Below, one piece after another: positions 1-42,732 of a DNA stretch of 42,732 nucleotides. The translations under genes and the position numbers were made by a program. Below the pieces are notes generated by a model that was not told where the DNA came from, did no database searches, and saw only the letters and a program-made list of their open reading frames with translations. Source of the DNA: a virus. Positions within the stretch are counted from its first letter, which is position 1, and each line of letters begins with the position of its first letter. The stretch covers positions 1 through 42,732 of the IMG/VR virus record IMGVR_UViG_3300021142_000063; one strand, 5' to 3'.

Positions 1-1900
1 CAGGATCCATACCACACTCTGCCATAGCTTGTGCAATAGTACATTCTTTAAATCCAAAATCCATCTTAGTATCTAGTCTAGCACCGCACTCCATAGCTTT
101 GATCAATTTAGCTTTAAGTTTTGCCATACTACTACCTTCTGCAACAGGTGCAGGTTGTGCGGGAGCAGTCATATCGGGGGTCGCTGCTGGCATTGCTGAT
201 GCATCAGGTGCAGGAGCTGGCATTTCAGGTGCAGGAGCTGGCATTTCAGGTGCAGGAGTTGATGGAATCTTTTCTCCGCCAACTGGATTGTTTGAATCAA
301 TGTTGTCTAATTCTTTGCTGGCAATAATGTGCTGTGCAATTTCTTGTGCACCGGGAGCAAATGGTTCGTTGATCTTGTCATCAGCTAGGTCTGTAAGATA
401 CATCTTAATAGCAGTACCAACATCATCGTTATCAGTTAGCCCTTTTAAATATTCTTTAGTAAATACTTCACTATCAATAATACCCTTTAAGCTAAGAGCA
501 GCATTGATACCGTCAACCCCTGGCTGTAGCCCGCCTGCTAATAAATCTTTTAATTTATCAACTGCTTGTGCTTGTCTAGCAACATCCTTACTAAACAAAT
601 CATTGTGTCCTTCTGCACTTTCTACATCTTCACTAACAATGCTATCAAGGAATGCTTCAAATTGATTTTCATCTAAATCAAGAGATGCACCGAATTTCTT
701 TTCGCGCTTAAACTTAACACCTAAAGCACGGTCGGCTTTGTTTACTTTTGATTTGTCTAATTTTTCATCTTCTTCATCATCAAATGTAGATGGATTTTCT
801 TCGTAATCAGTTTTGGTATGTTTAATACCATGTTTTGTTTTTTCAACTTTACCACCCTTGTGTGTGGTGAATTCTTCTTCGTCCTCGCCAAGTATATCTT
901 CTGGCGATAATTCTTTAACTGGAATTTCACTCTCGTCTACTAGACGGAAAATGTATGGGAAGGCTGTACGTAATTCTTCATTGAATGTGCGAATTGTTAG
1001 TCGATCAATCCAGTCACTCATAATTTCTTCTGGAATCATTTGCTCTTCACGATCTTCAAATGACTCTGCAAATTGTTCGTAGTATGCTGGGCGTTGTAAG
1101 TTGTGGACTTCTTTTTTAACAGCTTCAATGCGTTCCATTACTTTAGTAGTAATATCGCCCATTGCTTCACTTAGTGTTTCGTTGCGGCTAACATAGCCTT
1201 TGAATTTGCGTAGCTGTGCCAACTCTTCTGATAAACTAGTGATATGTTTACCAATTGCATCGTATGGAATACCGCCATGCTTTAAATGTTCTGCTAGAGC
1301 ACGAGCACCATTGAGATGCTTGTATGGATATTTAAAACGCTCGCCTTGTGCATTTTCTACGTAGATACTTTCAATATGCATTGTACGACCGGCTGCTAGG
1401 TCAGTGTTAACTGGTTGGCTATGTTTGATGACCAAACGTGCTTCACCTAGATCTTGATAGCTAATTCTATTAGTACCGTATAGTTTACTTTCCATCATTG
1501 GAGTTTGTTGCATAACTGGTTCTTCCTTGGGCTTGGCTCTAAATGCATAATCACGTTTGTCTAATTGATCTTTTCCGGTATTTTGTACATCAAAATTTAA
1601 TAGGCGATCTTTGGCAAATTGTCTAAAACTGCGAATGAAATTAAATGCACCTGGATGTTTATGATCAGCTAGATTTCCACTAACTTCTAATACAACACCC
1701 TCATTTTCATCTAAGGTGATTGAAATTGTTCCTAGATTTTTTCCAGCTTCTTCATACTTAAATGAAAAGAAGCGAGCCTTAGGAATATCTGCTTTTCTAC
1801 TTAAAACAGTGCCATTTTCATCGCCTATTTCAATGTTAGGAAACCGTGTTTGTATTTTGCCATACAAATCTAGTGCTATTCTGTTTAAATTCGTGTTCAT
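1..1900 (-). CDS. Large virion-associated protein of unknown function, C-terminus beyond the window
   Basis: An open frame runs from an ATG at 1900 to the window edge (633 codons seen, no stop), so the C-terminus is missing. I do not recognise a named family. The first ~150 residues look globular. Residues ~230-310 are charged and probably helical. An acidic stretch (about residues 340-390, rich in D/E/K) follows, then a Pro-Ala linker at about residues 545-585 built from EMPAPAP units, and a Cys-containing segment (KAMECGARL, AMAECGMD) where the window ends. It is the gene after the large terminase in the same direction, starting 10 nt past the gp17 stop. A late-promoter box overlaps that stop and ends 4 nt before the ATG, with no Shine-Dalgarno. 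Late promoter and position among head and tail genes suggest a structural or head-associated role; this is inference. Confidence 0.75.
   Translation of the reverse strand, partial: MNTNLNRIALDLYGKIQTRFPNIEIGDENGTVLSRKADIPKARFFSFKYEEAGKNLGTISITLDENEGVVLEVSGNLADHKHPGAFNFIRSFRQFAKDRLLNFDVQNTGKDQLDKRDYAFRAKPKEEPVMQQTPMMESKLYGTNRISYQDLGEARLVIKHSQPVNTDLAAGRTMHIESIYVENAQGERFKYPYKHLNGARALAEHLKHGGIPYDAIGKHITSLSEELAQLRKFKGYVSRNETLSEAMGDITTKVMERIEAVKKEVHNLQRPAYYEQFAESFEDREEQMIPEEIMSDWIDRLTIRTFNEELRTAFPYIFRLVDESEIPVKELSPEDILGEDEEEFTTHKGGKVEKTKHGIKHTKTDYEENPSTFDDEEDEKLDKSKVNKADRALGVKFKREKKFGASLDLDENQFEAFLDSIVSEDVESAEGHNDLFSKDVARQAQAVDKLKDLLAGGLQPGVDGINAALSLKGIIDSEVFTKEYLKGLTDNDDVGTAIKMYLTDLADDKINEPFAPGAQEIAQHIIASKELDNIDSNNPVGGEKIPSTPAPEMPAPAPEMPAPAPDASAMPAATPDMTAPAQPAPVAEGSSMAKLKAKLIKAMECGARLDTKMDFGFKECTIAQAMAECGMDP
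207..260 (-). repeat. 21-bp in-frame tandem repeat coding a Pro-Ala linker
   Basis: Two perfect copies of a 21-bp unit (207-227 and 228-248) and a partial third (249-260) encode EMPAPAP-type heptapeptides inside the large protein. Being in frame and perfect at the DNA level, the copy number probably changes by slippage or recombination. It acts as a flexible linker between the acidic body and the Cys-containing C-terminal segment. Confidence 0.8.
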
Positions 1901-1904
1901 GTTA

Positions 1905-1912
1905 TATTTATC
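1905..1912 (-). promoter_or_regulatory. Late promoter box GATAAATA, 4 nt before the ATG
   Basis: On the minus strand the sequence reads GATAAATA, then TAAC, then the ATG at 1900. It matches the T4-type late box (TATAAATA, consensus NATAAATA) and overlaps the TGA stop of gp17. No Shine-Dalgarno lies between box and ATG. With T4 spacing the transcript would begin at or within one base of the start codon. Confidence 0.65.
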
Positions 1913-3509
1913 ACAAGCCTGTTGATATGTATATTGGCAAAGGAAGATCTAGTTCTTCTTCAGACCAGTCACTACTAACCTTTAAATGCTCAAATACTCT
2001 AGGATCCCACTCTGCTAGCATTACACTCATGCGTATTATCAATAATAGTGCAGCTACTAGATCGTCATGTTCCCCTACTTTTGCTTTAAAACTTGTACCG
2101 GCAGCAATATAGGTTTTAAGTTCGCTGATCAAAGGTCGGCTATTTAACGTCATCTTATCTTCTTCAATCAAGTACTTTACTTTGGCACACGCTGATATTT
2201 TGTTACCAAACGTAGTATTAAATCCTTTACGGAATTTCTTGACGTGCCCTTTGCGTAGGGGTTCTGATAGGAATAATCCCGGAAATGTTTCTTCGCCTAG
2301 ATTATCTATAACAACCAGTGCGCTTTCGCCTACCGTGTTATTTTCTACCGACCAATAAATGCTATCGTAGTTTTCAGAGCCAATTTCGTCTTGGATGTAC
2401 TTTAGGATATCCCGGAATATTTTAACCTGACCTTGTATAGGTGTTATATTATGTTGCCACTCTGCTACCTGGGTCATCGATGGCATTTCAAAAACTTCAA
2501 TAGCACCGTAGTCTCCACCTGTACCTAGGCTAGGATCTAATGCTGCTAGATAGATGTGTCCAGGTTCTGGTTTCTTGTACCAACGGACTTGTCCCATTTT
2601 AAACAAGGGTTCGCGTCCTGGTAGTTCTGCTAATTTTAGACTATTAATAAGCGTTTCATCGTAGACTAGGAATTCGCAACCATATTCACGGCGGAAACGT
2701 TCTTCACCGATACGTCCTAGCTCTACTGCTTTCCATTCGTCGCCGCGATCTGGATGTTCGAACCATTCTGCACGGAATCCGTGGAAACCGTTTTGTCCTA
2801 GTCCGTCAGTACGTTCATCACCGTATTCGTCAAATTTATTTTGACTGTCTTTCCAAATGATAGCAAACTCATCTTCGTCTGAGTTAGGTGTTGAGGTAAT
2901 AATTGCACGACCACCAGTTGCTAGTGTTGGTGAGATCGATGTCCAAAATTCTGTGGCAATATTAGGTTGCACAAAGGCAAACTCGTCGCAATAAAGCAGG
3001 GATATAGACATACCGCGGCCTGTGTTGCCAGTTGTTGTAGCAGATACAATTCTTGATCCGTTGTCAAAATCTATACTCCCTTTATTATAACTTACGACCC
3101 CTGCTCTAATATAGTCAGGGCATAATTCGTATCCATAGCGGATACGTTGCATAATTTCCTGTGAGCCTGTATATTTGTGTGCAGCCACTAGAATAGTTTG
3201 GTCTGGATGGAACATGGCAAACCAAAGTAGGTATGCTGATGCACATGTTGTCTTACCACTTTGACGTGGTAACATGTTAATATTGAAACGAAAATCATGG
3301 TAACTTTGTAGTAGGCGTTCTTGATACTCAAAAGGTTCAAATAACATCTTGCCTTTGACAGGATGCTGAATATGAAAAAAGTTTTTAGCAAAATGCTGAT
3401 ATCCGGTTTTTGGGTCAGCACAGGCCAACAAGTGCTGCACTTGCTCTTCTGTAAACTTTTCTTTTGTGTGTGACTTTTTAGTTAAGACACCGTCTAATGA
3501 TTTAGCCAT
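1911..3509 (-). CDS. gp17: Terminase large subunit (DNA packaging ATPase-nuclease)
   Basis: This is the T4 gp17-type packaging motor, 532 aa (T4 is 610). It hydrolyses ATP to pump DNA into the prohead at the portal and cuts the concatemer. ATPase motifs are visible: Walker A PRQSGKTT (residues 81-88), Walker B LLYCDEF (171-177) and the coupling motif TSTPN (205-209). The C-terminal RNase H-like nuclease has the expected acidic residues: D325 in ALDPSLGTGGDYG, E389 in SVENNT, and D482/D483 in GEHDDL. The gene lies directly downstream of a terminator hairpin, so it is probably transcribed from its own late box 5 nt before the ATG. No Shine-Dalgarno is seen. In T4, gene 17 precedes 18 and 19; here it lies downstream of both. 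Confidence 0.97.
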   Translation of the reverse strand: MAKSLDGVLTKKSHTKEKFTEEQVQHLLACADPKTGYQHFAKNFFHIQHPVKGKMLFEPFEYQERLLQSYHDFRFNINMLPRQSGKTTCASAYLLWFAMFHPDQTILVAAHKYTGSQEIMQRIRYGYELCPDYIRAGVVSYNKGSIDFDNGSRIVSATTTGNTGRGMSISLLYCDEFAFVQPNIATEFWTSISPTLATGGRAIITSTPNSDEDEFAIIWKDSQNKFDEYGDERTDGLGQNGFHGFRAEWFEHPDRGDEWKAVELGRIGEERFRREYGCEFLVYDETLINSLKLAELPGREPLFKMGQVRWYKKPEPGHIYLAALDPSLGTGGDYGAIEVFEMPSMTQVAEWQHNITPIQGQVKIFRDILKYIQDEIGSENYDSIYWSVENNTVGESALVVIDNLGEETFPGLFLSEPLRKGHVKKFRKGFNTTFGNKISACAKVKYLIEEDKMTLNSRPLISELKTYIAAGTSFKAKVGEHDDLVAALLLIIRMSVMLAEWDPRVFEHLKVSSDWSEEELDLPLPIYISTGL

Positions 3510-3514
3510 ACTGT

Positions 3515-3522
3515 TATTTAAC
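3515..3522 (-). promoter_or_regulatory. Probable late promoter box GTTAAATA before the large terminase gene
   Basis: The minus strand reads GTTAAATA, then ACAGT, then ATG at 3509. The core TAAATA is intact but the second base differs from NATAAATA. It lies between the terminator hairpin and the gene, where a new promoter is expected. The 5-nt gap and missing Shine-Dalgarno match the other close-box genes of the window. Confidence 0.45.
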
Positions 3523-3523
3523 G

Positions 3524-3551
3524 AAAAAAATAGACCCCGTAGGGTCTATTT
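3524..3551 (-). terminator. Intrinsic terminator after the 312-aa gene
   Basis: A perfect 10-bp stem (3528-3537 with 3542-3551, loop 3538-3541) is followed on the minus strand by a run of seven T (from 3524-3530). It lies 17 nt after the stop of the 312-aa gene and just before gp17, and so should end the operon that begins upstream with the 331-aa gene. Confidence 0.9.
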
Positions 3552-3568
3552 GATATACTAATATTTGC

Positions 3569-4507
3569 TTACCAGTCTGGATCGTTAACTTGATTAGTGT
3601 TTCTTGTTGCAACTGACGGAGTCTTGCTACGTGGCAGTACAGTTCCAGGTTGCCCAGCTAATTTCATTAACTGTGCCATTGCTTGATCCTGCGGAATTGT
3701 TCCGTTTGCTAAACCTTGAGCAATCTTTACCATCTCTGGATTTGCTGGTTTAGCTGCTGGTGTTGGACTTGTGCTTTGAGCTTGTGGAGCTGGGCTTGCA
3801 CCCTGTGCTGCTGGAGCCGCCGCTTGACCTGCTGCTGGCTGTGGTGCTATGGCTTGTTGATAACCAGTTTTAACATCGTTGACTGCATTACTCACACCGT
3901 GTGCTACGTTGCCGACTGCTTGACCAATGTTACTAAACACACCTTCACGCATTTTAATTTCTTCATAGTGTGACTGTAATTTATCTACCAGTCCTTCTTG
4001 GATTGGACCGCGTAGCGGGTTATTTCCAGGAGCAGTTGCTAGTGGACTTGCTTTACCTTTGCTTGCCAAATCATCACCGGATGCCGTTACAGCGTCAACA
4101 CCGTGTACGTGTGAGCCAGCATCACCTTGCATTGAGTTGCCGTATGTTTCGCCGTCGTCACCCAACTCTTCGCCCATTTCCATTTCTGGACCTTCGTGTG
4201 CTGCTTTCATTTTAGCTACGATATCACCCATGATCGGTTCTTCGTGATCGTGATCAGCTTCTTTATCGAGATTGCGTAGGATATCCATTAGGTCACGGAT
4301 GCCGCCTTTACCTTGTCCATTCATGCTGACATTCACTGTCACATTATCGGGCTGTGATGGAGTTGTGTGAGTAATCATGGGAGCACCACCGCACTCTTCC
4401 ATACCGCTATCATTATTACTGCCTGGGGGTATTCCGTTAGGAAAAGCATTTTCTGTTAGGCCTGTCTCAATAGCCGTCATCTTTGCGATTAATTCTTTTA
4501 AATTCAT
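3569..4507 (-). CDS. Acidic, low-complexity phage protein of unknown function
   Basis: A 312-aa protein, not recognised as a named family. The N-terminus MNLKELIAKMTAIE is probably helical. A Cys pair (MEECGG, near residue 38) and a polar segment (VTVNVSMNGQGKGGIRDLM) follow, then a strongly acidic His/Met-rich middle, a helical part near SHYEEIKMREG, and a long Ala-Pro-Gln-rich tail. Such composition fits a scaffold-like, internal or linker virion protein rather than an enzyme; this is inference. Its ATG overlaps the upstream stop (ATGA), with a strong Shine-Dalgarno AAAGGAG, so it is translationally coupled to the 208-aa capsid-targeted protein. A terminator follows. It lies between the two terminase genes, so a head or packaging role is plausible. 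Confidence 0.8.
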   Translation of the reverse strand: MNLKELIAKMTAIETGLTENAFPNGIPPGSNNDSGMEECGGAPMITHTTPSQPDNVTVNVSMNGQGKGGIRDLMDILRNLDKEADHDHEEPIMGDIVAKMKAAHEGPEMEMGEELGDDGETYGNSMQGDAGSHVHGVDAVTASGDDLASKGKASPLATAPGNNPLRGPIQEGLVDKLQSHYEEIKMREGVFSNIGQAVGNVAHGVSNAVNDVKTGYQQAIAPQPAAGQAAAPAAQGASPAPQAQSTSPTPAAKPANPEMVKIAQGLANGTIPQDQAMAQLMKLAGQPGTVLPRSKTPSVATRNTNQVNDPDW

Positions 4508-5130
4508 TTGATTGCTCCTTTAGCAGTAGGCACCTTGACTTGTTTTGTAAAAATATTTACTGGTTTTGTTTTTACATTAACTTGTTTGCCTGGGGTTTCT
4601 TTACTGTGCTGTGGAGCACCAGAGGCTAAAATTTCATCGTTGTAGCCTTTAACTTGTTCGCCTTGATGCTTTTCTTTGTTTAATTCTTTTAGAAAACTCA
4701 TCTTGTATTCTTCACCAACTAGGTCTTGATTATCACTTTTTTCATAATCTGTGCCAATTAATGCTTCACCGGTACGTTGATCATTTGCGTGATTAATTTC
4801 GTGTTCACGTTCTTCTGCTAGACTTTTAACTTTAACACAACTATGTGAAAGTCCTAAGCCACTAGCTACTAAGTCTTGAACTTGTAGGCTAGTTGCGGGA
4901 TAATTTGTAGTGACATCGAATACTGACATACTAACATTTTTGTGTTCTGGAAATTCCGAATGACGTTCCTGGATCGGTGTACGTTTACCTGCTGAAACAG
5001 TAGCAACATGAAATTGTGCCAATGCACCTTTGATTTGTGCTGAGCAATCTTCTGGACAATCTCCAGCAATTTTTACTTTAAATTCGTAAACTTTTTTGCT
5101 TTCTGTTAAGTATTCTTTAAATGATTTCAT
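4504..5130 (-). CDS. Putative prohead-targeted protein with a T4-type capsid targeting sequence
   Basis: A 208-aa protein whose first ten residues, MKSFKEYLTE, match position by position the capsid targeting sequence of T4 internal proteins (MKTYQEFIAE). They end in an LxE motif of the kind cut by the T4 prohead protease gp21. By analogy it would be packed into the prohead core and trimmed after E10. The next part (residues ~15-105) looks like a compact domain with several Cys (GDCPEDCSA and a Cys near residue 98). The rest is charged and Lys-rich with a basic tail, which would suit DNA contact inside the head. The function of the mature part is unknown. It has its own late promoter box 18 nt before the ATG and an AGGA ribosome site, and overlaps the next gene by 4 nt. 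Confidence 0.85.
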   Translation of the reverse strand: MKSFKEYLTESKKVYEFKVKIAGDCPEDCSAQIKGALAQFHVATVSAGKRTPIQERHSEFPEHKNVSMSVFDVTTNYPATSLQVQDLVASGLGLSHSCVKVKSLAEEREHEINHANDQRTGEALIGTDYEKSDNQDLVGEEYKMSFLKELNKEKHQGEQVKGYNDEILASGAPQHSKETPGKQVNVKTKPVNIFTKQVKVPTAKGAIK

Positions 5131-5148
5131 AGTTATATCCTAGTACTA

Positions 5149-5156
5149 TATTTATT
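5149..5156 (-). promoter_or_regulatory. Late promoter box AATAAATA for the capsid-targeted protein
   Basis: The minus strand has AATAAATA overlapping the last codon and stop of the small terminase gene. An 18-nt stretch containing AGGA follows before the ATG at 5130. This is the conventional leadered type of late promoter, allowing the 208-aa and 312-aa genes to be expressed above the level of the upstream operon. Confidence 0.7.
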
Positions 5157-5634
5157 TCAAATTCTTTAATTTCTCAAGCAGGCTGTTGCGATCTGTAATG
5201 ATCACTCCGTCACCTTGAAGAGTCACACCTTCATCGGCACCATTGGCATCTTGATCTAATTTCTGTTTTTTCAGTTGGAGTTCGATCATTTTTAATTTTT
5301 TGTCAATTTTAGCTGATTTAGCATCGATGGCATTTTTAAGCATGCTGCCTGCAACTTCAAACAAGCGACTACTATACCGTGCTTCTACATTCATGCCTAA
5401 ATCCATAATATCATCGTAGGCATCTACAGCACGTTTAGCTAGTTCATCGAGCTCGCTGTCAGCAACATCACCTAACCCCTTGACTGCTGGCAGGGCTGCT
5501 GAAATTTTATCAAACTCATCCATGCTACGAATAAACGGCTGAGCAAGTTCTGCTTTTTTAGCAGATTTTTCTTCCTGCTTAACAATCTTCTTGCTTTCAG
5601 GTAAATTGAGAATTTCTTCAAGTTTCTTAGTCAT
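5152..5634 (-). CDS. gp16: Terminase small subunit
   Basis: A 160-aa protein, close in length to T4 gp16 (164). The small subunit forms a ring that recognises viral DNA and regulates the gp17 ATPase and nuclease. The middle (about residues 45-130) is strongly helical and built like the coiled-coil core of the family: RAVDAYDDIMDLGMN, SRLFEVAGSMLKNAI, then the basic KIDKKLKMIELQLKKQKLD. The N-terminus is Lys-rich and the C-terminus short and polar. Identification rests on this pattern, on resemblance to marine T4-like gp16 as I recall it, and on the neighbourhood with gp4 and gp17. The start is ATG with a weak ribosome site; it probably relies on the upstream gp4 gene, 14 nt away. Confidence 0.75.
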   Translation of the reverse strand: MTKKLEEILNLPESKKIVKQEEKSAKKAELAQPFIRSMDEFDKISAALPAVKGLGDVADSELDELAKRAVDAYDDIMDLGMNVEARYSSRLFEVAGSMLKNAIDAKSAKIDKKLKMIELQLKKQKLDQDANGADEGVTLQGDGVIITDRNSLLEKLKNLK

Positions 5635-5648
5635 AATATTACTTATGC

Positions 5649-6077
5649 TTATGTTTGGCTGAAGATATCATTTTCATTGAGAATACGGAACTTTATACCT
5701 TGCTGTTTACACCATAAACTAGCACTAGCCCATTTAGCTTGATTTTTAACAAATTGTGCTTGATTATATTTGTTCTTGCCTACACGTTCTAGTATAGTTT
5801 GACTTGCTGGTTTAATTTCAATTAGTTCTGTAGATACCTTACCGTACTTATCTACATACTGTATAAAAAAATCTGGCACATAAACTGTTTGTTTTCCAGT
5901 AAGCGGATCTCGATAAGGAATCTGTACAGCTTCACTGGCCCACTTTTGTATGCTAACATTATTGTCACAGAAATTCATAAAGCTCCATTCCCATGATGAT
6001 CGATAGGTAGGAATCTTAGTACCTACATACTTTTCGGGGTGCTTCATTGTAAACTTTCCGCGGGCAAACTTAGCCAT
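5649..6077 (-). CDS. gp4: Head completion protein, TnsA-like nuclease
   Basis: A 142-aa homologue of T4 gp4 (also called gp50/65), which acts after packaging to make heads competent for tail joining. The signature N-terminus (KHPEKYVG, YRSSWEWSFM) is present, with a PD-(D/E)XK-type active site: E30 in SSWEW, D69 in VPDFF, and the E87-I-K89 motif in ELIEIKP. The C-terminus follows the TnsA-like fold (KWASASLWCKQQGIKFRIL). The length fits the family. The start codon lies one base after the TAA of the upstream gene with no clear Shine-Dalgarno, suggesting translation by re-initiation. It lies next to the small terminase gene, a sensible pairing of packaging-end functions. Confidence 0.92.
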   Translation of the reverse strand: MAKFARGKFTMKHPEKYVGTKIPTYRSSWEWSFMNFCDNNVSIQKWASEAVQIPYRDPLTGKQTVYVPDFFIQYVDKYGKVSTELIEIKPASQTILERVGKNKYNQAQFVKNQAKWASASLWCKQQGIKFRILNENDIFSQT

Positions 6078-6078
6078 G

Positions 6079-6447
6079 TTATGCTAGAATGTTGCGGGCT
6101 TCGAATGTATCAGTTTGTACCGCAGTTCTATAACCCAATAAGCTGGTATTTTCTCTGTAGGCATTCAATATTTGAGCAACTACCTGGCTTAACTGTATAT
6201 CTGTTAGTCCTTTTAATTTTTCTAATAGACTAAACACACTGACATTTTCTACTCTTGCTTGATTAAGCATAATGATAGCAGTTGAACTAGCACTACTTGA
6301 ATCAAATCCTCGCTTGGTGAAAAATGCCACTGTAGCATCGATTTCTGCGGCTGGAAAACTTACTGTGTTATTAAAGTATGTGTCAAAAAATTGTTTTGTT
6401 GAAATCAAACCGGTTGATTTATCAATTGGTAGATTGCCTATAGTCAT
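6079..6447 (-). CDS. Small conserved structural-region protein, function unknown
   Basis: A 122-aa, mostly helical protein. It opens with a short segment (STGLISTKQFFDTYF), continues with a helical body (AEIDATVAFFTKRGF; LNQARVENVSVFSLLEKLKG; QLSQVVAQILNAYR) and ends with EARNILA. It resembles small proteins I associate with virion gene clusters of marine T4-like phages, but I cannot assign a T4 gene number. It has an AGGA-type ribosome site and starts one base before the end of the 331-aa gene cluster spacing allows, with its stop two bases from the gp4 ATG, so it is part of the tube-like / gp4 / gp16 operon. A head-tail joining or tail role is inference only. Confidence 0.75.
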   Translation of the reverse strand: MTIGNLPIDKSTGLISTKQFFDTYFNNTVSFPAAEIDATVAFFTKRGFDSSSASSTAIIMLNQARVENVSVFSLLEKLKGLTDIQLSQVVAQILNAYRENTSLLGYRTAVQTDTFEARNILA

Positions 6448-6448
6448 A

Positions 6449-7444
6449 TTAGAATCCTGTTAACTTGGTTATTGATGCCACTGATGTTGAGGTAGATGCA
6501 GCATTAGATAACGGAAAAGATATTCCAGATAATCCGCCCGGAGTTTGATTGTTTGTAATGTTTATTAATCCAGGAGTGCCGCTAACAGCAAGTGGCTGTT
6601 GGGTATTCTGTGCGGAATTAATTTGATTTAATGCATTCTGAATAAATGCAGGTGCATGCTGTTCGATATCTAATGATGTAGCAAAACTTGGTCCGGAAAC
6701 CGGAGTTGGTGGATCTAGAGGACTTGTTGTTGAGTCATAATGTGTTAGACCAAAACCCTCTGGAGCATCTGCGGTTACTTGTCCAACATCGTAACTCACA
6801 GCTTCATATTGTATTTTCATATCAAAATCATGAGGCTGTTGTGTTTGTGAATAATCAACGCGATTATGATTCCAAGAACTGATAATAGGATTATACAACT
6901 GATACATCACATACTCGTGACGAGCCATTTGATAGATTTTAATATATTTAAAAAATGGCACAGTACTTCCGTTATCAAACCCATAATTACCGACGATGTA
7001 ATTGCTACTCTGCATAGCATTTCTGTTGTATGCACCTGTCTGTTTAGCAGTTCTCGAATCTGCATAGTAGTAGCTATAGTAATTTTGCCAAACTTGATTA
7101 ATTAATCCCATGTTATCATCATGAAACTTCATGCTAATTTCACCAGGTCTATGTTGATATTGTACCCATTTTTTTCTATTATACTGATTAAGCATTTCTG
7201 TTGAGACAGTATAATTAGGTAGATCAACTGCCTTAACTAACATGTTGATTTCTTGTCCGTATCGTTGAACAATATCTGCGTTCGCCAATGCTGAAGTGTT
7301 GATTCCAAATGCTACATGGAATAAGAATTTGCTCTTAGGAGCAAGACGAAATTGATCGGCATTAAACAGGTCAGCAGCATGTTGCCAATCACGCAGGTGC
7401 GTAGTTGGATTAGAGCTTAGACTAGAGTTAGGTGCAAATCCCAT
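6449..7444 (-). CDS. Second tail-tube-like structural protein
   Basis: A 331-aa protein following gp19. The core (about residues 30-240) shows the layout of tube-fold proteins: a beta-rich start (FRLAPKSKFLFHVAF), a segment on coordinates and displacement (VKAVDLPNYTVSTEMLNQYN, then EISMKFHDDN), and a closing strand (FDMKIQYEAVSYDVGQV). A Pro/Ser/Asn-rich tail follows. In T4 the tube fold recurs in the baseplate cap proteins gp48 and gp54, so a tube initiator or tube-end protein is possible; a specialised tube subunit is the alternative. It lies after the gp19 terminator with its own late box 5 nt before the ATG and no Shine-Dalgarno, and heads the operon continuing to gp4 and gp16. Confidence 0.6.
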   Translation of the reverse strand: MGFAPNSSLSSNPTTHLRDWQHAADLFNADQFRLAPKSKFLFHVAFGINTSALANADIVQRYGQEINMLVKAVDLPNYTVSTEMLNQYNRKKWVQYQHRPGEISMKFHDDNMGLINQVWQNYYSYYYADSRTAKQTGAYNRNAMQSSNYIVGNYGFDNGSTVPFFKYIKIYQMARHEYVMYQLYNPIISSWNHNRVDYSQTQQPHDFDMKIQYEAVSYDVGQVTADAPEGFGLTHYDSTTSPLDPPTPVSGPSFATSLDIEQHAPAFIQNALNQINSAQNTQQPLAVSGTPGLINITNNQTPGGLSGISFPLSNAASTSTSVASITKLTGF

Positions 7445-7449
7445 AATAT

Positions 7450-7457
7450 TATTTATT
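7450..7457 (-). promoter_or_regulatory. Late promoter box AATAAATA, 5 nt before the ATG
   Basis: The minus strand reads AATAAATA, then ATATT, then ATG at 7444, directly downstream of the gp19 terminator. No Shine-Dalgarno is present. With T4 spacing (box at -13 to -6) the A of the ATG would be the first transcribed base. Confidence 0.65.
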
Positions 7458-7492
7458 TAAATAATAATGTACGTAGTTAATGATCAGTCAAT

Positions 7493-7516
7493 AAAAAGCC
7501 TACCGAAGTAGGCTTT
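7493..7516 (-). terminator. Intrinsic terminator after gp19
   Basis: On the minus strand a 9-bp stem AAAGCCTAC/GTAGGCTTT encloses a UUCG tetraloop and is followed by TTTTT, 3 nt after the tail tube stop. The UUCG loop is especially stable and is the classic form in T4 terminators. It separates the sheath/tube unit from the next operon. Confidence 0.93.
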
Positions 7517-7519
7517 ATA

Positions 7520-8149
7520 TTATGAACCTAATACGTTGTTGCCTGATACTGTTGGCATTACTGAAGTAGGACTGCCAAGAGCAGCTACAGGAGCAGTTTG
7601 TACAGCATTGTCAAAGCGGATGCTTAAATCGATCATTGCTGGAGTTTGTTCACTGTATTTTAATTCTTGCCAGTTTGTTGACTCAACATAGCAACCATAG
7701 CATTCCCATGTTTCTAAAACATTAGGAGTTTGACTACCGTTACCGCCGTCAAGCATTTCAATACGCATTGTGAACTTATAGTCACCTGCTGAAGCTGCCG
7801 AACTCTGTTCAAAGAAGTCAAACTGTTTCTGATTTTGTTCGCCAACTAACTTGCTAACTGCACCAGTAACGTCATCACGTAATTTGATTGAGATTGGTTC
7901 CCAAGCTGGTTTGCCTGCATAGTGAATTTTACTGTTGTAAATTTCAATAACTTGATCAGTAAACTTAACCTGAGGACGAGCTGCTTCAGCAACTTGTTTT
8001 GTTAGTTCTGTTGTTGGTGTACTTACGCCAAAGTTTTCAAAAGAAATACGGAAGCGATACTTCAACTTCGGCATTAACATGCCTTGTGAAGCGGCGCTTT
8101 GGTCTGAAGCTAAGGGTACTGTGAAGTTTGATAGAGCTGAAATTGCCAT
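7520..8149 (-). CDS. gp19: Tail tube protein
   Basis: A 209-aa homologue of T4 gp19 (163 aa), the subunit of the inner tube of the contractile tail through which DNA passes. Family features are a beta-rich N-terminal part (KLKYRFRISFENFG), the segment RPQVKFTDQVIEIYN, the hairpin around KPAWEPISIKLRDD, and the closing strand MIDLSIRFDNAVQ. The N-terminus has a ~25-residue extension and the C-terminus a ~30-residue Ser/Pro/Val-rich tail relative to T4. It lies 14 nt after the sheath gene with a strong ribosome site TAGGAGAA, so both are made from one transcript, and is followed by the UUCG terminator. Confidence 0.93.
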   Translation of the reverse strand: MAISALSNFTVPLASDQSAASQGMLMPKLKYRFRISFENFGVSTPTTELTKQVAEAARPQVKFTDQVIEIYNSKIHYAGKPAWEPISIKLRDDVTGAVSKLVGEQNQKQFDFFEQSSAASAGDYKFTMRIEMLDGGNGSQTPNVLETWECYGCYVESTNWQELKYSEQTPAMIDLSIRFDNAVQTAPVAALGSPTSVMPTVSGNNVLGS

Positions 8150-8163
8150 TTAAATTCTCCTAA

Positions 8164-11100
8164 TTATTTGCTCAAACCTTTGATTGCGCCAGTGTTTTCT
8201 AAACGCAATGGAATGTAAATAAACTCCACTGCTTTAACTGGTTCAATAGCAATATCAACATATAACTCACTAGCATCAATTCTGCTTGGTGTATTATTTG
8301 ATGTATCACATACAACTACGTAGTCATAAAGAGCACGTTCGCCTGTTAAGTTAAGCAATAATTTTTCAATTTGTTGTTTAATTTCGTTACGTGTAATTGT
8401 ATCGTTTGGTTCAAAAATGTATGGTTTAGCAATAGCATTTAACTGATAACGCAGATAAATTACTAAACGTGCTACGTTGATACGATCTAATGCACTAGCA
8501 ACTAGTTGACGTGTATATTGTCCATAAACTACTAGACCTGTACCGCCAATATATGTAATCGGATTAACATGTACTGCGGCCAGTGTATCACGCTGTCCTT
8601 GATTTAGTGCAACAGGAACAAATTCTCCTGTTTGACCATCAACATAACCAACTGAACTTGCATTAGTTACTCCGCCACGACGTACACCAGCCGGTGCAAA
8701 CCATGGATAAGCTACGTTATCACTTAGCGCAATTGTACGCAACATGATATGACTTGGAGGAACAACAATATTATTGCCTTTCAAATCTGTTGTATAACCC
8801 CATGGGTAATAAACAGCAGCATTTGAACTAGTATTGATCAATCCGTACTCGCCGTCGCCTGTTGCCATGTTTACGTTGCTAGCCCAATTGCTCAATGAAG
8901 TTGCATCTGCTGTTAAACGTGCAGGACTATCTGCAACGATAAATGATAATAAACCGCGATCATTATTTAAGCTGTCTAGTGCAGGTAATGTTTCTAAGTA
9001 ACCTGGGCAACTCATGATATCAAATACACGACTATCTTCGTCGCGGATTTGTTGATTGCCTTCAATCAAAGCATTAAGTGCTTGTACAACTACAGCACGT
9101 TGAGCTTTACGACCGAATACACCAACACCACGATAGTCATTAGCAGCATCGCTTACCCAACGATCTGGATAATAGTATGTCATTGCTTCGTCTAAGCGTG
9201 TATTTTGTGCAGTAATATCTACATAACCACTTACATAACGCTTAACGTTGAAGCTTGAGCGACGTAGGTTGTATAACAAGATACCGCGTGGATATAGTGC
9301 AGGATCTGGACAATCGAAGTCAACAAAATTGCTACTTAGCAATGAAACGATTGAACTTGGTGCGCCTGCGCCTGTTTGTGCGCCTGAATTTGGTTGTGTA
9401 CTCCAACGTGCATCAGCAAACACAATACCGTGTTGTGTAGTATGATCTGTTGCGTCTACTAATACCCATTTCTTAGTTAGATAGTTGTATTTGTAAATTG
9501 TTGGCCAGTTTTCTGTATCGCTTGAGTCAATCCATAAATCACCATGTGCCAATGGAGTGCCATCACTTTGTACAGTTGGTTGACTTGCTGAAATAATTGG
9601 ACCCATTGGATCTGTACTAGGACCGCCTACGCCACTGTTAACTACACTAGCGCCTGAAACATATCCAACCCAAGCTGATCCAGTATTGATTAGGATATCT
9701 GCATCATCAACTGAACTATTGTACCATAATGTACCATCTGCTGGAGTAGTTGTTGGTGCAGTTGCACTTGGTGTTACTAAAGAAGTACCTGCTTGCTGAG
9801 AAGCCCATGCTGTAACAATATAATTATGGTTAACACCATTTGGACTGCTATAGAAATTAGTTGTGCCGGTGCCTGCATCGTTAACTTCAAAAATTGCAGC
9901 TAACGGGCTACCTGTACCATCAACTAGGCGAATATCACCACCAGCTGAGTGACTAATTGTAACTGTGTTGTTTGTGTTATATGTTGATGAAATTAAAGTG
10001 TTTGACAATGCTGATTGTAGTGCAGCTAACAATGCATGAGCATCATTTGTAGCATTACCTGTAGCAGTAAATGCTACTGTTACCGGACTAGTTAATGAGC
10101 TTGATCCAATTTGGCTTTCTGCTACTGTAAATGAGTATGATCCGCTGTCTAACGTAACTGTATTTGAAGTTACTGATGTAGCACCAGTTGACAAACGTTG
10201 ATAGATTGTAAAATCAGCTGAATCGCAGTATGTTGTACCGTCAATGATTTCTGTTTGTTCTGTGGTATTATACTTTACATAAACTTGACCAACTGGAATG
10301 TTAATACCGCCACCCTTAGGATCTAATGCAGCCATAGCTGATTGATTGTTAGGATATAGTGCAGCAACAGGTTGACGAATCCATGTTGATGTTGATGCAT
10401 TGTATTTTTCAACGTCCCAGTTTGCACCTAGGTTAACTGGAGTTGTTTTAATCCATAAACTACCAGTTGGGAAACCATTAACTGTTGAAGGGTTAACCAA
10501 TGAACCATACTGTGGAATCTGATAGTGTGGAGACATACTCAATACTGGTGCCAAGTATGTTCCAGCAGCAATGCCAGGAGTTCCAGCGCCAGTTACACCT
10601 GTACCTGCAATAATAACGTCAGCACCTGTTGAATACAGATTTAAGTAACCATTTTGTACTGAGGCTGAAACACCGCCAACTGCTGCGGTATTAATTGCTG
10701 TGGCCAATGCACCAAGTGTAGTAACACCAGTGTAAGTTGCGCCGTTGATAATAAATGTATTTCCTGCATCCAATGTTGGACTTGCAACTGTTCCAGTTAC
10801 CACTGGACGACTTGCTGTCCATGCTTGACTACCAACTGCTACCCAACCTGCGTTATTTGCATCAGTTGTGCTGCCTGCTGTGCCATCGCTACTAGTACTT
10901 GCATGCTTGTACCATAGAGTGTTTGTTCCGGTAACTGTAACAACAGCATAACTACCAACTGCACCGTAACTTGCCAAAGGAGCATAAGTTGATGAGCCTG
11001 TTGTATAAGCAACATTGTTGATTACTGATGGAACTTGATTAACAAATGATTGACCGTTTGTTGCTGTATATGGCAGTGCATTCCACTCAAATACTCCAAA

Positions 11101-11532
11101 TGTTGTTGTAGCAGTATCCCACCAATACGCACCGTCAACTGGCAAACCGCCAGGGATAGATGATGAACCTGTTAGTTGACCTAGATCAACGTCTGCACGA
11201 GCAACATACGCACGACTACTAACTCCTAGGAAGCTGTAGGCAGCTTGGAGTCCATATTCGTTGATTTCGCCTGCGTGTACAGGATTATTTTCTGCGTCAG
11301 TCTGGAAATAAGGAATACCAAAAGTATTGCCTAGATCCATTTGACTTGTTAGCAAATACACTTTACCAGCGTTTGCTTTTAATGTTCCTGGAGCAATGCC
11401 TGTTCCAGCTGAATTTTGTTTGTTTGCTGCAGAAGCAACAATAATTAGGGGTACGGTACCTGGGGCAGCGGGAGTGTAGAAACTCTCGTCTACTACTGTT
11501 ACGCTTACGCCTGGTGAACTTAGTTGAGCCAT
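8164..11532 (-). CDS. gp18: Contractile tail sheath protein with a very large insertion
   Basis: This is the sheath subunit whose contraction drives the tube through the host envelope. The N-terminus (SSPGVSVTVVDES, then GNTFGIPYFQTD and SSRAYVARADVD, residues 1-~125) and the C-terminus (from about residue 700; LYDYVVVCDTSNNTPS, VKAVEFIYIPLRLENTGA) match T4 gp18. Between them is about 570 residues of extra sequence, giving 1122 aa against 659 in T4. The insertion holds repeated short beta units of the pattern LWxx...Y...WV (near residues 135, 203, 356, 600 and 662) and two modules resembling the IN motif of flagellin-type proteins (near 240-310 and 455-550). The insertion probably decorates the outside of the tail. 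It has its own late promoter and GGAGA ribosome site. Confidence 0.95.
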   Translation of the reverse strand: MAQLSSPGVSVTVVDESFYTPAAPGTVPLIIVASAANKQNSAGTGIAPGTLKANAGKVYLLTSQMDLGNTFGIPYFQTDAENNPVHAGEINEYGLQAAYSFLGVSSRAYVARADVDLGQLTGSSSIPGGLPVDGAYWWDTATTTFGVFEWNALPYTATNGQSFVNQVPSVINNVAYTTGSSTYAPLASYGAVGSYAVVTVTGTNTLWYKHASTSSDGTAGSTTDANNAGWVAVGSQAWTASRPVVTGTVASPTLDAGNTFIINGATYTGVTTLGALATAINTAAVGGVSASVQNGYLNLYSTGADVIIAGTGVTGAGTPGIAAGTYLAPVLSMSPHYQIPQYGSLVNPSTVNGFPTGSLWIKTTPVNLGANWDVEKYNASTSTWIRQPVAALYPNNQSAMAALDPKGGGINIPVGQVYVKYNTTEQTEIIDGTTYCDSADFTIYQRLSTGATSVTSNTVTLDSGSYSFTVAESQIGSSSLTSPVTVAFTATGNATNDAHALLAALQSALSNTLISSTYNTNNTVTISHSAGGDIRLVDGTGSPLAAIFEVNDAGTGTTNFYSSPNGVNHNYIVTAWASQQAGTSLVTPSATAPTTTPADGTLWYNSSVDDADILINTGSAWVGYVSGASVVNSGVGGPSTDPMGPIISASQPTVQSDGTPLAHGDLWIDSSDTENWPTIYKYNYLTKKWVLVDATDHTTQHGIVFADARWSTQPNSGAQTGAGAPSSIVSLLSSNFVDFDCPDPALYPRGILLYNLRRSSFNVKRYVSGYVDITAQNTRLDEAMTYYYPDRWVSDAANDYRGVGVFGRKAQRAVVVQALNALIEGNQQIRDEDSRVFDIMSCPGYLETLPALDSLNNDRGLLSFIVADSPARLTADATSLSNWASNVNMATGDGEYGLINTSSNAAVYYPWGYTTDLKGNNIVVPPSHIMLRTIALSDNVAYPWFAPAGVRRGGVTNASSVGYVDGQTGEFVPVALNQGQRDTLAAVHVNPITYIGGTGLVVYGQYTRQLVASALDRINVARLVIYLRYQLNAIAKPYIFEPNDTITRNEIKQQIEKLLLNLTGERALYDYVVVCDTSNNTPSRIDASELYVDIAIEPVKAVEFIYIPLRLENTGAIKGLSK

Positions 11533-11565
11533 TGTGTTATCTCCATGAGTACATGTTCTTGTATG

Positions 11566-11573
11566 TATTTATG
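11566..11573 (-). promoter_or_regulatory. Late promoter box CATAAATA for the sheath gene
   Basis: The minus strand has CATAAATA 33 nt before the gp18 ATG, with the ribosome site GGAGA between them. This is the leadered type of late promoter, and it should transcribe gp18 and gp19 up to the terminator at 7493. Confidence 0.75.
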
Positions 11574-11642
11574 GCATTTGGCTTTTTTGTTGTAGTTATA
11601 ATGCCGGAAAGTATCAAAAAAAGGGAAAGAAAGGTAAAGTAA

Positions 11643-11650
11643 AATAAATA
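11643..11650 (+). promoter_or_regulatory. Late promoter box AATAAATA for the HNH endonuclease gene
   Basis: The plus strand has AATAAATA 27 nt before the ATG at 11678, followed by AAAGG ribosome-site sequences. It is divergent from the sheath promoter 70 nt away. The mobile gene thus carries or has captured a phage late promoter and can be expressed against the direction of its neighbours. A five-codon reading frame (11668-11685) precedes and overlaps the start. Confidence 0.6.
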
Positions 11651-11677
11651 TCTTATAATTGAAAGGTATGAAAAGGT

Positions 11678-12397
11678 ATGACTGAAGACATAATTAATAA
11701 CAAATATAAACGATGGTATGATTCGTTAATTGATCATGCAATATGCCGCCAAGCAACCCCTTCAATATTAACAGAAACACATCATATAATACCTAGAAGT
11801 TTAGGTGGCACAGATGATGGAAAAAACTTAGCAGTTTTGACTCTTCGAGAACACTATGTTGCTCATTTATTATTATCAAAAATGTTAAGTGGTGGGAGCG
11901 CAGTTAAAATGGCACATGCTTTAAAACTAATGTCAGGAAATCAAAAATACTATAAAAATGGATTTAATTCAAAGAAATATGAATTAGCAAAATCATTAAT
12001 TAGAAAAATTTATCAAACAGCCGGCCAAGAATATCAGGCCCAGACTGCTATCCAAAGCAATGTATTATCAGAATATACTGATCTAGAAAAAGTATATAAA
12101 CGGGGAGTTTGTAAAATTTGCAAGATAGAACCGAGAGCAGTTAATTATATAAAAAATGGCAAGACTTATTATAGGTCGAAATGCGAAAGTTGCCAAATTG
12201 GTAAGGTACGAATTGCTACACCTAAGTGGGTATTTGACGGGTATCAAAAAGGAGATGTCTGTGAAATTTGCAATTTTAAATCTAAATTTCGAGAACAATT
12301 AACAGTTATATCAAATAACAAAAAATATAAGACTATTTGTTTAAATTGCCAGGTTGCTGTTAAATTGACTCCACCAAAACCGGCTCCCGATTTATAA
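11678..12397 (+). CDS. Free-standing HNH homing endonuclease with two C-terminal zinc ribbons
   Basis: A 239-aa nuclease of the HNH superfamily, the kind that spreads between T4-like genomes by cutting uninfected alleles. The catalytic core is near the N-terminus: ETHHIIPRSLGG (H35, H36), N50 in GKNLAVL, and H59/H63 in REHYVAH. After a Lys-rich linker come two similar CxxC...CxxC units: C145/C148/C169/C172 and C195/C198/C221/C224. These are probable zinc-binding modules for DNA recognition. The gene lies on the strand opposite to its neighbours between gp18 and gp1, appears more AT-rich, and ends 2 nt from the convergent gp1 stop. No split gene or intron is seen, so it looks intergenic. Target site unknown. 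Confidence 0.9.
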   Translation: MTEDIINNKYKRWYDSLIDHAICRQATPSILTETHHIIPRSLGGTDDGKNLAVLTLREHYVAHLLLSKMLSGGSAVKMAHALKLMSGNQKYYKNGFNSKKYELAKSLIRKIYQTAGQEYQAQTAIQSNVLSEYTDLEKVYKRGVCKICKIEPRAVNYIKNGKTYYRSKCESCQIGKVRIATPKWVFDGYQKGDVCEICNFKSKFREQLTVISNNKKYKTICLNCQVAVKLTPPKPAPDL

Positions 12398-12399
12398 GA

Positions 12400-13101
12400 T
12401 TAATCAGAAACTACAATCGATGGCATGGGGTGAAGTGCCGATTCAATAATAGTATCGATCTGAGTTAAATCCGGATTTATAAGCTGTTTAACTCGAGCAT
12501 ATAGATCGTCAATAGTAGCATCATTGGTTAAAACAGCATCAAACTTAGTTCCGCACCATGCAGTTTCGCTAGCGTGAATACCTAGTTTCTCCATATTGCC
12601 TTTTGCACGACTCCAATTTAAGCACTTAGGACCAGCGTTAACATCACATGCATCGTTGTACCATTCAGGGTCCGGTCCACGCTTTACACGGATAACAATG
12701 CCACCTGCATCTTTAATTGATTTAATTTCGTTAGGAAACCGGCAGTCGCTAATGACAATATCGTCGGTACTGTTGCGTAGTTTATTTTCTAAACTGGCAA
12801 TCCAGATATCATCGTGGAACGCTCGACGGCATACTTCTGTGCCCCAGTATTGTAGGACCCAGCGTGGGGTTAGATTAGGCATGCCTAAGCGTTCTGCCCA
12901 CCATGGATCTACTTGTTCACGCCATTCCCTCGCCTGTTTTGTGCGGCCTTCCAGCATGGTTCTGTCCCAGCCAAACACATAGGCTACTGCATCTTTAAGG
13001 CTGTTGGCAAATGATTCTCGTCGAAATCCGTGAAAGTTTGTTAAGTAATCTGCAATGGTATCTTTACCACTGCCAATAAATCCACAGACGCCAATAATCA
13101 T
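12400..13101 (-). CDS. gp1: Deoxynucleoside monophosphate kinase
   Basis: A 233-aa homologue of T4 gp1 (241 aa), which phosphorylates dNMPs to dNDPs with ATP to feed phage DNA synthesis. The P-loop GFIGSGKDT is at residues 7-15. Other conserved blocks are SFANSLKDAVAYVFGWDR, the WWAERLGMP/TPRWVLQYWGTEVCR substrate region, and the DCRFPNEI motif with the base-binding acidic and Arg residues. It is a nucleotide-metabolism gene lying among late structural genes. It has its own promoter with a perfect TATAAT -10 instead of a late box, consistent with earlier expression, and a GGGGAT-type ribosome site. The 3' end meets the HNH gene head-on with a 2-nt gap. Confidence 0.95.
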   Translation of the reverse strand: MIIGVCGFIGSGKDTIADYLTNFHGFRRESFANSLKDAVAYVFGWDRTMLEGRTKQAREWREQVDPWWAERLGMPNLTPRWVLQYWGTEVCRRAFHDDIWIASLENKLRNSTDDIVISDCRFPNEIKSIKDAGGIVIRVKRGPDPEWYNDACDVNAGPKCLNWSRAKGNMEKLGIHASETAWCGTKFDAVLTNDATIDDLYARVKQLINPDLTQIDTIIESALHPMPSIVVSD

Positions 13102-13123
13102 AGTAATCCCCTAAAGATGTACT

Positions 13124-13152
13124 ATTATATAACAGATTTATTACAGGTGCAA
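13124..13152 (-). promoter_or_regulatory. Sigma70-like promoter before gp1
   Basis: On the minus strand TTGCAC (13147-13152), a 17-nt spacer and a perfect TATAAT (13124-13129) precede the gp1 ATG by 22 nt. The -35 matches the bacterial consensus in three of six bases. The 11-mer TCTGTTATATA overlapping the -10 recurs exactly before the 229-aa gene. This is likely an early or middle promoter recognised by the host polymerase. Confidence 0.6.
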
Positions 13153-13785
13153 TTATTTTGTTGCCAAATGTTTAAGGGGAACTTGCCCCCAAAGGTTAAT
13201 GGTAAAAACATAACGAGATTCCGAAGACTGATTAGATTCTGTCTTATGTGGTAACCATCCTGGAAAAATTAATAAATCTCCAGATGTTATATCTATCGGG
13301 TACCATTCTGATCCAGTTTTTTGTCTATATTCGCTTGGTTGCCCACCCCAGTGGTAGCTCATCGGATCTCTAAACATAATACGTCCGCTGTTTGCTGGCG
13401 CATACAAATAAAATGCTAGAGTAATTTGTACCCCCGGGTGAGTATGTTCATCAGTCCACGCTCCGATGTCATGTCGATTAATCCAACTGTTAGTTACATG
13501 ATATGGTTGTTTTGTCAGTCTCCATAGTCTCACAGCTTCATCAACACGTGGCATGATCCATTGCCTAAGGCTATTAAACTCTGGCCAAGTATGCGGTTGA
13601 TCTTCAGGGCGATCCTGTAAATCTACTGTGCTAATCCCGCCTGCTTTTTCTATGTCAGTATTGTTATTAACTCGTGAAATTAAATCATCAACTTTAGATT
13701 TAATTGCTGACCAATTTAGATCGGCATAGTGCGCCTTAAAAATTATAGGGCTCCATGGATCAACTACTGTTAATAAATTATCCAC
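13153..13785 (-). CDS. 2-oxoglutarate/Fe(II)-dependent dioxygenase-like protein
   Basis: A 210-aa protein with the layout of the phage 2OG-Fe(II) oxygenase group (TIGR02466-like): a buried-strand segment with the iron ligands (AWTDEHTHPG, H114 and H116), then ITLAFYLYAP and a GRIMFRDP strand, and a distal FPGWLPHKTE (H180) with R191 in ESRYVFTINLWG for the oxoglutarate carboxylate. Such enzymes hydroxylate proteins, nucleotides or small molecules; the substrate is unknown. The start is GTG at 13785: an in-frame TGA lies just upstream, AAGGAA stands 9 nt before, and no ATG occurs before the conserved core. It overlaps the end of the 229-aa gene by 8 nt. Expression probably comes from the promoter in front of that gene. 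Confidence 0.8.
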   Translation of the reverse strand: MDNLLTVVDPWSPIIFKAHYADLNWSAIKSKVDDLISRVNNNTDIEKAGGISTVDLQDRPEDQPHTWPEFNSLRQWIMPRVDEAVRLWRLTKQPYHVTNSWINRHDIGAWTDEHTHPGVQITLAFYLYAPANSGRIMFRDPMSYHWGGQPSEYRQKTGSEWYPIDITSGDLLIFPGWLPHKTESNQSSESRYVFTINLWGQVPLKHLATK

Positions 13786-14467
13786 GGAAGATTTTCCTTT
13801 TCATAAGATCTACATAATCTTGAGCTAATCGATAGAGAGTATTAAGATTTTGATTAGGTAAATCTCTTTTGACCTGCAGACATGCATTCATAACCTGCTG
13901 CAATTCCGGTGTTACTACGGTACGCTTTAACTGCACAGTATCGTTGTCTTCTGTTGTAAATTGTACACAGTACAGCGGCTGTCCCCGCTTGAACGAAATT
14001 ATCTCATCGGAATAAATTTCAACTCCATAATTTTGTGGACGTATCCAACTGTTAATTTTCATCTGTCCGGGTACAAATCCCACTTGGCTGGGTGCAAAGA
14101 AATAAGGTAACACTGTACAAGTTACTGATTTTTTGCTATTTGTGATAAAAACATATCTTGGAGGAAAACTTACAATCATAGGATCGCAGTCGTTGTTCCG
14201 ATGGCTAACTATCACATAGTTAGTAGGAATGCCATCAACTGCTACACGATTATTTTTAATATCCGGTTGTACGGTGAAATCATAGGGACTACGTAATACC
14301 CACGTATTTTTAAAATAACCACTCATAGCAGGACACTGCAAGAACTCACTATTTGTTCTGTTGGATGTTACATATTTGAACAACGATTCAGGTTCAAAGT
14401 GTGTAATATTAAAGTGGGAGTGTGCACCGTTGGCATTATCTACCGGAGCCCAATTTATTTCGATCAT
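13778..14467 (-). CDS. Conserved phage protein of unknown function, paired with a 2OG oxygenase
   Basis: A 229-aa protein that I do not recognise. It is rich in beta strands and aromatic residues (NYVIVSHRNNDCDPMIVSFP, KKSVTCTVLPYFFAP, GVEIYSDEIISFKRGQPLYC), suggesting a cupin-like or jelly-roll body, with a helical C-terminus (LQQVMNACLQVKRDL, LYRLAQDYVDLMKRK). There is no signal peptide or membrane segment. It overlaps the downstream 2OG-oxygenase gene by 8 nt, so the two are translated together and may act on the same substrate (inference). The promoter upstream is of the TCTGTTATATA type shared with gp1, not a late box, and the ribosome site is AGAGGA. Confidence 0.7.
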   Translation of the reverse strand: MIEINWAPVDNANGAHSHFNITHFEPESLFKYVTSNRTNSEFLQCPAMSGYFKNTWVLRSPYDFTVQPDIKNNRVAVDGIPTNYVIVSHRNNDCDPMIVSFPPRYVFITNSKKSVTCTVLPYFFAPSQVGFVPGQMKINSWIRPQNYGVEIYSDEIISFKRGQPLYCVQFTTEDNDTVQLKRTVVTPELQQVMNACLQVKRDLPNQNLNTLYRLAQDYVDLMKRKIFRG

Positions 14468-14482
14468 AAAAATCCTCTATAT

Positions 14483-14495
14483 ACTATATAACAGA
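14483..14495 (-). promoter_or_regulatory. Non-late promoter-like element before the 229-aa gene
   Basis: The minus strand reads TCTGTTATATAGT, sharing the 11-mer TCTGTTATATA with the gp1 promoter and giving a -10-like TATAGT 15 nt before the ATG at 14467. No convincing -35 is visible. Recurrence of the element at two metabolic genes amid late genes is the main support. Confidence 0.45.
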
Positions 14496-14525
14496 ATTTT
14501 CACTGACCTAAAATATTTTTAATTA

Positions 14526-15314
14526 TTATCCGGTTATGAAGTAATAGGCATTACTACCGTTAACTTCGTTGTTGATTAGTTCTTTATCCAATCTTTCAAT
14601 TTCTTCTTTGCTCTCAGAAATTAATGCAGTACCGTTTAAGGTAATAGGACTTCCTGGTCCTGCAATTGATCCAAACTTACTACGTGCTTGTCCTAGTGCC
14701 ATTTTAGCTGTAGCTAATGTATAATCCTTTAACCACTGTTTAGCATATGGGTCTTGTAATAATACCCAATCTGGTCGATAGTTATAACACTGTACTAGAA
14801 TTTGTTCACCTTGAGCAAATGGACGTTGTAGAATATTTAAGATGTGTGTTGTAGGTTTCCACAAAAATTCAATATAGCTACCGAACATACGTCCAACTAG
14901 CTTTTGATATCCAGCAAATGCATCATAGGTTGCTAGACCACCCATCATACTGCCTGACATCAAATAGGTATTTGTATAGGCTAAGTTGAATGGTTCAAAC
15001 AATGTTCCGCCTGCGCCAATTCCACTACGTGAGCCAATAGCACGACGGAAAACCTGACGTACTGTAACAACTTCGTCAGGTAAACGGTATTCGTTCTGAT
15101 CTTGGATTAGCTCTAAAAATAAGTAGCTTTCTTCAACAGCATTAGGACTACGTTGACGATAGCGAGTTAATGCACGATCTAGAGCCATTTCGTAATGAGC
15201 AGGGTCTAATTCTACTTCCACCATGCCGTCGCCTAGCATTAGCTTAACATAGTCAAATACCTTATTGCGTTCTTGGGTTGAATTAGACTGCGTTGATGAT
15301 GGCAAATCGTCCAT
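14526..15314 (-). CDS. gp13: Neck protein (head completion)
   Basis: A 262-aa homologue of T4 gp13 (309 aa), which with gp14 forms the neck ring below the portal and allows tail attachment. Family blocks are KVFDYVKLMLGDGMVEVELDPAHYE near the N-terminus, LPDEVVTVRQVFRRAIG, FGSYIEFLWKPTTHIL, and the helical end AKQWLKDYTLATAKMALGQARSKF. The start follows a strong ribosome site TAAGGAGAAC, and a late box lies 18 nt upstream. It is divergent from gp14, whereas the two genes are co-directional neighbours in T4. The two promoters lie back to back in 42 bp. Confidence 0.95.
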   Translation of the reverse strand: MDDLPSSTQSNSTQERNKVFDYVKLMLGDGMVEVELDPAHYEMALDRALTRYRQRSPNAVEESYLFLELIQDQNEYRLPDEVVTVRQVFRRAIGSRSGIGAGGTLFEPFNLAYTNTYLMSGSMMGGLATYDAFAGYQKLVGRMFGSYIEFLWKPTTHILNILQRPFAQGEQILVQCYNYRPDWVLLQDPYAKQWLKDYTLATAKMALGQARSKFGSIAGPGSPITLNGTALISESKEEIERLDKELINNEVNGSNAYYFITG

Positions 15315-15332
15315 ATTTTTGTTCTCCTTACA

Positions 15333-15340
15333 TATTTATC
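15333..15340 (-). promoter_or_regulatory. Late promoter box GATAAATA for gp13
   Basis: The minus strand has GATAAATA 18 nt before the gp13 ATG, with TAAGGAG between. This is the leadered half of a divergent late promoter pair; the opposite box begins only 5 bp away. Confidence 0.75.
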
Positions 15341-15344
15341 TAAC

Positions 15345-15352
15345 GATAAATA
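15345..15352 (+). promoter_or_regulatory. Late promoter box GATAAATA, 4 nt before the gp14 ATG
   Basis: The plus strand reads GATAAATA, TCAT, then ATG at 15357. There is no Shine-Dalgarno. The start is fixed by the family N-terminus MPRLSLYKPEKGND, so transcription with T4 spacing would begin at the start codon. Confidence 0.7.
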
Positions 15353-15356
15353 TCAT

Positions 15357-16823
15357 ATGCCACGTTTATCACTCTATAAGCCCGAAAAGGGCAATGATTA
15401 CAAGTTTATCGATCGCCAAGCTAGCGAGATGTTTCAAGCTGGTGGTACTGATGTATATTTACACAAGTATTTAGGTGCAAATACAGACACCTCAAATGCT
15501 TCTGCTGATCAGCCTAATTATGCGTCAACTGCGGTGACAAATATTCAAGATTTGTTATTCTTAGAAAATCGCGATCGCAAGTACGATCAAGAAATCTACA
15601 GAATTCGCGGTATGTACAATGTACAAAATATCGATTTTAATCTAAGTCAATTTGGTTTGTTTATTGATAATGATACGCTGTATATGACAGTACATATTAA
15701 CGATTTTATCAAGTACATCGGTCGTAAACCGATCAGTGGAGATGTTATAGAGCTTCCGCATTTGCGTGATGACTTTGCCTTAAACGATTTTGACATTAGT
15801 CTACCACGTTATTATCAAATTACAGATGTAGGACGTGCCAGTGAAGGATTTTCAGTAACTTGGTTTCCACATTTATACAGATTAAAATTAACTAAGATCA
15901 CAGATAGTCAACAGTTTGCTGATATCTTTAATAAACCTATGCTGGATGCTAATGGCGATCCAGTTGTTGGCGGTAGTCCAACACTTAAAGATCTACTCAG
16001 TACCTACAACAAAGAAATTGAAATTAATAATCAAATTGTTGCTCAAGCAGAAGCAGACGCACCATTAAGTGGTTATGAGACTCGTCAATTCTATACACTA
16101 GCAGTTGATCCTAATACTGGAAAACCAGTTCTAGAAACAGCAGATGAAAGCACCTTAGATGCTAGCCAGATGTCCTATAAAGCTAACGACAATAATGCTC
16201 GACCTGTACGTACCGGTTACACTGGTTATTTGATCGGAGATGGTTTTCCGCAGAACGGTTACGATTTTGGATTTGGTATTCAATTCCCTGAAGCACCGGG
16301 GGTGGATGATTTCTTCCTACGCACTGATTTCTTTCCAAATAGACTATTCCGATATGATGGTCCAAGCAGTGCCTGGGTTAAGGTCGAAGACTCGGTACGC
16401 ATGACAATGACCAATAACGACACTCGAGCTACACAGAAAACTGGATTTATTAATAATACAAATTACACATATAATAATCAAGTGGCTACTGACTTGATTG
16501 AGCTAACACAAGGTCAATCAGTTATCAATACTAGAATTTTATACTCTACAGCAGAAGGCGCTGCCTATGTAGTCATTAAACAGGGAGTCACTCGATTAGA
16601 ATATGCTGTTAGTGATTATCCAGCAATCACAGGCGGGTATAATGGAATATTATACTATACACTGACTAACGGGCACTACGACTTACAAATCAATTTACCA
16701 ACAATTGATGGAACTCAACAAGTCATACCTTTTGCGGGTCAATGGACAATAACGCTATATAACACAAGAGATGAACAAAGACAAAGTCTAAGTAAGGCGC
16801 TTAAACCAAGGGCGGATCTATAA
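15357..16823 (+). CDS. gp14: Neck protein
   Basis: A 488-aa homologue of T4 gp14 (256 aa), in the long form I associate with marine T4-like phages. It sits with gp13 at the head-tail junction. Recognisable blocks are MPRLSLYKPEKGNDYKF, LFLENRDRKYD, FNLSQFGLFIDNDT, the SGDVIELPHL segment, SEGFSVTWFPHLYR, and the C-terminal FFLRTDFFPNRLFRYDG and RQSLSKALKP. A ~100-residue stretch around residues 385-470 is an extra beta-rich domain (TRILYSTAEGAAYVVIKQG onward) before the conserved end. A late box ends 4 nt before the ATG and no Shine-Dalgarno is seen. The gene overlaps the start of gp15 by one base (TAATG). Confidence 0.93.
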   Translation: MPRLSLYKPEKGNDYKFIDRQASEMFQAGGTDVYLHKYLGANTDTSNASADQPNYASTAVTNIQDLLFLENRDRKYDQEIYRIRGMYNVQNIDFNLSQFGLFIDNDTLYMTVHINDFIKYIGRKPISGDVIELPHLRDDFALNDFDISLPRYYQITDVGRASEGFSVTWFPHLYRLKLTKITDSQQFADIFNKPMLDANGDPVVGGSPTLKDLLSTYNKEIEINNQIVAQAEADAPLSGYETRQFYTLAVDPNTGKPVLETADESTLDASQMSYKANDNNARPVRTGYTGYLIGDGFPQNGYDFGFGIQFPEAPGVDDFFLRTDFFPNRLFRYDGPSSAWVKVEDSVRMTMTNNDTRATQKTGFINNTNYTYNNQVATDLIELTQGQSVINTRILYSTAEGAAYVVIKQGVTRLEYAVSDYPAITGGYNGILYYTLTNGHYDLQINLPTIDGTQQVIPFAGQWTITLYNTRDEQRQSLSKALKPRADL

Positions 16824-18286
16824 TGCAGTTTTTTTATGACGGGCAAGTAAGACGATATATTACACAGGTTATTCGTGTTTTCAGTAACTTCACAGTCAAG
16901 TACGGTGATGGCACATTACATCAGGTACCTGTTATGTATGGAGATGCTGATCGTCAAGCAGCTAGCATTATTAGACAAAACTCAGAAAATGCTGTAAATT
17001 CAGTTCCCCGTATTTCTGTATATGTTAGTTCGTTGGCGTTAGATCGTGATAGACTAGCCGATTCATCATATGTGGGCAAACTAAATGTTCGAGAGCGTGA
17101 TGTAAATTCTGATGGAAGATATACCAATGCACAGGGCCGTAACTATACGGTAGAGCGCATAATGCCTACTCCTTTTAAGTTAGACTTAAAGGTTGATATT
17201 TGGTCATCAAGTACTGAACAAAAATTACAGATTCTTGAACAAATCTTAGTTTTGTTTAATCCCAGCTTAGAATTACAAACCACAGACAACTATATTGACT
17301 GGACTAGTTTAACTGTATTAAATCTTAAAGATATTAATTGGTCAAGTCGATCAGTGCCTGTAGGTAATGACACTCCCATAGAAGTTGGTACTCTAACACT
17401 AGATACGCCTATCTGGATCAGTCCCCCAGTCAAGGTTAAACATCTTGGTGTTATCACAAAAATTATCACAAGTTTATACAATACTAACAGTAACTATCCA
17501 GCAGGATATCTCGACGGGTTAGGTATTGATCCTGAACTACAATCAGATGCTAGTAGCCCTAACCTGTCAAATTTACTTGCCACAGAAACTACAACTATTT
17601 CAGGATTTAAAATTCAAGTTTATGATGGACAGGTCAGATTGCTGACTGCAAATAGTGGAGTTGTTCCAATTGGCAACACCTTGGATATTACTGTACCGAC
17701 TAACAGTGTACAAGATTGGAATATGGTGTTTGACCAATATCCGGGTCAATATACTGCTGGCAGTAGTATGATCTATTTACAGCAACCAAACGGTACATAT
17801 GTCATTGGTACTATTGCTGTTAATCCCTTGGATAGTACTATTTTGCAGGTCAACTGGAATCCAGACACCTTGACTTCTAACACAGGGATTGACAGTAATG
17901 GATTATTAGATACTGATCATGACTATAATGCTGCTGGCAGTTATAGACCCAACAGCCCGGGTACATTTGATGCGATTGTTAATCCATTAACTTATAATCC
18001 AGGAACACCTGCGATCGGTACTCGATTGTTAATTATTGAGGATATTGGCAGTGTAGAAAATGATGTTCCAGCAACTGCTTGGGGTTCATTAGTAGCACAT
18101 GCAAACGACATAATAGAATGGACAGGTTCAGCCTGGCACGTTATTTTCAACAGTGCTCATGAATCAGACACCATGGTGTGGCAAACTAATATATACACTA
18201 ACGTTCAATACTTATGGAATGGTGTTTCATGGGTTAAGAGCTTTGAGGGTGAATATACTGCTGCACAATGGAAAATAGTACTGTAA
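16823..18286 (+). CDS. gp15: Tail sheath stabiliser / tail terminator with a C-terminal extension
   Basis: A 487-aa homologue of T4 gp15 (272 aa), the ring that caps the finished tail sheath and binds the neck. The family body is at residues 1-~225: MQFFYDGQVRRYITQVIRVF, VPVMYGDADRQAASII, SVPRISVYVSSLALDR, NYTVERIMPTPFKLDLKVDI, KLQILEQILVLFNPSLE and TLDTPIWISPPVKVK. The remaining ~260 residues are beta-rich extras not present in T4, ending in Trp-rich units (IIEWTGSAWHVIF, YLWNGVSWVKSF) like those in the sheath insertion. It starts by one-base overlap with gp14, and its last 19 nt overlap the following 2OG oxygenase gene. Confidence 0.93.
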   Translation: MQFFYDGQVRRYITQVIRVFSNFTVKYGDGTLHQVPVMYGDADRQAASIIRQNSENAVNSVPRISVYVSSLALDRDRLADSSYVGKLNVRERDVNSDGRYTNAQGRNYTVERIMPTPFKLDLKVDIWSSSTEQKLQILEQILVLFNPSLELQTTDNYIDWTSLTVLNLKDINWSSRSVPVGNDTPIEVGTLTLDTPIWISPPVKVKHLGVITKIITSLYNTNSNYPAGYLDGLGIDPELQSDASSPNLSNLLATETTTISGFKIQVYDGQVRLLTANSGVVPIGNTLDITVPTNSVQDWNMVFDQYPGQYTAGSSMIYLQQPNGTYVIGTIAVNPLDSTILQVNWNPDTLTSNTGIDSNGLLDTDHDYNAAGSYRPNSPGTFDAIVNPLTYNPGTPAIGTRLLIIEDIGSVENDVPATAWGSLVAHANDIIEWTGSAWHVIFNSAHESDTMVWQTNIYTNVQYLWNGVSWVKSFEGEYTAAQWKIVL

Positions 18287-18804
18287 CATATCAAATATTT
18301 GACAATTTTTTGTCTCAAGAATCCTTGAAAAAAATTCAGGATGCTATGCTTGATATTACTTGTCTCGCTCCGATCGCTTGGTTTTACAACGACATAGTTG
18401 ACTATCACGATCCTGAGAACGACTATCTTAATAATTTTCAATTTACTCATACATTTTATATTGCTGGTCGACCATGTAGTGATAAATTTTATCTATTAGA
18501 TGAGATAATGGGTAAATTAAATCCAGCAGCAATTGTTAGAATTAAAGCTAATCTGCTAACAGTGACACAAGAAAGAGTAGTTCATAAGATGCACTGCGAT
18601 ATAGATAATCTCAAATGCAAAACAGCAATATTCTATGTTAATTCTAACAACGGTGTTACTATATTTGAAGACGGCTCCGAGGTCAAAAGTGTAGCCAATA
18701 GACTAGTATTATTTGATTCAGATATAAAGCATACAGGAACAACTTGTACAGATCAAAAAGCTCGATGTGTAATTAATTTTAATTATTTTGAAAATGGAAA
18801 ATAA
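18268..18804 (+). CDS. 2-oxoglutarate/Fe(II)-dependent dioxygenase
   Basis: A 178-aa protein with the double-stranded beta-helix motif set of 2OG-Fe(II) enzymes of the prolyl-hydroxylase type: H109-C-D111 in KMHCDIDN, the following strands KTAIFYVNSNNGVTIFEDG, distal H155 in DSDIKHTG, and R166 in KARCVINFNYF, which would hold the 2-oxoglutarate. The N-terminal ~90 residues form the helical cap. Substrate unknown: a virion or host protein, or a small molecule. The gene starts inside the end of gp15 (19-nt overlap), so it is translated from the late neck-gene transcript. It is the first of three enzyme genes in a tightly packed row. Confidence 0.87.
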   Translation: MENSTVTYQIFDNFLSQESLKKIQDAMLDITCLAPIAWFYNDIVDYHDPENDYLNNFQFTHTFYIAGRPCSDKFYLLDEIMGKLNPAAIVRIKANLLTVTQERVVHKMHCDIDNLKCKTAIFYVNSNNGVTIFEDGSEVKSVANRLVLFDSDIKHTGTTCTDQKARCVINFNYFENGK

Positions 18805-19246
18805 TATCTCAACAAAAGATTCAATAGTGTGTAGCGGTGCATTATTTTATGCCAAGTCCACACGACGTTTTCTGTTGTTACAAAAAGCTCATGGTAAACA
18901 TGAAGGTACATGGGGATTAGTAGGTGGCACTAACATTACCGGTGAAACTCCGTGGCAAGGTTTACAACGTGAAATTACCGAGGAAATAGGTACTACGCCT
19001 GTAGTATTAAAAACTATCCCATTAGAAACCTTTGTAAGTAATGATCAAGTTTTTAATTTTCATACGTATTTGTGTGTAGTTAACAGCGAGTTCATTCCAG
19101 TATTGAGTGACGAACACCAAGGGTGGGCATGGGTGACTATTGATCGTGCTCCTAAGCCTTTACATCAGGGTTTACGAAATAGTTTTAGTTCAAAAACTAT
19201 CCGAACAAAGCTACAGACAGTATTTGATCTAATGGAGTTAATATGA
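18794..19246 (+). CDS. Nudix hydrolase
   Basis: A 150-aa protein with a perfect Nudix box (GX5EX7REUXEEXGU) at residues 45-67: it begins GTNITGE and ends REITEEIGT. Enzymes of this family hydrolyse a nucleoside diphosphate linked to another group, using a divalent metal held by the Glu residues. Possible substrates are oxidised dNTPs, ADP-ribose, NADH or capped RNA; none can be chosen from the sequence. I take the ATG at 18794, giving MENNISTKDS; a TTG at 18788 would add two residues. The start overlaps the end of the upstream oxygenase gene, and the end overlaps the next oxygenase by 4 nt (ATGA). Confidence 0.93.
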   Translation: MENNISTKDSIVCSGALFYAKSTRRFLLLQKAHGKHEGTWGLVGGTNITGETPWQGLQREITEEIGTTPVVLKTIPLETFVSNDQVFNFHTYLCVVNSEFIPVLSDEHQGWAWVTIDRAPKPLHQGLRNSFSSKTIRTKLQTVFDLMELI

Positions 19247-19824
19247 TCAACGACTTTATAGCAGAATTTCCCAATGCATTTGAGCAAGAATTTTGCCAAA
19301 CAGCCATTGACTACTATGAAAGCCAATCTGCTCGCGGGTTCGGTTATTCTAGGCAGATTGAAAGACCCGGAACTAGTAAATTAGAACGAGACAACTCAAC
19401 TGTGTATTTTAGTGATACTACTGGTTATGATATTGCATACAGTGGAAAATTGCCGCAATATGTAATAGAAAAAATCACCAATGTGTATTTTCCCGCATAC
19501 ATTGATCAATATTCGATATTAGAAACCGCAGCAAAATGTTCTATCTATCAAATGAAGATTCAGAAAATATCCCCGGGACAGGGGTATCATCTTTGGCATT
19601 ACGAATCTAATAATAGACAAGTGTCTAACAGATTACTAAACTATCAACTCTATCTTAATGATGTTGAACAAGGTGGTGAGACTGAATTTCTTTACTATGG
19701 AAAAAGAGTCCCAGCAACTTGTGGAACTCTACTATTATATCCTTGCAACTTTACTCACGCACATCGTGGGAATCCGCCGCTAGCAGGTACAAAATATTTG
19801 CTAAACGGCTGGATTGAATATTAA
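19243..19824 (+). CDS. 2-oxoglutarate/Fe(II)-dependent dioxygenase
   Basis: A 193-aa oxygenase-like protein. Iron ligands are H119-Y-E121 in LWHYESN (an HxE in place of HxD) and a distal His (H172 or H174 in FTHAHRGN), followed by K184 in AGTKYLLNGW as possible oxoglutarate anchor. The strand NYQLYLNDVEQGGETEFLYY is typical of prolyl-4-hydroxylase-like members. It shares little obvious sequence with the other two oxygenase-like proteins of the window, so it is not a recent duplicate. Substrate unknown. It is the last gene of the plus-strand block, and its TAA overlaps the convergent stop of the next gene in the palindrome TTAA, leaving no room for a terminator. Confidence 0.87.
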   Translation: MINDFIAEFPNAFEQEFCQTAIDYYESQSARGFGYSRQIERPGTSKLERDNSTVYFSDTTGYDIAYSGKLPQYVIEKITNVYFPAYIDQYSILETAAKCSIYQMKIQKISPGQGYHLWHYESNNRQVSNRLLNYQLYLNDVEQGGETEFLYYGKRVPATCGTLLLYPCNFTHAHRGNPPLAGTKYLLNGWIEY

Positions 19825-20150
19825 TTTTCTAATTTTTTGATTGCTGAGTCTTGCACTGTCGCTGCTATATTAGCAGGTTCTTGATTAGCCACTGCCAATA
19901 ATACTGATAAATTACTTTGATTGGCTTTGACCATTTCATTTCTGAAGCTTTCGACTGCTGCTCCGGCTTGACGAGATTGTTGTGCTGTTTCGATGGTTAG
20001 CACAGGCATCCACGCTATTGCACATCCCCATTCATCAATGTCTTTTCCTGTATTAGGATTTTTACCTCTTACCTGTGTGAACCACGAACATTGCAGTTCA
20101 ACACAGTCTTTTTTAATTAAGGGACAAAATTTTCCAGGTTTGAGTTCCAT
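19821..20150 (-). CDS. Small conserved Cys-containing protein, function unknown
   Basis: A 109-aa protein with four Cys (C9, C16, C21, C43) in the N-terminal half: FCPLIKKDCVELQCSWF, then EWGCAIAWMP. The spacing suggests a small metal site or iron-sulphur-like knot, but no exact family match is recalled. The second half is helical (ESFRNEMVKANQSNLSVLL) and ends polar. It is the last gene of the long fibre operon, with ribosome site TAAGGAA. It follows the duplicated 3' tag by 15 nt. Similar short proteins occur in aquatic phages as far as I recall; no function is known to me. Confidence 0.75.
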   Translation of the reverse strand: MELKPGKFCPLIKKDCVELQCSWFTQVRGKNPNTGKDIDEWGCAIAWMPVLTIETAQQSRQAGAAVESFRNEMVKANQSNLSVLLAVANQEPANIAATVQDSAIKKLEN

Positions 20151-20165
20151 ACGATTCCTTAGTAT

Positions 20166-20229
20166 TTTAAATACCCATTGCTGGGTCCCTAGCTAATCGT
20201 TTAATTACCCAATTCTGGGTCACCAGCTA
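20166..20229 (-). repeat. Duplicated 30-bp gene-end tag, each copy with a small hairpin
   Basis: Copy A (20200-20229) is the 3' end of the 93-aa gene and codes LAGDPELGN-stop. Copy B (20166-20195) lies just downstream in another frame and codes LARDPAMGI-stop. The two match in 25 of 30 positions. Each can form an ACCCA/TGGGT hairpin, with loops GAAT in A and GCAA (a GNRA loop) in B. No U-run follows, so terminator function is not evident. Confidence 0.75.
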
Positions 20230-20482
20230 GTTGCTGTTTATTTAAGTTCGCAACGGTTTCGTAGTGTACAAATATGGTTTCAGCCCATGCAGGAAGACTT
20301 GTAATTGTCTCATTGCTTGGTTTGTTGCCATCTTCGTCGGGTACATATTCAATCCAACCTTTATTAGTTTCTGAATTAAATTGAAGAGCATGTACACCTG
20401 CGGGTGCTCCAGACACATCTACATATTGTGGAACGCCGTCTTTTAAGGCGATAGTGTCTTCGATAATTATAGTATGTCTCAT
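20201..20482 (-). CDS. Small conserved fibre-operon protein
   Basis: A 93-aa protein of a type often found next to phage tail fibre genes. It has an N-terminal beta segment (RHTIIIEDTIALKDGVPQYV), a central VHALQFNS...KGWIEYV motif, and a helical end (ETVANLNKQQLAGDPELGN). I know of no demonstrated function for this type; a fibre accessory or assembly role is inferred from position only. The ribosome site is ACAGGAAA. Its last ten codons are repeated just downstream in a different frame, hinting that the gene end has been replaced by recombination. Confidence 0.75.
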   Translation of the reverse strand: MRHTIIIEDTIALKDGVPQYVDVSGAPAGVHALQFNSETNKGWIEYVPDEDGNKPSNETITSLPAWAETIFVHYETVANLNKQQLAGDPELGN

Positions 20483-20507
20483 GATTATTTCCTGTTAAAT
20501 TTTTAAA

Positions 20508-21035
20508 TTAGTTCTTTGTGGCTATGATATGATCTACATAGTTTACTGCTAGATTAAATGATCCGCCACTAAATCCTATACTAAGACCGTGATTGTGACT
20601 ACTGCTGCCACCCTGGCCCAGAATATAGCGTCCAACGCCATAGTTGGGGTCGTTTGCTGTATAGCCCCCAGCATCACTTCCGACCCCGTGTAGCTGTCCG
20701 TTTGACTGTGTACCAGTTCTGTTATTATCGTCAACTGGATAAGCTGAACACCAGTGTGTATGACTAGGAATTTGGTTAGTAGCTAGTGTGGTTGAGTTGG
20801 TGCCTGGATTGCTCACACTCCCTGACCAAGTTTGTGTACCCCAGACAGAACTGTAGTTGACACTGCCGCCAGATCCTGCTGTAGTTGAAACGATTCGAAC
20901 TGCATGATCGGTATAAGCGGTTACTTTAGACCATTCACTAGTAGGTGGATTTGACTGCTGGAAAAGTGTTGCCGTTCCGCTTGGAAATGCATCTACTATG
21001 TTTGTATTAATATATGAAGTTTGTAATGTTGCCAT
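20508..21035 (-). CDS. Tail collar-type receptor-binding protein, copy 3
   Basis: A 175-aa member of a tandem family of three. It starts with a short handle (MATLQTSYINTNIVDAFPSG) and the collar signature TLFQQSNPPT...WSKVTAY. The body carries the metal-binding HxH pairs known from the T4 short fibre gp12: SHTHW in LATNQIPSHTHW and SHNHG further on. It ends NYVDHIIATKN. In T4 gp12 such His residues hold iron ions in the trimer tip. This copy is the most divergent: it has an inserted Ser-Glu in the PPTSEWSK segment and a different middle loop (SNPGTNSTT). Its ribosome site overlaps the upstream stop (TAAGAGAGA). Confidence 0.85.
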   Translation of the reverse strand: MATLQTSYINTNIVDAFPSGTATLFQQSNPPTSEWSKVTAYTDHAVRIVSTTAGSGGSVNYSSVWGTQTWSGSVSNPGTNSTTLATNQIPSHTHWCSAYPVDDNNRTGTQSNGQLHGVGSDAGGYTANDPNYGVGRYILGQGGSSSHNHGLSIGFSGGSFNLAVNYVDHIIATKN

Positions 21036-21047
21036 TGATAGTCTCTC

Positions 21048-21572
21048 TTAGTTCTTTGTAGCAATAATACAGTCAACATACTTAATAGCAAGATTGATAG
21101 CATTGCCACTAACTGTAACACCCACTGACCCGTGATCGTGACTACCGCCACTGCCTTGTCCTAGGCTGTATCGGCCGGCACCATAGTTAGGATCGTTTGA
21201 TGAATATCCGCCTGCGTCTGATACTAGTCCATGATATTGTCCGTTGCCCGATGATCCACTAAAGTTAAAGTCGTCAATGTTGGCTGCCGAACACCAATGT
21301 GCATGACTGGGGATTTGATTAGTAGCCAGTGTCATCGCACTTACCGACACGTTGCCCGAAGTGCTAAAACTTTTGCTGGCAAATACTGAGCTAAATCCTA
21401 CACTACCGCCACTACCTGCAGTAGTGCCGACGATTCGCATGTGGTGATCACTATAGGCAGTTACCTTGGTCCAACCGGTGGGAGATACGGACTGCTGGAA
21501 AGGCATGGCTGTACCGCTAGGTAATGCTATAACTGGTACAGTGTTAATTGTTGATGCTTGTAAATATGCCAT
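21048..21572 (-). CDS. Tail collar-type receptor-binding protein, copy 2
   Basis: A 174-aa paralogue. It has the collar start PSGTAMPFQQSVSPTGWTKV, the first metal motif in LATNQIPSHAHWCS (only the outer His pair of the HxH is kept, as H-A-H), the second in GSHDHGS, and the end KYVDCIIATKN. The middle loop (VSVSAMT) and the tip region (NIDDFNFSGSSGNGQYHG) differ from the neighbours, as expected if the loops contact different receptors. It starts 10 nt after copy 1, whose stop is part of the ribosome site TAAGGAAA. Confidence 0.85.
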   Translation of the reverse strand: MAYLQASTINTVPVIALPSGTAMPFQQSVSPTGWTKVTAYSDHHMRIVGTTAGSGGSVGFSSVFASKSFSTSGNVSVSAMTLATNQIPSHAHWCSAANIDDFNFSGSSGNGQYHGLVSDAGGYSSNDPNYGAGRYSLGQGSGGSHDHGSVGVTVSGNAINLAIKYVDCIIATKN

Positions 21573-21582
21573 ATTTTTTTCC

Positions 21583-22110
21583 TTAGTTCAATTGAGCTAT
21601 GATATGATCTACATAATTTACAGCCATGTTAAAAGATGTTCCACTAACACTACCGCTGATTGATCCGTGATCGTGTGAGCCACCACTTCCTGATGATAGT
21701 AAATAGCGTCCATAACCGTAGTTATTATCGTTTGATGAGTAACTAGGAGCATCTGACATGAGTCCGTAAGTTTGTCCGTTACCACCTGTACCAGTCCAGT
21801 TATTGTCATCAGTTGGAGCACCTGAATACCAATGTACGTGACTGGGGATTTGATTAGTAGCTAATGTCATTGCTTGGACACTGCCTGTAATACTTCCAGA
21901 CACTGTATAGTTAACATAAGCTGAACTAAAGTTTACACTACCGCCTGTACTGGTTGATCCAGAGACTACTCTAGCAGCATGATCGCCATAGGCAGTTACC
22001 TTGGTCCAACCGGTGGGTGCGTTCGTCTGCTGGAATAATGCTTTTGTTCCAGATGGCCAATCTACTATGGGGTTTCCGTTAGCTGTTGATCCTGACTGTA
22101 ATGTTGCCAT
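21583..22110 (-). CDS. Tail collar-type receptor-binding protein, copy 1
   Basis: A 175-aa paralogue, first of the tandem set. It has PSGTKALFQQTNAPTGWTKV, LATNQIPSHVHWYS, GSHDHGS and the end NYVDHIIAQLN. The shared frame (collar signature, two H-x-H sites, terminal YVD-II strand) indicates a trimeric tip like that of gp12. The C-terminal residues QLN instead of TKN and the variable middle loops set it apart. The ATG overlaps the stop of the S74 fibre gene by one base (TAATG), so its translation is coupled to the fibre gene; the two products may form one fibre. Confidence 0.85.
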   Translation of the reverse strand: MATLQSGSTANGNPIVDWPSGTKALFQQTNAPTGWTKVTAYGDHAARVVSGSTSTGGSVNFSSAYVNYTVSGSITGSVQAMTLATNQIPSHVHWYSGAPTDDNNWTGTGGNGQTYGLMSDAPSYSSNDNNYGYGRYLLSSGSGGSHDHGSISGSVSGTSFNMAVNYVDHIIAQLN

Positions 22111-23039
22111 TATTTCTTACCTTTAAGTTCGTCAATTTCTGCTTTAAGGGTTTTAACAGCTTCGATTAAATAGGCTGTTAGTTTAGTATATCGAATACTT
22201 TCTGGTTTACCCTCAGCATTAAGTCCTACCAAGTCTGGAATTACTTCATAAACTTGTTCAGCAATCAAACCTGGCTCGTGTACCTTAATATCTGTACGAT
22301 CGTAAGTAACTCCAAATAATTTTGTCACCAAATCAAGCGCACCGGTAATTGGTTCAACATTTTCTTTGTAGGCAATACTTGAAGTTTCTTGCAAACCGAC
22401 AGTGTATAGTGTACCATTAATACCAACACCACCTTTGAATAATGCACTTTGTCCACTGGTAGTAGTGGTACCTTGTGTAATATTATTAACTGTAAACACC
22501 CCGGTAGTACTAACAGATAAGTTATTAAATGTACCGGCTGCTGCTGTAGTACCTCCAATAATCACATTGTCTAATGTACCAGCTGATGAGTTGGCTGTTG
22601 GGCTGGAAATAATAACCTGACCACTACTGCCAGTTGGACTAATAGTCACTGTGGCATTAGCTGGGCTTAGTGTGACAGTTGAACTAGCTGACAATGTTGT
22701 TGCTGCAATTGGACCGCCTGAACCAACTAGCACAATATAACTAGTACCATCTGATGCTAATACTGTAGTATTTCCAGCTTGCAGTACATAACTAGTACTA
22801 GAACCTGATTGTCCAGCACCTTTAAAAAATTGTCCGCCAGGTGTATTTAATGTAACAGCGCCGGTACTTGCATTGTAGAATGTTTGTGTACTGCCTAAAT
22901 ACAATGTTGGGTCAGGAATTGTTACAGCATATGAGGTAGTACCTGTAAATTCTGTAAAGACACCAACTCCTGGAGCAGGAATTGTTGCTGTAGTCGAAGT
23001 TGCTGTACCTGAAGCAACTACTGTATTATAACGTGCCAT
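22110..23039 (-). CDS. Tail fibre protein with a C-terminal S74 chaperone domain
   Basis: A 309-aa fibre protein. Residues 1-~110 form a beta-sandwich-like head. Residues ~110-210 are Thr/Ser/Gly-rich beta repeats with the common fibre motif IGGTTAAAGTFNNLSV. The C-terminus (about 217-309) is a peptidase S74 intramolecular chaperone: the S221-x3-K225 dyad in SSIAYKENV, GVTYDR, EPGLIAEQVYEVIPDLV, and a coiled coil at the end (YLIEAVKTLKAEIDELK). In this family the domain trimerises the fibre and then cuts itself off just before the catalytic Ser. It lies between the 110-aa protein and the three collar genes. Its ribosome site is AGAGAGA. Confidence 0.93.
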   Translation of the reverse strand: MARYNTVVASGTATSTTATIPAPGVGVFTEFTGTTSYAVTIPDPTLYLGSTQTFYNASTGAVTLNTPGGQFFKGAGQSGSSTSYVLQAGNTTVLASDGTSYIVLVGSGGPIAATTLSASSTVTLSPANATVTISPTGSSGQVIISSPTANSSAGTLDNVIIGGTTAAAGTFNNLSVSTTGVFTVNNITQGTTTTSGQSALFKGGVGINGTLYTVGLQETSSIAYKENVEPITGALDLVTKLFGVTYDRTDIKVHEPGLIAEQVYEVIPDLVGLNAEGKPESIRYTKLTAYLIEAVKTLKAEIDELKGKK

Positions 23040-23055
23040 ATTATTATCTCTCTAA

Positions 23056-23388
23056 TTATGATGTTGATGTTTCAAAACCGTAGACTGTGGCATTAATAGC
23101 TGAACCAACACTTGCTGTAGCCACTAGGCTGTAACCAGCTTGTAGTACCAGACCTGTACGTTCAAAAACTCCATAACCAACGATAGTTGTTTGAACTTCG
23201 ATTAGTTCAGCTGATTGTGGACTAGTTGAACTGGCTAATGCTAGAGTTATAGTTCTTGCAGTCGCAGTTGAGTTTGTTAATGATACGTTGCAAACTGCAT
23301 AGTATCCGCTTGGAACTGTATACAATGTTGTATTAGTTGTTCCTAGCTGTATCGGCGAGCCGCCGTAGTTTAATCTTCCTGTTGCCAT
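23056..23388 (-). CDS. Small beta-rich fibre-operon protein
   Basis: A 110-aa protein predicted to be all beta, starting MATGRLNYGGSPIQL, with strands YTVPSGYYAVCNVSLTN, RTITLALASS, and the pattern FERTGLVLQAGYSLVATAS followed by INATVYGFE. This pattern (ERTGLVL-type) recurs in small proteins beside phage tail fibre genes and suggests a jelly-roll accessory subunit. It lies 21 nt after the giant fibre gene with a GGAGAA ribosome site, and 16 nt before the S74 fibre gene. The exact role is unknown. Confidence 0.75.
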   Translation of the reverse strand: MATGRLNYGGSPIQLGTTNTTLYTVPSGYYAVCNVSLTNSTATARTITLALASSTSPQSAELIEVQTTIVGYGVFERTGLVLQAGYSLVATASVGSAINATVYGFETSTS

Positions 23389-23409
23389 GTTTTTAATTCT
23401 CCAATTGTT

Positions 23410-26400
23410 TTATTTTTGACCAAAATACCAAAGAGCTACGGGTGCTCCATCGATACCTCCGCCACCTGGGGTAATTCCTGCTCCGCCGCCACCTGCAAAG
23501 TACATTTTTGATCCCACATAAATCTGTGTACCATTCGTATTACTTATTGTACTTCCAGCAATAAAGATCTGGCCCGCTGTGATAGTATTTACGTTCAATG
23601 TACTCTGTCCGCCACCAATTTGGGCTGTAATATAGCTCTTAATAGCCTTTTGTGTTGGCAAAATGTTGTCGCTGTTAGCAGTAAAGTACGGATCTGTACT
23701 AAATTGTGTAATTGTAGCTGATCCAATACCTAAGGTAACTGCTCCAAGTGTCAAACTCTGCAATCCAGCCAAGTTAAACGCACTAGCATTCAACGTAGCA
23801 GTACCAGTGGACTGTTGAACTCCAAACAAGTTACCAACGTTGAAGTTACCGTCTTGGTCAGTACTTGTAAAGAACACACGACCACCGCCATTTGGATATG
23901 TCTGATTTGCACTAATTGCACTACTTGGGTTCACAAACGGATAGTTAGTCTGTGTTTGATTACCAGTACCGATGTACAAGAAGTCATGTCCTGTTAGACG
24001 TACTTGACTATACTTTAGTCTTGTGGTAATCAATGTGTTATGAGCAGGTGCTAACAGTGTAGACAGTGCAGGATTAACTTGGAACTGTGCTGTATAGTTA
24101 CCTGCACTACCTAGGATGTTAGTAATAGCCACTAACTTGTACCATTGGTTTGTACCAGTAATACTAGCAAACTGTACGTTTGCACCAGCCTGCGGTATAC
24201 TGTATAATCCGCTAACGTTTACATAAGCCGAATTCTGATAAACATCGGAGTAGCCGTCACCCAGTGTAGTAGCAGTTGCAGTAGCATTATTTAAACCTCT
24301 GTTAACAAAACTTGGATTAGCCAATGCACCATCACCCATACGCACACGAGTTGCTGCTGTGTTTACACGATTTGGATCTACCTGTGTTAAGATTGGTCCA
24401 GCACGATATGTACCTGTTAAACCAGTGCCAGCAGTTAGTGTCGCTGCGGTTGTACTACCTGCAGTAGCAGTTACACTAAATTGTGTGGTTGTTACGGTAG
24501 AACCAATTACATAGTATGTTACGTTTGTTGTCAAACCATAACTATCTAGTCCTGTAAACTCAATAGGTTGATTATTTGCCAAACTTGATGACAAGTTAGT
24601 TGTATCATCAACTGTAATTAAGTTACCAGATACAGTTGTTGCAGTAACGTTGCCTTTAGGGAAACCGCTGCCTGGTTCAATAATGCGTATTGAATTTATA
24701 GAACCAGTAGCAACTACTGCACGACCTTGCGGTGTTGCACCAGTTCGAATGCTTGCTGCTATTTGTCCACTAGTTGCACTTACTGCAACAAATAATGGTT
24801 GAGCACCGAGCGTTGTACTTAATATATTACCAAATGTAATAGATGTCCATCCAGTAGAAGTACCTGGCATTATTCTTACAGTCCAGTTAATACCGTCAGG
24901 ACTTGTTGCACAAGTTGTTGTTCCTGAAGCAATAGCTATGAATAGACCTTCACCGTAGGTTAAACTTGACCAAGTTAAACTAGAACTTAATACACTATTA
25001 GCTGTACCAGTACATGTTGGAGCAAGAGTCCATCCTGCAACTGATGGACTTGATGTGCCACCGTTATTAATACTATAGGCAATCTTACCGTCTGATCCAA
25101 GTACAACAAATCTGTTGTTGCCGTAGGCTACAGCAATTGCTGTAGTAAATCCTGTTGGCAAGTTTGCGCCTTGTGTCCATGAAACTGCGTTGTTTGACCA
25201 ACTAGTTACTAGTCCACCATTATTAACTGCCATAAATGTACCGGTATTTGCGCCACTAGCGCCATAGCATACAGCTGAGTAGTAGCCTGCACTTAATGAT
25301 GAAAGTGTTCTGGAGATCCAGTTTGTACTATTAGTTGGACTTGTACTCGATGCTGCTGTAGCAGTACCACTAGCACCACCAACTGCTACATATGTTCCAT
25401 TGCCATAGGCTACGCTATATAAATTCAACACAGCAATCGTTGTACCAGTAATCGCAGTCCACGCAGAACCTAAACCTGCTACTGTGTTGTATGCAATCTG
25501 TGTACCAGTACTTGAGTTGTTAGCAACTGCCAAGAATACTGCACCAGTGTCAACAATAGTTACGTTTGGTATTGCAGTATATCCGTAACCGTTTACACTT
25601 AATGCAATAGCACTCACACCACCGTTGGTAATTGTTGAAGTTACCTGAGCCTGTGTAGCAATATAGGTTAACTTAGCAGTACCGTTGGTTATGTTAGTAT
25701 AGTTTGTACTAGTATAATCAAATGTTGGGGTTATCGATGCATCAGTTGTACCGGCCTGTGTTACTTGATAAATTCTACCAGTAGTTGTTTGTAGATATGC
25801 ATTTAAACTCACTGATGTATTCAACGCAAACGCAGTTGGAGTTAGTCCCTGTGGTTGATCTACAGTTATCTGTGGTGATCCAGGATAATTTTTACCCCAT
25901 GCATTGACAGTAACACTAGTTAATGAACTAGTCACTGCGGTAGCTGTTACTGTTCCGGTATAGCTAGAACCATTAATAGTCATTGTAACTGACTGAATTG
26001 CTCCGTTTAATACTGTACATGTTGCTTGAGCGCCCGAACCATTACTGCCTACAATTAGAATTGTCGGAGCAGTTGTATAGTTGTAGCCACCGTTAACTAC
26101 TGTAATTCCAGTGATTTGATATCCTGGGCCTGGGCCAACGATTGGTTGAAGAACTGCGCCTGCGCCACCAAATCCGCCAACTACTGCTGTTGCTCTAGCA
26201 CCTTGACCGCCTCCGTATACAACGTTTTTCCATGTTGTACTTGCTGGTAATGCACCAGCATTTTGCCATGAAGTACCGTTTGTTGAATAGTTAGCTGCTG
26301 TACTTCCACTAGCAATGGCTACATATCTTTGAGCTCCGTAGGTTACATTCGACCATGTCGCTGAACTAAACAGAGTTCTACTAGTTGGTGTATACCCAGG

Positions 26401-29400
26401 GGCTGTATAACTAATTTTTGGCTCAACTATATATGTAGTAGTTAAGTCGGTAGTATTAGCCAACGCTGTATTAGGAATAGCTTGTGCTACAACATGATCC
26501 CAACCAGCTGCGTATAGTGCTGAGCCCACCGTACCAGTAATACTTAGACCAGATTGATTTGCTGTAATAGTTACAGCTGGTCCATTTAAGTATGTACTGA
26601 CGCTAAATGCAGATGTACTTAAATTGTTTGGTATTACATAGTATACTGCACCAGAATCGATACCATTAAAGCTACTACTAAATGTAATAACTCTTCCAGA
26701 TGTTAGTACACCAACTGTAGCCGTAATACTTAGACCAGTAGTTGTACCAATAGTTAATGCACTGCCGCCCACTGTGGTACTAATACTTAAACTAGTTCCT
26801 GAACTGGCTTGTACATAGTATGTTGTACTAGCTTGTACATTTGCGCCAACTGCACTAGCAAATGTAATCGGAGCACCTACAATTAAACTTGCGCTGCCAG
26901 ATAATGTAATAGTTGTACCGCTACTTGAGTTTACTGTAACTGTAGTAGGAGTCACTGTGATTAAATTATTAGTAGTTGACGATGCTGTTATAGTTACAGT
27001 CTGTGCTGTTGCACCGTTTAATGCTACTGAATTGGCTCCTGTAGCGGCTGTAGACAATACAAATGTTGTACTTGTTGGTACAGAAACTACAAAGTACAAT
27101 GTAGGAACACCCAATGCTCCAGCTTGGTATGCCCCAGCTAGATTATCAAAACTACTAGCTAAGTAAATTGGTTGCCCTGTGTACAATGTATTAGTACTAG
27201 CTGTGGTTAACGAATTTAATGTTCCAGTAATTGTTGTACTAGTTTGTACGTTAGTGGTGTTAGTCTGCCAAGTTGAACCGTTTCCAGAACCACTAATGTT
27301 AGCAGTAATATATGTACCGGTAGTGATAGCGCCGCCGCCTAAGTACATTCCAACCGCAATAGTACCAGACACGGTGCCAACTGTCAGTACACCGCTACTG
27401 TTAATTGTACTAGATGACATTGTAGCAGTACTATTGCTACTTGCCGTAATAGTTAATGGATTGAAACTATCTTTAACAATGTATAGAGTCTTACTACCGT
27501 TCTGATTAGTTAAAATATTTGCATATTGACCAACGCCTGTACCAGCAGTTAATTGAACACGCATACCATTGTATGCACCTGTTAGGGCTGTATCAGTAGC
27601 TGCAACTACAAACTGTCCAATTGGATAGTATGGTGATGATGCATTGCTCTGTCCAGTGTTAGCTGTTGAAACATAACTACTTCCGCCAACTCCTAAGGTA
27701 TTGTTTAGGTCAATTAAACGAGTTTCAAACAGTGCTGCATCACGGAATTCATCGTGTGCTGCAACGGCATTGTAACCAGATCCACTAATAGTAGGTACAC
27801 TGTTAGTGTAGTTTGAGCCAGCATTACTATATTCAAAACGTAATATTTGATTTGTAGCATCTGTAACTACGTTGGCAATCAATGCTTGAGCATATCTATT
27901 ATTTAGATTACCGTAAATCGGAGTTTCAAATGTGTCAACACCCTCGGCAACAACACCATATGTACCATATGAACTGTTACCGTTGGTAGCACGAATCTTA
28001 CCACCTAATTCACTTAGGTATCCTGAATAGCCATAATAGTTAAACACTGAAACTAATTCAGCAAGTGCATTAGAACCAGTTACCCAATATCCAATACCAT
28101 CGCCTAAAATAGTTGTATAGTCGTTAGCAACCATTGATCGGTTTCCGCCAGCGTGTAGCGCACCGTCAACTTTAGCTCCAACTGCGGCATAACCAAACAT
28201 AGTACAGTTTTGTGTGTAACAACTTCTTGTACTGATCCATGAATTAGTATCGTTTGGTCCGTAGCCTGGGTCAAGACTAGCATATGCTCCGCCTGTTGGG
28301 CGTTTTGTTCCAAAGCTATTCGCTGATCCTAATGTACCAGTAATGCCGCTTAATGTCATATTACGTAAACCGGAACCGTTACGTACTTGATACATGTTTT
28401 TAGCAGTTGATCCGCTGACTGCGTTATTATATAATTCAACTGCTCGCATGGTTTTGTAGTTACCAGGGAATTGTAAATCGTATACAATAGCGTTAACAAA
28501 ACTAGTTGTATCGCGTAAACATGCTGTTAGATTATAGTAATATGTTAGTGTAGCATTGCCATTGGCATTTGTCACAGGAACAACACTCTGTGTACCTTGT
28601 CCAGCTTGAATCGGACTTAGTATCACTGAGGTTGTTGAAGGTACTGATAATACATAATACTCAACACCAGTCGATGCTCCGCCAAATATTCCGCCAATAC
28701 TAGCAAACATTGTGCCAGTAGCTGATGCAACCGGAGTAAACAATGAACCATTGTATGTTGTACTTAATGTAATAGTATTTCCACTAGCACTTAAAATATA
28801 ATAAGTACCAGCAGTTAATCCACCAAGGCTAGTTCCAGTTATAATTGCTGGCATTCCAGGTAATACACCTGTTGTAGACTTAACAGTAATATTGCCGTTA
28901 GTATTTGTAGCAGTAATTGTAGTGCTGACAGTAGTTGCTGTAAATTGTACAGGATCGCCTACACTTAAATTATGTGCAGATACTGTACTAAACAAGTTAC
29001 TTGTACCTGTAATAGTTGTAGCTGAACTTATAGACTGTGCAGTACTAATTGTGTAGTTACCTGCACCGCCAGTACCGGTTCCTAGTGCTGTGATATAAGT
29101 ACCTGCTGTTACACCGCTACCGGTTAATACCATACCTACCACAAATGTTCCTGTTACAGTTCCGCCAACAGTTAATGTAGTACCAGCAATTGTACTCGAA
29201 GTACCACTAGCTGTTGTAGTGTTTGATGATTGGTAATAGTTTCCACCAAATGATGCTGCTGTATAAGCACTGGCTTCATAGGCTAAGAAATTAGTGTTTG
29301 CACGTAGTACTTCTGCACCTTGTATGGTAGTACGGGTATTATCGTATGTTAATGAACCGTTAGTAGTAGCAAAACTACTGACTACTCCGGTACTATTACT

Positions 29401-32400
29401 AATACCTGCAACGGCAGTAGCAGTTAAACTTGTTACAGTATTTTGTATTACATATGCTGAACCATTAAATGATGTACTAATAGTCAAAGTAGTTGTACTT
29501 GGCACACTTGCAATATAGTAAACATTGTTATTCCATAAGCCAGTCTTGCTTATAATAGCATTCATGGTTGCTGCTGGAGTAACGTTAGACAATGCAACCG
29601 CACTTCCGCCTGCTGTTAAACTAATCTGTATAGTACTAGCTGATGGATTGATTACATAATACATTTGATTAGGTACGATAGGATAAGCTACAGTACCAGT
29701 AAAGTATATCTGTTGTCCAGCTACAATACCTAGACTTGCTGCTGTAGCAGGCAAGTTAATCAAGTTAGTACTTGATGTTGTACTAGATACAGTGGTTGTA
29801 ATATTTGATGGAAGACCGGTGAAACTGATTGGCATGCCAACAACCATATTTGTTGTGCTAGAAACTGTTAACAAGTTTGTACTAGTTGTTACTGCTGTTA
29901 ATGTAGTAGTCTGCTGTCCGTAAATTGTTTGTACAGCATCATTAATAATTGTCTGAGCACGGATTACTGAACCGCTAGCAGCAATTGTTTTTACTTTATA
30001 TGCAATTAAGTTAATAGCACCGACAGTAGCATAAAGTTCTTGGTTAACATTTGATAATAATGCCTGAGCACTAGTATTCAATCTGTTAAATGCACGACCA
30101 ATTACAATAGCGTTGAAGTTGCTACTGAACAAAATGTCCCATGCTAAACCAGTAGCAATTAAACCAGCATCTCTGTTACTTAGTGTTTGACTAATCGGAT
30201 ATGCTTGATAGTACTTTGTTACCCATACTTGAGCATCGCTTGCGATTTCGCTGTTACGTGCTACTACTTCTGTATAAGCAGTTTGTAGGGCTGCACTAGA
30301 TACTAATGCATATGCTCCACTAGTTACTGGAGTCATTGTTGCATTACCAGTAAGTGTTGTACTTGATACTGATTGACTTGTACTTACTGTGTAAGTACCT
30401 GTAGCACCTGCTGTGTAGAAATTAATTGTACCTGTAGGAGCACTTGCACCAAAGTTATTTGGATATCCAAATGCATTTACAAGAGTAATAGTTGTTCCAG
30501 ATGTATATGTTGAAATAACATAACTACCTGCTGGGATATTTGTACCTGTTACAAACTGTCCAGCTGCAATACCAGTAGCACTGCTAACTACAAATGTGTT
30601 AGTCCCGTTTGATCCGCCGCTGGCAAATGTTGGTGATGCTGCTGCTGTAGTACCAGTAACTTGACTTACTAGGTAGGTCGGTGTACTTACACCTGTACCG
30701 GTAATTTGCATACCTGGAACAAGAGTACCACTAGTTACCGCAGTAACAGTCATAGTTGTACTGGATATTGATCCTGTTACTACTGAAGTACTGGTGTTAG
30801 CAACACCGTTGTTAATCCAGTAAATCACATCCTGTATACGAGCTGCTGCAAATGCTGCGGCTGCGGCTGACCCTGCAGTACCAGATGTTGATTGTGTTGC
30901 AGTATATGGTGCAGTTGTTGAGCTTGCTGAAACTGTTGATGCAGTTACGATCTGACCGATGATTGCTGATACACGCTGTAAGGCTGCTACAGTAGATGCA
31001 AGATATGTTGTTGTAATTTGATTAATGTTTAATGAATAGTATGAACTACCATTAATAACACTTTGATTGTTACAACCGTATGCCATGTCATATTGTAGAC
31101 CATCTAATACAAAACCAATATCACGCAGTGTTTCTGCTTGATATCCGCCAGTAGTAAATGCTGTACTTGTCCAGATTGAATTATAGTTCACATTTAGGAA
31201 GTTAGCAATCTCAGACTTAATAAAGTTGTAATTGTTTTTAATTTGTGTTACACCATCGCCAAACCCAGCTAGGTATGAAGTATTATAACCAGTCAATGTC
31301 GGAATAGTATATGTTACCGGTGCTTGTTGTACACCGTTGTAAATCATATCTTCAATTAATGCAATATCTGTTAATACAGTATTAATTGCTGTTTGTGATC
31401 CGGTATCACCACTTGGTAAAGTTGTAATTTGACTTTGTGTATTTCCGGTTGTAGCAGTTACCGTTGCGTTTGTTAACAAATTAGGCAATACTGCAGAAAT
31501 TCTCTGTAGTGCCGCTACTGATTTTGGTTTGTCGTTAACTAGATTTAATACTGCAGGTGCTGGTTGCACAATAGTTGAACGTAGTTCGTCTCCAACAATC
31601 GCTGTGTATGCTGGTACAATGATTGGTAATATTTCGGTATATGTACCAGTCTTAACACTAATTGTAGTGTAAGGTGTAATTGCAGTTAGTAGCTGACTAG
31701 TATTACCTAAACTTAATGTACCTGTAAGGATTGTAACTAAATTTTGAGTGATAGTAAGAGCTGACGATTCTATGTTTGCAGTAGTAACACTTGTTGTATT
31801 TTGTATTGCACGACTACCTGAACTAATGCCATTTAAGGATTGATAGTTATTAGTCGGTGCAGTATTTGATAGTACTGCTGGTAGTAATGTATTTTTTAGA
31901 TAATTTAAAGCTGCTACAAACGGTATAATGTCGTATGTATTAACACCGGTTGCATATGATGTTCCTGCAGCATTAAAATATGCTTGAGTATTTTGAGTAG
32001 TTTTTAATGTGCCGCTATGAGTTAGGTCAAATACAATACCATCTATTGTATAACCAGTGTCACGCTCTGTTTTAGAACTATCATAAACATATGTACCTAC
32101 GTTTGTTGAACCGGTACCTACTGTAAACAAACTAGGATTAGAGTTTACAGCATTTGCGTATGTAGTAGCAATATTAAATGTTGTGCTTGTCAATACTTGG
32201 GAAACATAGTATGTTGTTCCAGCTACAATATTTCCAGAGCTTGTTGTAAAGCTGATCGGCATACCTTGATATAGATTTGCTGTAGTGGTCTGCGCAGCAT
32301 TATTTGTGCCGCCTACGGTGATTGTAGTCGAACTAGTACCAGTTACGTTAACACTATATTGATTCTGAACATAATTATTAACTTCTTTCAATGCAAACTG

Positions 32401-34587
32401 TTTATTAATAGCTAATACTGGGCCTGCATTTTGGTATAGATAACCGTTTTCAACTTGATAACAAGCATAACGAATAGTCTTCCAAGGAGTGTCAAGTGTA
32501 GTACCTTGACCGTTTGTTAGGGTATCTACTCCAGTGTTTGCTGAGACATAAACAATATTGTTGATTTGTCCATAGTACTGCCATGAAGGTAGTGAATTAT
32601 TTACACGTAGAATTTGACCGTTTGATCCAATTGGTAAACGTGTTGCGCCACTATTACCATAGTAGAACATGTCACCTGTAGTGGTCAATACTGCTTGCTC
32701 AGTACCTGAGGCTAATAAATTCCAATAAGTTGCAGTTGTGTCAGCTGCTGGATTGTTTCCTGAAGCGGATACGTGAGCAAGCACACATATGTAACTACTT
32801 GCTCCGTAGAACACTGCATCACCAGCAACATAGGTATTGCCTGTTCCCCATGTTGTTTCAATACCTGAGGTAGTAATACCTGTAATTGCACCACTGTTTA
32901 CTGTACTAACTGTGATAGACAAATCATTAGCTGGGCTTGTACCGCCTAAACTTGTACCTAAAATCTTTAATGTATCACTAGTAGCGTAACCAGTTCCGCC
33001 AGCTTGCACGGTTGCAGTATATACTGTACCTTTGGCAGTAACGTTAAATGTTGCTGAACTTCCACCACTACTTACATTAGTAGCACTTACTGCACTATAT
33101 GTTCTTTGATTATCATTCCAGCGAATTCCAGAATTTAATCTTGACCAATAAGTAGCAAATGGCGGAGTTGGGTTAGTAGTACCTGTTGAAATTCCTGCGG
33201 CTGTGGTCAATGGAAGAGCTGTACCACTACCTTGTGTTGCAGTTACAGTAAAGTGAGTACTATCAGGGATCGTATTTACATAATATTGTGTACCTGATAC
33301 TAATCCTCCCAGTGATGTACCGAATGTAATCGGTAATCCAACTGCTAATAAACTAGTAGTTCCTGCTACTGTACCAAATACAGTACCAGTTAGACTTCCA
33401 GTTAATGCATACTGTACTTGACTAGTGCTTGGTGTTCCGGTAACTACAAATGTTCCATTAAATCCGGCTGGCGTCATGCCTGATACAACAATAGTTTGTC
33501 CTGTTACAAATGGAATATTTGATTGAGTAGCATATGTTAATGTAGCTGTTCCACCTGTTGCAGTTGCTGCGGTAACAGTAATGCTAGCCAATGCTACTTG
33601 ATTAGGACGAGTAAGATCGGTTGAGACTGTTGTGCTGATAGCACCCAATGTCTGAACAGAATTATCTACTAAAGCGAGATATGTGTATCCACCTAAACTA
33701 ACTACATCACCTGTTCTATAACTATTGGCACTATTCCAACTACTACGATAATTAAATCCTGTTGTAAATGGCTGCCAGTATGATGTAGCTGTACTAGGTG
33801 TTTGACCTATGTTACTTTGAATAGCAGTATAGGTATATCCACCATAGGTAACCATGTCACCTAACACATAATTAGTTGTTACATTCCATGAATTTTTAAA
33901 TTCAAAACCGTTAACAAATAAACTAAACTTTGTTGCATCTAATGTTGTACCTGTTGAAGTATGTGCGGTGGTACAGATCCATAGATCAGCACCGTAGGTA
34001 ACAATGTCGTTTAATTTATAACGAACACTTGATCCACTCCATAAACCCTGATAAGCAACACCTGCATTGAAGATGTCCCATTTGCTTTGATCATTTTCAA
34101 GACCTAATGTATTTGTAGCTGCAGAAATGTGAGCAGTATTACAAACATAAGTATATCCGTTATAACTTACCAAGTCAAGAACTTTATAACGTGTACTTGC
34201 AGTCCAAGAACTTAACCAGTTAAAACTAGTAGCAAATACTTGCCACTTGCTTTGATCATTTTCAAGGCCTAGATATGTAGGACTTACATAGGTAGCAGAA
34301 GTATGTGATGTTAAACAGATATACACGATGCCACCGTATAGTACCTGATCTCCTACTGTGTAAGATGTAGAAGGTGTCCAAGTTCCAGTCCATCGACTAC
34401 CGTCGGCTACAACACTCCAATAACTTGAAGTTAGGTCTGTTGCAAACTGTGCTGATGCTGTATTACTTACGATACAAATATAAGTTTTACCACCAACTGT
34501 GACCACGTCATCTACAACATACTGTGTACCTGTAGTCCATGCACCTTGATAAACAAACTTAATTCTACCTAGTTTAAATTCTGCCAT
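23410..34587 (-). CDS. Giant tail fibre / adhesin (3725 aa)
   Basis: One uninterrupted 11.2-kb frame. The N-terminus starts [11 protein letters not shown] and carries about seven repeats of the form W-Y-(G/D)DxV-YGGxxY(I/V)C with a Trp-rich start (residues 15-~610), like carbohydrate-binding modules 5/12. Next come many beta modules of the type VGMPI(S/T)F-YYV-TF. A solenoid ([14 protein letters not shown] near 980; [11 protein letters not shown] near 2065 to ~2245) is probably a right-handed beta-helix. Degenerate propeller-like repeats ([18 protein letters not shown]) lie between ~2740 and 3265. The C-terminus has [16 protein letters not shown] and [13 protein letters not shown], then a Gly-rich end. 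These features match the long structural proteins of marine T4-like phages. It is a paralogue of the next gene. It has a leadered late promoter. Confidence 0.9.
23822..23884 (-). repeat. 63-bp near-identical copy shared by the two giant fibres (copy 1)
   Basis: It matches 35138-35200 in 61 of 63 positions, including a 42-bp perfectly identical run (23843-23884). It codes the conserved [11 protein letters not shown] / VGNLFGVQ segment. Such DNA identity between otherwise diverged genes, including at silent positions, suggests gene conversion or a recombination site. Confidence 0.85.
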
Positions 34588-34607
34588 TTTTTATGTTCCT
34601 CTGATAG

Positions 34608-34615
34608 TATTTATC
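34608..34615 (-). promoter_or_regulatory. Late promoter box GATAAATA for the giant fibre operon
   Basis: The minus strand has GATAAATA 20 nt before the ATG of the 3725-aa gene, with AGAGGAA between. No terminator is seen for the next 14 kb, so the transcript may run through the 110-aa, S74, three collar, 93-aa and 109-aa genes. Confidence 0.75.
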
Positions 34616-34638
34616 TTATTTGATTCTTTCTAAATTAA

Positions 34639-37600
34639 TCACTTGTGGAAGATGTTTCTCATCCACCAAGCCATTGCTGCCATTTGTCCGTCTACACCGC
34701 CTCCGCCATAACTACCAAAATTTGGCAATGTTGGGGGATTGTTGCCTGCTGGACCAGCAATATACGTTTTGTTGGTTGTTGTAGGATTTACACCAGTAGG
34801 ATTAACTCCTCCCATTCTTATTACAGATCCCGAATTTCCATTAGGAATTGTTGATGATAATAAATTTGGACTTCCAACGTTAACTGAACCTGCAATTAAA
34901 TCTCCGGTGTAGGTATTTGCACCACCTTGACTTAAACGACTGGCTATGTAAAGTTTGATTGATTTTTGTGTCGGCAATATTGAATCACTATTAGCTGTAA
35001 ACGTAGCATCTGAACTAAATTGTGTAATTACTGTAGACGAACCACCTACACTAATTCCGCCGAGACTTAAACTACTTAAACCACTTAGACCAAATTGACT
35101 AGCACTTAGGGTAATAATACCTGTTGCTTGTTGTACACCAAACAAGTTACCAACTTTAAAGTTACCGTCTTGGTCAGTACTTGTAAAGAACACACGACCA
35201 TAGTTGACTTCAACTGTTTGATTTTGAGAAAGAGCCACGTAACCAGCTGTTGGATATCCTGGATAATTTGAGTTCAATTGATCTCCGTAACCAATATTTA
35301 AGAAGTCATGATTGGTTAACCGTGCTTGACTATACTTACTTCGAATACTGATTGTTGTGCCGTTTGCAGTCGAATTACTTGTAGTTATTGCCGGACTGAC
35401 ACTTACGTTTGCCTGTAAGTTTGGAGCAACTGTATTGTAAACACTATATGCACTGGTTACTTTATAAACTTGGCTTACTCCGGTAATAGTTAAGTTATCG
35501 CCTGGGCTAGGTAATCTAGTCAAGTTATTGATAATAACAGTCAATCCAGTTTGATAGGTGTCAGCATAGCCGTTACCTGAAACAATTACCGATGTTGATG
35601 TTGTGTTATATCCCAATCCTCTAGAAACCCAAGTTGGGCTACCTAACACACCTTGGCTTATTCTAGGAACTACTACAGCTAGTGTAGTTACGTTAGGATC
35701 AGTAAATGTTACAGTCGGTGTAGTTGCATATCCGCCACCTGGTTCAAATTCACTAATCTGTGTAATTGTACCTGATGTGACACTTGGGCGTCCTTTGGCT
35801 GTAGCACCGTAAGAAATATATGTTCCAGTACCGGTACCACCTAATGTCACAAATATTCCAAGATTAGTTGATGCTTGGTAACCAAAGCATACTGCTCCGT
35901 ATTGATTATTGCCAACTGTTTGTGATCTCCACTGACCTGCACCCTCAGAGGTGTATGCGTTTGCACTTCCTGAACTTGGTAGTGCCAAGAAAATACCGTT
36001 ACCATAAACTACTAGATTGGCTGAGACTACTAAGTTTGAAGCAGTCCAAGATAAGCCATCTAGACTATATGCAGTTGTTGTTCCACCATTAGCTACTGCA
36101 ACCGCTATAAATTGATTATTACCGAATGTAACACTTTGCCAATTATTAGCTGGCAACGTAGAAGCATTCCAAGTAATACCATCTAATGACCACGCCGCAG
36201 TGGTTGAACCAACTCCGCCTGCTATGGCTACAAATACACCAAAGCCATAGGTTAAACTAATCCAGTTAGTTGAAGCTGGCATTGTTGTTGCAGACCATGT
36301 AGCTCCGAAGTCAGTACTATAAGCAGCAGCATTAGTATTACCAACTTGGCCTGAAGTTAACGCAACAAAGGTACCTTTACCGTATGCCACATATTGCCAG
36401 TTAGCTGAACTAGGCAGCGTTGTTGTTATCCAACCTTGGCCATTTGATTTTGAAACTGCAGCCACGTTACTGCTACTAGTTGATACTGTTACCCAGTAAC
36501 CGTTTCCGTACGCTATGCCAAACCAGTTTTGGCTACTTGGCATTGATATTGAAGTCCAGTTAGATCCGTCTGAGGATCCAGCAGCAGTTGAACTAGTTCC
36601 AGCAACAGCAATCCAATAACCATTTCCGTATGCCATACCATTCCAAGTACTGCCTTGAGCTAGTGTTACAGGGGAGTATGCATTAGTTTGTGTAAATGCA
36701 GGAGCTGAGTAAGTTATTCTTGGTTCGATATAATAAACTGAAGATGCATCTAAAGAACTAGATATTGGACTTCCCACGTTAATATGATCCCATCCGACCG
36801 CAGCAAGATTCATAGCACCGGTTTTTGTAGTTAATGTTAAAGGAGTACCTACTGGTAAACTTGCACTAACTGTAAAGTTACCAGCACCTATTGTATTGAT
36901 ATAATATGTTGTACCTAATACTACATTACCAAATAGTGTTGTTGAGAAGGTACCAGTGATTGCACTACCTCCTGTTGATAGTGTTACCGATGTTTTAGCA
37001 CCCGTTGCGGTGGCTGTCATTGTGCCTGATGCAGTTACTAATGCAGTATGTTGAGGACATGTAATTACAGTCATTGACCCAGTACCTGCTGTCAACTGCA
37101 CAGCTTGTCCGCCATTAGTTTGACTGATTGTAAATGTTCTTGAATCGTTAATAACTGAAATATAGTAAATTGATTCAGCAACAATGTTAGATCCACCAAA
37201 TGTTATTCCAACAAATTTTATAGGATAACCAACTTGGAAACCTGCTGTTGAACTTACTGTGATCAAGTTAACTGGGTTAGCTGATGTTGCGGTTGCAGTA
37301 ACTGAAATAATACTACTAGCAATACTAAACGAGTTACTACCTTGAATGGCACTAATATAATATTTTTGACTGTCTGTAATTCCACTGCTGCTTAAAACGT
37401 TTGTGAAAACAACTGGACTAAGTGCGATCAACGATGTTGTAGTACCAGTAAGTGTTGGAGGAGTGTTGCTCCAATAGTTGTTTGGTAAGTTGGCAATAGT
37501 ACCAGCTGTCGATGCTGTAACTGTTGTTGTAACTAAATTAGTACTAATTGTAAAGTTATTTGAATCAATAACGTCCTTGATATAGTACTGTTTAGCAATA

Positions 37601-40600
37601 GAAATTCCGCCGATTGACGTTCCAGTAAACTGAATCGGATAGTTAACAACCATGTTAGTAGTTGAGGCTTGCAAATAACTATTATTTGCACTAAAGTTCA
37701 TAGTCATAGTACCGGTTGCAGTAACTAATGGCCACACTGTTCCATATAATGATTGAGAAACTTGTATGGTGTTAGTTGTCGGTACACCGTTAATGGTTGG
37801 ATTGACGCTATAGATATAGAAATTATAACTAGCTGACACACCACCAAATATCGAACCTGCACCAGCAGTAAATGTAACTAAGGTATTAGGACTTAGTCCT
37901 ACAGTACTTGATACTGTAAATGTATTTGTATTTCCGCCAGTACTGGCTGTTACTGTTGCTGTGGCTAAACTTGTAGAGGTTATTGAAGTTGTATAGTATG
38001 TAGGAATAAATTGCACTGGCATCCCTTGATACAAAGTACTTGTGCTACCACTACCGCCCAATGTAAATAAATTTGTTCCCGTAGTAGTTGCAGTAACACT
38101 TAGTGGAGGAAATGATTCCTGCAACACATAAACATTTTTACTACCAGTGTCATAATAACTAATGTAACCATATTGTCCTGCACCTGTACCGCTGTTAATA
38201 AACACACGCATACCTGTATAGTTTGCATTGGTATTATTGTCAGATTGGGCAAGTGTTACATACGTTGATGTTCCGCCTTGAGCATTATTACTTGCTGTTA
38301 GGTATCCTGCTCCGCCGATAAATCCAGCAGAATCTGATATTACTCGAGTTTGGAATATGCCATTACTACGGATTTCATTTCCGATAGCCTGTGCACCTGT
38401 TCCTGCGCCGGTAATATTATAGTTTGCATATGCAACATATTTGTTTGTTGTAGCATTTTCAAGATAGAAGCTAGGAGCATATGTACTCTTAGATAATTCT
38501 ACTTGACTGCCGTAAATTAAATTGTATGTATTAGCTGTACCATTTAATCCTTTTGGATATATTCTAAATTGTATACTGTTGTTAAGACCAGTAGTATCGT
38601 TAGCTGAGAACCATAATCTGTACCAGCCGGCAGTTGGACTAGTACTTGATATTTGTTGATTTAAAGCACCGTAATTTACTGGAACAAATCCAGCAGTAAC
38701 GTTGTATGGAGTTACAACTCCTGTTGTAAAGTTAAAACTAACACCACTAGTCACAGTCGATGATCCAGAAAATACTGCTTGTAAATCTACACTGCTTGCT
38801 GTACCTTGTTTAACATATACACTAAATGTATAGTTCAATGCGCTATTCGCTGGAACAGTACCAGAAGGTGTTGCATTACTAATCGTACCAGGTCCGCTAG
38901 TTCCAGTTACTGTAATAATACAATCGTTAGCTGGAGTTGTTCCACCTAAAACTGCACCAGATACAATTAATTGGTTACTAACCGCATAACCTGAACCGGG
39001 ATTATTAACCGTTATGGTATATGCTGTACTAGTTACTGTAATGTTAAATGTAGCACCAAATCCTGAACCACTTAGATTTGACGGAACTACCGCAGTATAT
39101 GTTGCACCTGCAGTTGGCACTAAAAGATTTTGATATACATAACTACTGTTAGCAGAACCAGTACCAGTAAAAGTCCATGCTTCTACTATTCCTGTAGGTG
39201 CTTGATTAACTTTAGAAAATGTAACATTAGAATCGTTTGACCAAGATACACCTAAGAAGTTATTACTAAAGTTTAGATAGTTATATGTAGTACTGTTGTA
39301 CCCAGATCCTGCATTTGCATAGTTAATTCTCAATAGCTGGCTGTTTACACCAAATGCACTTTGTACTGTAGCTTGAACTTGTGAAGATTGATTGAAAATA
39401 ATTCCGCTAGCAGGAACTTCAGTAACATCGTAACCAGAACTAATAACACCATATGTACCATAAGAGCTGTTACCGTTAGTAGCACGAATACGACCACCCG
39501 CATCTGCAAAATAACCAGTGTATCCATAGTATGAGAAAACAGAAACAACCTCAGTTAATGCACTTGGGCCTGTACACCACACACCAATACCGTCATTAAT
39601 AATGTGTGTAAAGTCGTTGGCAACAATTGATTTATTACCGCCATTATGTAGTGTTCCATCTATTTTAAGAGCAGTACATCCGTTACCGAATGCAGTAACG
39701 TTTTGTACATATGGGCTACGACGGAAAATCCATACAGTTGTGTCATTTGGTCCTGATCCAGGATCTAAACAAGCATAACTTGGTCCTGTTGGTCTTTGGA
39801 TAAAGTATGTATCAGGTGCACTTAGAGATCCTTGGAGGCCCAATAGTGTACAGTTACGTAATCCTGAACCGTTACGCATACGGAACATGTCTTTTAAACA
39901 ATCACCAGCATACATAGTCATAGCGCCAGTGGCAGTAGCAGTTAATGGATAAATTGTTGAACTGCTTGTTACTGTAAATGTTGTGATAGCTGTGGTAACA
40001 TTATTAACTCCAGTAATGCGAATAGTTATATCATTTGCAGGTGAAGTGCCGCCGACACTAGTACCTAAAATTTTAATTATATCATTAAATGCATAGCCGG
40101 TTCCGCCATAGTATAACGAAACATTATATGTGCCAGCAGCAGTTGGGGTAGCGTTAAATTCTGCGTTTGAACCTGCACTCGATACATTAGTTGTAAGTAC
40201 CTGAGAATAAGTACCTGTTGCAGTAGTTACCGCAAATTGTGTCGATGTTATAGTTGAACCAACAACATAATAAGTGTTACCGGCAGTAATTGAAGTAAAT
40301 GGTGAAACGTAGGCAAATGTTGTAGTAACTGTTGGATCAACAAACTGAACTGGCATTTGATCAAGCAATCCGGTGGTTGAAGTAACTGTGAATAAATTTG
40401 TTGTTGAATTAGTAGCAGTACAGGTTGTGGTTATACTAACCGCTGGTTCGATAGTAACACCTCTCAGCTCGTCACCGTTGATTGCTGTATTTTCTGGAAC
40501 AATAATCGGTAATGATTCAAGGTAAGTTCCGGTCTTAACATTTAGGGTATAGGTAATACCTGAGTTTGGTTGCGGAACTAGGCTGGTGCTCTGCGTAGTC

Positions 40601-42726
40601 AGTGCCGATGTAATGATTGCTAACAGGCTACTGGCCAAAGCCGGTGAAAGATTTTCTGGTGCAGATCCTGATGTATTTTGAAGAACTGGCAATGTAATAC
40701 CATTCAGTGTTTGATAACTCTGTGCAGGAGCAGTATTGGTAATTGCATTATTAATTAATACTCCCAGTTGTGTTAACATTGGAAGATAGTAGGGAACATC
40801 TGCTGCTACCGCAGTGTTAAAAAATGTATTAGTACTGCCAAATGCAAAATAACTTAATGCGGCAGCAACTGTTTGACTATTTCCACCACGAGACATATCG
40901 TACGCTATGGCATCAATAATATATCCTGCATCTCTAACTGATTTAGTTGAATTTAAACTATAGCCTGCAAACAAACCATAGTATGGTGCAGACGGAGTAT
41001 TAATTTGATAGTTAGTCCATTGGATCATTTCTGTAGTGATCCAAGTTTTATTATTTGTTAAATTAGCTACTGCATTTAAATTTGTAGTGCCAGCTCCAAG
41101 TATGGTGGTTGCATACTTGATTGTTTTCCATGGTTGATCCCATGTAGTACCATAGTCCGGTCTATCAGATCCTGTAGTCGATGATACATAGTAGACCTGA
41201 GGAACAACCATGATCTTAGTCCAGGTTGGCACTCCTCCAGTATTACGCAAAACATATTGAGATGTTCCGATTGGAACAGCTTGACGTCCAGTGTAAGTAG
41301 TTACTCCTGATACCACTGTAGATCCATAAGTTTCCATATCGCCGTATGTATTCATAGCATTTAATCTGCTATGCGGAATATAGGATACCCAGTATGTATT
41401 TGAAGTATCTAAATCTGGTCTATTACCAGATGGAACTTGTCCGCCGGTGGCTACTGCGGTATGGGTTTGAATACAAACATATGTGCCATTACTCCATACT
41501 ACTAGATCGCCTACACTATAATTGGCACCATTCTGCCAGATTTTTTTCCAGAATGTGCCTGGAACCATGATGCTCCAATACACATAGTTTATACCTACAA
41601 AGTTTAATGTTTGGGCATCTGTTAACGGACCGAACGGCGCTGAACTAACAGTTAATGTTTGACTGTTAACAACTGCGGTAACGTACTGACCCTGGAATCC
41701 TGCACCTATAATGGTCATGCCGATAGTGATATTGGTAGTACTGGCGACCTTGACAGTAGTTCCTGAACTACCTGTTGCTGTGTATGTGGTAGTGAGACTA
41801 GAAATTGTTGGATCTTGGCCAATATTATCAACCTTAGCTGTGTATAACATTCCGTTTTTGTTAACTACATCGCCGATCTTATATGCAACCGCTACATTCC
41901 ATGCTGACTTCCACTCATAACTAGAGTTCATCAAAGTCCAATCAACTGAATCAGTTGATGGTACATTTCCTATATTGTTTACGGTATTATTTGAATATTG
42001 ATATCCACCATATTCTACTGTGTCGCCCGGTTGATAGGTAGTGGCAACGTTCCATGCGCCTGCAAATTCATATCCAGGTAACCATGTAGCCCACTTAGTT
42101 GGATCAAATGTAGTAGTACTAGTATGTCCACTTAAAGATATCCAAACATCTGCACCATACTTTACTAGATCGTTTGTTTTGTATCTAACAGCTGAAGTCC
42201 ATGTACCGTTGTACTCAATGCCGGTGAATAAAGTAGTCCATGAACTTTGATTAGCTTCAAGACCTAATGATGCTGATAAAGCTGATGTGTGATTGTTAAT
42301 ACATTTATAAACAATACCGCCGTACTTAACTACGTCATTTAAACCGTAGGCAGTATTTGGCTGCCACGCAGTGTGCCAGCCAACAAATTCAGAATACTCC
42401 GACCAGTTGGTTGCATCAGTTGCAAACATTGAACTAGTATGTGCAGTGGTACAATAGTAAGATTTACCGCCAAATATAACTATGTTTCCTAGACTATAGA
42501 ATGTACCGGTAGCCCATGGCCCTAAAAATGTTTTCCCATCAAGTACTAGACTCCATGCACCGTTATTGAAATCAGTATAGAAATTAGAACTACTAGTATT
42601 TGGTATTAGGCATGCATATGTCTTACCTTGGTAGCTAACTACCGCATCTCTGTTATAGAAAGTCGCAGGAGTCCATGTACCTGCCCAGTTAAAACGTAGT
42701 CTACCAATTTTAAATTCTGCTGCCAT
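34639..42726 (-). CDS. Giant tail fibre / adhesin (2695 aa), paralogue
   Basis: An 8.1-kb frame with the same plan as the 3725-aa protein. The N-terminus is MAAEFKIGRLRF, with seven CBM-like repeats to about residue 450. A beta-helix part includes VKTGTYLESLPIIV (near 730) and [13 protein letters not shown] (near 950) on to ~1130. VGMPI/YYV-type modules follow, then a regular propeller-like block of about seven repeats (~2020-2245; SLDGITW, STDFGATW, SSDGSNW motifs). The end has [16 protein letters not shown] (near 2515), ILPTQKSIKLYIAS, and a Gly-rich tail. The ATG at 42726 is chosen because its N-terminus aligns with the paralogue. Only six bases lie upstream, with no in-frame stop, so a farther start cannot be excluded. 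Confidence 0.87.
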   Translation of the reverse strand: MAAEFKIGRLRFNWAGTWTPATFYNRDAVVSYQGKTYACLIPNTSSSNFYTDFNNGAWSLVLDGKTFLGPWATGTFYSLGNIVIFGGKSYYCTTAHTSSMFATDATNWSEYSEFVGWHTAWQPNTAYGLNDVVKYGGIVYKCINNHTSALSASLGLEANQSSWTTLFTGIEYNGTWTSAVRYKTNDLVKYGADVWISLSGHTSTTTFDPTKWATWLPGYEFAGAWNVATTYQPGDTVEYGGYQYSNNTVNNIGNVPSTDSVDWTLMNSSYEWKSAWNVAVAYKIGDVVNKNGMLYTAKVDNIGQDPTISSLTTTYTATGSSGTTVKVASTTNITIGMTIIGAGFQGQYVTAVVNSQTLTVSSAPFGPLTDAQTLNFVGINYVYWSIMVPGTFWKKIWQNGANYSVGDLVVWSNGTYVCIQTHTAVATGGQVPSGNRPDLDTSNTYWVSYIPHSRLNAMNTYGDMETYGSTVVSGVTTYTGRQAVPIGTSQYVLRNTGGVPTWTKIMVVPQVYYVSSTTGSDRPDYGTTWDQPWKTIKYATTILGAGTTNLNAVANLTNNKTWITTEMIQWTNYQINTPSAPYYGLFAGYSLNSTKSVRDAGYIIDAIAYDMSRGGNSQTVAAALSYFAFGSTNTFFNTAVAADVPYYLPMLTQLGVLINNAITNTAPAQSYQTLNGITLPVLQNTSGSAPENLSPALASSLLAIITSALTTQSTSLVPQPNSGITYTLNVKTGTYLESLPIIVPENTAINGDELRGVTIEPAVSITTTCTATNSTTNLFTVTSTTGLLDQMPVQFVDPTVTTTFAYVSPFTSITAGNTYYVVGSTITSTQFAVTTATGTYSQVLTTNVSSAGSNAEFNATPTAAGTYNVSLYYGGTGYAFNDIIKILGTSVGGTSPANDITIRITGVNNVTTAITTFTVTSSSTIYPLTATATGAMTMYAGDCLKDMFRMRNGSGLRNCTLLGLQGSLSAPDTYFIQRPTGPSYACLDPGSGPNDTTVWIFRRSPYVQNVTAFGNGCTALKIDGTLHNGGNKSIVANDFTHIINDGIGVWCTGPSALTEVVSVFSYYGYTGYFADAGGRIRATNGNSSYGTYGVISSGYDVTEVPASGIIFNQSSQVQATVQSAFGVNSQLLRINYANAGSGYNSTTYNYLNFSNNFLGVSWSNDSNVTFSKVNQAPTGIVEAWTFTGTGSANSSYVYQNLLVPTAGATYTAVVPSNLSGSGFGATFNITVTSTAYTITVNNPGSGYAVSNQLIVSGAVLGGTTPANDCIITVTGTSGPGTISNATPSGTVPANSALNYTFSVYVKQGTASSVDLQAVFSGSSTVTSGVSFNFTTGVVTPYNVTAGFVPVNYGALNQQISSTSPTAGWYRLWFSANDTTGLNNSIQFRIYPKGLNGTANTYNLIYGSQVELSKSTYAPSFYLENATTNKYVAYANYNITGAGTGAQAIGNEIRSNGIFQTRVISDSAGFIGGAGYLTASNNAQGGTSTYVTLAQSDNNTNANYTGMRVFINSGTGAGQYGYISYYDTGSKNVYVLQESFPPLSVTATTTGTNLFTLGGSGSTSTLYQGMPVQFIPTYYTTSITSTSLATATVTASTGGNTNTFTVSSTVGLSPNTLVTFTAGAGSIFGGVSASYNFYIYSVNPTINGVPTTNTIQVSQSLYGTVWPLVTATGTMTMNFSANNSYLQASTTNMVVNYPIQFTGTSIGGISIAKQYYIKDVIDSNNFTISTNLVTTTVTASTAGTIANLPNNYWSNTPPTLTGTTTSLIALSPVVFTNVLSSSGITDSQKYYISAIQGSNSFSIASSIISVTATATSANPVNLITVSSTAGFQVGYPIKFVGITFGGSNIVAESIYYISVINDSRTFTISQTNGGQAVQLTAGTGSMTVITCPQHTALVTASGTMTATATGAKTSVTLSTGGSAITGTFSTTLFGNVVLGTTYYINTIGAGNFTVSASLPVGTPLTLTTKTGAMNLAAVGWDHINVGSPISSSLDASSVYYIEPRITYSAPAFTQTNAYSPVTLAQGSTWNGMAYGNGYWIAVAGTSSTAAGSSDGSNWTSISMPSSQNWFGIAYGNGYWVTVSTSSSNVAAVSKSNGQGWITTTLPSSANWQYVAYGKGTFVALTSGQVGNTNAAAYSTDFGATWSATTMPASTNWISLTYGFGVFVAIAGGVGSTTAAWSLDGITWNASTLPANNWQSVTFGNNQFIAVAVANGGTTTAYSLDGLSWTASNLVVSANLVVYGNGIFLALPSSGSANAYTSEGAGQWRSQTVGNNQYGAVCFGYQASTNLGIFVTLGGTGTGTYISYGATAKGRPSVTSGTITQISEFEPGGGYATTPTVTFTDPNVTTLAVVVPRISQGVLGSPTWVSRGLGYNTTSTSVIVSGNGYADTYQTGLTVIINNLTRLPSPGDNLTITGVSQVYKVTSAYSVYNTVAPNLQANVSVSPAITTSNSTANGTTISIRSKYSQARLTNHDFLNIGYGDQLNSNYPGYPTAGYVALSQNQTVEVNYGRVFFTSTDQDGNFKVGNLFGVQQATGIITLSASQFGLSGLSSLSLGGISVGGSSTVITQFSSDATFTANSDSILPTQKSIKLYIASRLSQGGANTYTGDLIAGSVNVGSPNLLSSTIPNGNSGSVIRMGGVNPTGVNPTTTNKTYIAGPAGNNPPTLPNFGSYGGGGVDGQMAAMAWWMRNIFHK
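35138..35200 (-). repeat. 63-bp near-identical copy shared by the two giant fibres (copy 2)
   Basis: Partner of 23822-23884, with 61 of 63 bases identical and the identical 42-bp run at 35159-35200. The surrounding reading frames are clearly diverged. The two copies are direct repeats about 11.3 kb apart, so recombination between them would delete or duplicate one giant fibre body. Confidence 0.85.
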
Positions 42727-42732
42727 GTTATA

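Follow-up and report, generated by a model that had tools for sequence, protein, structure and literature searches.

Late transcription in phage T4 is a textbook system, and T4 late genes carry leaders. In the viral DNA of 42,732 nt analysed here (the window), boxes of the T4 late-promoter type end either 18–33 nt or only 4–5 nt before a start codon. This arrangement raised the question whether the late mRNAs of the second group begin at the start codon itself and are translated without a leader.

The freshwater phage from which the window derives is a jumbo member of the T4 superfamily, a placement based on its gene content (terminase, a 1122-aa tail sheath, tube proteins, a gp14-like adaptor and a homing endonuclease) and on tblastn matches to Pseudomonas phage PA5oct (52%), Sinorhizobium phage Phosso (50%) and Agrobacterium phage Atu_ph07 (53% over 80% of the query).

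Late boxes in the window

The window contains eight copies of the heptamer ATAAATA, whereas shuffling predicts 18.4. Each copy precedes a gene start on the correct strand by no more than 33 nt, and the heptamer is depleted elsewhere in the window. The T4-type 8-bp box NATAAATA is present at all eight sites, as well as in relatives. Promoters of this type have the box roughly one helical turn ahead of the transcription start and lack a conserved -35 element. The window box is that of T4 with the first base free and, as in T4, lies upstream of late structural genes; however, nearly all T4 gaps measure 12–35 nt and none of the T4 boxes stands 4–5 nt from a start codon. The window boxes precede genes of structural type (terminase, tail sheath, tube-like protein, head-tail adaptor and virion proteins), and these genes are called late on the basis of gene type. 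A homologue of the gp55-type late sigma was detected in a large relative, contig G001 (phmmer E 2.3e-7; iterated profile), and none was found within the 42,732 nt of the window itself.

Five boxes are separated from the start codon by a leader-sized gap, measured from the end of the box, and an SD-like (Shine-Dalgarno-like) sequence is present at all five starts. Four of them are on the minus strand: 5149..5156 (18 nt before the gene starting at 5130; SD AGGA), 11566..11573 (33 nt before the tail sheath gene, start 11532; SD GGAG), 15333..15340 (GATAAATA, 18 nt before the gp14 gene, start 15314; SD AAGGAG) and 34608..34615 (20 nt before the gene for a 3725-aa protein, start 34587; SD AGAGGA). 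The fifth, on the plus strand at 11643..11650, ends 27 nt before a PHROG-assigned homing endonuclease gene (11678-12397), which is flanked by the sheath and dNMP kinase genes and has this leadered late box to itself.

At four other starts, hereafter close-box starts, an SD-like sequence is absent in all cases. Three of these, at 1900, 7444 and 15357, follow an ATAAATA box. On the minus strand, the box GATAAATA at 1905..1912 ends 4 nt before the ATG (1898-1900) of a 633-aa open reading frame for a virion structural protein (2..1900, PHROG 13484), which runs off the window; this box overlaps the TGA stop of the preceding gene, encoding the large terminase gp17 (1911..3509, minus strand, 532 aa, PHROG 36964, E 1.4e-125). 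The gp17 gene itself has a weaker variant box, GTTAAATA (3515..3522, minus), 5 nt before its ATG, and an intrinsic terminator hairpin (3524..3551, minus; stem TAGACCC/GGGTCTA with a T-tract) ends 1 nt upstream of that box. Also on the minus strand, the box AATAAATA at 7450..7457 ends 5 nt before the ATG of a gene for a tube-like tail protein (6449..7444, 331 aa), and between this box and the tube gene upstream of it lies that gene's intrinsic terminator (7492..7516, minus). On the plus strand, a further copy of GATAAATA (15345..15352) ends 4 nt before the ATG of the gene for a 488-aa virion structural protein (vsp; 15357..16823, PHROG 11591). The mRNAs of all four genes are predicted to be leaderless. 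The first-pass annotation had divided the late boxes of the window into five at 18–33 nt with an SD and four at 4–5 nt without one, and the listing of boxes and gaps bore out this division.

The boxes of gp14 (leadered) and vsp (close-box) stand back to back within 15333-15352 with only 4 bp between them, an arrangement that recurs in many relatives. Simultaneous occupancy of these two promoters is probably not possible.

In the wider jumbo group, an ATAAATA late motif, the same heptamer as in the window, has been described upstream of structural genes of phage CBB; the part of that report considered here gives no classes of start-codon spacing for CBB (PMC5259590).

Spacing in relatives

Relatives of the window number in the hundreds in IMG/VR, whereas a search for the phage's own genome yielded the window alone. 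By homology to window genes, 232 loci were fetched and dereplicated to 116 (1.45 Mb); here, gaps were counted between ATAAATA and any ATG that begins a frame of 100 or more codons. In these counts, which are dominated by orthologues because the loci were fetched by homology and which are not independent observations, gaps were distributed bimodally: 155 boxes at 4–5 nt (73 at 4 nt and 82 at 5 nt), with 15 at 7 nt, and a leadered mode with 111 boxes at 15–19 nt and 40 at 32–33 nt. Gaps of 0–3, 6 and 8–14 nt together accounted for 5 boxes, and a gap of 6 nt did not occur with ATAAATA.

Orthologues of the window genes, counted per family as distinct upstream sequences, retained the spacing of their class. 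The box with a 4-nt gap was present in 61/61 homologous loci of the 633-aa gene, TAAATA with a 4–5-nt gap in 53/56 relatives at gp17, and a 4–5-nt gap in 62/63 relatives at the tube-like gene. At vsp, the gap was 4–8 nt in 54/60 relatives (4–5 nt in 27, 6 nt in 3 and 7 nt in 23). Close-box spacing remained fixed among orthologues down to approximately 45% identity. Leadered genes kept their longer gaps: 29–35 nt with an SD in 51/54 relatives at the sheath gene, 16–18 nt at gp14, and 16–19 nt in 69/69 relatives at the 5130 gene. Loss of the fixed spacing in homologues had been named beforehand as evidence against a leaderless class; no such loss was seen at the 633-aa, gp17 and tube-like genes, whereas the vsp gap was often 7 nt.

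A fifth close-box family, located outside the window, encodes an HNH-like protein of 108 aa; its box, TTAAATA, lies 4–5 nt before the ATG (loci L005, L007, L019, L085 and others). Most copies of this family also have one or two AAAAAGG motifs just upstream of the box.

Seven large contigs were scanned gene by gene. ATAAATA with a gap of 4–5 nt was found at 12 genes in G001 (345 kb), 10 in G002 (265 kb), 3 in G003, 7 in G005, 5 in G006, 3 in G007 and 3 in G008. Each of the seven had both classes, with 6 to 34 genes at gaps of 14–35 nt and none at a gap of 6 nt. A second peak at 4–5 nt with SD depletion, as predicted from the window, was thus seen in the 116 loci and in the large relatives, as well as in the pelagiphage lineage described below.

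With GC contents of 33–42%, AT-rich upstream sequences of these genomes might hold TAAATA near an ATG by composition. However, ATAAATA stood 4–5 nt before an ATG 11 times in G001 and 10 times in G002, versus means of 0.95 and 0.30, respectively, for the other 20 anagrams, and Pelagibacter phage HTVC008M had 12 genes with TAAATA at this distance versus at most one for any anagram of TAAATA. Depletion of ATAAATA elsewhere in the window and the fixed spacing among orthologues also oppose an origin by composition. The anagram controls ruled out chance, leaving it a negligible probability, in agreement with the initial view that a 4–5-nt gap at four genes is hard to explain in that way. The conserved spacing class is real, and its conservation implies selection.

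Translation signals and transcript starts

An SD was present at 0/169 close-box orthologues (gp17 0/53, tube-like 0/62, vsp 0/54) and at all leadered orthologues of the sheath gene (51/51) and gp14 (22/22), tallies whose members, being orthologues, are not independent observations. In the 633-aa family, 7/61 homologues had SD-like letters, with TAGGATAAATA overlapping the box. Pooled over G001, G002, G003, G005 and G007, SD-like sequences were found at 2/35 close-box versus 66/96 leadered genes (Fisher p 5e-11). The start codon was ATG in all 54 close-box vsp genes and in all 35 close-box genes of the five large relatives.

Some homologues have switched between the two arrangements. Leadered vsp homologues, in five or six relatives, have gained an SD, their start codon being TTG, GTG or ATT, and three gp17 homologues without the box carry an SD instead. 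In loci L166 and L230, ATT, preceded by a strong SD, is the apparent start codon of the vsp homologue; L166 also has an ATG 4 nt past the box, from which a mini-ORF of 6 codons extends through this SD.

Since the close-box starts are predicted and not protein-sequenced, the true starts might be located downstream, each with its own SD. In the window, however, the start codons are those from which relatives and cultured phages align at residue 1, several of these with an SD placed for exactly that codon. Leadered vsp genes of relatives, PA5oct, Atu_ph07, Phosso and Vibrio phage 2.275 have an SD for the same codon, and GenBank starts of HTVC008M agree at the 11 genes with a 5-nt gap. Incorrect start calls were rejected on these grounds as highly improbable; gene identities fix the close-box starts, as had been argued from the window.

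Terminator-like hairpins were found upstream of the start in 53/56 relatives at gp17 and 61/63 at the tube-like gene, versus 0–1 per gene at the leadered sheath, gp14 and 5130 genes. With terminators just upstream of gp17 and of the tube-like gene, upstream transcripts are an unlikely source of a leader. The upstream neighbour of vsp is the divergent gp14 gene.

The absence of a terminator between gp17 and the 633-aa gene, together with a gp17 stop codon that overlaps or nearly touches the box, suggests another possibility at 1900, already raised in the first-pass annotation: translation of the 633-aa gene from gp17 mRNA by re-initiation, with the box serving some other purpose. The distance from box to ATG was, however, 4 nt in 61/61 loci, whereas that from the gp17 stop to the ATG varied (7, 10, 12 or 13 nt). 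Moreover, each of the other three close-box genes is preceded by a terminator or by a divergent gene. Read-through from gp17 as the sole mechanism is therefore improbable, although coupling may act in addition to the promoter.

The T4 late box, TATAAATA, occupies positions -13 to -6 and its use depends on gp55, gp33 and gp45 (Geiduschek and Kassavetis 2010, PMC2988020). As that box begins at -13 and ends at -6, a gap of 5 nt places the A of the ATG at +1. In leadered promoters of the freshwater clade, A is enriched (62%) at the fifth base after the box, the same place as the predicted +1. T4 geometry, spacing, its conservation and SD loss together make it very likely that the close-box late mRNAs are leaderless and start at the ATG, both the start site and the mode of initiation being deduced. 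The suggestion of a leaderless late class, originally drawn from the fixed gap in the window, gained support from orthologue spacing, SD loss, terminators and the natural switches between arrangements. In the proposed mechanism, a box 15–35 nt upstream would yield an mRNA with a leader and a Shine-Dalgarno sequence, while at close-box genes host RNA polymerase with the gp55-type late sigma would start RNA at the A of the AUG or no more than one nucleotide away. Ribosomes would then initiate on the 5'-terminal AUG without a Shine-Dalgarno sequence.

Transcripts might instead start 1–4 nt ahead of the ATG, with a tiny SD-less leader and initiation by proximity of the AUG. Late promoters may be flexible by 1–2 nt in where transcription starts, and a gap of 7 nt, which could mean a leader of 1–3 nt, is common at vsp (23/60) and also occurs at a few genes in G001 and G002. 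Against such near-leaderless transcripts, gaps of 4–5 nt dominate and a gap of 6 nt is almost empty (0 in the 116 loci; 3/60 at vsp), and in HTVC008M the gap is exactly 5 nt at 11 of 12 genes. This alternative is considered unlikely, and initiation on such transcripts would still be SD-independent and AUG-first.

Predicted folding of the first 30 nt was slightly weaker for close-box than for leadered genes (-0.46 versus -1.18 kcal/mol, p 0.02); over the first 40 nt there was no difference. A pyrimidine at -1, tried as a start-site signature, was suggestive in several families; in G001 and G002, however, close-box (17/22) and leadered genes (32/48) did not clearly differ, and the pyrimidine was not used as proof.

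A second lineage and comparison with known systems

Pelagibacter phage HTVC008M contains 14 occurrences of TAAATA-N5-ATG. Counted gene by gene, 11 genes have a gap of exactly 5 nt and one a gap of 4 nt. Among the five-nt genes are those for the DNA end protector, head closure, tail tube cap, baseplate wedge, tape measure and tail completion proteins; gp2, gp4, gp53, gp54 and the tape measure gene are among the close-box genes. The gp2 and gp4 genes diverge, and just 26 bases, which contain both boxes, separate their start codons. Among HTVC008M relatives in IMG/VR, the 5-nt gap at gp54 was found in 27/27 loci of at least 42% identity, and leadered spacing (21–26 nt) only in relatives of approximately 32–34% identity. 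Although HTVC008M shares the close-box class with the freshwater clade, it belongs to the Kyanoviridae and its gene set is largely different, on which basis the two classes are probably independent in origin.

ATAAATA at 4–5 nt was absent in T4 and Syn9 and in the examined parts of the jumbo relative 121Q (140 kb), Atu_ph07 and Phosso, and TAAATA-N5-ATG was absent in Cr30, phiM12 and phiM9, T4-superfamily phages of Alphaproteobacteria. PA5oct has three close-box genes, two with ATG.

The lambda cI mRNA is leaderless. To our knowledge, leaderless examples in phages are single genes, whereas the close-box class comprises approximately 5–20 late genes per large genome, with a phage-specific late sigma. 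Leaderless T4-type late genes as a genome-wide class were not found in the published literature, searched in open-licence papers. Late promoters and leaderless mRNAs are each known; as far as found, their combination as a genome-wide class is new.

In bacteria, leaderless mRNAs have been surveyed in silico (PMC3160421), and leaderless initiation strongly prefers an AUG start (PMC9031893). Like the close-box genes, bacterial leaderless genes lack an SD and prefer AUG, with a -10 element approximately 10 nt before the ATG. Caulobacter crescentus has many leaderless mRNAs (375 reported), which it translates efficiently, and 171 have been reported in Sinorhizobium meliloti (PMC4117421). An alphaproteobacterial host of the freshwater phage is conceivable, and these leaderless mRNAs would fit it. 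A close-box gene common to G001 and G002 has its best similarity to alphaproteobacterial sequences (Henriciella, Hellea, 57%), and G002 contains what looks, by eye, like an aminolevulinate synthase gene. As a sufficient cause of the class, an alphaproteobacterial host was rejected: Cr30, phiM12 and phiM9 are without TAAATA-N5-ATG, and Atu_ph07 and Phosso, in the parts examined, are without the class.

Ribosomal protein bS21 is encoded by G001, G002, PA5oct, Atu_ph07, Phosso and Vibrio phage 2.275 (L326-L335), and is reported in HTVC008M and pelagimyophages as well. It, too, was rejected as a sufficient cause, since PA5oct, Atu_ph07, Phosso and Vibrio phage 2.275 encode it yet lack or nearly lack the class. 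Phage IF3 was rejected as a cause because it is present in phages where the class was unseen (Atu_ph07, Phosso, 121Q and Vibrio phage 2.275) and was not found in G001 or G002. A broader scenario is offered as a rather doubtful speculation: leaderless late transcription might have arisen at least twice in alphaproteobacterial T4-superfamily phages, with phage bS21 biasing late ribosomes to 5'-AUG messages and creating two translationally distinct late classes.

If the leaderless reading is correct, two modes of translation initiation would operate within one temporal class, at essential genes such as terminase, and could set how much of the assembly proteins is made, or when. Close-box promoters would be missed by gene finders and late-promoter scans that expect a leader. 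This may be the reason for the failure of late-promoter prediction in pelagimyophages, reported in a study that does not use the word leaderless (PMC7029224). HTVC008M and Pelagibacter constitute a cultured phage-host pair with the close-box class.

Among close-box and other late proteins of G001 and G002 (L241-L272), many have similar N-termini (MRVLDIL, MRISELL, MQIKDII, MKVKEIL, MRANEFT), which resemble T4 capsid-targeting sequences of internal proteins.
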